Of a stretch of DNA of 50,476 nt, positions 1-50,476 are shown piece by piece; position 1 is the stretch's first letter; the number at the start of each line of letters is the position of its first letter. The position numbers were made by a program, and so were the translations under genes. This stretch comes from an uncultured Eubacteriales bacterium (GTDB taxonomy: Bacteria; Bacillota; Clostridia; Oscillospirales; Oscillospiraceae): contig ONIN01000023.1 of assembly GCA_900317905.1 (NCBI GenBank), positions 1-50,476 of the forward strand, written 5' to 3'. The notes below the pieces were generated by a model. That model saw nothing but the letters and a program-made list of their open reading frames with translations, did not search any database and was not told the origin of the DNA.

Positions 1-33
1 TGCTATCATGATCATAAAAAGGAGGCGGTTGCT

Positions 34-885
34 TTGGAGCCTGTGAATTACGAAAAGCGCGGATATCTCCTGGAGCATTTCCGCCTGTTTCACCTGTCCT
101 CGGCACTGGAGGAGGACACGGACTTCCACTACCACGAATTTCACAAGCTGGTGTTCTTCCGCTCCGGCGCCGGGCGCTATCTGGTGGAGGGGCGCAGCTA
201 TGTTTTAAGACCCCACGACATCGTTCTGGTGCAGCGGGGCGCCATCCACCGGGCCCAGATCTCCAACGAGGAGACCTACGAGCGGGTGATCCTCTACATC
301 TCCCCGGAGTTTTTAGACCGCATGAGCTCGGAGCAGAGCCCGCTGGACTACTGTTTCACCGCCTCGACCCGGGAAAAGAGCTTCGTCCTGCGGCCGGACT
401 ACGACCGGAGAGAGCGCCTGAACCAGATCCTCAACGCCCTGGAGCGTGCCGAGCAGGGGGAGGATTTCGGCCAGGATCTGCTGGCGCGGGCGCTGCTGGT
501 GCAGCTTCTGGTGGAGCTGGCCAGGGGTGTGGACGCGGAGCACTACCACTACGCCGCCGCCGAAAACACCGACGAGAAGGTGACTGAGATCCTGGAGTAC
601 CTCCACGACCATCTGACGGAGCCCATCTCCATCGACGCCCTGGCGGAGCATTTTTACCTGAGCAAATACTACATGATGCGGCTGTTCCGGGCGCGGACGG
701 GCTTCACCATCCACGCCTATCTCACCGACCAGCGGCTCCATCTGGCAAGGGAACTGATCCAACAGGGCAGCATCGCCACCGACGCCTGCTACCGCTGCGG
801 CTACGGGGATTACAGCGCCTTCTCCCGCGCCTATAAAAAGCGCTTCGGCCAGAGCCCTGGCAGGAGAAGGGAGCAGGCCCCGTGA
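34..885 (+). CDS. AraC-family transcriptional regulator with N-terminal cupin
   Basis: 283 aa. Residues about 25-90 form a cupin-like sensor domain (HYHEFHKLVFF, then RPHDIVLVQRGAIHRA), and residues about 180-280 carry the two helix-turn-helix motifs of AraC/XylS regulators (SIDALAEHFYLSKYYMMRLF; CGYGDYSAFSRAYKKRFGQSP). The start is TTG at 34, placed behind the ribosome site AAAAAGGAGG at 16-25. Proteins of this build usually bind a small ligand, often a sugar, and activate nearby genes; the ligand here cannot be read. Its last codons overlap the GTG start of the transglutaminase-like gene, so the two are probably translated together. The promoter lies left of the window. Confidence 0.9.
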   Translation: MEPVNYEKRGYLLEHFRLFHLSSALEEDTDFHYHEFHKLVFFRSGAGRYLVEGRSYVLRPHDIVLVQRGAIHRAQISNEETYERVILYISPEFLDRMSSEQSPLDYCFTASTREKSFVLRPDYDRRERLNQILNALERAEQGEDFGQDLLARALLVQLLVELARGVDAEHYHYAAAENTDEKVTEILEYLHDHLTEPISIDALAEHFYLSKYYMMRLFRARTGFTIHAYLTDQRLHLARELIQQGSIATDACYRCGYGDYSAFSRAYKKRFGQSPGRRREQAP

Positions 886-1904
886 GCACCTGGCAGTATT
901 ATTATCGCAGGATGCCCCAGCCGCAGCAGGAGATCTACCACCGGCTGCTGGTGGGACTGAAGGAGCTGGCCCCGTCCATCCATATCCCAAAGTGCGACGG
1001 AGAAGTTTTGAGCACTCTGTTCTTCCAGCTCCGGCTGGATCACCCGGAGATCTTCTGGGCGGTGGGCTATTCCTGCCGCAGCTATGTGGGGGCCGAGAGC
1101 TGGGAATTTATCCCGGACTACATGTTCCGAAAGGACAAGGTGAAGGAGCACCAGAAGGCCCTGGCCGCCAGACTGGAGCGTCTGGCCCGCCCGGCGAAGG
1201 ATCTGGACGAGGCGGGGAAGGTGCGGTACATCCACGATTTCATTCTGGAAAACGTCCGGTATGATAAACTGGAAAAGCCCTATTCCCATGAGATCATCGG
1301 CCCCATGACCAACGGCGTGGGCGTCTGCGAGGGGATCGCGAAATCGGTGAAACTCCTCTGCGACGAGCTGGACGTGCCCTGCATGATCCCCATCAGCGAC
1401 CGGGATCGGGCAAACGGGGAGAAGTACCTCCACGCCTGGAATATCGTCCAGCTCGGCGGGAAGTACTACCATCTGGACGCCACCTTCGACAACACCCTGG
1501 CGAAGAAATGCGGCTTCCACCGCTATGACTATTACCTTCTGAACGACGAGAAGATCTTCCGGGATCACCGGGCGCTGCTGTACCCCGCGCCGCAGTGCAG
1601 CGACGGGAAACGGTTCGGCTACTTAGAGCAAAAGCGCTCCTTTACGAAGACCGAGGACGTGCAGAAGCGCATCGACCAGGCCATCAAGAAGAAAAAACCG
1701 GACTACATCTTCCACTGGCGCGGCGGGTATCTGACCCGCGAGACCTTGATGGAGCTCTGCACGCTGATCGAGCAGACCGCCAGAGCCAGAGATGCCGGTG
1801 TGGAGATCCGGGTCAACTGGCCACAGGCCGTCATCTATACGAGGTTCACCCAAAGCGCTCCCATGTCCGTCCAAAACGACGACGCCGGAGAGGACGTCCA
1901 ATAA
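882..1904 (+). CDS. Transglutaminase-like (cysteine protease fold) domain protein
   Basis: 340 aa, starting at GTG 882, which overlaps the AraC stop (GTGA); AAGGGAG lies 8 nt upstream. A transglutaminase-like core is visible: Cys149 in GVGVCEGIAKS, His184 in YLHAWN and Asp199 in YHLDATFD form the expected Cys-His-Asp triad. There is no signal peptide or membrane segment, so it is predicted to be cytoplasmic. Family members act as peptidases, peptide cyclases or amide-bond enzymes; the substrate is unknown. The overlap with an AraC regulator suggests a two-gene unit in which regulator and enzyme levels are linked. The C-terminal 120 residues match no domain I recognise. Confidence 0.85.
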   Translation: MSTWQYYYRRMPQPQQEIYHRLLVGLKELAPSIHIPKCDGEVLSTLFFQLRLDHPEIFWAVGYSCRSYVGAESWEFIPDYMFRKDKVKEHQKALAARLERLARPAKDLDEAGKVRYIHDFILENVRYDKLEKPYSHEIIGPMTNGVGVCEGIAKSVKLLCDELDVPCMIPISDRDRANGEKYLHAWNIVQLGGKYYHLDATFDNTLAKKCGFHRYDYYLLNDEKIFRDHRALLYPAPQCSDGKRFGYLEQKRSFTKTEDVQKRIDQAIKKKKPDYIFHWRGGYLTRETLMELCTLIEQTARARDAGVEIRVNWPQAVIYTRFTQSAPMSVQNDDAGEDVQ

Positions 1905-1910
1905 AAATCA

Positions 1911-1950
1911 CCACAGCCGCCCTGAAATCAGGACGGCTGTGGCTTTGTTT
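1911..1950. terminator. Bidirectional intrinsic terminator
   Basis: Perfect 9-bp stem ccacagccg/cggctgtgg (1911-1919 with 1934-1942) plus an inner cctg/cagg stem. T-rich sequence follows on the plus strand (ctttgttt), and the minus strand reads tgattttta on the other side. It can end both the transglutaminase gene and the converging lipoprotein gene. Confidence 0.8.
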
Positions 1951-1992
1951 GGGGGATTTATATAGGGGAAAGAGAGGAAGGGAGGTATCGTG

Positions 1993-2523
1993 TTACTGCG
2001 CGTTCATGCCGATGAGCTCGCTGATGGTGGAGAGCATGGCGTCGGCGGGGATCACGATGGTGCTGACCACATAGTAGAAGTGGCCGTCCTGGACCCAGCT
2101 TGCGGCGAAGAGCTCAGACTCGCTCATGCCCTTCACGGTGACGGTAATATCGTTCACGGTCACGTCCCCGGCGTAGTCATAGACGGTGTAGTCGCCGCTG
2201 ATGTCGGCCTCGGTCGCGCCCTTGCGGATGGTGAAGGTCTCACCGTCGGCGCCGGTGTACTGCACCTCGATGATATCCTGATCCATGGAGCGGTAGACGA
2301 TCTCATCGTCGGAGAAGAACATCTCCGGGGCCTTGAGGTCGATCTTCGCGTCCTCGCAGGCGGCGTCCAGAGAATCGTGGTCGACCCAGGGATTGCTGAG
2401 ATTGGCGGTGGGGTCGCTCTCCACGTTCACAACGTTGTCCTGCGCGGTATCGGTATTTCTGCTGCAGGCCGCCAGACCCAAAACCAGCACCAGCGTCAGC
2501 AGCAAAGAGAGAATCTTTTTCAT
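1993..2523 (-). CDS. Small lipoprotein of unknown function
   Basis: 176 aa from the ATG at 2523, which has GGAGG 6-7 nt upstream; a start five codons earlier is possible but lacks such a site. A type II signal peptide is clear: MKK, a Leu/Val-rich stretch and the lipobox LAAC with Cys20, so the mature protein should be anchored on the outer face of the membrane. The remaining 155 residues are acidic and contain the pattern VRS..QDIIEVQYTGADGETF, reminiscent of DUF4367-like secreted domains, but I do not recognise the family with certainty. It appears monocistronic, flanked by terminators on both sides. Confidence 0.8.
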   Translation of the reverse strand: MKKILSLLLTLVLVLGLAACSRNTDTAQDNVVNVESDPTANLSNPWVDHDSLDAACEDAKIDLKAPEMFFSDDEIVYRSMDQDIIEVQYTGADGETFTIRKGATEADISGDYTVYDYAGDVTVNDITVTVKGMSESELFAASWVQDGHFYYVVSTIVIPADAMLSTISELIGMNAQ

Positions 2524-2568
2524 GGGTTTGTCCTCCAAAATCTTGGGATTTTTCTGTTTCCACCCATA

Positions 2569-2605
2569 AAAACGACGCGGAACGAAAAAAGTTCCGCGTC
2601 GTTTT
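2569..2605. terminator. Bidirectional intrinsic terminator
   Basis: Perfect 15-bp inverted repeat aaaacgacgcggaac (2569-2583) / gttccgcgtcgtttt (2591-2605) with a 7-nt A-rich loop. On the minus strand it closes the alpha-hydroxyacid oxidase operon. It also insulates the lipoprotein gene. Confidence 0.85.
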
Positions 2606-2632
2606 GCATTTTTCAGATTATTTAAGATTTGT

Positions 2633-3658
2633 TCAAATTTCGAAGAACGTCACGCAGTCGCGGTTGATGTCGCTGAGCTTGTGGACGCCGCACATGGCCA
2701 TGGTATCCTTCAGCTCCGCGCCCAGCTTGTTGACGTAGACCTGCACGCCCTCGGCGCCGCCGCCGTAGACCATGTTCACGAAGGGACGGCCGATGAGCAC
2801 CGCGTCCGCGCCCAGGGCCAGGGCCTTAAAGATGTCGGTGCCGGTGCGGATGCCGCCGTCGGTGAAGATGGTGAGATCGTCGCCCATGGCGTCCTTGATG
2901 GCGGGGAGCACCTCAGCGGTGGCGGGGGTGGAGCCCAGCACGCGGCCGCCGTGGTTGGAGACCACGATGCCCTTGGCGCCGGCCTTGGCGGCCTTCTCGG
3001 CGCCGCGGATGGTCATGACGCCCTTCACCACGAAGGGGAGTCCGGCGTAGTCCGCGATCTCCTTCAGCTCCTCCACGGTCTTGCTGCCTGCGGGCGGCGT
3101 CAGATTCTTCAGGAAGGGGAGGCCGGCCGCGTCGATGTCCATGGCGATGAAGGGGCAGCCGGAGGTCTTGGACTTGTCCAGCTTTTCCTTCACAAGCTCT
3201 GTTGCCCAGGGCTTGATGGTGGGCACGCCCGCGCCGCCCGCGTCCTTGATGGCGGCGATGGCGCCGTCGAAGACCGCGGGGTTCTGGCCGTCACCGGTGA
3301 AGGCCATGATGCCGGCCTCGGCACAGGCGGGAACCAGGATCTGGTTGTAGGCCAGATCGTCATACTTGTCGCCGTAGTGGAGCTTCATGGCGCCCACGGG
3401 AGCGGCGAAGAAGGGGTACTTGTACTGCTTGCCGAAGAGCTCCACGGTGGTGTCCACGGGCACGTTCTCACAGATGGTGTCCATGTTCACGCAGATCTTC
3501 TGCCAGGCCTCGTAGTTCCGCTGGAACACGCTGCCGGGGCCCTTTGCGCCGGGGCCGGGGACGGTGTTGCCGCAGGCCTTGCCGTTACATACGGGGCAGC
3601 CCTTGCAGAAGGGGCCGATGCAGCCTCTCGCGGCCTCGATGATTTCTTTGTAATCCAT
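2633..3658 (-). CDS. FMN-dependent alpha-hydroxyacid oxidase/dehydrogenase-like protein
   Basis: 341 aa TIM-barrel flavoprotein of the lactate oxidase/glycolate oxidase superfamily. The FMN/substrate motif VVSNHGGRVLGS (catalytic His, substrate Arg) and the phosphate-binding FTDGGIRTGTDIFKALALGA followed by IGRPF are present. The N-terminus is unusual for classical lactate oxidase: residues 13-29 carry five Cys (C-x4-C-x2-C-x2-C-x4-C), which could hold a metal or Fe-S centre. Start ATG 3658 has GGAGG 8 nt upstream. It lies 29 bp after a small membrane protein and a PflX-like radical SAM gene on the same strand, so all three probably share a transcript. The substrate is not evident; L-lactate is a guess from the family. 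Confidence 0.85.
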   Translation of the reverse strand: MDYKEIIEAARGCIGPFCKGCPVCNGKACGNTVPGPGAKGPGSVFQRNYEAWQKICVNMDTICENVPVDTTVELFGKQYKYPFFAAPVGAMKLHYGDKYDDLAYNQILVPACAEAGIMAFTGDGQNPAVFDGAIAAIKDAGGAGVPTIKPWATELVKEKLDKSKTSGCPFIAMDIDAAGLPFLKNLTPPAGSKTVEELKEIADYAGLPFVVKGVMTIRGAEKAAKAGAKGIVVSNHGGRVLGSTPATAEVLPAIKDAMGDDLTIFTDGGIRTGTDIFKALALGADAVLIGRPFVNMVYGGGAEGVQVYVNKLGAELKDTMAMCGVHKLSDINRDCVTFFEI

Positions 3659-3687
3659 AGGTCGATACCTCCAAAAAAGTTTTTAAG

Positions 3688-3987
3688 TTATAACAAAAGC
3701 GGTGAGAGTACAATTGCAACAATGGAACCGATGAGATTCGTCCAGCCGATGAAAGCGAGAATAAAATGCGCGGTCTTTTGGGTGGACTTCGGCACGCATC
3801 TGCTCATGATGATGAACAGCACGCCGAGGATCAGGGAAAACCCTGTGACCCGCAGCAGCTCGGGAAAGGTGGTGATCTTCGTCCCGTGACTCTGAATGTG
3901 GGAAAAGGAAAAGCTCTTGGCGAGGACATAGACAATTGCTGCGAGAATGCTGCAGATGATCAGGGTCGTTTTCTGTTTTTTACTCAT
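3688..3987 (-). CDS. Small membrane protein (three predicted TM segments)
   Basis: 99 aa from ATG 3987, which lies inside the last codons of the radical SAM gene (8-nt overlap, ATGAGTAA), an arrangement that suggests translational coupling. An in-frame TTG at 4020 would add 11 residues; neither start has an obvious ribosome site. Three hydrophobic stretches are visible: TLIICSILAAIVYVLA, LLRVTGFSLILGVLFII and IGWTNLIGSIVAIVLSPLLL. I recognise no family. Its tight position between a radical SAM protein and a flavoprotein suggests a membrane partner or an anchor, but that is inference. Confidence 0.65.
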   Translation of the reverse strand: MSKKQKTTLIICSILAAIVYVLAKSFSFSHIQSHGTKITTFPELLRVTGFSLILGVLFIIMSRCVPKSTQKTAHFILAFIGWTNLIGSIVAIVLSPLLL

Positions 3988-4882
3988 CGTTTTTTGATGG
4001 AGAAACTCCCGTTCCGTCAAAGCGCGGGATCATGTCCGTGGTGGCGGCCTCCAGCTCCTGAAAGAAGCCGTTTTCGATGCGGCTTTCCATCAGATGCTCA
4101 TAGACCTGGTCGTTTTCGGCAGGGGAGACCCGCCGCTTCAACTCCGGGAATCTGCTCAGATCCCCCATGGGGGTGTACTGGCTCATGAGACTGAACAGCA
4201 CGTCGTCGGGTTCGAAGTTCTCTGAAACCCAGTCGATGACGTTTTTGCTGTTTTCGATCTGTCCCGGCAGGATCAGATGCCGGATCAGGACACCTCTTTG
4301 CAGCATTCCGTCGTCGTCAAACCGGAACTTTCCGGTCTGCCGAAACATCTCCCGGATCGCCGCGGTGGCTACCTCCGGATAATCCGGCGCGGCGGAATAC
4401 TTCCCGGACAGCGCGCCGTCCAGATACTTCAGATCCGGCAGATATACCTGCACCAGCCCCTCCAGCAGTTTCAGGGTCTCGACCTTCTCATAGCCGGAGG
4501 AATTCCACACCACCGGGATGCCGAGGTTTAATCCATCCAGCGCCTGAACGATCTGGGGCACATAGTGGCTTCCGGTGACGAGATTGATGTTATGCACGCC
4601 CTGATCCCGCAGCTCCAGAAAGATCTCCCTCAGCCTCGGAACTGTGATCTCCACGCCCTGCTTCGCGCGGCTGAGACCGTAGTTCTGGCAGAACACACAC
4701 CGCAGGGTGCAGCCTGTGAAGAACACCGCGCCGCTGCCGTGCTCGCCGGAAATGCAGGGCTCCTCACCAAAATGGGGAGCGGCTCTTGCCACCACGGGAT
4801 CGGCGCCGACGCCGCAAAAACCGCGCTTTCCGGCGTCCCGCTCTGCGCCGCAATTCCTCGGGCAGAGGTAACATTTTGACAA
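3980..4882 (-). CDS. PflX-like radical SAM protein (COG1313 type)
   Basis: 300 aa. The radical SAM 4Fe-4S motif CTLRCVFCQNY is present, preceded by the family's N-terminal Cys cluster CYLCPRNCG..GFCG and by FTGC. This is the pattern of uncharacterised Fe-S proteins related to pyruvate formate-lyase activases. I place the start at TTG 4882, which has TTGAGG 8 nt upstream; an upstream in-frame TTG at 4903 would lie only about 6 nt from the expected transcription start. It heads a three-gene operon with a membrane protein and an FMN flavoprotein. By family analogy it may generate a glycyl radical or modify a partner, but no glycyl-radical enzyme is encoded nearby. Confidence 0.85.
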   Translation of the reverse strand: MSKCYLCPRNCGAERDAGKRGFCGVGADPVVARAAPHFGEEPCISGEHGSGAVFFTGCTLRCVFCQNYGLSRAKQGVEITVPRLREIFLELRDQGVHNINLVTGSHYVPQIVQALDGLNLGIPVVWNSSGYEKVETLKLLEGLVQVYLPDLKYLDGALSGKYSAAPDYPEVATAAIREMFRQTGKFRFDDDGMLQRGVLIRHLILPGQIENSKNVIDWVSENFEPDDVLFSLMSQYTPMGDLSRFPELKRRVSPAENDQVYEHLMESRIENGFFQELEAATTDMIPRFDGTGVSPSKNDE

Positions 4883-4915
4883 CTCTGACACCTCAATCCA
4901 CAATCTCTTGGGTCA

Positions 4916-4944
4916 ATTATAACGGTTTTTGGCACTATGTGCAA
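4916..4944 (-). promoter_or_regulatory. Sigma-A-type promoter for the radical SAM operon
   Basis: Minus strand: TTGCAC (4944-4939), 17-bp spacer, TATAAT (4921-4916). Initiation about 7 nt further on gives a leader of roughly 27 nt to the TTG start at 4882, which supports that start over the upstream one. Confidence 0.65.
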
Positions 4945-4995
4945 TCTTTTACTTTGAAAAAGGGAAAAATTCTATCCCCGTACGAAGGAAATTGA

Positions 4996-5024
4996 TTGAA
5001 ATTTAACTCATTCCGTTATAAAAT
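4996..5024 (+). promoter_or_regulatory. Sigma-A-type promoter for trmL (and possibly the glycolytic genes)
   Basis: TTGAAA (4996-5001), 17-bp spacer, TAAAAT (5019-5024), 44 bp ahead of the trmL start. Confidence 0.6.
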
Positions 5025-5068
5025 AAGCATGGCGCGGAAGGATTTGCCGCGTCGGAGGGAAAGCAGCT

Positions 5069-5557
5069 ATGATCGACATTGTTCTCTTTGAACCGGAGAT
5101 ACCCAACAACACCGGGGCCATCGCCCGCACCTGCGCCTGCACGGGGTCCAGACTCCATCTGATCAAGCCCCTGGGGTTTGACATTTCGGACAAGGCCGTG
5201 AAGCGGGCCGGGCTGGACTACTGGCATCTGGTGGAGGTGCTGGTCTATGAGAACATCGACGAGTATTTCGAGAAAAACGGAGACGACGATCTCTGGCTGC
5301 TGAGCACCAAGGCCAAGTACAGCTACACGGAGGCAGACCTCTCTTCCGAGCACGTTACCCTGATGTTCGGAAAGGAGACCAAGGGGCTTCCCGAGTGGCT
5401 CAGAGAGAAATACGCCGACCGGTGCCTGCGTCTTCCCATGCGGCAGGGGGCCAGAAGCCTGAATCTCTCCAACACCGCCGCCATCCTGACCTACGAGACC
5501 CTGCGACAGCAGAACAAGCTGGAGGGGTTATATCTCGAAACGGCAGGGCAGAATTAA
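5069..5557 (+). CDS. trmL: tRNA (cytidine/uridine-34 2'-O)-methyltransferase TrmL
   Basis: 162 aa, the usual length for this SPOUT-fold enzyme, which uses S-adenosylmethionine to methylate the wobble ribose of tRNA-Leu anticodons. Family signatures are present: LFEPEIPNNTGAIARTCACT at the N-terminus, LMFGKETKGLP, and the knot motif RLPMRQGARSLNLSNTAAI. ATG 5069 follows GGAGGGAAAGCAGCT. It is the first gene of a plus-strand run, and pgk starts 30 bp downstream, so read-through into the glycolytic operon is plausible. Two tRNA-Leu genes (CAA and GAG) occur elsewhere in the window. Confidence 0.93.
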   Translation: MIDIVLFEPEIPNNTGAIARTCACTGSRLHLIKPLGFDISDKAVKRAGLDYWHLVEVLVYENIDEYFEKNGDDDLWLLSTKAKYSYTEADLSSEHVTLMFGKETKGLPEWLREKYADRCLRLPMRQGARSLNLSNTAAILTYETLRQQNKLEGLYLETAGQN

Positions 5558-5587
5558 TTCGTACATTCTTTTTTAGGAGGAAGAACC

Positions 5588-6781
5588 ATGAATTACAACA
5601 AAAAGAGCGTTCTCGATGCCGACCTGAAGGGCAAGAAGGTCCTTCTGCGCTGCGACTTCAACGTCCCCCAGGACAAGGAGACCGGCGCCATCACCAGCGA
5701 CAAGCGCATCGTCGCCGCGCTGCCCACCATCCAGTATCTGCTGGAGCAGGGCGCCGCGGTCATCGCCTGCTCCCACCTGGGCAAGCCGAAGGGCACCTGG
5801 AAGGAGAGCCTGACGCTGGCTCCCGTGGCGGTTCGCCTCAGCGAGCTGCTGGGCCAGGACGTGATTTTTGCCAAGGATATCATCGGTGACGACGCCAAGG
5901 CCAAGGCCGCGGCGCTGCAGCCGGGCCAGATCATGCTGCTGGAGAACCTGCGCTTCGATCCCCGCGAGGAGAAGAACGATCCCGAGTTCGCCAAGGCTCT
6001 GGCCGACATGGCGGAGCTGTTCGTGTCCGACGCCTTCGGCACCGTGCACAGAGCCCACGCCTCCACCGCCGGCGTCGCCGCCTATCTGCCCGCTTATGCC
6101 GGCATGCTGATCGAGAAGGAGCTCTCCATCATGGGCAAGGCCCTGGACGATCCCAAGCGCCCCTTCGTGGCCATCCTGGGCGGCGCCAAGGTCTCCAGCA
6201 AGATCGGCGTCATCAACAATCTGCTGGAAAAGGCCGACACCATCATCATCGGCGGCGGCATGAGCTACACCTTCCAGAAGGCGCTGGGCTACGAGGTGGG
6301 CAACTCCCTCCTGGAAGCCGACTGGCTGCAGTACTCTCTGGACATGATCCAGAAGGCCAAGGACAAGGGCGTGCAGCTGCTCCTGCCTGTGGACACTGTG
6401 GTGGGCAAGGAATTTGCCGCTGACACCGAGAAGCAGACCGTCGCTTCCGACGCGATGCCCGCTGACTGGGAGGGCATGGACATCGGCCCCAAGACCATCG
6501 AGCTGTTCTCCGAGGCCGTGAAGAACGCCGGCACCGTGGTCTGGAACGGCCCCATGGGCGTCTTTGAGTTCCCGGCCTTTGCTGTCGGCACCGAGGCCAT
6601 GGCCAAGGCGCTGGCCGAGTCCGGCGCGGTCACCATCGTGGGCGGCGGCGACAGCGCGGCTGCCGTTGAGAAGCTGGGCTACGCCGACAAGATGACCCAC
6701 ATCTCCACCGGCGGCGGCGCCTCTCTCGAGTTCCTCGAGGGCAAGGAGCTCCCGGGTGTTGCCTGCCTGCAGGACAAGTAA
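5588..6781 (+). CDS. pgk: Phosphoglycerate kinase
   Basis: 397 aa, normal length. It transfers phosphate from 1,3-bisphosphoglycerate to ADP in glycolysis. Diagnostic sequences: [20 protein letters not shown] near the N-terminus, [59 protein letters not shown], the nucleotide-site [10 protein letters not shown] and the C-terminal [32 protein letters not shown]. The start ATG 5588 follows AGGAGG. It opens the lower-glycolysis gene run pgk-tpiA-gpmI-eno; gapA is not in the window. Codon choice is strongly biased to C-ending codons, as expected for a highly expressed gene. Confidence 0.98.
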
Positions 6782-6788
6782 AGGGAAA

Positions 6789-6940
6789 CGCTGAACGAAT
6801 CGCCGCACCCATCTTGCCGGCATCTTTTCCGCCTGACTTCGCTTCAAAACCTTGAAATACACAAAGTATTCCTGCGTTTTTTCATCTTTGTCAGGCAGAA
6901 AACCTGCTCGACAATCTGTGCACTTCGATTCATTCATCGC
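6789..6940. repeat. Long imperfect palindrome between pgk and tpiA
   Basis: About 150 bp folding on itself almost end to end. The outer arms gctgaacgaatcg (6790-6802) and cgattcattcatcgc (6926-6940) are imperfectly complementary; the middle arms ttttccgcctgac (6825-6837) / gtcaggcagaaaa (6890-6902) match at 12 of 13; the core is aatac-acaaa-gtatt (6856-6870). It fills nearly the whole pgk-tpiA gap. It resembles a small non-autonomous element or an mRNA-processing structure. No other copy is present in this window. Confidence 0.6.
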
Positions 6941-6980
6941 TTCCCAGTAAGCTATCAACTTCAAAAGGAGAGAAAATATT

Positions 6981-7742
6981 ATGAGCAGAAAAACCGTCAT
7001 CGCCGGTAACTGGAAAATGAACAAGCTGGCCAGCGAGGTTCCCGCCTTCGCCTCCGAGCTGAAGGCCGCCATCACCGGCAGCTATGACTGCGACATCGTC
7101 ATCTGCGCCCCCTATCCGCTGATCCCCGCTCTCAACGCCAACAAGGACGTGGTGGGCATGGGCGTCGGCGCCGAGGACGTCTCCGCCTTCGAGAAGGGCG
7201 CCTACACCGGTGAAGTCAGCGTCTCTCAGCTCAAGGAGCTGGGCCCCCAGTACTGCATCGTCGGCCACAGCGAGCGCCGTCAGTACCACAACGAGACCGA
7301 CTCCTCCGTCAACGCCAAGACCAAGGCCCTGCTGGCCAATGGCATCACCCCCATCGTCTGCGTGGGCGAGAGCCTGAAGCAGCGCGAGTGCGGCCTGACC
7401 AAGGACTTCGTCAACAGCCAGGTGGTCGTGGCCTTCTCCGGCATCTCTGCCGAGGACGCCAAGAAGTGCATCATCGCCTATGAGCCCATCTGGGCCATCG
7501 GCACCGGTGTCACCGCCACCAACGAGCAGGCCCAGGAAGCCTGCCATGACATCCGCGCGGAGCTTGCCCGCATCTACGATCAGGAGACTGCCGACAGCAT
7601 CACCATCCAGTACGGCGGCAGCATGAACGCCAAGAACGCGGCCGACCTTCTGGCCCAGCCCGACATCGACGGCGGCCTCATCGGCGGCGCTTCCCTGAAG
7701 CCCGTGGACTTCGCCACCATCATCATGGCGACCGCGAAGTAA
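6981..7742 (+). CDS. tpiA: Triosephosphate isomerase
   Basis: 253 aa, standard length. It interconverts dihydroxyacetone phosphate and glyceraldehyde 3-phosphate. The active-site elements are all present: AGNWKMNK (catalytic Lys), CIVGHSERRQYHNETD (electrophilic His), AYEPIWAIGTG (catalytic Glu, hinge loop) and the phosphate-binding QYGGSMNAKNA and GGLIGGASLKPVDF. ATG 6981 follows AAAGGAGAG. The gene lies 199 bp after pgk, separated by a long palindrome, and only 9 bp before gpmI, so it is translationally close to gpmI. Confidence 0.98.
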   Translation: MSRKTVIAGNWKMNKLASEVPAFASELKAAITGSYDCDIVICAPYPLIPALNANKDVVGMGVGAEDVSAFEKGAYTGEVSVSQLKELGPQYCIVGHSERRQYHNETDSSVNAKTKALLANGITPIVCVGESLKQRECGLTKDFVNSQVVVAFSGISAEDAKKCIIAYEPIWAIGTGVTATNEQAQEACHDIRAELARIYDQETADSITIQYGGSMNAKNAADLLAQPDIDGGLIGGASLKPVDFATIIMATAK

Positions 7743-7751
7743 GGTGCGTCT

Positions 7752-9269
7752 ATGAGCAAAGCAGCACTCATTATTCTGGACGGCTACGGCATCGGCAATC
7801 ACGACGCCGGCAACGCCATCTGGACGGCAAATACCCCGGTCATGGACAGCCTCATGGCGCGCTGGCCCCACGCGAAGATCTCCGCCTCCGGTCTGGATGT
7901 GGGTCTTCCCGAAGGCCAGATGGGCAACTCCGAGGTGGGTCACATGAACATCGGCGGCGGCCGCGTGGTCTTCCAGCCGCTGCCCAGGATCACCAACGCC
8001 ACCGAGGACGGCAGCTTCTTCGAAAACCCCGCCTACATCGCCAGCATGGATGCGGCGAAGGCGGCAGGGAAGAAGCTCCACATCCTGGGCCTCCTGTCGG
8101 ACGGCGGCGTCCACAGCCACATCAAGCACATCTTCGCCTGCGTGAAGATGGCAAAGGAGCGGGGCCTGGAGAAGGTCTACCTCCACTGCTTCCTGGACGG
8201 CCGCGACGTGCCGCCCAGCTCCGGCAAGGGCTACGTGCAGCAGCTGGTGGATTACTGTAACGAAATCGGCTGCGGCAAAATCGCCACCCTCTCCGGCCGC
8301 TTCTACGGCATGGACCGTGACAAGCGCTGGGATCGCGTGGAGGAGAGCTACAACGCCATCACCCTGGGTGAGGGCGTGCAGGATGCCGACCCCGTCCACG
8401 CCATGCAGGCGAGCTACGACGAAGGCGTCACCGACGAGTTCGTCAAGCCCGTGGTCTGCGACCCCGAGGGCGTCATCGACCAGGGCGACAGCGTCATCTT
8501 CATGAACTTCCGCCCCGACCGCGCCAGAGAGATGACCTATGCGCTGTCTCAGGCCGATTTCGACGGCTTCGAGAGAAAGAAGACCGTCTTCCCCTTAAAC
8601 TATGTCTGCACTGCCCGCTACGACGAGAAGCTGGTTGACCTGCCCGTGGCCTTCCCGCCGGAGGAGCTCAAGAACACCCTGGGCGAGGTGGCAAGCGATC
8701 ACGGCCTCAAGCAGCTGCGCATCGCCGAGACCGAGAAGTACGCCCATGTGACCTTCTTCTTCAACGGCGGCACCGAGACCACCTACGAGGGCGAGGACCG
8801 CTGCCTGATCCCGTCTCCCAGAGAGTTCCCCACCTACGACCTGATCCCGCAGATGAGCGCCGTGGCCGTGAAGGACGAGCTGGTGAAGCGGATGCAGTCC
8901 GGCAAGTATGACATGATCATCTGCAACTTCGCCAACTGCGACATGGTGGGCCACACCGGTGTCCTGTCTGCCGCCATCCAAGCTGTGGAGACCGTGGACG
9001 CCTGCCTGGGCGAGATCGTCAAGACGGCGGAGGAGATGGGCTACAAGCTGCTGATCACCGCCGACCACGGCAACGCCGACCGGATGGTGGAAGCTAACGG
9101 CAATCCCAACACCGCCCACACCACGAACCTGGTGCCGCTGGTGATGGTGGGTGACGAGCGCCCGCTCAGAGAGCAGGGCAGACTTGCCGACCTGGCCCCC
9201 ACGATGCTCCAGCTGATGGAGATCGAGCAGCCCGCCGAGATGAACGGCGTGAGCATGATTCAAGCATAA
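7752..9269 (+). CDS. gpmI: 2,3-bisphosphoglycerate-independent phosphoglycerate mutase
   Basis: 505 aa, typical of the Mn-dependent iPGM family that interconverts 3- and 2-phosphoglycerate. Signatures: ALIILDGYGIG at the N-terminus (metal Asp), nucleophilic Ser60 in GQMGNSEVGHMNIG, GLLSDGGVHSH, HCFLDGRDVPP, FMNFRPDRAREMT, NFANCDMVGHTG and LLITADHGNAD. The start ATG 7752 lies 9 bp after tpiA. iPGMs of this kind in Gram-positive bacteria are sensitive to internal pH during sporulation, but nothing in the sequence shows that here. Confidence 0.97.
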   Translation: MSKAALIILDGYGIGNHDAGNAIWTANTPVMDSLMARWPHAKISASGLDVGLPEGQMGNSEVGHMNIGGGRVVFQPLPRITNATEDGSFFENPAYIASMDAAKAAGKKLHILGLLSDGGVHSHIKHIFACVKMAKERGLEKVYLHCFLDGRDVPPSSGKGYVQQLVDYCNEIGCGKIATLSGRFYGMDRDKRWDRVEESYNAITLGEGVQDADPVHAMQASYDEGVTDEFVKPVVCDPEGVIDQGDSVIFMNFRPDRAREMTYALSQADFDGFERKKTVFPLNYVCTARYDEKLVDLPVAFPPEELKNTLGEVASDHGLKQLRIAETEKYAHVTFFFNGGTETTYEGEDRCLIPSPREFPTYDLIPQMSAVAVKDELVKRMQSGKYDMIICNFANCDMVGHTGVLSAAIQAVETVDACLGEIVKTAEEMGYKLLITADHGNADRMVEANGNPNTAHTTNLVPLVMVGDERPLREQGRLADLAPTMLQLMEIEQPAEMNGVSMIQA

Positions 9270-9270
9270 T

Positions 9271-10746
<1,476 letters not shown>

Positions 10747-10769
10747 GATCGCCCTCTAAGTGAATAAAA

Positions 10770-10810
10770 GGTGTTTATACTGGTAAAACTGCCAGTGTAA
10801 ACACCTTTTT
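10770..10810 (+). terminator. Intrinsic terminator after eno
   Basis: 14-bp stem ggtgtttatactgg (10770-10783) / ccagtgtaaacacc (10792-10805) followed by TTTTT. It lies only 17 bp before the next gene's start, so the M23 peptidase gene depends on read-through or on a start site not seen here. Confidence 0.9.
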
Positions 10811-10826
10811 CATTGGAGGGAACGAA

Positions 10827-11516
10827 ATGGAATCCAAAAAGGGATTTGGAAAGCTGCTGCAGCAGATCATTGAGGGAAGAGGCTTCTACATGGTCATGGC
10901 CCTGTGCGCGGCGGTGATCGGCGTGTCCATCTGGTCGCTGGTCAGAGAGCCGGCGGACTATCTGGACGAGGCGGAATTTGACGATACCCTGAGCGCCGTG
11001 GAGGTCGTGCCTGCGGCGACCCCGGAGCCGACGATCTTCGAAGAGCCGGAGGAGACGCCCGTCACCGAGCCCACCGAGGAGGCCGCCGAGACCGCCGCTT
11101 CCACAGAGCCGGTTTGGCCGGTGGAGGGCAGCGTGCAGCGGGGATACAATATGGAAAGCCTCAGCTACGACGCCACCATGGCCGACTGGCGCACCCACGA
11201 CGGTCTGGACATCGAGGCGCCGCTGGGCACCAAAGTCCTTGCCATCAAGCCCGGCACGGTCGAGAGCGTGTATTTTGATGACGCTTACGGCTCCACGGTG
11301 GTCATCGACCACGGAAACGGCCTCACCTGCACCTACGCGGCTCTAGAGGAGATCCCCACGGTGATCGTGGGCGACACGGTGAACGCCGGGGACGTGATCG
11401 GCTCGGTGGGGGACACCGCCAAATGCGAGACCGCCCAGAGCAGCCACCTGCATCTGTCCGCCAAGGTCAACGGCGAGAGCGTCTCACCACTGGACTGCCT
11501 GCCGAAGATCGGATAA
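10827..11516 (+). CDS. Membrane-anchored M23 (LytM) peptidase-like protein, SpoIIQ-like
   Basis: 229 aa with one N-terminal membrane segment (residues about 15-36, MVMALCAAVIGVSIWSLV). A Pro/Glu/Thr-rich linker to about residue 95 and a C-terminal peptidase M23 domain follow. Zinc ligands appear intact: HDGLDIEAP (HxxxD) and SSHLHLSAKV (HxH). M23 enzymes cut peptidoglycan cross-bridges. Size and topology resemble SpoIIQ of spore formers, which pairs with SpoIIIAH at the engulfment septum, but the usual SpoIIQ neighbours (spoIID, spoIIID) are absent, so that identity is tentative. ATG 10827 has GGAGGG upstream. Confidence 0.85.
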   Translation: MESKKGFGKLLQQIIEGRGFYMVMALCAAVIGVSIWSLVREPADYLDEAEFDDTLSAVEVVPAATPEPTIFEEPEETPVTEPTEEAAETAASTEPVWPVEGSVQRGYNMESLSYDATMADWRTHDGLDIEAPLGTKVLAIKPGTVESVYFDDAYGSTVVIDHGNGLTCTYAALEEIPTVIVGDTVNAGDVIGSVGDTAKCETAQSSHLHLSAKVNGESVSPLDCLPKIG

Positions 11517-11535
11517 CGAAGTATCATTTACGCTT

Positions 11536-11575
11536 CCTCCAATCTTTTGAATCGGAAGATTGGAGGGGCGTTTGT
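11536..11575 (+). terminator. Intrinsic terminator after the M23 gene
   Basis: 11-bp perfect stem cctccaatctt (11536-11546) / aagattggagg (11556-11566), followed by T-rich gcgtttgtttcgttttc. Confidence 0.8.
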
Positions 11576-11624
11576 TTCGTTTTCGAATAATTTCCGCAAA
11601 TCGAAAAAAACCGTAAAAAAGTGG

Positions 11625-11653
11625 TTGACAAACCGTTCAAAATCTGATAAACT
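11625..11653 (+). promoter_or_regulatory. Promoter of the tRNA cluster
   Basis: Consensus TTGACA (11625-11630), 17-bp spacer, TAAACT (11648-11653), 29 bp before the tRNA-Met 5' end. Confidence 0.75.
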
Positions 11654-11682
11654 ACGTTTTGCCTTGAGGCGCAAGTTGATAT

Positions 11683-11759
11683 GGCGGCATAGCTCAGTTG
11701 GCTAGAGCATTCGGTTCATACCCGGAGTGTCCCCGGTTCAAATCCAGGTGCCGCTACCA
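11683..11759 (+). tRNA. tRNA-Met (CAT), elongator type
   Basis: 77 nt with encoded CCA. Acceptor ggcggca/tgccgct pairs (one G-U), D-arm gctcagttggctagagc, anticodon loop ttCATac. The first base pair is present and the anticodon stem lacks the three G-C pairs of initiators, so this is an elongator. It resembles Bacillus elongator tRNA-Met rather than tRNA-Ile2. One mismatch is seen in the T stem. Confidence 0.93.
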
Positions 11760-11761
11760 AC

Positions 11762-11791
11762 AAGCGGAACGCTCGCAAGGGCGTTCCGCTT
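11762..11791 (+). other. Hairpin between tRNA-Met and tRNA-Glu
   Basis: 11-bp perfect stem aagcggaacgc (11762-11772) / gcgttccgctt (11781-11791), followed by aaacttt. It could be a weak terminator or a tRNA-processing hairpin. Confidence 0.6.
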
Positions 11792-11810
11792 AAACTTTCT
11801 ACCTGATTAA

Positions 11811-11885
11811 GGCCCGTTGGTCAAGTGGTTAAGACACCGCCCTTTCACGGCGGTAACATGGGTTCGAGTCCCGTACGGGTCACCA
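11811..11885 (+). tRNA. tRNA-Glu (TTC)
   Basis: 75 nt with encoded CCA. Acceptor ggcccgt/acgggtc, anticodon loop ctTTCac on the stem ccgcc/ggcgg, T loop ttcgagt. Second gene of the Met-Glu-Val tRNA cluster. Confidence 0.95.
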
Positions 11886-11889
11886 ATTT

Positions 11890-11966
11890 GGAGGCTTAGC
11901 TCAGCTGGTTAGAGCGCCTGCTTCACACGCAGGAGGTCGATGGTTCGAGTCCATTAGTCTCCACCA
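11890..11966 (+). tRNA. tRNA-Val (CAC)
   Basis: 77 nt with encoded CCA. Acceptor ggaggct/agtctcc, D-arm gctcagctggttagagc, anticodon loop ttCACac on the stem cctgc/gcagg, T loop ttcgagt. It is separated from tRNA-Glu by four bases. Confidence 0.95.
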
Positions 11967-11969
11967 AAA

Positions 11970-12000
11970 ACCTTAGAACTCAAGGGTTCTAAGGTTTTTT
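11970..12000 (+). terminator. Intrinsic terminator after the tRNA cluster
   Basis: 10-bp perfect stem accttagaac (11970-11979) / gttctaaggt (11986-11995) followed by TTTTTT. Confidence 0.9.
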
Positions 12001-12040
12001 GCTTTTCGGAAACTTTTTTATAAATAAGGAGCTGTGTCAC

Positions 12041-13105
12041 ATGAAGATCACCCACGCCCAGGAGCGCAAGCTCGTCACCGGCATCCTGACCACGGCAAAA
12101 TTCCCCGCCGAGGACGCGGACACCATCAGCAAGGTCATCACCCACTCGGACTTCACCGGGGTCTACTCCCACGGCCTGTCCAGACTGACCCGCTACATCC
12201 GGCAGATCGAGGCGGGGGTGCTCAATCCGCAGCCGGACTTCAAGACCGTGCTGGATGACGACACTTTGCTCGTTGTGGATGGCGACAACGGCTCCGGCAT
12301 CGTCAGCGTGAACAAGGCCTATGACCAGGCTTTGGAGAAGGCCAAAAAGTTCGGCGTGGGCATCGCCACAGGCCGCCACAACGCCAACATCGGCTGCGGC
12401 TCCTACTACGGCTGGCGGGCCGCCGAGGACGAGATGATCTGCGTGCTGTGCTGCAACACCTACGCCTTTTCCGCCCCCTACGGCGGCGCGGACCGGATGA
12501 TCGGCACCAACCCCATCATCGTCTCCATCCCCACCGGGGAGGAGTACCCCATGGTGCTGGACATCTCCACCACCAACGTGGCCATGGGCAAGATCCAGGC
12601 CTTCGAGCGTGAAGGAAAACCCATCCCCGAGACCTGGGCCAACGACTATGACGGCAAGCCCACCACCGACGCTTCGAAAGCCTACGCCCTGACGCCCATC
12701 GCCTTTCACAAGGGCTACGGCCTCGCGGTCATGGTGGACGCCCTGAGCACCATGCTCTCCGGCGCGGCCTACGGCTCCGACATCGGCCTGTTCAGTAAGC
12801 TGGAGATGGAGAACACCGGCTTCTTCCTGATGCTGCTGGATCCCAGCCGGTTCATGCCGATTGAAGAGTTCCACAAGACCGCCGACCGCTACATCCGGAT
12901 GATGAAGTCGAGCCGCAAGGCCGACGGTGTGGAGGAAATCTTCATGCCCGGCGAGATCGAGCGCCGCACCTTCAAAAAGTTCATGGAGACCGGCATCGAA
13001 GTCAGCGAAAAGCTGCAGCAGGAGCTCACGGACCTCTGCCACGGCCTCGGCGTGCCGGAAGACGTGGACACCTTCGAAAAGCTGCTTCAATATTACGAGG
13101 CGTAA
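12041..13105 (+). CDS. Ldh2-family NAD(P)-dependent 2-hydroxyacid/malate/L-lactate dehydrogenase
   Basis: 354 aa from ATG 12041 with AAGGAG 12 nt upstream. The protein belongs to the malate/L-lactate dehydrogenase family (Ldh2/AllD/ComC type), whose fold is distinct from classical LDH. Recognisable blocks: HSDFTGVYSHGLSRL (the Ser-His-Gly region), VDGDNGSGIVSVNKAYDQA, GIATGRHNANIGCGSYYG, GGADRMIGTNPIIVSIP, VLDISTTNVAMGKI and HKGYGLAVMVDALSTMLSGA. Members reduce 2-oxoacids such as pyruvate, oxaloacetate, sulfopyruvate or ureidoglycolate; the substrate cannot be told from sequence. It is monocistronic between two terminators. Confidence 0.9.
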   Translation: MKITHAQERKLVTGILTTAKFPAEDADTISKVITHSDFTGVYSHGLSRLTRYIRQIEAGVLNPQPDFKTVLDDDTLLVVDGDNGSGIVSVNKAYDQALEKAKKFGVGIATGRHNANIGCGSYYGWRAAEDEMICVLCCNTYAFSAPYGGADRMIGTNPIIVSIPTGEEYPMVLDISTTNVAMGKIQAFEREGKPIPETWANDYDGKPTTDASKAYALTPIAFHKGYGLAVMVDALSTMLSGAAYGSDIGLFSKLEMENTGFFLMLLDPSRFMPIEEFHKTADRYIRMMKSSRKADGVEEIFMPGEIERRTFKKFMETGIEVSEKLQQELTDLCHGLGVPEDVDTFEKLLQYYEA

Positions 13106-13116
13106 TTCCAATGTTA

Positions 13117-13147
13117 ACACCCGTTGCTTGCCGCAACGGGTGTTTTT
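13117..13147 (+). terminator. Intrinsic terminator after the Ldh2-family gene
   Basis: 10-bp perfect stem acacccgttg (13117-13126) / caacgggtgt (13134-13143) followed by TTTTT. Confidence 0.9.
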
Positions 13148-13180
13148 GTGGTATGGTGAAGTCAGAAAGGGGAGAGAGAT

Positions 13181-13831
13181 ATGTTCTCCGATAATCTGAA
13201 ACGACTTCGGAAAGAGCGGGGCTTCACCCAGGAGAGTCTCGCGATCCAGTTAAATGTGGTGCGGCAGACGGTGTCGAAATGGGAGAAGGGTCTCTCGGTG
13301 CCGGACGCGGTGATGCTGCAGCGTCTGGCGGAGGTGCTGGAGGTCAGTGTCAGCCAGCTGCTCGGCGCGGAGATCCCGGAAGGGGAGAGCCAGCGCAACG
13401 AGATCGCGGAGCTGCTTTCGAAGATCAACGAGCAGCTGGCCATCCGGAACCGGAGAGGAAAACTGGTGCTGAGGATCGTGCTGATCGCCCTGGCGGCGCT
13501 GATCATGATTCCGCTGGTGGGCTCTTCGCTTCTCAGGGTGGTCAATGAGCCCGACCCGAATCAGAATGTCTCCGCCGGCACGGCCCATTGGGTCTGCACC
13601 ATCGACGGCTACCAGTATGATTACGAGGTCACCTTCAACAACAAGCATCAGGTGATTCAGGAAACGATCGAAAGTGAAGACGGCGCCCCGCAGGCCTTTG
13701 ACCCGGGCGGCGTCGGCGCCGTAGAGGATTACGAAAAATCGCTGCGGGAATATTACGAGACCTATTCCACCAGCCGCGGCGGTTCCATCGAGCTGGTGGA
13801 ATCCACCGGCATGCCATTGGAGTTTGACTGA
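13181..13831 (+). CDS. Membrane-anchored XRE-family regulator
   Basis: 216 aa. Residues 4-62 form a clear Cro/CI helix-turn-helix (NLKRLRKERGFTQESLAIQL, then VVRQTVSKWEKGLSVPDAVML). After a short charged linker, residues about 93-118 form a membrane segment (LVLRIVLIALAALIMIPLVGSS). The last 90 residues would lie outside the membrane and resemble no domain I know. A DNA-binding domain joined to a membrane span suggests one-component sensing of an envelope or external signal, but this is inference. GGGGAG precedes ATG 13181. A truncated dispersed repeat begins two bases after the stop codon. Confidence 0.88.
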   Translation: MFSDNLKRLRKERGFTQESLAIQLNVVRQTVSKWEKGLSVPDAVMLQRLAEVLEVSVSQLLGAEIPEGESQRNEIAELLSKINEQLAIRNRRGKLVLRIVLIALAALIMIPLVGSSLLRVVNEPDPNQNVSAGTAHWVCTIDGYQYDYEVTFNNKHQVIQETIESEDGAPQAFDPGGVGAVEDYEKSLREYYETYSTSRGGSIELVESTGMPLEFD

Positions 13832-13832
13832 G

Positions 13833-13997
13833 AAATTGGAGGTTAACTGCCAGACCCACTTGGCTCCCACTCTGGGGGAGCTGTCGCGAGCCTGCGAGCG
13901 ACTGAGAGGGCAAAACGTGGGATTCGAAATGCAGGAAATTCCGTGCGTCAGAAGTGACCCTGCACAGCATCATCCATCATCCCGATCAACTAATATT
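13833..13997 (+). repeat. Dispersed repeat family A, internally deleted copy
   Basis: Left part (aaattggaggtta, then ggctcccactctgggggagc, gcgagcgactgagagggc) matches the copies at 30256, 43076 (inverted) and 47104. The sequence then jumps from gtgacc to ctgcacagca, so about 100 bp of the full unit is missing, and it resumes with a right end resembling that of the 47104 copy (catcatcccgatcaactaatat). It directly abuts the XRE stop codon. Confidence 0.85.
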
Positions 13998-14007
13998 TGA
14001 TAAAAAT

Positions 14008-14035
14008 CGCGCTGTGGAGAATCATCCGCAGCGCG
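14008..14035. terminator. Bidirectional terminator between XRE and galK
   Basis: 11-bp stem cgcgctgtgga (14008-14018) / tccgcagcgcg (14025-14035), one G-U. It has ttgtttttt on the plus side and attttta on the minus side, so it can end galK transcription (minus) and anything leaving the XRE gene. Confidence 0.85.
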
Positions 14036-14042
14036 TTGTTTT

Positions 14043-15110
14043 TTATGCCAGGGCGGTGACGCGGCACTTGCCCTGTCCGAAGCGTTCCTCCATGGCCTTT
14101 TTATAATCCGGGAACGCGTCCTCGGGCACCAGAGCCTGGACGCTTCCGGCAAAGCCGCCGCCGTGGACTCGCCAGGCGCCGACGCCATCCAGCAGGGAGG
14201 CCGCCAGCTTCAGCCCCTGCTCCAGCCGGTCATCGCCGTTTTCGGCCTTGATGTTCCTGAGCAGCTGCTCCGAGGAGCGGCCGGACTCGTTCATCAGCTT
14301 CAGATAGGCCGCCATGTCCTTCCGCTCCAGCGCCGAGGCCAGCAGCGGCACTCTGGCGTTCTCCTCAAAGAAGTGGGCGGCGCGGTCATCGGCGATGCCG
14401 GGGATCCGGTTTTGGAAAAACTCCTCGGGATCCACCTGCGCCAGACGCTCCTTCCCGAACCGTTTGGCCACGGCATTCATATCCGCGGGGATAGCGGCGT
14501 AGGCGTCGGTGAGGCCCGAGTGGCTGCCGCCGGTGTCCGTGAGACTCAGCACATAGCCAAGGGCCCCGAAGTCCGCCGGGATGCTGCGGATCTCCATGGT
14601 GGAAAAGTCCACATACACCGCCCCGTCGGCGGCGCAGGCCAGCTGATCCATGAGCCCCGAGGGCTTGCCGAAATGGAGGTTCTCCGCCTCCTGACCGATC
14701 TGTGCCAGCTCCACCGGGGTGAAGCGGCCGCCGTTGTCGAGACTGTTCCAGATCCGCGCCATGAGGATCTCGAAGGCCGCCGAGCTGGACAGGCCGCCGC
14801 CGTCGGGGAGGGTGGAAGATACCTTCGCCTGGAAGCCGGAGACGCTGCCGCCGCGCTTGCGGATGGCTGCCGCCACGCCTCTCACCAGCGCCAGAGAGCT
14901 GCCGAATTCCTGCTCATTGGGCTCCAGATCCCTGAGATCCACGGTGAAGGCCTCGTAGCCCTCGGATTCGATCCGAACCAGCGTGTCGTCTCTGGGCTCC
15001 ACCGCTGCGGTGACGCCCAGACGCACCGGGGCCGCCAGCACACGACCGTTCTGATGATCCGTATGATTTCCGCCCAGCTCCGTTCTGCCGGGGGCAAAAA
15101 ATGTCTGCAT
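14043..15110 (-). CDS. galK: Galactokinase-like GHMP kinase
   Basis: 355 aa from ATG 15110 with AGGAG 6 nt upstream. GHMP-kinase motifs are present: PGRTELGGNHTDHQNG at the N-terminus (galactokinase signature region), the ATP loop DGGGLSSSAAFE, the catalytic Asp in SGLMDQLACAADG and the C-terminal VHGGGFAGSVQAL. The signature differs from the classical PGRVNLIGEHTDY (ELGGN replaces NLIGE), and the protein is shorter than most galactokinases (about 380-430 aa). Galactose, or a related sugar such as GalNAc, is the likely substrate. Only 59 bp separate it from the upstream MBL hydrolase gene; no galE or galT is nearby. Confidence 0.85.
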   Translation of the reverse strand: MQTFFAPGRTELGGNHTDHQNGRVLAAPVRLGVTAAVEPRDDTLVRIESEGYEAFTVDLRDLEPNEQEFGSSLALVRGVAAAIRKRGGSVSGFQAKVSSTLPDGGGLSSSAAFEILMARIWNSLDNGGRFTPVELAQIGQEAENLHFGKPSGLMDQLACAADGAVYVDFSTMEIRSIPADFGALGYVLSLTDTGGSHSGLTDAYAAIPADMNAVAKRFGKERLAQVDPEEFFQNRIPGIADDRAAHFFEENARVPLLASALERKDMAAYLKLMNESGRSSEQLLRNIKAENGDDRLEQGLKLAASLLDGVGAWRVHGGGFAGSVQALVPEDAFPDYKKAMEERFGQGKCRVTALA

Positions 15111-15169
15111 GGTGTTCTCCTTTTGAAAAAACTCTGCCAAGGGACGGGATTTGCCCTCGGCAGAGAGAT

Positions 15170-15835
15170 TCAGGCTCTGGGAAAGACTTTCTTCACGCCG
15201 ACGGCGCCGGGCAGGGCCAGGGCCGCCACGTGGCGCTCGGTGTCCTCGGTGACGGTCAGGCGGTTGACGTCATAGACCTTCACCGGCATGTCGGAGAAGT
15301 CCTGGAAAGCTTCGGTGTATTCCTCCCGCTTCCACAGGCGCCAGTTGCTGTGGCCCTCGGCGTTGAAGTGCATGGGGATGGCCACTCTGGGCTGGATCTT
15401 CTCGGTGAGGAAGAAGGCGGCCTGGGGCTCGATGACCTGGAAGCCGCCGGTGGGGATCATCAGCACGTCGCAGCCCTTGAACAGCTCAATCTGCTCCGGG
15501 GTGGGGGTGACGCCGATGTCGCCCAGATGCACAACGCGCAGCTTGCCGGTGTCCAGGATGTGGACGGTGTTCATGCCGCGCATCCGGCCCTTCAGCGGGT
15601 CGTGGTAGGTCTCCACGGTGGTGACGGTGAATGGGGAGGTCTTGCCGCTGCGGAGCTTCACGCCCTCGCGGTAGTTGTGGTCCCGGTGGTCGTGGCTGAT
15701 CAGCACCTCGTCGGCCTCCAGATCGATGTCAGGGAAGGCGGTGCCCACGCTCCCCGGCTGGAAGGGGTCAATGACGACGCAGTAGTCGTCCTCGATGATC
15801 TCAAAACAGGACTGTCCGTGCCAGATGATTTCCAT
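15170..15835 (-). CDS. Metallo-beta-lactamase-fold metal-dependent hydrolase (UPF0173-like)
   Basis: 221 aa starting at ATG 15835, which has GGAG 7 nt upstream. The protein shows the MBL-fold pattern IWHGQSCFEI, then SHDHRDHNY (HxHxDH zinc motif), VVHLGDIG and PMHFN. This set fits the UPF0173/UlaG-like hydrolases, which include L-ascorbate-6-phosphate lactonase and many uncharacterised members. It heads a two-gene unit with the galactokinase-like gene, so a sugar-linked role is possible but unproved. Its own promoter lies divergent to that of pcrA. Confidence 0.87.
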   Translation of the reverse strand: MEIIWHGQSCFEIIEDDYCVVIDPFQPGSVGTAFPDIDLEADEVLISHDHRDHNYREGVKLRSGKTSPFTVTTVETYHDPLKGRMRGMNTVHILDTGKLRVVHLGDIGVTPTPEQIELFKGCDVLMIPTGGFQVIEPQAAFFLTEKIQPRVAIPMHFNAEGHSNWRLWKREEYTEAFQDFSDMPVKVYDVNRLTVTEDTERHVAALALPGAVGVKKVFPRA

Positions 15836-15874
15836 AGGTATTGCTCCTTGTCCATTTTTTCGCATTCTTTTCTC

Positions 15875-15903
15875 ATTCTACAATGTTTTGCACCAATAGT
15901 CAA
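15875..15903 (-). promoter_or_regulatory. Promoter for the MBL hydrolase-galK unit
   Basis: Minus strand: TTGACT (15903-15898), 17-bp spacer, TAGAAT (15880-15875), 40 bp before the start codon. Confidence 0.7.
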
Positions 15904-15926
15904 TGAAAATCGTGAACAATCCGCAC

Positions 15927-15955
15927 TTGTGGAGCGCGGCGAAATATGGTAAAAT
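15927..15955 (+). promoter_or_regulatory. Promoter of pcrA, predicting a near-leaderless mRNA
   Basis: TTGTGG (15927-15932), 17-bp spacer, TAAAAT (15950-15955). The pcrA ATG begins only 9 nt after the -10 box, so initiation would fall within about 2 nt of the start codon. No Shine-Dalgarno sequence precedes the ATG. Confidence 0.6.
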
Positions 15956-15963
15956 GAATCGCT

Positions 15964-18387
15964 ATGGATATGAATTTTGAAAACCGATTTTTGAAGGCGC
16001 GGCGCCGGTTCATCGAGGCGCATTTTAAGCGCTTGAACCCCATGCAGCTGCAGGCGGCCCTCACCACCGAGGGGCCGCTGCTTTTGCTGGCCGGCGCCGG
16101 CAGCGGCAAGACCACGGTGCTGATCCAGCGGATCGCGAATCTGCTGCAGTTCGGCAGAGCCTCCGACACCGACGAGATCCCGGAGGGCGTGGATGAGTCC
16201 ACCATCGAGATGCTGGAGCGGCTGGCGGGGCACCCCAACGACCCGGACTACGCCAAGGCCTGCGCGGCGGCTGCCTATGAGAAGGTGGCGCCGTGGCGGA
16301 TCCTCGCCATCACCTTCACCAACAAAGCGGCGGGGGAGCTGAAGGATCGTCTGGAGAACATGCTGGGCGCCCAGGCAAGCGACATCTGGGCCTCCACCTT
16401 CCACTCCGCCTGCGTGCGGATCTTGAGAAGAGACGTGGAGCGGCTGGGCTATCCCTCCAGCTTCACGATCTATGACACCTCCGACAGTCAGAGCGTCATG
16501 AAGCACATCCTGAAGGATTTTAATCTGGACGAGAAGATGTTCCCTTATCGCGCCGTCCTGGCGGAGATCAGCCGCGCCAAGGACGCGGGCCTGACGCCGG
16601 AGCAGTATATCGCCCGTGCCGCCGCCTCCGGTGACGTGCGGAAAAAGCGGATCGGGGAGCTGTACCAGGAATACTGGAAGCGGCTGTTCGCGGCGGGCGC
16701 CATGGACTTCGACGACCTGATCTATAACACCGTGCGGCTGCTGGAGGACTTCCCGGAGGTCTGCGACTACTGGCAGCGGAAGTTCCAGTATGTGCTGGTG
16801 GACGAGTATCAGGACACCAACCAGCTCCAGTACCGCCTGACGGCCCTGCTGTCCGACGGCTGGGGCAACATCTGCGTGGTGGGCGACGACGACCAGAGCA
16901 TCTACAAATTCCGCGGCGCCACCATTGAGAATATCCTGAGCTTCGAAAAGCAGTACAAAAACGCCCGCACCATCCGGCTGGAGCAAAACTACCGGAGCAC
17001 CGGGCACATCCTGAACGCCGCCAACCACGTCATCTCGAACAACCAGGGCCGAAAGGGGAAGACCCTCTGGACCAAGGCCGAGCAGGGCGACCCGCTGACC
17101 CTCTTTATCGCCCAGAACGAGAACGAGGAGGCCCAGTATGTGGCGGCCCGGATCCTCAACGCCAGAGCCATGGGCGCCAACTTCCGCGATCACGCCATCC
17201 TCTACCGGATGAACGCCCAGTCCAACCAGATGGAGTATGCCTTCAAGCGCAGCGGCATCCCGTACCGGATCATCGGCGGCACCCGGTTCTTCGACCGGGC
17301 CGAGGTCAAGGACATGCTGGCCTATCTCTGCGTGATCCAGACCCCGGAGGACGATCTTCGACTCAGCCGGATCATCAACAATCCGCCGAGAGGCATCGGC
17401 GCCAAGAGTATCCAGACCGCCCAGGAGCTGGCAGCGGAGCTGAACATCCCGCTGTACTCCGTGGTGAGCAGGGCCGACGAGTTCCCGGCTTTGCAGCGCG
17501 CCAGCGCAAGGCTGCGGCAGTTTGCGATTTTGATCGACGAGCTGCGGGAGAGCAGCAGGATCATGCCGCCGGATGAACTGTATGACACCGTTCTGGAAAA
17601 GACGGGCTATTTAAAAATGCTCATGGACAAGAACACCCAGGAGGATGTGGCGAGAGCCGAGAACGTCCAGGAGCTGAAAACCAACATCGTGAGCTACATG
17701 AAGGAGAGCGAGGCGCCGTCGCTGGCGGGCTTCCTGGACGAGGTGGCCCTCTACACCGACATCGACCAGCTGGACCGCTCTGCCGATATGGTCACCATGA
17801 TGACCATGCACGCGGCCAAGGGACTGGAGTTCCCCACGGTGTTCATCATCGGCTGCGAGGAGGGCATCTTCCCCGGCGTCCGGGTCATCGGCGAGCCGGA
17901 GGAGATGGAGGAGGAGCGCAGACTCTGCTACGTGGCCATGACCAGAGCGAAGAAGAAGCTCTACCTCACCTGCGCCAGACAGCGCATGCTCTTCGGCCGC
18001 ACCACCTCGAATCTGGAAAGCCGCTTTCTGGAGGAGATCCCGGAGGAGGATCTCCAGAGAACCGAGACCCGGGCCAAACGGGAAGAGAGCAGCTTCTCTG
18101 GCTTCGGCAGCTCCGGCGGCTATGGTAATTCCTACGGAAACGCCTACCGGAGACCGCAGCAGAGCGCGAGACCCGCACGCAGCGTCGCGCCGCCGAAGCC
18201 GAAGCAGGAATCTCTGCCGGACTTTAAATTGGGCGACAAGGTGAACCACCGGGCCTTCGGAAAAGGGGAGATCACCAAGGTCACGCCCATGGGCGGCGAC
18301 GCGCTGCTGGAGATCACCTTCGAGACTGCGGGCCTGAAGCGGCTGATGCTGCGGGCGGCCAAGCAGTTCATGACGAAGGAGTCCTGA
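15964..18387 (+). CDS. pcrA: ATP-dependent DNA helicase PcrA/UvrD
   Basis: 807 aa superfamily 1A helicase for nucleotide-excision and replication repair. Motifs in order: LLAGAGSGKTTVLIQRI (Walker A, residues about 42-55), TFTNKAAGELKDR (Ia), LVDEYQDTNQLQY (II), VGDDDQSIYKFRGA (III), QNYRSTGHI (IV), TMHAAKGLEFPTVFI (V) and ERRLCYVAMTRAKKKL (VI). About 45 extra residues sit between motifs I and Ia. The end carries the Tudor-like RNA polymerase-binding module (LGDKVNHRAFGKGEITKV) seen in PcrA. The transporter gene follows after one base. The start ATG 15964 has no ribosome site. Confidence 0.95.
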   Translation: MDMNFENRFLKARRRFIEAHFKRLNPMQLQAALTTEGPLLLLAGAGSGKTTVLIQRIANLLQFGRASDTDEIPEGVDESTIEMLERLAGHPNDPDYAKACAAAAYEKVAPWRILAITFTNKAAGELKDRLENMLGAQASDIWASTFHSACVRILRRDVERLGYPSSFTIYDTSDSQSVMKHILKDFNLDEKMFPYRAVLAEISRAKDAGLTPEQYIARAAASGDVRKKRIGELYQEYWKRLFAAGAMDFDDLIYNTVRLLEDFPEVCDYWQRKFQYVLVDEYQDTNQLQYRLTALLSDGWGNICVVGDDDQSIYKFRGATIENILSFEKQYKNARTIRLEQNYRSTGHILNAANHVISNNQGRKGKTLWTKAEQGDPLTLFIAQNENEEAQYVAARILNARAMGANFRDHAILYRMNAQSNQMEYAFKRSGIPYRIIGGTRFFDRAEVKDMLAYLCVIQTPEDDLRLSRIINNPPRGIGAKSIQTAQELAAELNIPLYSVVSRADEFPALQRASARLRQFAILIDELRESSRIMPPDELYDTVLEKTGYLKMLMDKNTQEDVARAENVQELKTNIVSYMKESEAPSLAGFLDEVALYTDIDQLDRSADMVTMMTMHAAKGLEFPTVFIIGCEEGIFPGVRVIGEPEEMEEERRLCYVAMTRAKKKLYLTCARQRMLFGRTTSNLESRFLEEIPEEDLQRTETRAKREESSFSGFGSSGGYGNSYGNAYRRPQQSARPARSVAPPKPKQESLPDFKLGDKVNHRAFGKGEITKVTPMGGDALLEITFETAGLKRLMLRAAKQFMTKES

Positions 18388-18388
18388 G

Positions 18389-19273
18389 TTGCGGGGAAAC
18401 AAACACGCCCTGGGCGTTCTGGCGCTGCTGGGCTGCACCCTGATCTGGGGCACCTCCTTCGTGATCCTGAAGGACGCTCTGGACAGCGTGCCCACCCTCT
18501 GGATCCTGGCCATCCGCTTCACCGGCGCGGCGATTTTGATGGCGCTGTTCGACGGAAAAAAGCTGATAACCCTGGACAAGGGCTATCTGAAAGGCGGCGC
18601 GGTGATGGGCCTCTGTCTCGCGCTGGCCTACATCCTGCAGACTTTCGGCCTCGTCTATACCACCCCGGGGAAGAATGCCTTCCTCACGGACACCTACTGC
18701 ATTCTGGTGCCCTTCCTCTGGTGGTTTTTCCGGAAAGTCAAGCCGGATCGGTATAACCTGACGGCGGCCGCGATCTGCATCGTGGGCATCGGACTGGTGT
18801 CGCTGACGGAAGCCCTCAGCATCGGCATCGGGGACGCCGTGACCCTGAGCTGCGGGCTTTTCTACGCGCTGCACATCATCGCCACCTCCTGTTTCATCGA
18901 GGGGCGGGATCCGGTGCTGTTGAGCTTCGTGCAGTTCCTCGCCGGGGCGGCGATCTGCTGGGTGCTGGCGCCCCTGGGGGAGCCTTTCCCGGCTGCGGTC
19001 CCGGCCTCCGCCTGGTGGGAGATCGTGTATCTCTGCCTCATGTGCACGGGGCTCTGCTTCCTGCTGCAGACCATCGGCCAGAAGTACACGCCGCCCTCGG
19101 AGGTCAGCATTTTGCTGATGCTGGAGAGCGTCTTCGGCGTGATCCTCAGCGTGATCTTCTACCACGAGCATCTGACCCTCCGGGTCCTCAGCGGCTTCGT
19201 GCTGATCTTCATTGCCATTTTGATCTCCGAGACGAAACTGGAGTTTTTGAAACAAAAAAAGACCGACTTCTGA
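18389..19273 (+). CDS. EamA/DMT-superfamily transporter
   Basis: 294 aa with about ten hydrophobic segments in the two-repeat EamA pattern (first repeat LALLGCTLIWGTSFVILKDAL; second repeat around LSCGLFYALHIIATS to FVLIFIAILIS). These membrane proteins export or import metabolites such as amino acids or nucleotide sugars; the substrate cannot be predicted. The start is TTG 18389, with AAGGAG about 7 nt upstream inside the end of pcrA, from which it is separated by a single base, so translation is probably coupled. A terminator overlaps its stop codon. Confidence 0.88.
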   Translation: MRGNKHALGVLALLGCTLIWGTSFVILKDALDSVPTLWILAIRFTGAAILMALFDGKKLITLDKGYLKGGAVMGLCLALAYILQTFGLVYTTPGKNAFLTDTYCILVPFLWWFFRKVKPDRYNLTAAAICIVGIGLVSLTEALSIGIGDAVTLSCGLFYALHIIATSCFIEGRDPVLLSFVQFLAGAAICWVLAPLGEPFPAAVPASAWWEIVYLCLMCTGLCFLLQTIGQKYTPPSEVSILLMLESVFGVILSVIFYHEHLTLRVLSGFVLIFIAILISETKLEFLKQKKTDF

Positions 19274-19290
19274 AAAGAAGCCGGTTTTTG
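19262..19290 (+). terminator. Intrinsic terminator after the DMT transporter
   Basis: 10-bp stem accgacttct (19262-19271) / agaagccggt (19276-19285), then TTTTTG. The left arm reaches into the stop codon; A-rich sequence upstream makes it work on the minus strand (alr) too. Confidence 0.8.
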
Positions 19291-20403
19291 TTATTTATAG
19301 ATCCTTTTCACCCGCGGGGACAAGGCCGAGGTGAGGCCGCAGCCCTCGTCGTGGTTCACCAGCGCCGCCTGAGACTGGCTGGAGAGGAAATTTCCAAGGC
19401 CGTCGTAGCCGAAGAAGGTCACCTCGTCGCCCACCCTGCAGTCCAGGTCGGTGACGTCCACCATGCACTGATCCATGCAGCATGCCAGAAGATGCCCACG
19501 TCTGCCGCAGACCAGCACCGGGGCCCGGACTTTGAACAGATCCTGATTCAGCCCGTCGCCGTAGCCCACGCCCACCGTTGCCACCAGGGTATCCTTTTTC
19601 AGGGTCACGGCGCCGCTGTAGCCCAGCTGATCGCCGGGATGCCGGAGCTTCAGATTCGTGATAAAGCTGCGCCAGCTGGCCACCTCCCTCACGTCGTAGA
19701 GGGGATCCTCCGTCCGATCCATGAAGAGCCGCCTGCCGATGCGCACGGCGTCCAGATGATACTGGGGGAACAGCTCCGCCGCGGCGGAGTTGGACATGTG
19801 CCGCAGGGGGATGGGCACGCCGGCAGCGCGAAGCTTTTTGGAGGCCTCCTCGAACAGCTGAAACTGCTGTGCGTCCAGTTCGGCGTTCTCCGCGTCGGAG
19901 AAGTGGGAGTAGACCCCGGTGACCTCCAGATGGTCTTGATATTGATGATATTCCTCGATGAAGGCGTCCAGCTCATTCGGCTCCAGGCCGATTCGGTGGA
20001 GCCCCGCGTCGATCTTGATCTGGATTCTGGCCTGTTTGCCCAGCTTCTTTGCCGCCTCCGCCAGCGCCGGGAGGAAATCCAGTCTGGCGCAGGTGAGGGT
20101 GAGATCCGCCTCCACCGCCGCCTCCAGCTGGAAGGGCAGGGCGGCGCTCATGATCAGCAGCTCCCGATCCACGCCGCTGCGTCTGAGATCCAATCCCTCG
20201 CTGACGTGGGACACGGCGAAGCAGCGGATCTCCGGCACGGTGCACAGCACCGCGGCGATGGCCGCCATGCCGAGGCCGTAGGCGTCGTCCTTCAACACCG
20301 GGATCAGCGCCGCGCCGTCCAGACTTTTCAGAATGGCGCGGACGTTCTCCAGCAGGATGCCGGTGTCGATCTCCATATACGAATTATTCATAAATTTATG
20401 CAT
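19291..20403 (-). CDS. alr: Alanine racemase
   Basis: 370 aa from ATG 20403 with GAGGTG just upstream; the longer reading frame would add an unrelated N-terminus. PLP-dependent fold III enzyme supplying D-alanine for peptidoglycan. The cofactor Lys lies in PVLKDDAYGLG, a variant of the usual VKADAYGHG. Other family blocks: IKIDAGLHRIGL, VYSHFSDAE, HMSNSAAAELF, AVRIGRRLF, LGYSGAVTLKKDTLVATV (catalytic Tyr), VGYGDGLNQ and CCMDQCMVDVTDL. The perfect 12-bp palindrome tttatgcataaa (20395-20406) spans its start codon. It faces the divergent amino-acid transporter operon. Confidence 0.92.
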   Translation of the reverse strand: MHKFMNNSYMEIDTGILLENVRAILKSLDGAALIPVLKDDAYGLGMAAIAAVLCTVPEIRCFAVSHVSEGLDLRRSGVDRELLIMSAALPFQLEAAVEADLTLTCARLDFLPALAEAAKKLGKQARIQIKIDAGLHRIGLEPNELDAFIEEYHQYQDHLEVTGVYSHFSDAENAELDAQQFQLFEEASKKLRAAGVPIPLRHMSNSAAAELFPQYHLDAVRIGRRLFMDRTEDPLYDVREVASWRSFITNLKLRHPGDQLGYSGAVTLKKDTLVATVGVGYGDGLNQDLFKVRAPVLVCGRRGHLLACCMDQCMVDVTDLDCRVGDEVTFFGYDGLGNFLSSQSQAALVNHDEGCGLTSALSPRVKRIYK

Positions 20404-20561
20404 AAAGCACCTCTGCACGGGCAGGATCTGCAATCCCACAGGGATACGTTCCTTATTATATTCGAAATCCACCCCGGATGCAAGGGCCTTTTCTCCAAAA
20501 TCAATGCATGGAATACACAGAAATCCCGGGGAAATATCCACGATTTTTGCATAAATATCTA

Positions 20562-20590
20562 TTGACATTGCATAAAATGCGTTGTATACT
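20562..20590 (+). promoter_or_regulatory. Promoter of the amino-acid ABC transporter
   Basis: TTGACA (20562-20567), 17-bp spacer, TATACT (20585-20590), close to consensus. The spacer contains gcat-aaa-atgc, and an upstream ttgcataaat repeats the same core, so a repressor could bind across the promoter. The regulator is unknown. Confidence 0.75.
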
Positions 20591-20636
20591 CAGAGTCGTT
20601 CCAAGCAAAAAACACTTACCGAGGAGACAAAATGAA

Positions 20637-21476
20637 ATGAAAAAGTATGTAGCACTGCTTCTGGCTCTGGTCATGGCCTTTGCGCTGACCGCCTGCGGCT
20701 CCAGCAGCTCCACTGCGGACAACGGTTCCGCCGCTGCCGAGAGCGCTGACGCTTCCGAAAAGCTGATCTTCGGCACCAGCGCCGACTATGCGCCCTTCGA
20801 GTTCATGTATCCCGATGAGAACGGCGACCTGGTCTACGGCGGCATCGACGTGTCCGTGGCCCAGTATATCGCCGACTACACCGGCAAGGAGCTCCAGGTG
20901 GAGAACATGGGCTTTGACTATCTGCTGGCCAGCCTGCAGAAGGGCGACTTCGACATGGTCATCGCCGCCATGGAGGCTTCTGACGAGCGCAAGGAGAGCG
21001 CCGACTTCTCCGACCCCTACTTCACCGACTATCCGCCCATGGTTCTGGTTCGCGCGGATGAGGCGGCCAACTTCACCTCCACCGACTCCTTCGACGGTCT
21101 CTCCGTCGGCGCCCAGACTGCCACCACCAAGGAAGCCATCGTCAACGATGAGCTCACTGGCGCTGTGCTGGTTTCCCTGCAGAACGTGAACGATCTGGTC
21201 AACCAGCTGGTCAACGGCAAGATCGACGCCGTGGTGCTGGACGGCGCCGTGGCCATGCAGTTCGCCGCCACCAATGACGACCTGGCCGTGGCCGAGGGCG
21301 TGGATCTGGGCGAAGCCTATCCCTACTGCGTCGCCGTTGCCAAGGGCGACCCCAAGGGTCTGCTGCCGGGCATCAACGCTGCCATCGCTGAGATGGTCGC
21401 CAACGGCAAGATCGACGAGTTCGTGGAGCTCGCCGACTCCCTGGGCGATGTGGCCGTGGAGGTCAGCGCCGACTAA
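20637..21476 (+). CDS. Amino-acid ABC transporter substrate-binding lipoprotein
   Basis: 279 aa from ATG 20637 with GAGGAG 10 nt upstream; the gene can be read further upstream but without a start site. Type II signal peptide with lipobox LTAC, Cys20. The mature part is a family 3 solute-binding protein: FGTSADYAPFEFMYPDENG, GGIDVSVAQYIADYTGKELQ, LLASLQKGDFDMVIAAM, SDPYFTDYPPMVLV and VNGKIDAVVLDGAVA. These bind polar or charged amino acids outside the cell. It is followed by a hairpin terminator and then its permease and ATPase. Confidence 0.95.
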   Translation: MKKYVALLLALVMAFALTACGSSSSTADNGSAAAESADASEKLIFGTSADYAPFEFMYPDENGDLVYGGIDVSVAQYIADYTGKELQVENMGFDYLLASLQKGDFDMVIAAMEASDERKESADFSDPYFTDYPPMVLVRADEAANFTSTDSFDGLSVGAQTATTKEAIVNDELTGAVLVSLQNVNDLVNQLVNGKIDAVVLDGAVAMQFAATNDDLAVAEGVDLGEAYPYCVAVAKGDPKGLLPGINAAIAEMVANGKIDEFVELADSLGDVAVEVSAD

Positions 21477-21497
21477 GCCGCACTGCTTATCAACATC

Positions 21498-21534
21498 AAA
21501 CGTGCAAAGCCTTTTCGGGTTTTGCACGTTTTTG
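21498..21534 (+). terminator. Hairpin with T-run between binding protein and permease genes
   Basis: 11-bp perfect stem aaacgtgcaaa (21498-21508) / tttgcacgttt (21521-21531) followed by a T-run. It is probably a partial terminator that lets the binding protein be made in excess of the membrane components. Confidence 0.85.
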
Positions 21535-21570
21535 AACATGTAATCTTATGATTGAGAGGAGGCCAGCATC

Positions 21571-22302
21571 ATGTGGTGGAGCAATCTGTTTACAGACATG
21601 AGTAAGGCCAGCTTTTTCAACTTCTCCTTCCTGCCGAAGTACGCCGCGTTCTTCGTCCAGGGCATTGAATATACGCTGCTGCTGGCGGTGGTATCCGTCG
21701 GTCTCGCGGTGATCCCGGCATTGCTGCTGGCGCTGATGCGGCTGAGCAAGAGCAAGCTCGTCAAGGGCATCTCCGGCGCCTACATCGCGCTGTTTCGCTC
21801 GACGCCGCTGCTGGTGCAGCTGTCCATCATCTATTTCGGTCTCTTCGGCGTCATCAATATCCCCAGATTCAACCTGTTCGGTTTCGTGGACTTGAGCCGC
21901 TTCATCCCCGGCGTGGTGGCCCTGGCTTTGAACTCTTCTGCCTACGTGGCGGAGATCTTCCGCGCGGGCATCCTTGCTGTGGACGCGGGCCAGATGGAGG
22001 CTGCCCGGTCGCTGGGTCTTTCGAAGTGGGACGGCATGCGCCTGGTGGTGCTGCCCCAGGCCATCAAGAACGTCCTGCCGGCCCTGGCCAACGAGATCGT
22101 CACCATGGTCAAGGAGAGCTCCATCTGCTCCATGCTGGGCATGGCGGAGCTGATGTTCGGCGCGAAGGCGGTGGCGTCGTCCACCTACATCACCCTGGCG
22201 CCCTACACCCTGGCCGCGCTGATTTATTTCTGCATCAACTTCCCGGCCTCCAAGGCCATCGAAGCCATCGAAAGGAGGATGCGCCGTGGCGACAAGCAGT
22301 AA
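21571..22302 (+). CDS. Amino-acid ABC transporter permease (HisM family)
   Basis: 243 aa with about five membrane segments. The ABC-permease EAA loop is present as [30 protein letters not shown], and the conserved [17 protein letters not shown] and [17 protein letters not shown] are typical of polar amino-acid permeases. Start ATG 21571 follows GAGAGGAGG. Its end overlaps the start of the ATPase gene by 17 bp. A single permease gene implies a homodimeric channel. Confidence 0.94.
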
Positions 22303-23035
22303 CGAGATCATCCGCGTGGAGCACGTCTCCAAGCACTTCAACGACGGGGCGGTCAAGGCCCTGGACGACTGCAGTCTCACCATCCACCATGGCGAGGTGG
22401 TGGCCATCATCGGCCCCTCCGGCTCCGGCAAATCCACCTTCCTGCGCTGCCTGAACCTTTTGGAGGTGCCCACCGGCGGCAAGGTCATCTTCGACGGGGT
22501 GGACATCTGCGACGAGAAGGTGGATCTGGATCTCCACCGCAGAAAGATGGGCATGGTGTTCCAGCACTTCAACCTGTTCCCCAACATGACCGTGAAGAAG
22601 AACATCACCCTGGCGCCGGTCCGGCAGAAGCTGAAGACCCAGGCCGAGGCGGATAAGGTGGCCATGAACCTTCTGGAGCGCGTGGGCCTGCCGGACAAGG
22701 CGGACACCTATCCCGCCATGCTCTCCGGCGGCCAGAAGCAGCGCATCGCCATCGTAAGGGCCCTGGCCATGGAGCCGGAGGTCATGCTCTTCGACGAGCC
22801 CACCTCCGCCCTGGACCCCGAGATGGTGGGCGAGGTGCTGGACGTCATGAAGGAGCTGGCCAAAGAGGGTATGACCATGGCGGTGGTGACCCACGAGATG
22901 GGCTTCGCCAGAGAGGTGGCGGATCGCGTCATCTTCATGGCCGACGGCAAGATCGTGGAGGTCGGCACCCCGGAGGAGATCTTCGACCAGCCCAAGAGCC
23001 CCAGACTCCAGGATTTTCTTGCAAAAGTGCTTTAA
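22286..23035 (+). CDS. Amino-acid ABC transporter ATP-binding protein (GlnQ/HisP family)
   Basis: 249 aa. Walker [11 protein letters not shown]-loop [14 protein letters not shown], signature [17 protein letters not shown], Walker [21 protein letters not shown] and switch His in VVTHEMGFA are all intact. The start is GTG 22286, with AAAGGAGG upstream, inside the end of the permease gene. It powers uptake by the permease encoded just before it and closes the operon, which ends at a strong terminator. Confidence 0.96.
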
Positions 23036-23044
23036 TAACAATAC

Positions 23045-23084
23045 CGCGCTGCAGTGTTTGTCGCTGCAGCGCGTTGTTTTTTTG
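23045..23084 (+). terminator. Intrinsic terminator of the ABC transporter operon
   Basis: 10-bp perfect stem cgcgctgcag (23045-23054) / ctgcagcgcg (23064-23073), then ttgttttttt. Confidence 0.9.
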
Positions 23085-23087
23085 GTT

Positions 23088-23222
23088 CAAATTATAGTTT
23101 ATCGGGTTGCAATGATCCACCGTAGGGCGGGGACCTGTGCCCCGCCGTTGATCCGGCAGTACATTCGACGCGGCGGGGCACAGGTCCCCGCCCTACAAGG
23201 AGCGAGCGTTAAACTCCAATAT
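23088..23222. repeat. Dispersed repeat family B: GC-rich palindromic element
   Basis: A perfect 26-bp inverted repeat (23122-23147 with 23171-23196, core ggggacctgtgccccgcc) is enclosed by imperfect terminal repeats: caaattatagttta (23088-23101) and taaactccaatat (23210-23222). Its right end, read inverted, closely matches the sequence that begins at 50448 at the edge of the window. Its left end matches the left end of the family A copy at 43076. It looks like a small non-autonomous mobile element. Confidence 0.8.
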
Positions 23223-23262
23223 ACCGCTGAGATGTAAAAACTCATTTCGGCTCTGAATTGCC

Positions 23263-23916
23263 TCAAAACCGCTCTGCGGCCTCGTGCCAGTCCTGGATGG
23301 TCTCATCACAGGTGAGCAGCATCTCCTCCCAGTGGCGGGCGCTGCTGCGGTCGTAAACGCCCACGGTGTAGAACCCGGCTCGTCTGGCGGTGCGGATGGC
23401 CCGGTAGGAATCCTCGTAGACCGCGGTGTCATAGGGCGCGGAGCCCATCTGCAGGGCGCACTGGAGAAAGATGTCTGGTACCTCCTTGCCCACGCCCATC
23501 TCCTCGCAGCTGATGAGAAAATCGAAATACTTCGAGATCCCCAGCCGTTCCAGACAGAGCTTTGCCAGCGGGGTAGGGGTCAGGGTGGCAACGCACAGCC
23601 GCACATGCATCTCCCGCAGCCGCTTGAGGTATGAGACGATCCCGGGTTTCAGCGGGATGTCGGTCATATAGTGGGCGTCCATCAGGTCACCCATCTCGTT
23701 TTCCATCTGCTGGGTGGAGCGCTCCAGCCGGAGCTCCCGCTTTACCACCGCGGCAGCCTCCGACAGCGACATCCGGCGGGTCCGGTACAGCAGATATTCC
23801 CGATCCTCTTCGGAGATCCGGAGCTGATCCAGATACTCTCCCAGCAGCCGCCCCCAATAGGGCATGGAGTCGATCAGCGTCCCATCCATATCAAAAATGG
23901 CAAATTGTTTGTCCAT
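23263..23916 (-). CDS. HAD-superfamily phosphatase/phosphoglucomutase-like hydrolase
   Basis: 217 aa. HAD motifs: FDMDGTLIDS (nucleophile Asp and acid Asp, residues about 8-17), CVATLTPTPLAKL (motif II Thr), the Lys in MGVGKEVPDIFLQCA (motif III) and AVYEDSYRAIRTARRAG (motif IV). The all-helical cap at residues 15-90 fits subfamily IA (GPH/beta-phosphoglucomutase-like). Motif IV has a single acidic pair (ED), which is common. The substrate, probably a sugar phosphate, is unknown. The start ATG 23916 has only a weak ribosome site. No operon partner is evident. Confidence 0.88.
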   Translation of the reverse strand: MDKQFAIFDMDGTLIDSMPYWGRLLGEYLDQLRISEEDREYLLYRTRRMSLSEAAAVVKRELRLERSTQQMENEMGDLMDAHYMTDIPLKPGIVSYLKRLREMHVRLCVATLTPTPLAKLCLERLGISKYFDFLISCEEMGVGKEVPDIFLQCALQMGSAPYDTAVYEDSYRAIRTARRAGFYTVGVYDRSSARHWEEMLLTCDETIQDWHEAAERF

Positions 23917-24023
23917 ATGCTATCCAATCCATCCAAGTCGCGTTGGTGTTTGTGACTCCATTCTATTCCAATCCGTCAGTTTCTGTCAAGTCTCGTTTCA
24001 CCGCATGGTGCTGACAGAAAAAT

Positions 24024-24056
24024 GCAGGACGCACCCTTTGTTTTGGGTACGCCCTG
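24024..24056 (-). terminator. Intrinsic terminator of the coiled-coil gene
   Basis: 12-bp stem (with G-U pairs) caggacgcaccc (24024-24035) / gggtacgccctg (24045-24056). Read on the minus strand it is followed by catttttctg. Confidence 0.75.
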
Positions 24057-24071
24057 TCCGTATGTGGCGGA

Positions 24072-26756
24072 TTACACGTTTGCAGATTTTTTGCTGCCGC
24101 GGGCGGCAATGGCGGTGCAGATGCCGATCACAGCCAGGATCCCGCCTGCGATGGCGGCACGGCTGCCGGAGGTGGCGCCGGCCTGCACCGAGTAGAAGGT
24201 ACCGGCGGTGGTGGCGAGAATGGCGCCCACTGCGCCCAGCACCGTAGTGATGACGGAGGGGACCGCGGACTTGCGCGGCTTCTTGCTCAGACCCAGCAGA
24301 CCCGCGATGATGGCCGCGATGGATGCCAGCAGAGCCAGAGCGGCGCCGATGGCGCGCTGGGTAATCTCCTTGGTGATCAGATCGCCGCTGTCAGAGGAGT
24401 AGCCTCTGGCAGCCGCAGCGACCTGCAGACCTTTTTCAATGTCCAGATCGGTGGCGTTCTTCATGAAGCTGAAGCCCTTGCCGAGGCGGTCGGCGATGCT
24501 GACCAGACCCTTGTCGGCCTCCTGGGCCACGGCGGAGTTCAGACCGTCGATGACCTGATCGCGGCCGTCCTCGAACACGGCCAGCTGCTTTTCACCGTCG
24601 GCGATCTGCTTCTCGGCGTCGGCCAGCTGCTTCTCACCGTCAGCGATCTGCTTCTCGGCGTCAGCCAGCTTCTGGCGGCCTTCCTCCAGCGCCACAGCGC
24701 CTTCGTTCAGCTGCTTCATACCATCGTCATACTGGGCCTGACCGTCGGCCAGGGTCTTGCGGCCTTCGGCGAGGAGCACGGCGCCCTCGTCCAGCTGCTT
24801 CTTGCCGGCGTCATATTCCGCCTGGCCGTCAGCCAGCTGCTGCTTGCCGGCGGCGAGCGCTGCGGCGCCTTCGTTGAGGGCCTTCATACCGGCGTCATAC
24901 TGAGCCTGGCCGTCGGCAAGAGTCTTGCGGCCGTCAGCCAGCAGGGCAGCGCCTTCGTCCAGCTGCTTCATGCCGGCATCATACTGGGCCTGACCGTCGG
25001 CGAGCTGCTGTTTGCCTTCGGCGAGGGCAACAGCACCTTCGTCCAGCTTCTTCTTGCCGGCGTCATACTGGGCCTGGCCGTCCTCGAGGGTCTTTCTGCC
25101 CTCGGCCAGAGCGGCAGCGCCTTCCTCCAGCTGCTGCTTGCCGGCGTTGTACTGGGCGAGACCTGCCTCGTACTGGGCCTGACCGTCCTCATAAGCGGCG
25201 ACCTGCTGCTGGCCTTCCTCGTAGGCGGCGACCTGCTCCATGCCGTCCTCGTAGGCCTTGACCTGCTCCATGCCGTCCTCATAGGCCTTGATCTGCTCCA
25301 GACCGGCCTGATAGGTCTGATAGCCGGAGTAGGCCTCCTGCACCTGAGATACAGCGCCGGGGAGATTGTCCTCATGGAGCTTGGCCTTTTGATCCTTGAC
25401 GTTCTGGTCGATGACGGCCTGGACGTCGTCAGACTGCATCTGGGCGTCGGTGTTCTGAGCGATCTGTTCCTGCACAGCCTCAGATTCCATCTGCGCGTCG
25501 ACGGCGGCCTTCACCTCGTCGGGGGCCTCAGCGTAGCTGTCAGCGCCGGCCTGCTTGGCGATGGCCTCCCGGGTGGCGGCGGTGACCTGCTGCTCCACGT
25601 TGTCGCGGACGGCGGCAGTCACACCATCGCGGATGGCGTCTTCCTTGGCGTCGATCTGCTGATCCACCATGGCGGCTGCTACGGCGTTGATGGCGGCATC
25701 TTGCGTCATGCCCTTGTCCATGAGACCCTGTACCTGCTCGTACACCTGGGTCATGGCGGCAACGGTAGCGTCGTCGATGGATTCGATCTGCTTCTTGCCG
25801 GCCTCGTAAGCTTCCTTGTTCTCTTCCAGCTGCTTCTTGCCGGCCTCGTAGGCTTCCTTGTTTTCTGCCAGGGTCTTCTTGCCGGCCTCGTAGGCGTCCT
25901 TGTTCTCCGCAAGGGTCTTCTTGCCGGCCTCATAGGCGTCCTTGTTCTCCGCCAGCTGCTGTCTGGCAGCGTCCAGCTGATCCTTGGCTTCATCCAGCTG
26001 CTGTTTGCCGGCGTCATACTCCGCCTGCTTTTCGGTCAGAAGGGCTCTGCCCTCGTCCAGCTGCTGCTTGGCCTCCGCCAGCTGCTGCTTTCCGGCGTCA
26101 TACTCCGCCTGCTTTTCCTCCAGTGTTTTGCGGCCCGCATCCAGCTGCTGCTTGGCTTCCTCGAGCTGCTTCACACCGGCGTCGTATTCCGCCTGCTTCT
26201 CCCGGAGGGTCGTGCGGCCCTCATCCAGCTGCTTCTTCGCAGCCTCCAGCTGTGCCTTGCCGGCATCGAACTCCGCCTGTTTCTCCTTCAGGGTCTGGCG
26301 TCCTTCGGCCAGCTGCTTTGCGGCAGCCTGGAGCTTGGTAAGTCCCGCGTCGAACTCCGCCTGCTTCTCGGCAAGGGTCTTGCGGCCGTCCGCCAGCTGC
26401 ACCGCTGCGGCTTCCAGCTTGGCCTTGCCTTCGGCGAATTCGCCTTCCTTCTCGGCCAAAAGGGCTTTGCCGGCTTCATATTCCACTTTGCCCTTTTGGA
26501 GCTCTTCCTTGCCGGCGGCAAAGTCCTTTTTGCCCTGCTCCAGCTGATCGCGGCCATCCAGATAGGCGGCCTCGTTGTCGCCCAGCTGCTTCAGACCGTC
26601 CTCCAGCTTGGTGAGATTGGCATCGGTCTCCACGCCCTTGGCGCTCCAGTAGGCCTTGCCGCTGAGCACGTCCTTGAAGGTCGTACCGGTGCCGAACAGT
26701 CCGAACAGCGCTGCCACAATGAGCAGAACACTCAACGCTTTCACTGCTTTGTTCAT
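24072..26756 (-). CDS. Giant 14/28-residue-repeat coiled-coil membrane protein
   Basis: 894 aa. One N-terminal membrane segment (residues about 7-24) and three near the C-terminus (about 801-822, 833-857, 866-886). Between them are two Ala/Gln/Glu/Lys-rich repeat arms: residues 72-267 are seven 28-residue units followed by four 14-residue units to 323; residues 529-696 are six 28-residue units followed by two 14-residue units to 724. Typical unit: LxEKQAEYDAGKQQLxEAKQ. The arms flank a non-repetitive helical region (324-528) with short AYEDGMEQV repeats. A 14-residue period equals two heptads, so two long helices could pack antiparallel and project from the membrane. The pattern resembles the helical tethers of YhgE/Pip and some MmpL proteins. 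The start ATG 26756 has AGGAGG 14 nt upstream. Function unknown. Confidence 0.85.
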   Translation of the reverse strand: MNKAVKALSVLLIVAALFGLFGTGTTFKDVLSGKAYWSAKGVETDANLTKLEDGLKQLGDNEAAYLDGRDQLEQGKKDFAAGKEELQKGKVEYEAGKALLAEKEGEFAEGKAKLEAAAVQLADGRKTLAEKQAEFDAGLTKLQAAAKQLAEGRQTLKEKQAEFDAGKAQLEAAKKQLDEGRTTLREKQAEYDAGVKQLEEAKQQLDAGRKTLEEKQAEYDAGKQQLAEAKQQLDEGRALLTEKQAEYDAGKQQLDEAKDQLDAARQQLAENKDAYEAGKKTLAENKDAYEAGKKTLAENKEAYEAGKKQLEENKEAYEAGKKQIESIDDATVAAMTQVYEQVQGLMDKGMTQDAAINAVAAAMVDQQIDAKEDAIRDGVTAAVRDNVEQQVTAATREAIAKQAGADSYAEAPDEVKAAVDAQMESEAVQEQIAQNTDAQMQSDDVQAVIDQNVKDQKAKLHEDNLPGAVSQVQEAYSGYQTYQAGLEQIKAYEDGMEQVKAYEDGMEQVAAYEEGQQQVAAYEDGQAQYEAGLAQYNAGKQQLEEGAAALAEGRKTLEDGQAQYDAGKKKLDEGAVALAEGKQQLADGQAQYDAGMKQLDEGAALLADGRKTLADGQAQYDAGMKALNEGAAALAAGKQQLADGQAEYDAGKKQLDEGAVLLAEGRKTLADGQAQYDDGMKQLNEGAVALEEGRQKLADAEKQIADGEKQLADAEKQIADGEKQLAVFEDGRDQVIDGLNSAVAQEADKGLVSIADRLGKGFSFMKNATDLDIEKGLQVAAAARGYSSDSGDLITKEITQRAIGAALALLASIAAIIAGLLGLSKKPRKSAVPSVITTVLGAVGAILATTAGTFYSVQAGATSGSRAAIAGGILAVIGICTAIAARGSKKSANV
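24585..25172 (-). repeat. Coding tandem repeats, C-terminal arm of the coiled-coil protein
   Basis: Six 84-bp units encoding 28 residues each (typical LADGQAQYDAGMKQLDEGAA) followed by two 42-bp units (LADAEKQIADGEKQ twice, identical). The units are in exact phase. Confidence 0.88.
25788..26543 (-). repeat. Coding tandem repeats, N-terminal arm of the coiled-coil protein
   Basis: Seven 84-bp units (28 residues each, typical LxEKQAEYDAGKQQLxEAKQ) followed by four 42-bp units (LAENKDAYEAGKKT and close variants). High DNA similarity between neighbouring units suggests recent expansion or homogenisation. Confidence 0.88.
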
Positions 26757-26963
26757 CTTCTTTTTTTCTTCCTCCTTTTTGTTGAATATGTGGAAAAGCG
26801 TTGCCTTAAATATATGCTTTTCCGGCAGAAAATACAACAACAAAAGGTTACAATTCTGATGATTTGTGAATTTAGCACAGATGCGGTGTTCAAAAAACAG
26901 CAGAATCCCGAGAGGAAAACCGGCGAACTGCGATCACGATCGGAACGCGCCGCGAATCCGAAT

Positions 26964-26994
26964 AAAAAAACGCGCCGCAGTTGCCTGCGGCGCG
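26964..26994 (-). terminator. Intrinsic terminator of the flavodiiron gene
   Basis: 10-bp perfect stem cgcgccgcag (26971-26980) / ctgcggcgcg (26985-26994). Seven T follow on the minus strand (26970-26964). Confidence 0.92.
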
Positions 26995-27012
26995 ATGGTG
27001 ATATGGTTTTTC

Positions 27013-28989
27013 TTACTCCAGAGGCTTGAAGTCGGCCTTGGTGTGGTTGCAGAGCGGGCAGACGAAGTCGTCGGGCATGGTCTCGCCTTCGTAGACGTAA
27101 CCGCAGACGGTGCAGACCCAACCCACGCGGTCGTCGCCGGGGGTAGCTTCCCGCTTGGTGAAGTCGCTGGCGGGGTGCTTGCACAGCGGGCACACGAAGT
27201 CGGCGGGGATCTCCTCGCCCTCGTAGACGTAGCCGCAGACGGAGCAGACCCAGCAGGCGCCCTCGGCCTTGGCCAGCGGCTTGGGGGCGGGCTTGATGTT
27301 GCTGCGGTAGTAGTCGTAGGTCACGCCCTCGTCGTTGGAGAAGACCTTGCTCTCCACGATCTCGGCGATGAACATCCGGTGGCTGCCTTGGTCATAGCTC
27401 TCCAGCACGTTGCAGGAGAACATGGCGTTGATGTAGCGATTCGGGTAGACGATGCCGGCCTGGCAGCGGTCCACATAGTCGAAGCCGGCCAGCTTGTCGG
27501 TGTCGGCGCCGGACTGGAAGCCGAACTGCTGGAAGAAGCTGAAGGGCACTTCCTTGGTCAGGATGCCCAGGGTGAACTTGCCGGTGCGCTCGATCATGCC
27601 GCAGGTGTAGTTGGCCTTGATGACGCTGATGCTGATGCGCTCGGGCTTGTTGGCCATCTGCTGGGCGGTGTTGATGACGCAGATGTTGTCCTTGTCGCCC
27701 TCCCTGGCGCCCAGGGCGTAGAGGCCGTAGGTGAACTTGAACAGGGCGGCGGGGTTCTGCATGCCCTCGTTGACGATGGGCCGCGGCTTCGGGATGCTCT
27801 CGCAGATGGCGTCGGCCAGGGCCTCCAGCTCGGGCAGCTGCTTCTCCTTCAGGGAGGAGGTGATGGTGAAGCGGTCGTTCAGGAACTCGATGCCCTTCAG
27901 AGGCTTGAGGATGTTGCGCATGAGACCGCCGCTGGTGGGCGCCCAGGAGCCGTTCTCGATGATGGCCACCTTGCGGTTGAGGACGTTGTGGGCGGCGATG
28001 TCGTGGAGGGTGTTCTCCATGTTGACGAAGATGCCGGCGTTGTAGGTGGTGGAGGCGAAGACCAGGTGGCTGCAGCGGAAGGCCTCGGCCACGATGACGC
28101 TGGCGTGGGTCTGGCTGACGTCGTACATGGCGATGTTGCGCACGCCGCGCTCGGCCAGCATGGAGGCCAGCACGTGGGCGGTGTTCTCGGTGTTGCCGTA
28201 GACGGAGGCATAGGCGATCATGACCGCGTTGTCCTCGGGGGTGTAGCTGCTCCACTTGTCATACTTGTCCACGAACCAGCCGATGTTCTTTCTCCACACG
28301 GGGCCGTGCAGGGGGCAGATCATGCGGATGTCCAGGGTGGCGGCCTTCTTCAGCAGGGCCTGGACCTGGACGCCGTACTTGCCGACGATGTTGGTGAAGT
28401 AGCGGCGGGCGTCGGGGAGCCAGTCGTGCTCAAAGTCGTACTCGTCGGCGAAGAGGTTGCCGTTCAGGGCGCCGAAGGTGCCGAAGGCGTCGGCGGAGAA
28501 CAGGGTGCCGGTGGCCACGTCGAAGCTCACCATAACTTCCGGCCAGTGGACCATGGGGGCCATGACGAAGGCCAGGGTGTGCTTGCCGAAGCACATGGTG
28601 CCGCCCTCTTCCATGAGGATGGCGCGGGAGTCGATGTCGAAGGTGAAGTAGTTCTTGATCATCTCGGCGATCTTGGCGTTGCAGATGATCTTGGCCTCGG
28701 GGTGGCGCAGGACGGTGTCGCCCAGGGTCTTGGCGTGGTCGGGCTCCATGTGGTGCACCACGATGTAGTCCAGGGGACGGCCGTTCAGACCGTACTCCAG
28801 ATTCTCAAAGAACTGGCCGGAGACGGAGTGATCGACGGTGTCCAGCAGGACGGTTTTCTCGTCCAGCAGCAGGTAGCTGTTGTAGCTGACGCCGCGGGGG
28901 ATGGGATAGACGCTCTCAAACAGGGCCAGACGCCGGTCAGAGGCGCCGATCCACAGCAGATCGTCATAGATCTTCATGGAACAATGCAT
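27013..28989 (-). CDS. Composite flavodiiron protein with flavin-reductase domain and two rubredoxin domains
   Basis: 658 aa from ATG 28989 with GGAGG 8 nt upstream. Residues 1-250 form the MBL-like diiron domain with all six ligand positions: H80, E82, D84, H148, D167, H228 (HHMEPDHAKT, VHWPE, SADAFG, PLHGP). Residues about 255-400 form a flavodoxin (ASVYGNTENTA). Residues about 410-590 resemble flavin-reductase/FMN-binding domains. Two rubredoxin-like modules follow, C582/C585...C600/C603 and C626/C629...C644/C647; their 14-residue gap between Cys pairs is the short rubrerythrin type. Such proteins reduce O2 to water or NO to N2O. The fused domains may relay electrons from NAD(P)H internally. 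Thioredoxin and a Crp/Fnr regulator lie upstream. Confidence 0.93.
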   Translation of the reverse strand: MHCSMKIYDDLLWIGASDRRLALFESVYPIPRGVSYNSYLLLDEKTVLLDTVDHSVSGQFFENLEYGLNGRPLDYIVVHHMEPDHAKTLGDTVLRHPEAKIICNAKIAEMIKNYFTFDIDSRAILMEEGGTMCFGKHTLAFVMAPMVHWPEVMVSFDVATGTLFSADAFGTFGALNGNLFADEYDFEHDWLPDARRYFTNIVGKYGVQVQALLKKAATLDIRMICPLHGPVWRKNIGWFVDKYDKWSSYTPEDNAVMIAYASVYGNTENTAHVLASMLAERGVRNIAMYDVSQTHASVIVAEAFRCSHLVFASTTYNAGIFVNMENTLHDIAAHNVLNRKVAIIENGSWAPTSGGLMRNILKPLKGIEFLNDRFTITSSLKEKQLPELEALADAICESIPKPRPIVNEGMQNPAALFKFTYGLYALGAREGDKDNICVINTAQQMANKPERISISVIKANYTCGMIERTGKFTLGILTKEVPFSFFQQFGFQSGADTDKLAGFDYVDRCQAGIVYPNRYINAMFSCNVLESYDQGSHRMFIAEIVESKVFSNDEGVTYDYYRSNIKPAPKPLAKAEGACWVCSVCGYVYEGEEIPADFVCPLCKHPASDFTKREATPGDDRVGWVCTVCGYVYEGETMPDDFVCPLCNHTKADFKPLE

Positions 28990-29027
28990 GGAATTTTCCT
29001 CCTCTATTCTCAAATATTTTGGATCTC

Positions 29028-29068
29028 AAAAAACACACATAGCCGGAGAGAAAAACTCCGGCTGTGTG
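29028..29068 (-). terminator. Intrinsic terminator after trxA
   Basis: Stem acacatagccggag / ctccggctgtgt (about 29035-29048 with 29056-29067, two-base bulge). On the minus strand TTTTTT follows (29033-29028). It separates trxA from the flavodiiron gene, though read-through is possible. Confidence 0.82.
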
Positions 29069-29077
29069 CATTGATTC

Positions 29078-29383
29078 TTACTTCAGCAGATCGAGGATCA
29101 TGTTCTTCGGACGGACGCCCACAGAGCTGGCGGCAACCTTGCCGTCTTTGAAGACCAGCAGGGTGGGGATGCTCATGACGTTGAACTGACCGGCGAGACC
29201 GGGCTCATCGTCCACGTTGATCTTGCAGACCTTCACGTCGGGATTTTCCTCGGCGATCTCGTCCACCACGGGGGAGAGCATCTTGCAGGGGCCGCACCAG
29301 CTGGCCCAGAAGTCCACCAGGACGGTTTTGTCGGAATTGAGAACCTCAGACTCGAAGTTTGCCATCGTGATTTCAGTAACCAT
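29078..29383 (-). CDS. trxA: Thioredoxin
   Basis: 101 aa single-domain thioredoxin with the active site WASWCGPCKML at residues 27-37, the buried Asp in VLVDFWA, and the cis-Pro loop MSIPTLLVFKDG. It reduces protein disulfides in the cytoplasm. Start ATG 29383 with AAAGGATG upstream. It lies between a Crp/Fnr regulator and a flavodiiron protein on the same strand, pointing to a redox or oxygen-defence gene set. No thioredoxin reductase gene is in the window. Confidence 0.96.
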   Translation of the reverse strand: MVTEITMANFESEVLNSDKTVLVDFWASWCGPCKMLSPVVDEIAEENPDVKVCKINVDDEPGLAGQFNVMSIPTLLVFKDGKVAASSVGVRPKNMILDLLK

Positions 29384-29424
29384 AGTTGTACATCCTTTCT
29401 TGTGTTGGGGTGGTTGTTGGTATC

Positions 29425-29453
29425 AGTATACCCGGAAACGAAAGGCTTTTCCG
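29425..29453 (-). promoter_or_regulatory. trxA promoter with overlapping dyad
   Basis: Minus strand TATACT (29430-29425) is a good -10 box, but there is no recognisable -35. Instead the symmetrical cggaaa-N9-tttccg occupies 29433-29453 across the spacer and -35 region, the position expected for a regulator. The neighbouring Crp/Fnr protein is the obvious candidate. Confidence 0.45.
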
Positions 29454-29461
29454 TGCGCTCG

Positions 29462-30130
29462 TCACATAAGGGCGAGTTTTTTTACTTTGGCGGCGTCGAT
29501 GATGGTCACGGAGCCGCGGCCCAGCTTCACCATGCCGTCCTCGGCGAAGTTCCGGAGCATTCTGGTGACGGTCTCCCGGACGGCGCCGGTGTCTCTCGCG
29601 ATCTGCTCGTGGGTGGCCTTGATGACCTCTTTTGCCTGAGCGGACTCGTCCCAGAGATACTGGGCCAGCCGTTTGTCGAAGCTGGTGAACAGCAGCTGCT
29701 GCATGGACCACATCACGTCGGAAAACCGCTCGGTGGCGAGCCGGTACATGCAGCACTCCACGTGGAGATTGTTCTGGCTCAGCCGCAGGAAGGTGGGGGC
29801 GTTCAGGACCAGCAGCTCGGTGTCCGTGTCGGCGGTGAGCTGCACCTCGAAGGTGATGGCCCGGATCACGCAGGAGGCCGCCAGCACGCAGGCGTCCCCC
29901 TCCAGAAGCCGGTAGAGGGCGATCTCGCGGCCGTCCTCGCTGGTCATGCAGGCCCGGAGCTTGCCGGAAGTCACCAGGATCAGTCCGAGACATTCCCCGT
30001 CGCAGGTGTGGACCATGGCGCCCCGGTCATAGTGGTTCAGCCTTGACCCGGTGCGGGCCTGCTGCTTCTGCTCCTCGGTCAGATCCGCCCAGAAGGGCAG
30101 CATTTCCAGTGCGTGTTCCAAATCCGGCAT
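29462..30130 (-). CDS. Crp/Fnr-family transcriptional regulator
   Basis: 222 aa. Residues about 15-115 form the cyclic-nucleotide-binding-like beta barrel (VTSGKLRACMTSEDGREIALYRL, LEGDACVL). Residues about 140-215 form the winged helix with recognition helix ARDTGAVRETVTRMLRNFAEDGMV. There is no N-terminal Cys cluster of the E. coli FNR kind, so direct Fe-S oxygen sensing is not indicated; the effector is unknown. Start ATG 30130 has GGAGG 8 nt upstream. It lies 78 bp ahead of trxA and the flavodiiron gene and probably controls them. Confidence 0.9.
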   Translation of the reverse strand: MPDLEHALEMLPFWADLTEEQKQQARTGSRLNHYDRGAMVHTCDGECLGLILVTSGKLRACMTSEDGREIALYRLLEGDACVLAASCVIRAITFEVQLTADTDTELLVLNAPTFLRLSQNNLHVECCMYRLATERFSDVMWSMQQLLFTSFDKRLAQYLWDESAQAKEVIKATHEQIARDTGAVRETVTRMLRNFAEDGMVKLGRGSVTIIDAAKVKKLALM

Positions 30131-30184
30131 GTTGCATCCCTCCAGACAAAGCGGTACCGACTCGGATCGTCATACATTTAGTCA

Positions 30185-30213
30185 ATTATACCACATGTTT
30201 TCCGGCGTGGAAA
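30185..30213 (-). promoter_or_regulatory. Promoter of the Crp/Fnr gene with -35 dyad
   Basis: Minus strand TATAAT (30190-30185) with only a poor -35 (TTTCCA) 17 bp upstream. The dyad tttcc-N5-ggaaa (30199-30213) covers that -35 region. Its half-sites are the same ggaaa/tttcc words seen in the trxA promoter, which fits autoregulation. Confidence 0.45.
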
Positions 30214-30255
30214 GAGATTTTCGGGAATTTGTTGAAAAAGAAAGAGAAATAGTGA

Positions 30256-30506
30256 GAGATTATTTGCCAGATCCACATGGCTCCCACTCTGGGGGAGCTG
30301 TCGCGAGCTTGCGAGCGACTGAGAGGGCAAAACGTAGGATTCGGAATGCAGGAAATCCCGTGCGTCAGCAGTGACCACAAGCCCTCTCAGTCACGGCTAT
30401 TACCCGCCGTGCCAGCTCTCCCGGGTGTGCTAAGGCCCCAAATCTTTGATTTGGTCGGCCGTGCCATGCGAAAGCTGGGAGAGCCAAGGGGTGCACAGCA
30501 ATTTGC
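30256..30506 (+). repeat. Dispersed repeat family A, long copy
   Basis: Nearly identical to 47104-47381 over about 240 bp. Internal structure: 12-bp inverted repeat gactgagagggc / gccctctcagtc, and the hairpin ccaaatc-ttt-gatttgg inside larger arms. The right terminus (taaactggaat in the 47104 copy) is missing here. It fills most of the 443-bp gap between the Crp/Fnr and DAHP synthase genes; the rest of that gap holds the Crp/Fnr promoter and the operon terminator. Confidence 0.9.
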
Positions 30507-30522
30507 ACTCCGATCCGACAAA

Positions 30523-30553
30523 AATTCCCCCCTGAAAGGATCAGGGAGGAATT
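30523..30553 (-). terminator. Terminator of the aromatic amino-acid operon
   Basis: 13-bp stem (with G-U pairs) aattcccccctga (30523-30535) / tcagggaggaatt (30541-30553), followed on the minus strand by a T-run. Confidence 0.85.
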
Positions 30554-30573
30554 GGTTTTTCTCTTCGGTTTGC

Positions 30574-31662
30574 TCAGACCAGATCGGCGATCTCGAAGAT
30601 CATCTGTTCGGTCTTTTCCCAGCCGAGGCAGGGGTCGGTGATGCTCTGGCCGTAGACGTGGGCGTCCTCGGGCTTTTGGGCGCCGTCCACCAGATAGCTC
30701 TCGGTGATGAAGCCCTTGACCAGATCCCGGATCTCGGGGTTGATCTTCCGCTGCAGCAGCACCTCTCTGGCGATGCGGGGCTGCTCCAGATACTGCTTGT
30801 TGGAGTTGGAGTGGTTGGTGTCGATGATGACGGCGCGGTTTTGCACCGCCCGCTGCTGATACATGGCATGCAGGCGGGTGATGTCCTCATAGTGGTAGTT
30901 GGGGAGACTGGCGCCGTGCTTGTTCACATAGCCCCGGAGGATGGCGTGGGCGTAGGGATTGCCCATGCTCTCCACCTCCCAGTTGCGGTAGATGAAGGTG
31001 TGGGAGTGCTGGGCGGCGGTGATGGCGTTGAGCATGACGGTGTAGTCGCCGCTGGTGGGGTTTTTCATGCCCACGGGGATGTCGACGCCGCTGGCGGTCA
31101 GCCGGTGCTGCTGGTTCTCCACAGACCGGGCGCCAACGGCCACATAGGCCAGCAGATCGTCCACATACCGGTGCTGCTCGGGGTAGAGCATCTCGTCGGC
31201 GCAGCTGAAGCCGGTCTCGGTCAGGGCCCGCATGTGCAGCTCCCGGATGGTCAGGATGCCCTGGAGCACGTCGGGCTTCTGGGTGGGATCCGGCTGGTGG
31301 AGCATGCCCTTGTAGCCGTCGCCAGTGGTGCGGGGCTTGTTGGTATAGATGCGCGGCACGATCTTGATTTTTTCCTCCACCTGGGTCTGGACACACTTGA
31401 GCTTCGTGAGATACTCCAGCACGCTGTCCTCCCGGTCGGCGCTGCAGGGGCCGATGATCAAAAGCAGCCGGTCGTCGTCGCCGGAGAGGATGGCCTCGAT
31501 CTGGCGGATGTTCTCCAGACGCACGCTCCGCAGCTCCTCCGGCACGGGGTACTCCTGCTTCACATCTCTGGGGATGGGGAGCTTGCGGATGAAGTGCATG
31601 TTCATCGTCCGCTCATAGGGATTGTCGTAGGAGGTGCGGCTGCGCTTCAGATCCTGATCCAT
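30574..31662 (-). CDS. aroF: 3-deoxy-D-arabino-heptulosonate 7-phosphate synthase, type I (AroFGH)
   Basis: 362 aa from ATG 31662, which has GGAG upstream; the reading frame extends further but only as antisense-like sequence inside tyrA. It condenses phosphoenolpyruvate with erythrose 4-phosphate, the first step of the shikimate pathway. Class I-alpha signatures: LLIIGPCSADREDSVLEYL, PRIYTNKPRTTGDGYKGML, GARSVENQQHRLTASGVDIPVGMKNPTSGDY and VIIDTNHSNSNKQY. This is the E. coli AroF/G/H type, usually feedback-inhibited by Tyr, Phe or Trp; which one cannot be told, so the letter F is nominal. It is the last gene of the eight-gene operon. Confidence 0.95.
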   Translation of the reverse strand: MDQDLKRSRTSYDNPYERTMNMHFIRKLPIPRDVKQEYPVPEELRSVRLENIRQIEAILSGDDDRLLLIIGPCSADREDSVLEYLTKLKCVQTQVEEKIKIVPRIYTNKPRTTGDGYKGMLHQPDPTQKPDVLQGILTIRELHMRALTETGFSCADEMLYPEQHRYVDDLLAYVAVGARSVENQQHRLTASGVDIPVGMKNPTSGDYTVMLNAITAAQHSHTFIYRNWEVESMGNPYAHAILRGYVNKHGASLPNYHYEDITRLHAMYQQRAVQNRAVIIDTNHSNSNKQYLEQPRIAREVLLQRKINPEIRDLVKGFITESYLVDGAQKPEDAHVYGQSITDPCLGWEKTEQMIFEIADLV

Positions 31663-31679
31663 AGGGTTTGGCTCCTTTC

Positions 31680-32540
31680 TCACTTGCCCTGATCCAGCGC
31701 CACGCGGCGGGCGGTGGATTTGCGCATCATGGTCTTGATGCCCTCGATATCCTTGCTGGCCAGCATCCACCTCAGGCGGCCGAACTCGGCGGCAAACAGG
31801 TCCATCTCGTGGATCAGCGCGTCGATGTTGTCCAGAAACAGCTCCGTCCACATGTCCTCGTTGATCCGGGCGATGCGGGTGAGATCCCGGAAGGAGTCGC
31901 CGGTGAAGCTGCCGATGTGGTCGGCGTCGTTGCAGGTCATCAGAGAGATGGCGATGCAGTGGGTCAGCTGGGAGGTGAAGGCGATCATCTCGTCGTGCAT
32001 CTCCGGGGTCAGCTCCGTGATCCGCTGGAAGCCCATGACCCGGCCCAGAGACTTGCAGACCTCGATGGCCTCGGGGGTGTTCTTTTCGGTGGGCACCACG
32101 ATGTAGTTGGCCTCTCGGAAGATCCGGTCGTCGGCATTCCGCACGCCGCAGACCTCCCGGCCCGCCATGGGGTGGGCGGCGATGTACTCCACATCGTCAC
32201 GCAGCATCTCCTGGATGTCATAGACCACGCAGCGCTTGACGCCGGTGACGTCGGTGATCAGGGCGCCGGGCTGGAAGTATTTCTGGTTCTCCTCGATCCA
32301 CTGCTTGAACACGTGGGGGTACAGGGCGAAGACGATGAGCTCCGCGCTGCCGATGAGCTCCGGGTCCGGGAAGGCCGCGCCATGGTCGATGAAGCCCTGC
32401 TCCAGAGCGTAGTCGATGTCCTCCTGCTTGTGGGCGATGGCGTTGACGTGGAAGCCCACCCGGTGCAGGGCCTTGGCGTAGCTGCCGCCCATGAGGCCGA
32501 GACCCACGATGAGAATGTTGGATTTACTGACGAGCTGCAT
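31680..32540 (-). CDS. tyrA: Prephenate dehydrogenase
   Basis: 286 aa. The N-terminal Rossmann motif ILIVGLGLMGGSYAKAL binds NAD(P). HPMAGREVCGVRNAD and the helical C-terminal domain (TSQLTHCIAISL, GSFTGDSFRDLTRIA) are typical of TyrA. It converts prephenate to 4-hydroxyphenylpyruvate for tyrosine. Neither a chorismate mutase domain nor an ACT domain is present, so feedback by Tyr through an ACT domain is not expected; attenuation upstream may provide that control. Start ATG 32540 overlaps the end of aroA by 17 bp. Confidence 0.95.
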   Translation of the reverse strand: MQLVSKSNILIVGLGLMGGSYAKALHRVGFHVNAIAHKQEDIDYALEQGFIDHGAAFPDPELIGSAELIVFALYPHVFKQWIEENQKYFQPGALITDVTGVKRCVVYDIQEMLRDDVEYIAAHPMAGREVCGVRNADDRIFREANYIVVPTEKNTPEAIEVCKSLGRVMGFQRITELTPEMHDEMIAFTSQLTHCIAISLMTCNDADHIGSFTGDSFRDLTRIARINEDMWTELFLDNIDALIHEMDLFAAEFGRLRWMLASKDIEGIKTMMRKSTARRVALDQGK

Positions 32541-33738
32541 GTTTCTTTACCTCGATCTTCAAGTTCTCGAATTGTTCAAAATAGTCCGGAAAGCTTTTTG
32601 CCACGGCCTCGGCGCCCCGGATCACGCCGCCCACCCGGGTGAGCAGCACGCTCATGGCCATGACGATCCGGTGGTCGTTGTGGCCGTCGATGGGCTCCGT
32701 TGGTCTGTGGATGCCGGGGAAGACCTCGATGCGGTCTTCGTCCAGGAGGCACCGGACGCCCAACTTGCTGAGTTCCTGCTCCATGGCGGCGCCCCGGTCG
32801 CTCTCTTTGATCTTCAATCTTCTGGTGCCGGTGAGGACGCAGCCGTTCAGGGCCGCCGAGAGGGCCATGAGGATCGGCGCCAGATCGGGACAGTCGGTGA
32901 CGTCCAGGGTCGGTTTCCCGGCCTTCAGAAGGGGGAAGTAGTCCTGATAGATCCGATCCCCCTGCTGACTTTCCCCGAGACCGGTGATCTCCACCGGGTC
33001 GCCCAGGGCCTCCAGTGCGGAGAAGAAGGCGGCGTTGGACCAGTCGCCCTCCACGGTGACATCCTTCGGCTGATACTGCTGCCCGCCGGGGACGGAAAGG
33101 GTGTTTTCGTCCTGCCACTCCACCGCGATCCCGAAGGTTTTCAGTGCCTCCACGGTGATGTTGAGATAGCTGCGGCTCTCCACCGGCGGGATCAGCTCGA
33201 TCCGGCTGTCTCTGTCCAAAAGCGGCAGCGCGAAGAGCAGACCGGTGATGAACTGGCTGCTGATGTTCCCCTGTACCGCAAAGGTTCCGGCCTGCAAGGG
33301 GCCCCGTAAGCGGATGCCGTTGCCGCTGGCTTCGAAGGTCAGCCCCTGCTTTTCGCAGATGCTTTCATACACGCTTTGGGGCCGCTGCATCAATCTGCCC
33401 TTTCCGGTGAGGGTGCAGGGCCTGCCGCTCAAGAGAAACAGCGGAATGCAGAACCGGAGGGTGCTGCCGCTCTCTCTGCAGGAGACGAGCGTATCCGTCG
33501 AAGCTTCAAAGGGGTTTGCGCCCTGCAGGGTCACGGTGTCGCCGTCGATCTGAACCTCCGCGCCCAGGGCCCGCAGCACGTCCAGCGTGGCGAGGATGTC
33601 CTCGGAAAAGGCCACGTTCCGGACGGTGCTTCTTCCCGCCGCCAGTCCGGCGCACAGCAGCAGCCGGTGGGCGGCGCTCTTGCTGGGCGGGGCTTTCACC
33701 ATGCCCTCGGCTCTGGAGGGGCGAATCTCAATGTCCAT
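32524..33738 (-). CDS. aroA: 3-phosphoshikimate 1-carboxyvinyltransferase (EPSP synthase)
   Basis: 404 aa. It joins shikimate 3-phosphate and phosphoenolpyruvate. Signatures: APPSKSAAHRLLLCAGLA (phosphate-binding Lys-Ser), SCRESGSTLRFCIPLFL (the LxxGNAGTxxR-like region, here with ESGSTLRF), QGNISSQFITGLLFALP, RLKIKESDRGAAM and DGHNDHRIVMAM. The ESGSTLRF form is typical of class II-like EPSP synthases in Clostridia, a class in which glyphosate tolerance occurs; tolerance here is untested. It overlaps aroQ by 11 bp and tyrA by 17 bp. ATG 33738 has GGAG upstream. Confidence 0.95.
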   Translation of the reverse strand: MDIEIRPSRAEGMVKAPPSKSAAHRLLLCAGLAAGRSTVRNVAFSEDILATLDVLRALGAEVQIDGDTVTLQGANPFEASTDTLVSCRESGSTLRFCIPLFLLSGRPCTLTGKGRLMQRPQSVYESICEKQGLTFEASGNGIRLRGPLQAGTFAVQGNISSQFITGLLFALPLLDRDSRIELIPPVESRSYLNITVEALKTFGIAVEWQDENTLSVPGGQQYQPKDVTVEGDWSNAAFFSALEALGDPVEITGLGESQQGDRIYQDYFPLLKAGKPTLDVTDCPDLAPILMALSAALNGCVLTGTRRLKIKESDRGAAMEQELSKLGVRCLLDEDRIEVFPGIHRPTEPIDGHNDHRIVMAMSVLLTRVGGVIRGAEAVAKSFPDYFEQFENLKIEVKKHAARQ

Positions 33739-34168
33739 GGATGTGCTCCAAAAGCCTGTCCACCGCCAGCAGATACCCGTCGGTGCCCATGCCGGTGATG
33801 GTTGCGATGCAGGCCAACCGGATGTAGCTCACCTGCCGGAAATCCTCTCTGCTCTCCACCTTGGAGATGTGCACCTCCACCGTGGGGATCTGCACGGACT
33901 TCACCGCGTCCAGCAGCGCCACGCTGGTGTGGGTGTAGGCGCCGGGGTTGATAATGATTCCGTCCACCTGGTCGAAATACGCCTGCTGGATCCGATCCAC
34001 CAGATCCCCCTCGTGGTTGGACTGGTAGAAGGTCACGTCAATGTGTTTATCATCACAGTAGTTTTGGATTTTTTCCAGCAGATCGGCGTAGGTCTCCCTT
34101 CCGTAGTGATCCGGCTCCCGGATGCCGAGGAAGTTCAGATTGGGGCCGTTGATGACCAGCAGCTTCAT
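33728..34168 (-). CDS. aroQ: 3-dehydroquinate dehydratase, type II
   Basis: 146 aa, normal for the dodecameric type II enzyme. Motifs: LLVINGPNLNFLGIREPDHYG (catalytic Arg and Tyr), FYQSNHEGDLVDRIQQA (Glu), IINPGAYTHTSVALLDA (Asn and catalytic His) and VEVHISKVESREDFRQVS. It dehydrates 3-dehydroquinate to 3-dehydroshikimate. ATG 34168 overlaps the stop of the aroE-aroK fusion by 4 bp (ATGA). Confidence 0.96.
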   Translation of the reverse strand: MKLLVINGPNLNFLGIREPDHYGRETYADLLEKIQNYCDDKHIDVTFYQSNHEGDLVDRIQQAYFDQVDGIIINPGAYTHTSVALLDAVKSVQIPTVEVHISKVESREDFRQVSYIRLACIATITGMGTDGYLLAVDRLLEHIHGH

Positions 34169-35403
34169 GATAAAAAGTCCTTTCGGATGGTATCGGCCAC
34201 GCTCTCAGCGTTGCCCTTTACAGGCACCCGCAGATCGGCGGTGCCGCAGTAGATGTCGTAACGCTCGTGATAGCGTTTTTCCAAGGCCGCCCGGTCAGAA
34301 GAGAGGGGACGGTCGTCGGTGGGGAGGATGTCCTCCAGAGCCCGGTCAATGAAGTAGATCCGTCCGTTGGCCTTGAGATGCCGGATGTTCTCTTCTCTCA
34401 AAATCGCGCCGCCGCCGGTGGAGATCACCACGCCGTTTTTCACGGCGGCCTCGGCGATCACTTCTGCCTCAATGTCCCGGAAGGCGGCTTCCCCCTGGGC
34501 AGAGATGATCTCCGAGGGGTGGAGGCCGGTTTTCTTCTGGATCTCCAGATCGGTTTCGATGAGCTGTCTTCCCATCTGCTCCGCCAGGATCGCGCCCACG
34601 GTGCTCTTGCCCGATCCGGGCATGCCGGTGAGGACGATGTTGATTTTGTCCAGCAAAACGGAGCGGAACACCTTGTCCAATGCGTCCGACCGCAGCTTCT
34701 TGTCCAAAAAGATCTCCACCGCCGCCACGGCCTGTCCCACCAGCATGTAGAGCCCGCCCTTCGCCGGGAGGCCGAGGCTGTGGGCCTGCTGGATCAGTTG
34801 GGTCTGCAGCGGATTGTACACCACGTCCATGACGCCCTCAAGCTTTTTGAAAGGCGCCAGATCCATGGCCTGTCCGTCGATCTTCGGGAACATCCCCGCC
34901 GGGGTGGTGTTCAGGATAATCTGGGCCTCCGGGCATTCCTGCGCTGCGGTTTCATAGGTGAGACTGCCGTCTTTCCGGTTGCGGCTGACGGTGCGGATCA
35001 CCCTGGCCCCCAGCTTCTTCGCCACATATTGGGCGGTTCTGGAGGTGCCGCCGGTGCCGAGGATCAGGACGGTCTTGCCCTGTAAATCCAAACCGATTTT
35101 ATGGATCAGCTGGGTCATGCCGGTCTGGTCGGTGTTGTCGCCGTAGAGCTTGCCGCCCCGGTTCACGATGGTGTTCACCGCGCCGATCTCCTTCGCGCTC
35201 TCGCTGATCTCGTCCAGGTAGGGGATCACGTCCTGCTTGTAGGGGATGGTCACGTTGATGGCTTTGAAGTCCTTTTGGCGCATGAAGGCGTCCAGATCCT
35301 CCTTCGCCACCTCGTGGAGCTCATAGGTGTAGTCCGCCAGCTGCTCGTGGATCTCCTTGGAGAAGCTGTGGGGGAGATGCTCCCCGATGAGTCCGTATTC
35401 CAT
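34165..35403 (-). CDS. Bifunctional shikimate dehydrogenase-shikimate kinase fusion
   Basis: 412 aa from ATG 35403 with GGAGG 7 nt upstream. Residues 1-250 are shikimate dehydrogenase (AroE): YGLIGEHLPHSFSKEIH, AINVTIPYKQDVIPYL (catalytic Lys), GDNTDQTGM, the NADP loop ILGTGGTSRTAQYVA and KGGLYMLVGQAVAA. Residues about 252-412 are shikimate kinase (AroK): Walker A LTGMPGSGKSTVG, the shikimate-binding Asp in ETDLEIQ, FRDIEAEVI and STGGGAIL. One chain thus carries two consecutive steps, 3-dehydroshikimate to shikimate 3-phosphate. Fusions of these two genes occur in some Firmicutes; no stop or frameshift lies between the domains. Confidence 0.95.
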   Translation of the reverse strand: MEYGLIGEHLPHSFSKEIHEQLADYTYELHEVAKEDLDAFMRQKDFKAINVTIPYKQDVIPYLDEISESAKEIGAVNTIVNRGGKLYGDNTDQTGMTQLIHKIGLDLQGKTVLILGTGGTSRTAQYVAKKLGARVIRTVSRNRKDGSLTYETAAQECPEAQIILNTTPAGMFPKIDGQAMDLAPFKKLEGVMDVVYNPLQTQLIQQAHSLGLPAKGGLYMLVGQAVAAVEIFLDKKLRSDALDKVFRSVLLDKINIVLTGMPGSGKSTVGAILAEQMGRQLIETDLEIQKKTGLHPSEIISAQGEAAFRDIEAEVIAEAAVKNGVVISTGGGAILREENIRHLKANGRIYFIDRALEDILPTDDRPLSSDRAALEKRYHERYDIYCGTADLRVPVKGNAESVADTIRKDFLS

Positions 35404-35404
35404 G

Positions 35405-36412
35405 TCAAGCCTCCCTGTACGCCCGATCAAATCGGGCCTTCAGCGCCTCGATGGTGACGCGCTGGATCTTGCCGTTTCCGATCTCGTCCACGGTGACGAT
35501 GTCCGCCATGCCGCTGAAAAACTTCTTGTCGTGCTGCATGGCCTGCCAGACGGCGTCCCGATCGAAGGAGATCTCCGTGGGCAGCCCCGCCTTTTTCAAG
35601 ACCGGCAGCAGCCGATTTTTGACTTCCTCCGCGCACATGGGCAGCATGCCCAGCCCCACGCACTCCCCGTGGAGGAGCGTGCCGGTGCTCTCGATGCCGT
35701 GGCCGATGGTGTGGCCGAAGTTCAGGAGCTTTCTCAATCCCTGCTCCGTCTCGTCCTGCTCCACCACGGATTTTTTGATTTTCAAAGAGCCGATGATCAC
35801 ATCCTCGATGTGTTCGATGGGATCGTTTTGCTCCAGAAATTCGAACAGTTCTCTGTCCGACGTGCAGGCCATTTTGATGGCTTCCGCCAGACCGTTGGAG
35901 ATCTGCCGGGGCTCCAAAGTATGGAGGGTGTCCGGGTCGATCAGCACCCGCTTCGGCTGCCAGAAGGCCCCGACGATGTTCTTCACCTGCTCCAGATTGA
36001 TGGCGACTTTTCCGCCGATGGAGGAGTCCACCTGAGACAGCACCGTGGTGGGGAGGTTGTAAAAATCGATCCCCCGCATGAAGCTGGCCGCCGCGAAGCC
36101 AGCGAGATCGCCCACCACGCCGCCGCCCACGGCCACGACACAGTCGGAGCGGTGGAAGTCCAGCTCCAGCATCTTTTTGCAGAGCATCTCGAAGACCGGG
36201 AAGCTCTTGCTGCCCTCGCCGACGCCCACGGTGACGATGGCGGGGTCTTTGCACTGGGCCGCCACGGTCTCGGCGTACTGCTTCGGCACGCCCTCATCTG
36301 TGACGATCAGGCATTTTCGGTTGAGATTCAGAAGCGTTCCCGCCTCTTTCAGGACGCCGCGCCGGACGATGATGTCATAGCTCCGGGCGCCCAGATCCAT
36401 GGTCAATGTCAT
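35405..36412 (-). CDS. aroB: 3-dehydroquinate synthase
   Basis: 335 aa, slightly short for AroB (about 350-360). NAD- and metal-dependent cyclisation of DAHP. Motifs: VGVGEGSKSFPVFEML, VAVGGGVVGDLAGFAAASFMRG, PTTVLSQVDSSIGGKVAIN, NGLAEAIKMA, LLNFGHTIGHGIES and LHGECVGLGM; the metal ligands Glu and the two His are present. It starts 10 bp after the pheA stop and ends one base before the aroE-aroK start. Confidence 0.96.
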   Translation of the reverse strand: MTLTMDLGARSYDIIVRRGVLKEAGTLLNLNRKCLIVTDEGVPKQYAETVAAQCKDPAIVTVGVGEGSKSFPVFEMLCKKMLELDFHRSDCVVAVGGGVVGDLAGFAAASFMRGIDFYNLPTTVLSQVDSSIGGKVAINLEQVKNIVGAFWQPKRVLIDPDTLHTLEPRQISNGLAEAIKMACTSDRELFEFLEQNDPIEHIEDVIIGSLKIKKSVVEQDETEQGLRKLLNFGHTIGHGIESTGTLLHGECVGLGMLPMCAEEVKNRLLPVLKKAGLPTEISFDRDAVWQAMQHDKKFFSGMADIVTVDEIGNGKIQRVTIEALKARFDRAYREA

Positions 36413-36422
36413 ATTCTTTCCC

Positions 36423-37520
36423 TCACAGCACGCAGTTTCGGCTGAAGGTGCCCACCACCTTGAGCCGGTCGCAGTAGGGGGCGAGCTCTTTGAGCATCTG
36501 CTGGCCCTTTTCGCTGTACACGTCCCCCTCGGCCTCCAGATAGAAGTAATACTCCCACAGCAGCTCCTTCACCGGCCGGCTGCGGAGGGTGCGCATGTTG
36601 TAGCCGTAGCTGCCGCCGAGGATCTGCAGGGCCGCCGCCAGGGAACCGGCCTCGTTCTTGCTGGTGAAGACCAGGATGAAGTGGTCGCCCATGCGCTTGC
36701 CCATGTCGGTGTTTCTTGCTCTGGAGAAGACGGCGAACCGGGTGGTGTTCCGGCTGCTCTCGTTGATGTTGGCCTCCAGCACCTCAAGATTGTAGAGCTC
36801 CGCGGTCTCGCGGCTGGCGATGGCGGCGCAGGTGGGGTCACCCAGCCAGGCCACGTGCTCGGCTGCCAGGGCGGTGTTGGCGTATTCCACCGCCTTCCAG
36901 CCGTGGTCTTGGAGGTATCCGGCGCACTGGCCCAGGGCCTGGGGGTGGCTGAAGACCTGCCGGATCTGCTCCGGTTTCGTCCCCGGGATGCCCACGAGAT
37001 TCTGGACGATCCCCAGCTCGTAGACGCCGTTGACGTGCAGCGGCCCGAAGAACATCAGATCCTGCACCTCGCCCACCTCGCCGTTGTAGCTGTTTTCGAT
37101 GGGCAGCACCGCGCAGTCGCATTCGCCGCTGACCACCGCCTCATAGGCGGAGCGGAAGTCCTTATAGCCGATCCGGTTCCCGTCGGGGAAGATCCGGCCG
37201 GCGGAGATGTGGGCGAAGGCCCCCTCCACGCCGCTGTATGCCACTCGGAGCTGCTGGCTCAGCCGCGCCTGATAGTCCCGGCTGAGGGCCATGGTGTTCT
37301 GCAGGAACTGGACGTAGTATTCCCGAATGACGCCGTTTTGGATGTAATTGCTGTTGCGCTGGATCAGCGCCTGCTCTCTCGCGGTGTCCAGGATGGGGAG
37401 CCCGTGCTCCCGCTTGTGCTCCGCCACCAGCTCCACGGCTTTCATCCGCTGCTCAAACAGCTCCGCCATCTGTTGGTCGATTTCAGAGATCTGCGCTCTC
37501 GCGGTCTCAAGTTTATTCAA
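36423..37520 (-). CDS. pheA: Bifunctional chorismate mutase/prephenate dehydratase (P-protein)
   Basis: 365 aa from TTG 37520 with GGAG 9 nt upstream; the upstream gene's stop lies inside that site. Residues about 1-90 form an AroQ-type chorismate mutase (RAQISEIDQQMAELFEQRMKA, VAEHKREHGLPILD). Residues about 100-280 form prephenate dehydratase (VAYSGVEGAFAH, LPIENSYNGEVGEV, SHPQALGQCAGYL, NTTRFAVF). The last 80 residues form an ACT domain for Phe feedback (NEAGSLAAALQILGGSYGYNMRTLRSRP). It routes chorismate to phenylpyruvate and also supplies prephenate to TyrA. Confidence 0.95.
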   Translation of the reverse strand: MNKLETARAQISEIDQQMAELFEQRMKAVELVAEHKREHGLPILDTAREQALIQRNSNYIQNGVIREYYVQFLQNTMALSRDYQARLSQQLRVAYSGVEGAFAHISAGRIFPDGNRIGYKDFRSAYEAVVSGECDCAVLPIENSYNGEVGEVQDLMFFGPLHVNGVYELGIVQNLVGIPGTKPEQIRQVFSHPQALGQCAGYLQDHGWKAVEYANTALAAEHVAWLGDPTCAAIASRETAELYNLEVLEANINESSRNTTRFAVFSRARNTDMGKRMGDHFILVFTSKNEAGSLAAALQILGGSYGYNMRTLRSRPVKELLWEYYFYLEAEGDVYSEKGQQMLKELAPYCDRLKVVGTFSRNCVL

Positions 37521-37526
37521 AATGCA

Positions 37527-38717
37527 TCACTCCGTGTAGGTTTTCATCAATGCTTCCATGGCCGGCAGGGCCCGGCGGATGGTGTCGGTGTCCACGCAGT
37601 AGCTGAGTCTGGCGTAGCCGGGATAGCCGAAGACCGTCCCCGGCACCAGCATCACTTCAAACTGCTTCGCCCGCTCACAGAAGGCCAGATCATCCGGCTC
37701 CGGCGATTTCAGAAACAGGTAGAAGGCCCCCTCGGGCTTCGCCATCTCATAGCCGTACTTGGTCAGCTCCGAATAGAGCAGATCCCGGTTGGTCTTGTAG
37801 ATGCTGAGGTCGCTGGTCTTGTCCAGCACCTTCGGCAGCATATACTGAAACAGCGTGTTGATGTTCACATAGCCCAAAATCCGCCCGGCCCCGCAGACCG
37901 AGGCGTAGAGATTTTCCGCCTCCGCTGCCTTGGGCGGCACCAGAATGTAGCCGATGCGCTCGCCGGGCATGGAGAGGCACTTGCTGTAGGAATAGGTGTA
38001 GATGGTGTTGTCGTAGTCGTTGGGCAGGAAGGGGAGGGTCATATCGTCGTCAAAGACCAGCTCCCGGTAGGGCTCGTCCGCCAGGATGTAGATGGGGTGG
38101 CCCACCTCGTCCTGCTTTCTCCGCAGAAGGTCGGACAGCGCCGTGATGGTCTCCTGAGAGAACACGGTGCCCGCGGGATTGCTGGGGGAGTTCACCACCA
38201 CGATCTTGGTCTTCTCCGTGATGGCAGCCTCCAGGGCCTCCAGGTCGATCTGGAAGTCCGCGCCCCGGCAGTTGACCTTCACGATCCTGCCGCCGAAGCA
38301 TTCGCCGTAGACCGCGTACTCCGGGTAGTAGGGTGCAAAGAGGATCACCTCGTCCCCCGGCAGCAGCACCGCCTTCATCACGATGGCCAGGGCGGCGGAG
38401 GCCCCTGCGGTGAGGTAGAGATCCGACGCGGTGTAGCTGGTGCCGTAGCGGCGGTTCAAGTCCTCCGCCACCGCCTCACGGACCCAGCCGAGCCCCGGCG
38501 CGGGGGTGTAGCTGTGAAGCTGGGCAGGGGGGACGGTGTTCAGAATGTCGATCAGCGTTTCGGTGACGATCTCCGGCGCGGGGACGTTGGGGTTCCCGAT
38601 GCTGAAGTTGAACACGTTTTCGGCGCCGATCTCCTGGGCCCGCTTCGCCGCGTATTCCGAGATCACCCGGATCAGATTCTGTTCCTTGCCGCACTGCAGC
38701 GCGTCCTGAGGCAACAT
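37527..38717 (-). CDS. PLP-dependent aminotransferase (class I/II), probably aromatic
   Basis: 396 aa from ATG 38717 with AGGTGG 7 nt upstream. Fold type I aminotransferase: FNFSIGNPNVPAPE, YTPAPGLGWVREAVAEDL, LTAGASAALAIVMKA, VNSPSNPAGTVF, ILADEPYRELVFDD and the cofactor Lys in YSYSKCLSMPGERIGY. As first structural gene of the Tyr/Phe operon it probably transaminates phenylpyruvate and 4-hydroxyphenylpyruvate; an aspartate or broad-range specificity cannot be excluded. It lies directly behind the attenuator, so it is the first gene affected by termination. Confidence 0.92.
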   Translation of the reverse strand: MLPQDALQCGKEQNLIRVISEYAAKRAQEIGAENVFNFSIGNPNVPAPEIVTETLIDILNTVPPAQLHSYTPAPGLGWVREAVAEDLNRRYGTSYTASDLYLTAGASAALAIVMKAVLLPGDEVILFAPYYPEYAVYGECFGGRIVKVNCRGADFQIDLEALEAAITEKTKIVVVNSPSNPAGTVFSQETITALSDLLRRKQDEVGHPIYILADEPYRELVFDDDMTLPFLPNDYDNTIYTYSYSKCLSMPGERIGYILVPPKAAEAENLYASVCGAGRILGYVNINTLFQYMLPKVLDKTSDLSIYKTNRDLLYSELTKYGYEMAKPEGAFYLFLKSPEPDDLAFCERAKQFEVMLVPGTVFGYPGYARLSYCVDTDTIRRALPAMEALMKTYTE

Positions 38718-38739
38718 GTGGATTCCACCTTTCATCCAT

Positions 38740-38799
38740 AAAAAAAGCCTTGCCCTTCGGCAAAGCGTCAAATCCTGTTTTTGGCTGCTTTGAACCGAA
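38740..38799 (-). promoter_or_regulatory. Transcription attenuator: antiterminator and terminator
   Basis: Minus strand. Terminator: 8-bp stem gctttgcc (38766-38759) / ggcaaggc (38754-38747) with loop gaag, followed by TTTTTTT (38746-38740). Antiterminator: ttcggttcaaagc (38799-38787), which starts right after the leader stop codon, pairs with gctttgccgaa (38766-38756) over 11 bp with a two-base bulge. The antiterminator uses the entire left arm of the terminator, so the two structures exclude each other. A ribosome that reaches the leader stop codon would cover the antiterminator's left arm and favour termination. Confidence 0.82.
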
Positions 38800-38907
38800 T
38801 CATGCGATTGTGCTGCGATCGTAGGAATAACCATAAAAATAACCAGCAAAAGAAGCCGCAAACTTCTCTGCGGCATAGGCATAGGTATAGCTGGTGTGAT
38901 TTCTCAT
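38800..38907 (-). CDS. Tyr/Phe-rich leader peptide of the aromatic operon
   Basis: 35 codons, ATG 38907 with GGAG 6 nt upstream, stop TGA at 38802-38800. Seven of 35 residues are Tyr (positions 7, 9, 11, 23, 25, 27, 29) and three are Phe (16, 20, 24), with clusters YTYAY and YFYGYSY; no Trp. This is far above normal Tyr content and fits a regulatory leader peptide whose translation senses charged tRNA-Tyr and tRNA-Phe. It is too short and too biased to be a normal protein. It lies between the operon promoter and the attenuator hairpins. Confidence 0.85.
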   Translation of the reverse strand: MRNHTSYTYAYAAEKFAASFAGYFYGYSYDRSTIA

Positions 38908-38955
38908 GGTACGCTCCCGATGGCAGCCGATCCGGCTCCGTTTTGGTACTTTATA

Positions 38956-38984
38956 AATATACGCTCATTTCCATCATTCGTCAA
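38956..38984 (-). promoter_or_regulatory. Promoter of the aromatic amino-acid operon
   Basis: Minus strand: TTGACG (38984-38979), 17-bp spacer, TATATT (38961-38956). Initiation near 38949 leaves about 40 nt before the leader peptide ATG. Confidence 0.8.
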
Positions 38985-39035
38985 TAGAAACTTTAACGAT
39001 ATTTTACTTTAAATGGATAGATTTTTGGTCAAAAC

Positions 39036-39060
39036 GAAAAAGCCGATCCAGTGACCGGCT
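39036..39060 (-). terminator. Terminator after bioY
   Basis: Minus strand stem agccggtc (39060-39053) / gatcggct (39048-39041) with a four-base loop and one G-U, then TTTTT. It separates bioY from the aromatic operon. Confidence 0.75.
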
Positions 39061-39070
39061 TTCGTTGGTT

Positions 39071-39613
39071 TCAGGCTTTCGGAACCAGCTTTTTGAGTCT
39101 GCCGCGGAGCAGCAAAGCCACCGCCAGCTTGACGGCGTCGGGGATCAGGAAGGGGATCACGCACATGCCCAGGGCGCCGGCGAGGGTGATCTCGTTGCCG
39201 CCCTTGGTGTAGAGAATCATGAACCACGCGGTGCCGAAGGCGTAGCACAGCAGCAGCCCGATGACGGCAGAGATGGTGAAGCTCCAGAACCCGTCACCGA
39301 ACCACCTCTCCGCCAGCCACACCGCGGCCCCGGTCAGCAGAAAGCCGATCAGATAGCCGCCGGTGACGCCGAACAGCGCCCCCACGCCGCCGTGGAACCC
39401 GGAGAACACCGGCAGTCCCACCGCGCCCAGCAGCAGATACACCAGGATTGAGATCGTCCCCCGCTTGCCCCCCAGAATGCCCAGAACGGCAAAAACCCCG
39501 AAGGTCTGCAGGGTGAAGGGGATGGGGCCGAAGGGCACGGTGATCCAGGCACAGACCGCCAGAATCGCCGCAAACAGCCCGCACAGGGCCAGATCGACGG
39601 TTTTCAGCTTCAT
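39071..39613 (-). CDS. bioY: Biotin transporter BioY (S component)
   Basis: 180 aa from ATG 39613 with AGGAG 8 nt upstream. About six membrane segments and the BioY hallmarks VPFGPIPFTLQTFGVFAVLGILGGKRG, YLLLGAVGLPVFSGFHGGVGALFGVTGGYLIGFLL and IPDAVKLAVALLL. BioY binds biotin and works with an ECF energising module (EcfA/EcfT) encoded elsewhere. It is transcribed divergently from birA, with two BirA-type operators in the shared region, so uptake is predicted to be repressed when biotin is plentiful. Confidence 0.96.
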   Translation of the reverse strand: MKLKTVDLALCGLFAAILAVCAWITVPFGPIPFTLQTFGVFAVLGILGGKRGTISILVYLLLGAVGLPVFSGFHGGVGALFGVTGGYLIGFLLTGAAVWLAERWFGDGFWSFTISAVIGLLLCYAFGTAWFMILYTKGGNEITLAGALGMCVIPFLIPDAVKLAVALLLRGRLKKLVPKA

Positions 39614-39627
39614 TTCATTTTCTCCTT

Positions 39628-39662
39628 GATTGTAAAACGATTTGGAAGGAAACTTTACAATC
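39628..39662. promoter_or_regulatory. BirA-type operator 1 (bioY leader)
   Basis: Perfect dyad gattgtaaa (39628-39636) / tttacaatc (39654-39662), matching the BirA operator pattern TTGTAAA-N-TTTACAA of Firmicutes. It lies between the bioY promoter and start codon. Confidence 0.8.
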
Positions 39663-39665
39663 CAG

Positions 39666-39694
39666 AGGATACCATACACAGTGTTGATTGTCAA
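39666..39694 (-). promoter_or_regulatory. bioY promoter
   Basis: Minus strand: TTGACA (39694-39689), 17-bp spacer, TATCCT (39671-39666). The -35 box lies within BirA operator 2. Confidence 0.7.
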
Positions 39695-39720
39695 GACGGA
39701 AGAAAAGAATCTTTACAATC
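39686..39720. promoter_or_regulatory. BirA-type operator 2 (shared)
   Basis: Dyad gattgtcaag (39686-39695) / ctttacaatc (39711-39720), one mismatch. It covers the -35 boxes of both bioY (minus) and birA (plus), so one bound repressor dimer could silence both promoters. Confidence 0.78.
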
Positions 39721-39740
39721 CCGACGAAGCCCGGTATAAT
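39712..39740 (+). promoter_or_regulatory. birA promoter
   Basis: TTTACA (39712-39717), 17-bp spacer, TATAAT (39735-39740). The -35 box is the right half of BirA operator 2, which implies autoregulation. Confidence 0.72.
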
Positions 39741-39763
39741 AGGAGAAAAAGGGGGAATGGTCC

Positions 39764-40753
39764 ATGCTGCGCGACGAGGTATTGATGCTGCTGATGGAAC
39801 AGGAGGGCTACGTCTCCGGCGCGGAGATCAGCAAAAAGCTGGGGGTGACCCGCATGGCGGTGAGCAACGCCGTCAAGACGCTGAAGGAGGACGGCTGTGA
39901 GATCGACGCCGTCACCAACCGGGGCTACTGCCTGAAGAGCACGCCTGGCCGGCTGACCCAGGGGGAGGTCTGCGCCCATCTGCCGGAGGAACGCAGGGCG
40001 CTGGTGCGCTGCTTCGACTCCATCGACTCCACCAACTCCTATCTGAAGCGGGAGGCGGTGCAGGGCGCGCCCCATCTGCTCTGCGCAGTGGCCAACGAGC
40101 AGACCGCCGGAAGGGGCCGCTCCGGCCGCTCCTTCACCTCCGCCGCCGACTGCGGGGTGTATCTGTCCCTGCTGCTCAGACCCAACTGCCAGCCCATGGA
40201 GGCCGCCACCCTGACCGCCCACACCGCCGTGGCCATCTGCCGTGCCATCGAGCAGGTGAGCAGTGCCCGGGCAAAGATCAAGTGGACCAATGACGTGCTC
40301 TTGGGGGAGCGGAAGATCTGCGGCATCCTCACGGAACTGACCCTGGAGGGGGAGAGCGCAGCCCTGGATTCCGTGGTCATCGGCATCGGCGTCAACGCCA
40401 ACAACCGCATCGAGGATTTCCCCGAGGAGCTGCGGGAGAAGGCGGGCTCCATCTTCAGCGAGACCGGTGAGCAGATCGACCGCGCCCGACTGGCTGCCGC
40501 CATGATCCGGGAGCTGGATCAAATGTATGCCGCTTGGGAGCGGGATCGCTTCGCGTATCTGGAGGAATACCGCAGCCGCTGCGTCACGGTCGGCAGGGAA
40601 GTCCGGGTCATCCGCGGCGACACCGTCCGGGAGGCCTTTGCGGAAGCAGTCACCGACGACTTCGGCCTTCTGGTGCGCTATCCCGACGGCACCCAAGAGA
40701 CCGTCAGCGCCGGGGAGGTCACCATCCGCGGGAAGGACAACAAGTATTTATAA
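39764..40753 (+). CDS. birA: Bifunctional biotin-protein ligase and biotin repressor
   Basis: 329 aa, the full-length form with an N-terminal winged helix (residues 1-60, GAEISKKLGVTRMAVSNAVKTL). The central ligase domain carries the biotinyl-AMP loop ANEQTAGRGRSGRSF and KWTNDVLLGERKICGILTE. The C-terminal SH3-like domain (VTVGREVRVIRGD, DDFGLLVRYPDG) is complete. It loads biotin on carboxylase carrier proteins and, as biotinyl-AMP complex, binds operators upstream of bioY and itself. ATG 39764 follows GGGGG. Confidence 0.96.
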   Translation: MLRDEVLMLLMEQEGYVSGAEISKKLGVTRMAVSNAVKTLKEDGCEIDAVTNRGYCLKSTPGRLTQGEVCAHLPEERRALVRCFDSIDSTNSYLKREAVQGAPHLLCAVANEQTAGRGRSGRSFTSAADCGVYLSLLLRPNCQPMEAATLTAHTAVAICRAIEQVSSARAKIKWTNDVLLGERKICGILTELTLEGESAALDSVVIGIGVNANNRIEDFPEELREKAGSIFSETGEQIDRARLAAAMIRELDQMYAAWERDRFAYLEEYRSRCVTVGREVRVIRGDTVREAFAEAVTDDFGLLVRYPDGTQETVSAGEVTIRGKDNKYL

Positions 40754-40759
40754 AACAAA

Positions 40760-40790
40760 AAAGGATGCAGTCCATCGGGCTGCATCCTTT
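40760..40790. terminator. Bidirectional terminator between birA and the LysR gene
   Basis: Perfect 11-bp stem aaggatgcag with flanking a (40760-40770) / ctgcatccttt (40780-40790), with A-rich and T-rich flanks, serving both converging genes. Confidence 0.85.
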
Positions 40791-40803
40791 TGATGTTTCG
40801 GGA

Positions 40804-41715
40804 TTATTTCTCCATCTCCGCCTGGATCTCCACGCCGGCGCTCTGGGCGATGACCTCGGCCATGACCTTGATCTGCGGGGTAATGACCTTGTCCTTGTGG
40901 TGCACCAGCTGGAGGGTCTGCTCCATGTGGCAGTCGGACAGCGGCAGCACCACGATGGTGCCGGCCTCCACCTGCCGCTCGGCGGCGTAGAGGGGCAGCA
41001 CCGTCAGATAGGGGTTCTGCTCCAGAAGCCGCAGGGCCATGTCCGTGCCGTCCAGCTCCAGGAAGGGGTGTACCTCCAGCTTCTGCTTGGCCAGCTCCGC
41101 GTCGAAGAGATGCCGATAGTTGCTGGTTCTGGGCATGAGGATAAATTCCTCGTTGATGACGTCCTTCAGCTTCAGATCCTGCCGGCCTGCCAGGGGATGC
41201 TGGTGGCCCGCCATGACCACGATCTCCGCCGGGGTCTCGAAGAGCTTCACCAGCTGGGGCTCATAGCCGGACTCATCCAGGGTGTAGATCAGATCCAGCT
41301 CGTTGTGCTGGAGCATATCCAGAAGATCCTTAGTGCCGCCGGTGCGGATCTCGGTTTTCACCTTCGGGCAGCGGCGGTGGAACTCCGACAAGACCTCCGT
41401 AAACCGGGTGGCGATGACGGACTCGATGGTGCCGATCCGAAGACTGCCGCTCAAATCCTTCTCCTCCACGGCGAAGTTGGCCGCCCGGATCACGGCGGAG
41501 AGCACCTCTCTGGCGTAGGGGATGAAGGCCTGGCCGTAGTGGGTGATGGTGACATTCTTTCCGATGCGGTCGAACAGCCGCACCCCCAGCTCGTTTTCCA
41601 GCTGCTGGATCTGCACGGTGATGGCCGACTGGGAGTAGCCCAGAGAATCCGCAGCCTTGGAGAAGCTCTGCAGCTGCGCCACTTTCAAAAACGTGTTGAT
41701 GATACGAAGCTCCAT
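40804..41715 (-). CDS. LysR-family transcriptional regulator
   Basis: 303 aa from ATG 41715 with AGGAG upstream. The N-terminal winged helix (MELRIINTFLKVAQLQSFSK, SQSAITVQIQQLENELGVRLFDR) is standard LysR. Residues about 90-300 form the substrate-binding-like effector domain (GSLRIGTIESVIATRF, LDLIYTLDE). The effector is unknown. It is divergent from the PAP2 phosphatase gene across a 213-bp A+T-rich gap. LysR proteins often control their divergent neighbour, so PAP2 is a possible target. Confidence 0.92.
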   Translation of the reverse strand: MELRIINTFLKVAQLQSFSKAADSLGYSQSAITVQIQQLENELGVRLFDRIGKNVTITHYGQAFIPYAREVLSAVIRAANFAVEEKDLSGSLRIGTIESVIATRFTEVLSEFHRRCPKVKTEIRTGGTKDLLDMLQHNELDLIYTLDESGYEPQLVKLFETPAEIVVMAGHQHPLAGRQDLKLKDVINEEFILMPRTSNYRHLFDAELAKQKLEVHPFLELDGTDMALRLLEQNPYLTVLPLYAAERQVEAGTIVVLPLSDCHMEQTLQLVHHKDKVITPQIKVMAEVIAQSAGVEIQAEMEK

Positions 41716-41867
41716 GTCTGCTCCTTTCTTCTCTCTCTTCCAATTCGTCATAATCTTAAATTTTACAATATCAATTAATAATTTTAATACATCTTTTGTG
41801 TTTCGTCAATGGTTTTTTCGCAATTCGCACATAGAAACGGGAGGGAGTTTCATATTCTGTCTCAGAA

Positions 41868-41896
41868 TTGACAAGCAGAATGGGGTATGTTAAAAT
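41868..41896 (+). promoter_or_regulatory. Promoter of the PAP2 phosphatase gene
   Basis: Consensus TTGACA (41868-41873), 17-bp spacer, TAAAAT (41891-41896), 32 bp before the start codon. Confidence 0.75.
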
Positions 41897-41928
41897 ATTA
41901 CACCTGAAAACACTGACGGAGGAACGAA

Positions 41929-42705
41929 ATGCCCAACAAGCCTACTCAAGATCTTCTCGAGCTGCAGGAAGAGCTTCAGGCCCTCCAGGAGGAGCTGCGG
42001 CTGCGGATGACCCAGATCCGCACCGGGAAGTTCTCCTATCGGGACTATGTGCGCACGCACCCTTATGTGCTTCTGTTTTTGTATCTGCCGTTTTACCTGA
42101 TCTGGTTCATGGCCCAGGAGTACCTGATCAGCTCCGTGGACGGCTGCTTCGTGTCCTATCTGCCCATTGACGACAAGATCCCCTTCCTGGCGGGGTTCAT
42201 CTATCCCTACATCACCTGGTATCCGCTTTTGCTGCTGCCGCCCTTTGTCTTTCTGGCGAAGGGGGACGGCCCGGCCTTTACCAGATACGCGCTGTATATC
42301 ATCGTCGGGTTTTCCGTCTCGCTGCTGATCTGCGCGATCTTTCCCAACTGCCAGCTGCTGCGGCCGGATCTCGGCCAGCCGGAGATCACGAACTTCTCCC
42401 GCTTCATCGTCGCCGGGGTCTACGGCGCCGACACGCCGACCAACGTGCTGCCCAGTATGCATGTGGTGGGCTGCATGGGCGTGATCTTCGCCTCCTTCGA
42501 CGGGGAGGATCTGCGGAAGGGACGATGGATCCTGGTGTTCTGGGGCGTGCTGGTGTCGGTCTCCACGGTGTTCGTCAAGCAGCACTCGGTGCTGGATCTG
42601 ATCGCCGGCATCGCCCTCGGCGTCCTGTTATGGATCCTGATCTACGGTGTCCTCAGAAAATGGACCGACCGCTTCGGCAGAGACCGAAGATTGGATAAGA
42701 AATAA
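41929..42705 (+). CDS. PAP2-family membrane phosphatase
   Basis: 258 aa. Residues 1-30 form a short coiled coil (LLELQEELQALQEELRLRM), followed by about six membrane segments. Two PAP2 signature parts are visible: NVLPSMHVVG (PSxH, motif 2) and VKQHSVLDLIAGI (HxxxD, motif 3, with the nucleophilic His). Motif 1 (KxxxxxxRP) is only partly recognisable around NCQLLRPDLG. Such enzymes dephosphorylate lipid phosphates such as undecaprenyl pyrophosphate or phosphatidate. ATG 41929 follows GGAGG. An A+T-rich control region is shared with a LysR regulator. Confidence 0.88.
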   Translation: MPNKPTQDLLELQEELQALQEELRLRMTQIRTGKFSYRDYVRTHPYVLLFLYLPFYLIWFMAQEYLISSVDGCFVSYLPIDDKIPFLAGFIYPYITWYPLLLLPPFVFLAKGDGPAFTRYALYIIVGFSVSLLICAIFPNCQLLRPDLGQPEITNFSRFIVAGVYGADTPTNVLPSMHVVGCMGVIFASFDGEDLRKGRWILVFWGVLVSVSTVFVKQHSVLDLIAGIALGVLLWILIYGVLRKWTDRFGRDRRLDKK

Positions 42706-42710
42706 AAAAG

Positions 42711-42887
42711 AAAAAGGGAACCCGATCGGGTTCCTTTTTTTGCATGGGGAGAGCGCGAGAGGGGAGGGTATGACCCTCTCGCAAAATTGAGCGAAGCGGA
42801 TTCTTGCCCGCCGCAGGTGAGCCGCCAAGGAGAAAGGAACCCGACCTGGATTCCTATTTGCATGGGGAGAGCGCGAGAGGGGAGGGT
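42711..42887. repeat. Direct duplication of a terminator-containing segment
   Basis: About 56 bp starting with a hairpin (gggaacccgatcgggttcc) and ending gagagcgcgagaggggaggg occurs at 42711-42769 and again, diverged in the hairpin, at 42831-42887. The first copy's hairpin plus T-run ends the PAP2 gene; both copies also lie downstream of the minus-strand tRNA-Leu. A further stem gcgagaggg / ccctctcgc (42754-42782) occurs inside. Confidence 0.8.
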
Positions 42888-42972
42888 GGTGCCGGTGGCC
42901 GGACTCGAACCGGCACGCCTTGCGGCACTTGATTTTGAGTCAAGCACGTCTACCAATTCCATCACACCGGCA
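42887..42972 (-). tRNA. tRNA-Leu (CAA)
   Basis: 86 nt on the minus strand with encoded CCA. Acceptor tgccggt/accggca, leucine-type D arm (gtgatggaattggtagac), anticodon loop ctCAAaa on the stem cttga/tcaag, long variable arm and T loop ttcgagt. Confidence 0.95.
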
Positions 42973-42987
42973 AATGTGACGAAATGC

Positions 42988-43016
42988 ATTATACTACATT
43001 CAAAACCAGATTTCAA
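42988..43016 (-). promoter_or_regulatory. Promoter of tRNA-Leu (CAA)
   Basis: Minus strand: TTGAAA (43016-43011), 17-bp spacer, TATAAT (42993-42988), 15 bp before the tRNA 5' end. Confidence 0.75.
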
Positions 43017-43075
43017 GCCATAACATGAAAGAAATCCGAGACAGGGCGGGCTGCTTGCACCTGGCGGGGTGATTT

Positions 43076-43254
43076 CAAATTATAGTTTATCGGGATGTTG
43101 GATAATCCCGTGCAGCCCTTGGCTCTCCCCCCGGGAGAGCTGGCACGGCGGGTTATAGCCGTGACTGAGAGGGCTTGTGGTCACTTCTGACGCACGGAAT
43201 TTCCTGCATTTCGAATCCCACGTTTTGCCCTCTCAGTCGCTCGCAGGCTCGCGA
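43076..43254 (-). repeat. Dispersed repeat family A, inverted and truncated copy
   Basis: Reverse orientation relative to the copies at 30256 and 47104: it begins with the terminal sequence caaattatagtttatcggg, then ggctctcc, ggcacggc, gactgagagggc, and stops abruptly at ggctcgcga. The portion corresponding to the other copies' left end is absent. Confidence 0.85.
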
Positions 43255-43261
43255 ATCAATC

Positions 43262-43296
43262 AAAAAAACCCTCCACCGACTGCTGCCGGTGGAGGG
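43262..43296 (-). terminator. Terminator of the SLH protein gene
   Basis: Perfect 10-bp stem ccctccaccg (43269-43278) / cggtggaggg (43287-43296), followed by seven T on the minus strand. Confidence 0.9.
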
Positions 43297-43313
43297 CGGG
43301 TATCAGGTTTTGC

Positions 43314-45614
43314 TCAGTTCTTGGTGGCGGTCCACTTCTCGAAGCCGTTGGCGTCACGGTTGTAATCGTGGCCGTTGGTGGCCTCCTGGATGGCCAGGAA
43401 GTACCACTGCGTGGGGTCGGCGTTGTCAGGGAACACCTTCATGCCAGAAATGACCATGTCACTCAGGTTCTGGGGATTGCGGGACAGCAGACGGTTGACC
43501 ATGGTGATGGTCTCAGCACGGGTGATGAGATTGTCAGGTCTGAAGGTGCCGTCCTCATAGCCGACGATCCAGCCATTCTTGGAAGCGGTCTGGACGTAGT
43601 TGTAGTACCAGACGCCAGGGGCAACATCCTTGAAGTTCTTGGCGGCCTGCGGTGCAGAGGCAAAGCTGTTGTTCAGCACCTGCACGCGGGTCAGGATGGC
43701 GGCCAGCTCAGCACGGGAGATCGGGTTCTCCGGTCTGAAGGTGCCGTCCTCATAACCCAGAAGCACGCTGGCCTGGGCCAGAGCGGAGATGGGCTCGTTG
43801 CACCAGTGGGTGCTGCTGACGTCCTTGAAGTTGTTGACCTTGGAGCTGTACTTGGCCTTGCTGGCGTCGGTCATCAGGTTGTAGAAGATCTGGGCGACCT
43901 CGGCACGGCTGATGGTCTTCAGCGGCTGCACGGTGCCGTCTTCAAAGCCGCGGATGTAGGCCTTGTGGCTCTCATTGTCCAGCACCGGGCCGGTGGGCTC
44001 AGCGGTGGGCTGGGTGGAGGGAGACGGGCTGGGCTCGGTAGAGGGAGACGGGCTGGGATCCGCAGCACCCTCGGGGAGGATGGTGAGGGTCACGTCGCCG
44101 GAGTCCATGGTCACGCCCAGGGCGTCGATGCTCACGCGGCAGAAGAAGACATAGGTCTCGGTCTCCGTGGGAGCGGTGGAGCGGGTGACGGTGAGGGTCT
44201 TGGTGTCAGCGCCGGCATAGGCGTTCTTGTCGGAGACCTTGCTCACGGCATTGTAACCGCTCTTGTCGCGCAGATACCAGGTGTAGGTGTAGCTGCCGTT
44301 GAGGATCAGATCGGTGATGGAGCTGTCGTCATTGCCGTTGGCCTTCAGAGCGGAGATCAGTTCGCTCAGATCCACGCCGCGGGCCAGCAGGGTGTCGACC
44401 AGCTTGTCGGCGTCAAAGCCGCTGTCGCTGTTGGTGGCGCCGGAAATCAGGTCGGAGAGCTTCACGCCGCCGTCCAGCAGACCGTTGATGAGCTTTTCAG
44501 CGTCAAATTCGGAGTCGCTGTTGACAATGGCGTCGATCAGGGAGGAGACGGTGTCGGCGTCGAAGTTCTGGCCCATGTTCTCCATGGCGGTCTTCACCAT
44601 GTCGGCGAGGGTCTGCTGAGCGTCTTCATCGTCGTTGGCGGTGCCGACCAGAGCCTTCACCAGGTCTTCCAGGGTCTGCTCGTCGGGATCGCCGCCGAAG
44701 GCCTTGATTACGGCGGCGAGGAGGTCGCTCTCGTTGAACTTGTCGCCCAGAGCGGTCTGGAGCTGCTCAACCAGGGAATCCATGTCGATCTTGCCGTCCA
44801 CGGGCTTGATCTTATCGAAGAGCTCGTCGATCTTGGCTTCGTCAGCCTCGGTGAACTTATCCTGGTAGCGCTCCTTCAGGCCTTCCTTCAGGTACTTCTT
44901 GATGTTGTCCAGAAGCTGGCTGGCGTTGTCGTCAGCAGCGGGGGTCTCGGGATCGGTGTCGCCTGCGGGCTCATTGCCGGTGGCAGGAGTCTCGGCGTCG
45001 CCGTCGGAGGTATGGGCCTCAGCGTTGTCGTCAGCAGCGGGGTCCGGAGAAACTTCGGCAGTGGGAGCCGGCGTGGCGTCAGCATCGTTGTTCTTCAGGA
45101 AGCCCTTGAGGAAGTCCACCAGGGTGTCCTTGATGCTGCTGCTGTCGTTGCCGTTGATCAGGCTCATCAGATCAGCAAACTGCTCGCTGTCCTTCAGATC
45201 GTTGACGATCTTGGAGAAGTCGAAGCCGTTGCCGCTGCTGTCGCCCTTGAGCATATCAACGATCTCGTTGATGCTGAAGTTGGAGTCCTGCAGACCGCCG
45301 AGGATGCTGGTCCAGTCAACACCGTTGTCATCCAGCAGCTTGGTGATCTGGTCGATCTGGAAGCCGCCTTCCTTCAGGGCGTTGATCAGCTGACCGAAGT
45401 CAAAGCCGGTGTCAGCAGAGATTTTGTCGGTGATGCCGTTGAGGGCGGTGGTGGCAGAGAAGCTGGCGGAGCCGGTGCCCTTGATGGTCGCGGTGGCGGG
45501 GGCAGCGGTCACGACGCCGGGAAGCTCTGCAGCGCTGGCAGAAGTGAGGCAGCCCGCGAACAGGCTGACCACCATCATCAGACACAGCACGAGGGAGATA
45601 GTGCGTCTACGCAT
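43314..45614 (-). CDS. S-layer-homology surface protein with helical leucine/aspartate repeats
   Basis: 766 aa. Signal peptide (MRRRTISLVLCLMMVVSLFAGCLTSASA), so secreted. Residues about 60-430 are acidic and contain recurring short helices (LINALKEGGFQIDQI, ILGGLQDSNFSINEI, LINGLLDGGVKLSDLI, LVDTLLARGVDLSELI), interrupted by a Pro/Ala/Asp linker near residues 175-225. About 430-525 looks like an Ig-like beta domain, followed by a PSPSPST linker. The C-terminal 200 residues hold three SLH motifs (FKDVSSTHWC, GYEDGTFRPENPISRAEL, GYEDGTFRPDNLITRAET), the first one shortened. SLH modules bind pyruvylated wall polymers. The role is structural or adhesive by inference. Start ATG 45614 follows AAAGGATG. 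Confidence 0.87.
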   Translation of the reverse strand: MRRRTISLVLCLMMVVSLFAGCLTSASAAELPGVVTAAPATATIKGTGSASFSATTALNGITDKISADTGFDFGQLINALKEGGFQIDQITKLLDDNGVDWTSILGGLQDSNFSINEIVDMLKGDSSGNGFDFSKIVNDLKDSEQFADLMSLINGNDSSSIKDTLVDFLKGFLKNNDADATPAPTAEVSPDPAADDNAEAHTSDGDAETPATGNEPAGDTDPETPAADDNASQLLDNIKKYLKEGLKERYQDKFTEADEAKIDELFDKIKPVDGKIDMDSLVEQLQTALGDKFNESDLLAAVIKAFGGDPDEQTLEDLVKALVGTANDDEDAQQTLADMVKTAMENMGQNFDADTVSSLIDAIVNSDSEFDAEKLINGLLDGGVKLSDLISGATNSDSGFDADKLVDTLLARGVDLSELISALKANGNDDSSITDLILNGSYTYTWYLRDKSGYNAVSKVSDKNAYAGADTKTLTVTRSTAPTETETYVFFCRVSIDALGVTMDSGDVTLTILPEGAADPSPSPSTEPSPSPSTQPTAEPTGPVLDNESHKAYIRGFEDGTVQPLKTISRAEVAQIFYNLMTDASKAKYSSKVNNFKDVSSTHWCNEPISALAQASVLLGYEDGTFRPENPISRAELAAILTRVQVLNNSFASAPQAAKNFKDVAPGVWYYNYVQTASKNGWIVGYEDGTFRPDNLITRAETITMVNRLLSRNPQNLSDMVISGMKVFPDNADPTQWYFLAIQEATNGHDYNRDANGFEKWTATKN

Positions 45615-45648
45615 AATGCACGCATCCTTTCTAAATGATGTCCTTTAC

Positions 45649-45676
45649 ATAATACCATACTTCTATAAAAAAGCAA
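45649..45676 (-). promoter_or_regulatory. Promoter of the SLH protein gene
   Basis: Minus strand: TTGCTT (45676-45671), 16-bp spacer, TATTAT (45654-45649). Confidence 0.6.
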
Positions 45677-45691
45677 GAGGGTATGTTGGAA

Positions 45692-45712
45692 TTTGTAATA
45701 TTTTTTTACAAA
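45692..45712. promoter_or_regulatory. Candidate operator between divergent SLH and PP2C promoters
   Basis: Perfect inverted repeat tttgtaa-N7-ttacaaa placed just upstream of both promoters. The spacing is shorter than the BirA operators at 39.6 kb, so another regulator is likely. Confidence 0.4.
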
Positions 45713-45718
45713 ACGGCG

Positions 45719-45746
45719 TTGACAAACAAGAATTAGGCGGTAAAAT
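45719..45746 (+). promoter_or_regulatory. Promoter of the PP2C gene
   Basis: TTGACA (45719-45724), 16-bp spacer, TAAAAT (45741-45746), 44 bp before the start codon. Confidence 0.7.
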
Positions 45747-45790
45747 AAGCTCATGAAACCCCAAAACGGGAAGAAATGAGGTGGCGCGGC

Positions 45791-46852
45791 ATGAAAACCG
45801 AATGCTATGTCCAGACCAATATCGGCGCCGTGCGTGCCAACAACGAGGATAACTATTACTGCGCCGGGAAGTGGAAGGAAAACCTCCGCACGCCCACTGA
45901 GGAGCTGCTCCAGGCGCCGGAGGGGGAGTCGCTGCTCTTCGGCGTGTTTGACGGCATGGGCGGCGAAGCCGGCGGCGAGCAGGCGTCCCTGCTCTGCGCC
46001 GAGACCCTGAATGAGATCGGCGGCTGGGAGCGGGGCTTTGAAGCGCCGGCCTTTTACTATCGCGCCAACGCCGCGGTGACCTCCTACGGCCAGTCTCTGG
46101 GCAGCACCAGCGGCTCCACGGCGGCGGTGGCCTGGCTCAAGGGCAACCGGCTCTTCGCCAGCAACGTGGGGGACAGCCGGATCTATCATCTCCACGACGG
46201 GCATCTGAGGTGCCTGACCTATGACCACACCCGCTGGCAGCAGCTGGCGGACGCGGGCTACACCGCCATTGAGGACCATGAGCGCCATGTGCTCACCCAG
46301 TTTTTGGGCATGGGCGTCCGGCGGCCCATGTCGCCCCATTTTGCCGTTTCGGTGAAAGTGGAGAAGGGGGATCGGCTCCTTCTGTGCAGCGACGGCGTCA
46401 CCGGCGTATTGGAGGACGCTGCCCTTCTGGAGGCCCTCCGCACCCCCGGCGGCACCGAGCAGGCGGGCAGACTTCTGATCCGCTCCGCCCTGGACGCCGG
46501 GTCTCAGGACAATCTGACGGTGGTGGTGGTGGAGATCACCGAGCCCGACGAGGTGGAAATGTCGCTGGACAGCGAGGACGACGGCCCCGTGACCCGGCGG
46601 TTCGACGTGCCCACCCCGGAGCAGATCGAGGCGCAGGAGGATCCCGGCAGCGACGAGCAGAAGCAGATGCTGCGAAAGCTGCTCTGGACGCTGCTGGCCA
46701 TGGTGCTGATGGCGCTGGCGATCCTCTACGTGGCGCTGTTCCTGGGCCCCAACCGCACCGCGGCGGGGCTGGTTGACGCGGAGCCCGGCATTTGGTATAA
46801 TCTATCCAGCGCTGACACAGAGGAGGGGAACCCCGCATGTCGGAACCTGTGA
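45791..46852 (+). CDS. PP2C-family protein serine/threonine phosphatase with C-terminal membrane anchor
   Basis: 353 aa from ATG 45791 with AGGTGG 6 nt upstream; an ATG 15 bp earlier overlaps that site. PP2C (PPM) motifs: TNIGAVRANNEDNYY, FGVFDGMGGEAGGEQAS (metal Asp), GSTAAVAWL, NVGDSRIYHL, LLCSDGVTGVLED and SQDNLTVVVVEI, so the metal-binding Asp set looks complete. Residues about 300-322 form a membrane segment (LLWTLLAMVLMALAILYVALFL), which places the catalytic domain in the cytoplasm. It may reverse Ser/Thr phosphorylation by a Hanks-type kinase, none of which is encoded here. A strong promoter lies inside its 3' end. Confidence 0.92.
   Translation: MKTECYVQTNIGAVRANNEDNYYCAGKWKENLRTPTEELLQAPEGESLLFGVFDGMGGEAGGEQASLLCAETLNEIGGWERGFEAPAFYYRANAAVTSYGQSLGSTSGSTAAVAWLKGNRLFASNVGDSRIYHLHDGHLRCLTYDHTRWQQLADAGYTAIEDHERHVLTQFLGMGVRRPMSPHFAVSVKVEKGDRLLLCSDGVTGVLEDAALLEALRTPGGTEQAGRLLIRSALDAGSQDNLTVVVVEITEPDEVEMSLDSEDDGPVTRRFDVPTPEQIEAQEDPGSDEQKQMLRKLLWTLLAMVLMALAILYVALFLGPNRTAAGLVDAEPGIWYNLSSADTEEGNPACRNL
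46773..46801 (+). promoter_or_regulatory. Strong internal promoter within the PP2C coding region
   Basis: TTGACG (46773-46778), exact 17-bp spacer, TATAAT (46796-46801), 35 bp ahead of the small membrane-protein gene at 46837. The match to consensus is 11 of 12 positions. Confidence 0.7.
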
Positions 46853-47049
46853 TGGTTTTGAATCAGAATGAGGCGGACCGCCGTCTGCTTTTGAAGCTCC
46901 AGCACCGGCTGCTGCGCACCGCCTCAGCGCCGGAGACCCCGCCCGCAGCCCAGGAGGACGACCGGCTGCTGGCCCTGGCCTTCTGTCTCGCCCCCATGGG
47001 GCTGGCTTTTCTGTATCTGTTTTTGTTCAGCATCTTCGTGCTGCGGTAA
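46837..47049 (+). CDS. Small single-span membrane protein
   Basis: 70 aa. ATG 46837 has AGGAGG about 10 nt upstream and overlaps the PP2C end by 16 bp. Residues 1-42 are polar and basic (NEADRRLLLKLQHRLL); residues 43-69 form one hydrophobic span (LLALAFCLAPMGLAFLYLFLFSIFVL), ending in Arg. No family is recognised. A good ribosome site, its own near-consensus promoter and a terminator 16 bp after the stop argue that it is a real gene. It may associate with the membrane phosphatase encoded just before it. Confidence 0.7.
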   Translation: MSEPVMVLNQNEADRRLLLKLQHRLLRTASAPETPPAAQEDDRLLALAFCLAPMGLAFLYLFLFSIFVLR

Positions 47050-47064
47050 AGTATTTAAAATAAG

Positions 47065-47096
47065 AACAGGTTCACCGATTGGTGAGCCTGTTTTTT
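47065..47096 (+). terminator. Intrinsic terminator after the small membrane protein gene
   Basis: 12-bp stem (one G-U) aacaggttcacc (47065-47076) / ggtgagcctgtt (47081-47092) followed by TTTTTT. Confidence 0.9.
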
Positions 47097-47103
47097 ATGT
47101 GGT

Positions 47104-47381
47104 AAATTGGAGGTTATTTGCCAGACCCGCATGGCTCCCACTCTGGGGGAGCTGTCGCGAGCCTGCGAGCGACTGAGAGGGCAAAACGTAGGATTCGGAA
47201 TGCAGGAAAATCAGTGCGTCAGCAGCGACCACAAGCCCTCTCAGTCACGGCTAGTTCTCGCCGTGCCAGCTCTCCCGGGTGTGCTAAGGCCCCAAATCTT
47301 TGATTTGGTCGGCCGTGCCATGCGAAAGCTGGGAGAGCCAAGGGCTGCACAGCATTTTCCAACATCCCGGTAAACTGGAAT
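47104..47381 (+). repeat. Dispersed repeat family A, most complete copy
   Basis: About 278 bp with recognisable ends: aaattggaggtta at the left and taaactggaat at the right, which form imperfect inverted termini. It contains the 12-bp inverted repeat gactgagagggc / gccctctcagtc and the hairpin ccaaatc-ttt-gatttgg. It is near-identical to 30256-30506. It occupies most of the 389-bp gap before the amidase gene; the remainder holds two terminators. Confidence 0.9.
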
Positions 47382-47388
47382 CTGGATG

Positions 47389-47427
47389 CAAAAAATCCAC
47401 CGGCGGGCTGTGAACTGCCGATGGATT
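47389..47427 (-). terminator. Terminator of the amidase gene
   Basis: 11-bp stem (one G-U pair) aatccaccggc (47394-47404) / gccgatggatt (47417-47427), with a T-run on the minus strand side. Confidence 0.85.
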
Positions 47428-47438
47428 CTTTTTATGTT

Positions 47439-49067
47439 TTATTCAGCCGGCTTCGGGCTCTCGGTGGGGGCGGGGGATTCGGTGACCTCCGGCGTTGCCT
47501 CGGGAGCAGGGGACTCCGTCACCTCCGGGGTGGTCTCGGGCGCGGGGGATTCCTCCGGCTTCGGGCTCTCCGCAGGCTCCGGACTCTGCTCGGGGGCGGG
47601 GGTCTCCTCGGGGATCTCCAGATCGTCGGGATCGTTCAGGAGGGTGTAGGCGTTGAGCCTGAGCAGCACGGTGCAGGCCTCGGCTCTGTTGGCGCCCTCC
47701 AGCGGGGCAAAGCCGGTATCGCGGCCGTTCAGGAGGCTCTTTTCATAGCAGAAGCAGACGTCGCTCTTGGCAAATTCGCTGATGAGCTTGAAGTCCTTGA
47801 TGAGCTTCTGGGTCACCTCGATGGTGGACTCAATCTTAAAGCCCTTGTGCTTCAGATACTTGGTCATGATGTGGGCCATCTGTTCGCGGGTGATGGGCTG
47901 TGTGGGGCCAAAGGTGCCGTCATCAAAGCCATTGATGATGTCGGCGTTCACCGCCCACTGGACGCTCTGGGCGTAGTACATCTCAGCGCCGAAGTCCGGG
48001 AAGGGGCTGGTCTTGACCTCCGGCAGCTCCTCACCGCTGACGCGGGCCAGCATGGTGACGAAATCCGCGCGGGTCAGAGAGCGGTCGGGCTTGAAGCTGT
48101 GATCCGGGTAGCCGTTGATCCAGCCGTTGGCGATGGCGGTGTCGATGCTGTCCTTGGCCCAGTGATTCTCATAGTCCAGCAGCACCACCGGGTCCACGGG
48201 CTCGGTGCCGTCCTTCTTCACCAGACCGTAATAGGCGGCGATGCCCTCGGCGTCGGCCTGGGCCAGAGCGGCCAGCTTCTTGTCGGTGTTCAGATAGCCG
48301 TTGAAGTCCTCTTCACTGGTGATGAAGCAGTGCTCCACGATGAAGGCGGGCAGGTTTCTCCACATGCCGCCCCGGACGATGCCGTAGTAGTCCGCCACGG
48401 TGCCGTCGGGGTTCTTGTAATCCTGGGAGTTCCGGGGCAGGTGGCCGCGGTTCACCAGACCCAGGGCGGAGAGCCGGGTGAGGATGTTGGCGCCGATGGC
48501 ATAGGCCACGTCGGCGGCGCCGGCATTGTAGTTGCCGTTGCTGTCCAGCATCATGGCGCCGTGGATGTCCTTGTTGGTGCTGGCGTTTAAGTGCAGACTC
48601 ACCAGTACGTCGGCCTGCATCTCAGCGGCGTATTCCACACGGGGCGCGATCTTCTTGGGATTGATGACCGCGGGATCACCGTCGTTGTCCTCGCGGGTCA
48701 TGACCACCAGCACATCCCGGTATTCCTCCAGATCCGCCTTCAGATACTGGGCGATCTTCAGCACCAGATCCGCCTCGTGATACTCCACGCCGTTGTAGGT
48801 GGCGCAGGCGCCGGGGTCGGTGGAGCCGTGGCCCGGGTCCAGGCAGATGATCAGCCAGTCGTCAGACTCCGAGGGTCTTGGCGTGACCTCGGGCACCACG
48901 GTGGGAGCGGGCTCATCCTCGCCCTCGGGCTCATAGGGAGCCGGGGACTCTTTGGCCGCGGCGGCGGGAACCTCCTGCGCGTCCTCGTCACCCTCGGCGG
49001 CAAGGGCGGCCGTCACCAGGGAGAAGCACAGGATCAATGCTAACATCAGGGAGAGAAAACGTTTCAT
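47439..49067 (-). CDS. N-acetylmuramoyl-L-alanine amidase with SLH domains
   Basis: 542 aa from ATG 49067. Signal peptide (MKRFLSLMLALILCFSLVTAALA), then an acidic Pro-rich linker. Residues about 70-260 form the Amidase_3 catalytic domain with zinc ligands in CLDPGHGSTDPGA (His), YHEADL (Glu) and VSLHLNAS (His), and the catalytic Glu in AFIVEHCFI. Three SLH motifs follow (NGYPDHSFKPDRSLTRADF, NGFDDGTFGPTQPITREQM and a degenerate third one), then a tail rich in PAPE/ESP. It cleaves the peptide from muramic acid in peptidoglycan while held at the cell surface. The AGGAGG site lies directly before an in-frame ATG at 49091, so the start is uncertain by eight codons. Confidence 0.9.
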   Translation of the reverse strand: MKRFLSLMLALILCFSLVTAALAAEGDEDAQEVPAAAAKESPAPYEPEGEDEPAPTVVPEVTPRPSESDDWLIICLDPGHGSTDPGACATYNGVEYHEADLVLKIAQYLKADLEEYRDVLVVMTREDNDGDPAVINPKKIAPRVEYAAEMQADVLVSLHLNASTNKDIHGAMMLDSNGNYNAGAADVAYAIGANILTRLSALGLVNRGHLPRNSQDYKNPDGTVADYYGIVRGGMWRNLPAFIVEHCFITSEEDFNGYLNTDKKLAALAQADAEGIAAYYGLVKKDGTEPVDPVVLLDYENHWAKDSIDTAIANGWINGYPDHSFKPDRSLTRADFVTMLARVSGEELPEVKTSPFPDFGAEMYYAQSVQWAVNADIINGFDDGTFGPTQPITREQMAHIMTKYLKHKGFKIESTIEVTQKLIKDFKLISEFAKSDVCFCYEKSLLNGRDTGFAPLEGANRAEACTVLLRLNAYTLLNDPDDLEIPEETPAPEQSPEPAESPKPEESPAPETTPEVTESPAPEATPEVTESPAPTESPKPAE

Positions 49068-49131
49068 ATCGTTTGGGAACTTGCGTCCCATCCTCCTTTG
49101 GGGAATTTGCGCGATTTGCACAGATAACCAG

Positions 49132-49160
49132 ATTCTAACACATGTTTACATAAAAATCAA
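49132..49160 (-). promoter_or_regulatory. Promoter of the amidase gene
   Basis: Minus strand: TTGATT (49160-49155), 17-bp spacer, TAGAAT (49137-49132). Confidence 0.65.
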
Positions 49161-49220
49161 TCAGAAGTTTTACGTTTTGTAACAGATTTGCAGATTTTCT
49201 ACCTTTTTCACAGATATAGT

Positions 49221-49249
49221 TTGACAGAAGCAGGGAACCATGTTAGATT
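49221..49249 (+). promoter_or_regulatory. Promoter of the nucleotidyltransferase gene
   Basis: TTGACA (49221-49226), 17-bp spacer, TAGATT (49244-49249), 52 bp before the start codon. Confidence 0.7.
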
Positions 49250-49301
49250 AAAACCACAGAATCCTATGGAGAACACCATAGATAAAAGGAGAAAAGCAAT
49301 T

Positions 49302-50213
49302 ATGAATATGACATTGGTTGTGATGGCGGCCGGTCTCGGCTCCCGCTACGGCGGCGTGAAGCAGGTGGAAAAGGTGGGCCCCGGCGGCGAGATCCTCATG
49401 GAGTACGCCATTTACGATGCGGTCCACGCGGGCTTTGACCACATCGTGCTGATCATCAAGCCGGAAATGCTCTCTGACGTGAAGGAGCTCTTCGGCGACC
49501 GGATCGAGCAGCGCACCGGCATCAAGATCGATTACGCCTTCCAGGATCCCAAGCGCTTCACCGAGCATTACAACATGCCTGCCGAGCGCGTGAAGCCTCT
49601 GGGCACCGTCCACGCGGTGCTCTGCGCCAGGGACGTGATCAAGACCCCCTTCGCCGTCATCAACGCCGACGATTATTACGGCGGCGCGGCCTTCCGCACC
49701 GTCACCGAGATCCTGCCGAAGCTCACGGACGAGAAGCACAGCGCCATGGTGGCCTATGAGCTGCAGAACACCGTCAGCCCCTACGGCACCGTCACCCGCG
49801 GCGTCTGCGTCACGGAGAACGACCTGCTGCAGAAGGTCCGCGAGACCTATAAGATCAAGCTGTTCGAGGACGGCACCATCCGCGACACCTCCGAGTCTGA
49901 GGACGGCCCGGTCCTGGCCCCCGAGACCCCGGTGAGCATGAACCTCTGGGCCTGGCACCCGGAGATCCTGAACGTGATGGAGCAGTATTTCTACGACTTC
50001 CTGAACGGCCTCAAGCCCGACGACATCAAGAGCGAGTGCCTGCTGCCCATCATGATGGACCAGCTCATCGCGGAAGGGAAGATCGAGACTGTCGTCCTCC
50101 ACACCCCCGACCGCTGGTTCGGCCTGACCTACCAGGAGGACAAGCCCGGTGTGGTGGCCGGTCTCCAGGCCCTCCACGACGCCGGTGTGTACCCGGCCAA
50201 GCTTTGGGATTAA
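49302..50213 (+). CDS. Sugar-phosphate nucleotidyltransferase family protein
   Basis: 303 aa from ATG 49302 with AAAGGAG 9 nt upstream. The N-terminal nucleotide motif is LVVMAAGLGSRYGGVKQVEKVG (a GxGxRxG-K form with a YGG insertion); the metal Asp lies in FAVINADDYYGG, and VSPYGTVTRGVC follows. The glucose-1-phosphate-type nucleotidyltransferase fold is clear, but the usual sugar-binding signatures of GalU or RmlA are not. It activates a sugar, or possibly a choline-like phosphate, for surface polymers. It stands alone between a promoter and a tRNA gene. Confidence 0.87.
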   Translation: MNMTLVVMAAGLGSRYGGVKQVEKVGPGGEILMEYAIYDAVHAGFDHIVLIIKPEMLSDVKELFGDRIEQRTGIKIDYAFQDPKRFTEHYNMPAERVKPLGTVHAVLCARDVIKTPFAVINADDYYGGAAFRTVTEILPKLTDEKHSAMVAYELQNTVSPYGTVTRGVCVTENDLLQKVRETYKIKLFEDGTIRDTSESEDGPVLAPETPVSMNLWAWHPEILNVMEQYFYDFLNGLKPDDIKSECLLPIMMDQLIAEGKIETVVLHTPDRWFGLTYQEDKPGVVAGLQALHDAGVYPAKLWD

Positions 50214-50266
50214 CGTCAGAAGAAACTCGCTCCGGCACGAAGCGCAAATCTTTCAGAAATTAACCC

Positions 50267-50294
50267 TTGACAATTTCACTATTTCTGTTATAAT
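50267..50294 (+). promoter_or_regulatory. Promoter of tRNA-Leu (GAG)
   Basis: Consensus TTGACA (50267-50272), 16-bp spacer, consensus TATAAT (50289-50294), 13 bp before the tRNA 5' end. Confidence 0.8.
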
Positions 50295-50307
50295 AACTTT
50301 TGCGCTT

Positions 50308-50392
50308 GCGAGAGTGCTGGAACAGGTAGACAGGCACGTTTGAGGGGCGTGTGTCAACCGACGTGGGAGTTCAAGTCTCCTCTCTCGCACCA
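50308..50392 (+). tRNA. tRNA-Leu (GAG)
   Basis: 85 nt with encoded CCA. Acceptor gcgagag/ctctcgc, leucine-type D arm (gctggaacaggtagacaggc), anticodon loop ttGAGgg on the stem cacgt/gcgtg, long variable arm, T loop ttcaagt. Reading the loop one base earlier would give TGA (Ser), but the D arm and stem pairing support Leu. Confidence 0.92.
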
Positions 50393-50397
50393 TAATT

Positions 50398-50429
50398 CAC
50401 GCTGTGACTTCGGTCGCAGCGTGTTTTTT
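50398..50429 (+). terminator. Intrinsic terminator after tRNA-Leu (GAG)
   Basis: 11-bp stem (one G-U) cacgctgtgac (50398-50408) / gtcgcagcgtg (50413-50423) with a TTCG tetraloop, then TTTTTT. Confidence 0.92.
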
Positions 50430-50447
50430 GTTGTTGGCATAAGATTG

Positions 50448-50476
50448 CAAATTGGAAGTTTAACGCTCATTCCTTG
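50448..50476 (+). repeat. Start of a further family B repeat, cut by the window edge
   Basis: caaattggaagtttaacgct and the following cattccttg match the inverted right end of the 23.1-kb element (attggagtttaacgctcgct, then ccttg) with few differences. Confidence 0.7.

Follow-up and report, generated by a model that had tools for sequence, protein, structure and literature searches.

The window, a stretch of 50,476 nucleotides from a contig of an uncultured Eubacteriales bacterium, contains an operon of eight aromatic amino-acid genes preceded by a leader region, all on the reverse strand, Table 1. An earlier reading made from the letters alone (the sequence-only reading) had described an eight-gene aromatic operon here, and the genes were found to agree with it; it had also held that TyrA lacks an ACT domain and TyrA indeed gave no match to one. 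The aroE-aroK fusion is a single protein of 421 aa. BioY is encoded upstream of the leader and is followed by a terminator-like site.

Table 1. Leader features and genes of the aromatic operon, in window coordinates.
Feature	Position	Strand	Remark
Promoter: -35 TTGACG, 17-nt spacer, -10 TATATT	38956..38984	-	from sequence
Small 5' hairpin GCCG-GAT-CGGC	38926..38936	-	by eye
Leader ribosome-binding site (SD) GGGAG	38914..38918	-	from sequence
Leader ORF, 35 codons, 7 Tyr + 3 Phe, product MRNHTSYTYAYAAEKFAASFAGYFYGYSYDRSTIA	38800..38907	-	stop TGA 38802-38800
Hairpin GCCGCA-N8-TGCGGC within leader ORF, just 5' of main Tyr/Phe codons	38855..38874	-	
Antiterminator left arm TTCGG-TT-CAAAGC	38787..38799	-	from first base after leader TGA onward
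Antiterminator right arm GCTTTGCCGAA, common to terminator left arm + loop	38756..38766	-	
Intrinsic terminator: 8-bp stem, GAAG loop, T7	38740..38766	-	
Class I/II aminotransferase, operon gene 1	37527..38717	-	
pheA, chorismate mutase-prephenate dehydratase	36423..37520	-	
aroB, 3-dehydroquinate synthase	35405..36412	-	
aroE-aroK fusion (shikimate dehydrogenase + shikimate kinase)	34165..35430	-	
aroQ, type II 3-dehydroquinate dehydratase	33728..34168	-	
aroA, EPSP synthase	32524..33738	-	
tyrA, prephenate dehydrogenase	31680..32540	-	
aroF, DAHP synthase (aroFGH type), last gene	30574..31662	-	start by eye inside 425-aa ORF

Organisation of the leader

The promoter, which is sigma-70-like, the SD sequence and the leader ORF with its Tyr and Phe codons were all located where the sequence-only reading had placed them, and the first base past the TGA, 38799, does begin the antiterminator left arm. 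The ORF has its own ribosome-binding site, lies between the promoter and the first gene and is enriched in codons for the end products of the pathway. Among the 320 window ORFs of 20–60 codons it ranked first for the fraction of Tyr plus Phe (10/35) and it was the only one with at least 7 Tyr. Between the ORF and the first gene lies the intrinsic terminator, GCTTTGCC-GAAG-GGCAAGGC-T7. GCTTTGCC is also part of the antiterminator, confirming the earlier claim that the two structures share an arm. The antiterminator, as read from the sequence, pairs the left arm with GCTTTG-CCGAA through 5 + 6 bp with a TT bulge, and it also folds in computation once the right arm of the terminator is omitted. 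The sequence and these partial folds thus indicate an antiterminator that excludes the terminator and whose left arm could be covered by a ribosome standing at the stop codon. The last Tyr codon of the run YFYGYSY ends 21 nt 5' of the left arm.

The fold of the leader region was better than that of 200 out of 200 shuffled sequences (z -3.7, whole-region MFE). In this whole-region MFE structure the antiterminator left arm is paired to the 5' end of the leader and not to the antiterminator right arm. The strength of the antiterminator itself relative to shuffles was modest (z -2.5). The hairpin within the ORF is followed by TTCTTTT and was itself scored as terminator-like; it may be a pause hairpin or a site of early termination.

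Conservation within the genus

The sequence-only reading had named beforehand a comparison of orthologous loci as the test on which it could fail. The Tyr/Phe ORF, the hairpin within it and the terminator were found 5' of the same aminotransferase gene in seven of ten genus genomes (G000, which is the window's own, G204, G203, G205, G079, G201 and G206). In the seven aligned loci the TTGAC of the -35 element and the GGAG of the leader ribosome-binding site are invariant, and the hairpin arms GCCGCA/TGCGGC are identical throughout while the loop varies. A sequence resembling the small 5' hairpin, with changed letters, was visible by eye in several of the seven relatives. By eye, the antiterminator pairing is TTCGG:CCGAA in five of the leaders and could be CCGG:CCGG in G201 and G206, where it is less supported by partial folds and by z (-1.8 and -0.1, respectively). 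The covarying stems that had also been looked for were hardly apparent at this level, as RNAalifold on the seven leaders gave only two out of 32 consensus pairs that change on both sides; they appeared in a larger set of 26 related family leaders, described below.

The four closest leaders differ by synonymous codon changes in all six pairwise comparisons (3–6 per pair) and by a greater number of non-synonymous differences, again in all six (6–10 per pair). This excess suggests that outside the core FAASFAGxFYGYSY it is mainly the composition of the peptide that is kept in these close leaders. Two of the other three genus genomes, G153 and G200, have the aminotransferase gene after an apparent aroQ (by eye), and carry, 5' of aroF, a Tyr/Phe leader of another subtype that shares contig and strand with the aminotransferase gene and lies approximately 7 kb upstream of it. 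In G202 no such leader was found 5' of the aminotransferase gene and there was no strong match elsewhere to either of the two models used in this work, R1, which was built from the seven genus leaders, and R2, described below. Taken together, aromatic genes are under a predicted attenuator in nine of the ten genus genomes (seven plus two). No clear leader was seen directly 5' of the aminotransferase gene in 27 loci sampled from other genera.

Tyr/Phe leaders before DAHP synthase and transporter genes

Searching the family with R1 gave matches in 70 of 400 genomes at E values up to 0.1, those outside the genus being mostly weak. Among the stronger family loci, which were those inspected (L073–L096, without the truncated L074 and L082), two, L081 and L086, have Tyr/Phe leaders 5' of ABC_sub_bind (PF04392) genes. 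A third, L077 (about 1459–1629), has a leader, MASYACMNNTASCTGAKATGYCAANFYGYTYGR..., rich in Tyr, Ala and Cys, that stands with a terminator 5' of a Peripla_BP_6 binding-protein gene. No such leader was seen in the rest.

The regions upstream of DAHP synthase genes (PF00793) were screened next. An ORF rich in Tyr, Phe or Trp followed by a terminator was present in 40 of 70 regions, made up of the 30 best-scoring loci and 40 picked by hand, and in 0/70 on the reverse strand, which is an imperfect control because its composition differs. At least two of the 40 positive regions (L249 and L272) are doubtful, as the terminator lies inside the ORF. The p values of these leader screens rank the candidates rather than measure significance, since the residue background consisted of round numbers. 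Examples of these leaders are MKNSLSTKAYFGFYYYYFFPKK and MSFFMNRFSSAYYYFTYYFFKR. The leaders of the family mix Tyr and Phe codons and fall into several RNA subtypes, across which the composition of the peptide, not its sequence, is common. Two subtypes of aroF leader could be recognised by their peptide strings, GWARF..GFF in L267, L269, L275 and L313 and KAYFGL in L286, L290, L292 and L293; their terminators have sequences other than those of the remaining leaders.

For the PF04392 genes, no Tyr/Phe leader was seen in the 30 best loci, though some truncated ones among them were possibly read off position. A further 99 upstream regions contained a leader in nine cases at p<1e-3 and in nine more at p<0.03, with the reverse strand giving 0 and 3, respectively. 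Only the strict cut discriminates (Phe and Tyr 9, next best residue pair 5), as other residue pairs score in up to 21/99 regions once the cut is loosened. This screen missed a leader in the window's own genome, which R2 later found. This second Tyr/Phe leader, MAHSLFARRFYYYYF, lies at G000:C26:24803-24850 (L148 298-345) 5' of an ABC_sub_bind gene, with its R2 element at G000:C26:24858-24928. PF04392 presumably includes transporters of the tryptophan type.

A shared antiterminator element

Twenty-six leaders of the family carry TAATRGYRNTTTGTGNTGC or a near form of it, which can pair with the left arm of the terminator. The arms of each leader form a mean of 8.92 out of 10 pairs with each other, compared with 7.84 (sd 0.14) when arms are swapped among the 26 leaders; the maximum in 2000 such permutations was 8.35, though as the leaders are related to each other this is not a strict probability. 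Alignment A3 and model R2 were built from 21 of the 26; L192, L195, L226, L283 and L316 were removed by hand from these but are still counted in the figures for covariation and arm geometry.

The position of the stop codon relative to the start of the arm varies. It lies 0–8 nt before the arm in 14 of the 26 leaders and beyond the arm start by 11–23 nt in seven and by 35–45 nt in five. A ribosome at the stop codon should therefore meet the arm in 21 leaders, and it is doubtful that it would cover the arm in the five with the longest overlap. The last control codon ends 6–24 nt 5' of the arm, a spacing which for most leaders fits the ribosome footprint. The reading frame that runs through the shared element differs from leader to leader. 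A TAA triplet 9 nt 5' of the TTTGTG motif is present in 22 of the 26, for example in L278 (272–274), L174 and L305; it is the in-frame stop in 11, is read through by an ORF in another frame in 10 and lies after an ORF that ends earlier in one. This conserved TAA may be a relic of an ancestral stop codon or may have a role in the RNA. Measured against shuffles in 64 leaders, the strength of the antiterminator had a mean z of -1.4, with positive values in 13. A protector (1:2) helix, which would bring back termination in the absence of translation, was not supported (mean z -0.48 over the 26 related leaders).

R2 describes TAATRG-TTTGTGCTGC attenuators; it does not match the element in the window, which is not of the TTTGTGCTGC type but a separate subtype, represented by R1. 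Within the window's genome R2 matches the leader of the ABC gene on C26 and, weakly, a site on C36.

Distribution and target genes

At E values up to 0.01, R2 matched 149 of the 300 genomes searched in the family, with 73 of 106 genera represented, and below 1e-6 it matched 77 of the 300 genomes (count from table). Twenty-one of the 149 genomes had supplied training sequences and the weak matches may be bare terminators. In genomes drawn from the order and from the class, matches at E values up to 0.001 were found in 48/245 and 29/245, respectively; a few of these genomes are common to the two draws or belong to the family.

The 30 best family loci comprise 26 that are 5' of aroF, three that are 5' of a PF04392 gene and one that is neither. 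Of these 30, 18 come from training genomes and the other 12 divide into ten, one and one, respectively. In the order and class, aroF is downstream on the same strand in 24 of 38 loci, 22 of these being in 13 other families. The remaining 14 show no aroF or ABC homology, and one of them, L354, is a tyrS locus. In L354, from another family (E 8.4e-9, 1430–1620), an attenuator of the same type with a leader ending NYYCKE lies approximately 0.4 kb upstream of tyrS (1998–3083; TIGR00234, 338 bits). The other non-aroF loci that were inspected resemble bare terminators.

The control codons lie 5' of the part covered by R2, so the codon content of the preceding sequence provides a further check on these loci. 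Outside the training set, at least six Tyr or Phe were found in the preceding 14–15 codons in 30 of 40 loci (mean 6.4). Control stretches 300 nt upstream reached this number in 1/39 (mean 1.7). Loci and controls were each scored in the best of their three frames, and some of the loci are close relatives of training sequences. One locus of 41, L353, was dropped for want of a start point, and L387–L389 score low because their stop codon precedes the element.

Mechanism and alternative explanations

The anatomy of the leader, its conservation and its codon content make it very probable that the element is a ribosome-mediated transcription attenuator sensing charged tRNA-Tyr and tRNA-Phe, as the sequence-only reading had proposed; the comparative test did not refute that proposal and the results above support it. 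The main signal may be Tyr, as that reading suggested from the Tyr bias, or Phe, both being mixed in the leaders of the family. In the predicted mechanism, transcription of the leader probably pauses near the hairpin within the ORF while a ribosome starts translation of the leader peptide, so that polymerase and ribosome would become coupled. When both Tyr and Phe are plentiful the ribosome would reach the stop codon and cover the left arm of the antiterminator. The shared arm would then join the terminator and transcription would end before the aminotransferase gene. When Tyr or Phe is short the ribosome would stall at the YFYGYSY codons, leaving the left arm free to capture the shared arm; no terminator would form and the eight-gene operon would be read.

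The wait for a charged tRNA could in principle be replaced by arrest of the ribosome by the nascent peptide after sensing free Tyr or Phe, in the manner of TnaC. Recurring peptide motifs do go further than a simple richness in Tyr/Phe, with FAG in many of the ABC leaders and GWARF..GFF or KAYFGL-like strings in some aroF leaders. However, by eye, the FAG codons TTT GCG GGC of the ABC leaders can form a short hairpin with a nearby CGC, and a hairpin arm encodes the neighbouring FAA in the genus leaders, so the RNA can explain part of the recurrence. Leaders of different subtypes share composition rather than peptide sequence, and by simple reasoning sensing of the TnaC kind would have its sign reversed for a biosynthetic operon. 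Arrest by the peptide is thus considered unlikely.

It is more improbable still that the terminator is constitutive and, together with a conserved but non-regulatory upstream ORF, sets only a basal level of expression. Such an arrangement would account for those leaders in which the antiterminator is no more stable than in shuffled sequences, but not for the covariation of the arms among the 26 related leaders, for the concentration of Tyr/Phe codons just 5' of the arm in non-training loci or for the position of the strong R2 matches 5' of aromatic genes.

T-box leaders sense uncharged tRNA and act on a terminator, and unlike the leader described here they need no ORF. There is a very small probability that control of the operon lies with a T-box, or another RNA binding tRNA or a metabolite, and that the ORF has no part in it. 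The genome does possess T-boxes, with six matches of which two are above the cut-off. Within 1.7 kb downstream of them, profiles identified pheS, valS (with another ORF in between) and a TrpB-like gene, and cysS, alaS and thrS were recognised by eye. The sequence-only reading had seen no T-box at the aromatic locus, and the search agreed: RF00230 gave no match at the gathering score in the window and none at E values up to 1 in 38600–39060, where the conserved feature is the Tyr/Phe ORF. This genome therefore appears to control pheS by a T-box and the aromatic operon by the ribosome. T-boxes were also found in 8 of 20 loci from among the 30 best family PF04392 loci, seven being upstream of the gene (L118, L126, L127, L130, L133, L135 and L136) and that of L119 downstream. 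The presence of T-boxes 5' of some PF04392 genes means that two tRNA-sensing systems appear to share one transporter family.

A last possibility is that the leader is the start of a longer aminotransferase of 451 aa, begun at ATG 38882 and hydrophobic at its N-terminus, with the terminator there by accident. The ORF list does offer a 451-aa frame, and the open frame is 458 aa. This reading was rejected as practically negligible because in six other genus genomes, where the matches are close to full length, the open frame is only 401–432 aa and leaves no room for the extension, and five of these six keep the terminator and the Tyr/Phe ORF.

Relation to known attenuators

Attenuation by a leader peptide is a textbook mechanism, and the enterobacterial phe leader (Phe_leader) combines a leader peptide for Phe and alternative structures. 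The control of amino-acid operons in Firmicutes is most often attributed to T-boxes or repressors. The window gave a weak match to Phe_leader (RF01859) at 38738–38869 on the reverse strand, with 19.5 bits and E 0.91, well below the gathering score of 55. The element in the window differs from this leader in its mixture of Tyr and Phe codons, in belonging to another phylum and in preceding another operon. At the gathering scores no Rfam family matched the window leader or 20 DAHP-synthase upstream regions, and a search of 13 loci at E values up to 1 gave only sub-threshold matches, Leu_leader on L278 (24.7 bits, cut-off 50, E 0.19) and four others. A plasmid search with the leader DNA gave no match.

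Several published systems of Firmicutes come close. The available parts of two reports describe predicted His leader attenuators with tandem codons for the product in the leader peptide (PMC2965389, PMC9413887). The second of these also notes a terminator and antiterminator in Gram-positives, and places His leaders in few species, namely six of the B. cereus group, five Eubacteriales and six Erysipelotrichales (PMC9413887). These leaders, which we liken to ours from their description rather than their sequence, would respond to histidine. The ilv-leu operon of S. aureus, according to the portion of the paper available, has a Leu-rich attenuator peptide supported by selected mutations that alter a codon of the leader or the terminator (PMC5794164). 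It too is a Firmicute case of leader-peptide attenuation of biosynthesis, with leucine as the signal and in the Bacilli. A further case is uORFC-13-1 upstream of aroF, a uORF with one or more Phe codons and a terminator, for which a function was proposed (PMC8632094). In the sections available it has 24 representatives, only from Acholeplasma and environmental sequences, with at least one Phe residue (PMC8632094); the leaders of the window type have long runs of Tyr and Phe, a comparison again made by description rather than sequence.

Among the titles and opening lines of abstracts listed in literature searches, none concerned Tyr/Phe leader attenuators in Clostridia, most subscription journals being outside the scope of these searches. 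The available parts of PMC1262725, PMC7858274 and PMC3766115 do not describe a Tyr/Phe leader family. The kind of attenuator is known, and the putative Tyr/Phe leader family was in none of the papers listed and reached no Rfam cut-off.

The predicted attenuator of the window is one of a wider set of such Tyr/Phe leaders, assigned by sequence comparison, that stand before DAHP synthase genes, PF04392 genes and, in one locus, tyrS. It is likely that attenuation of this type is a main control of DAHP synthase, the entry to aromatic biosynthesis, of a likely aromatic transporter family and, in at least one lineage, of tyrS across the Clostridia, with several RNA subtypes and one antiterminator element kept across reading frames. 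Judged from the available parts of the papers cited above, the published leader-peptide attenuators of Firmicutes are scattered cases (His, Leu and a proposed Phe uORF). If Clostridia carry a large set of Tyr/Phe leaders, this would account for how their aromatic pathway is controlled and would fill a gap in Rfam. Such a set would also supply many natural reporters of the coupling of transcription to translation in a phylum where this coupling is disputed. A 2020 study of B. subtilis reportedly found transcription there to be uncoupled from translation. If the attenuation proposed here is true, close coupling, at least at leaders, would be widespread in relatives of B. subtilis.
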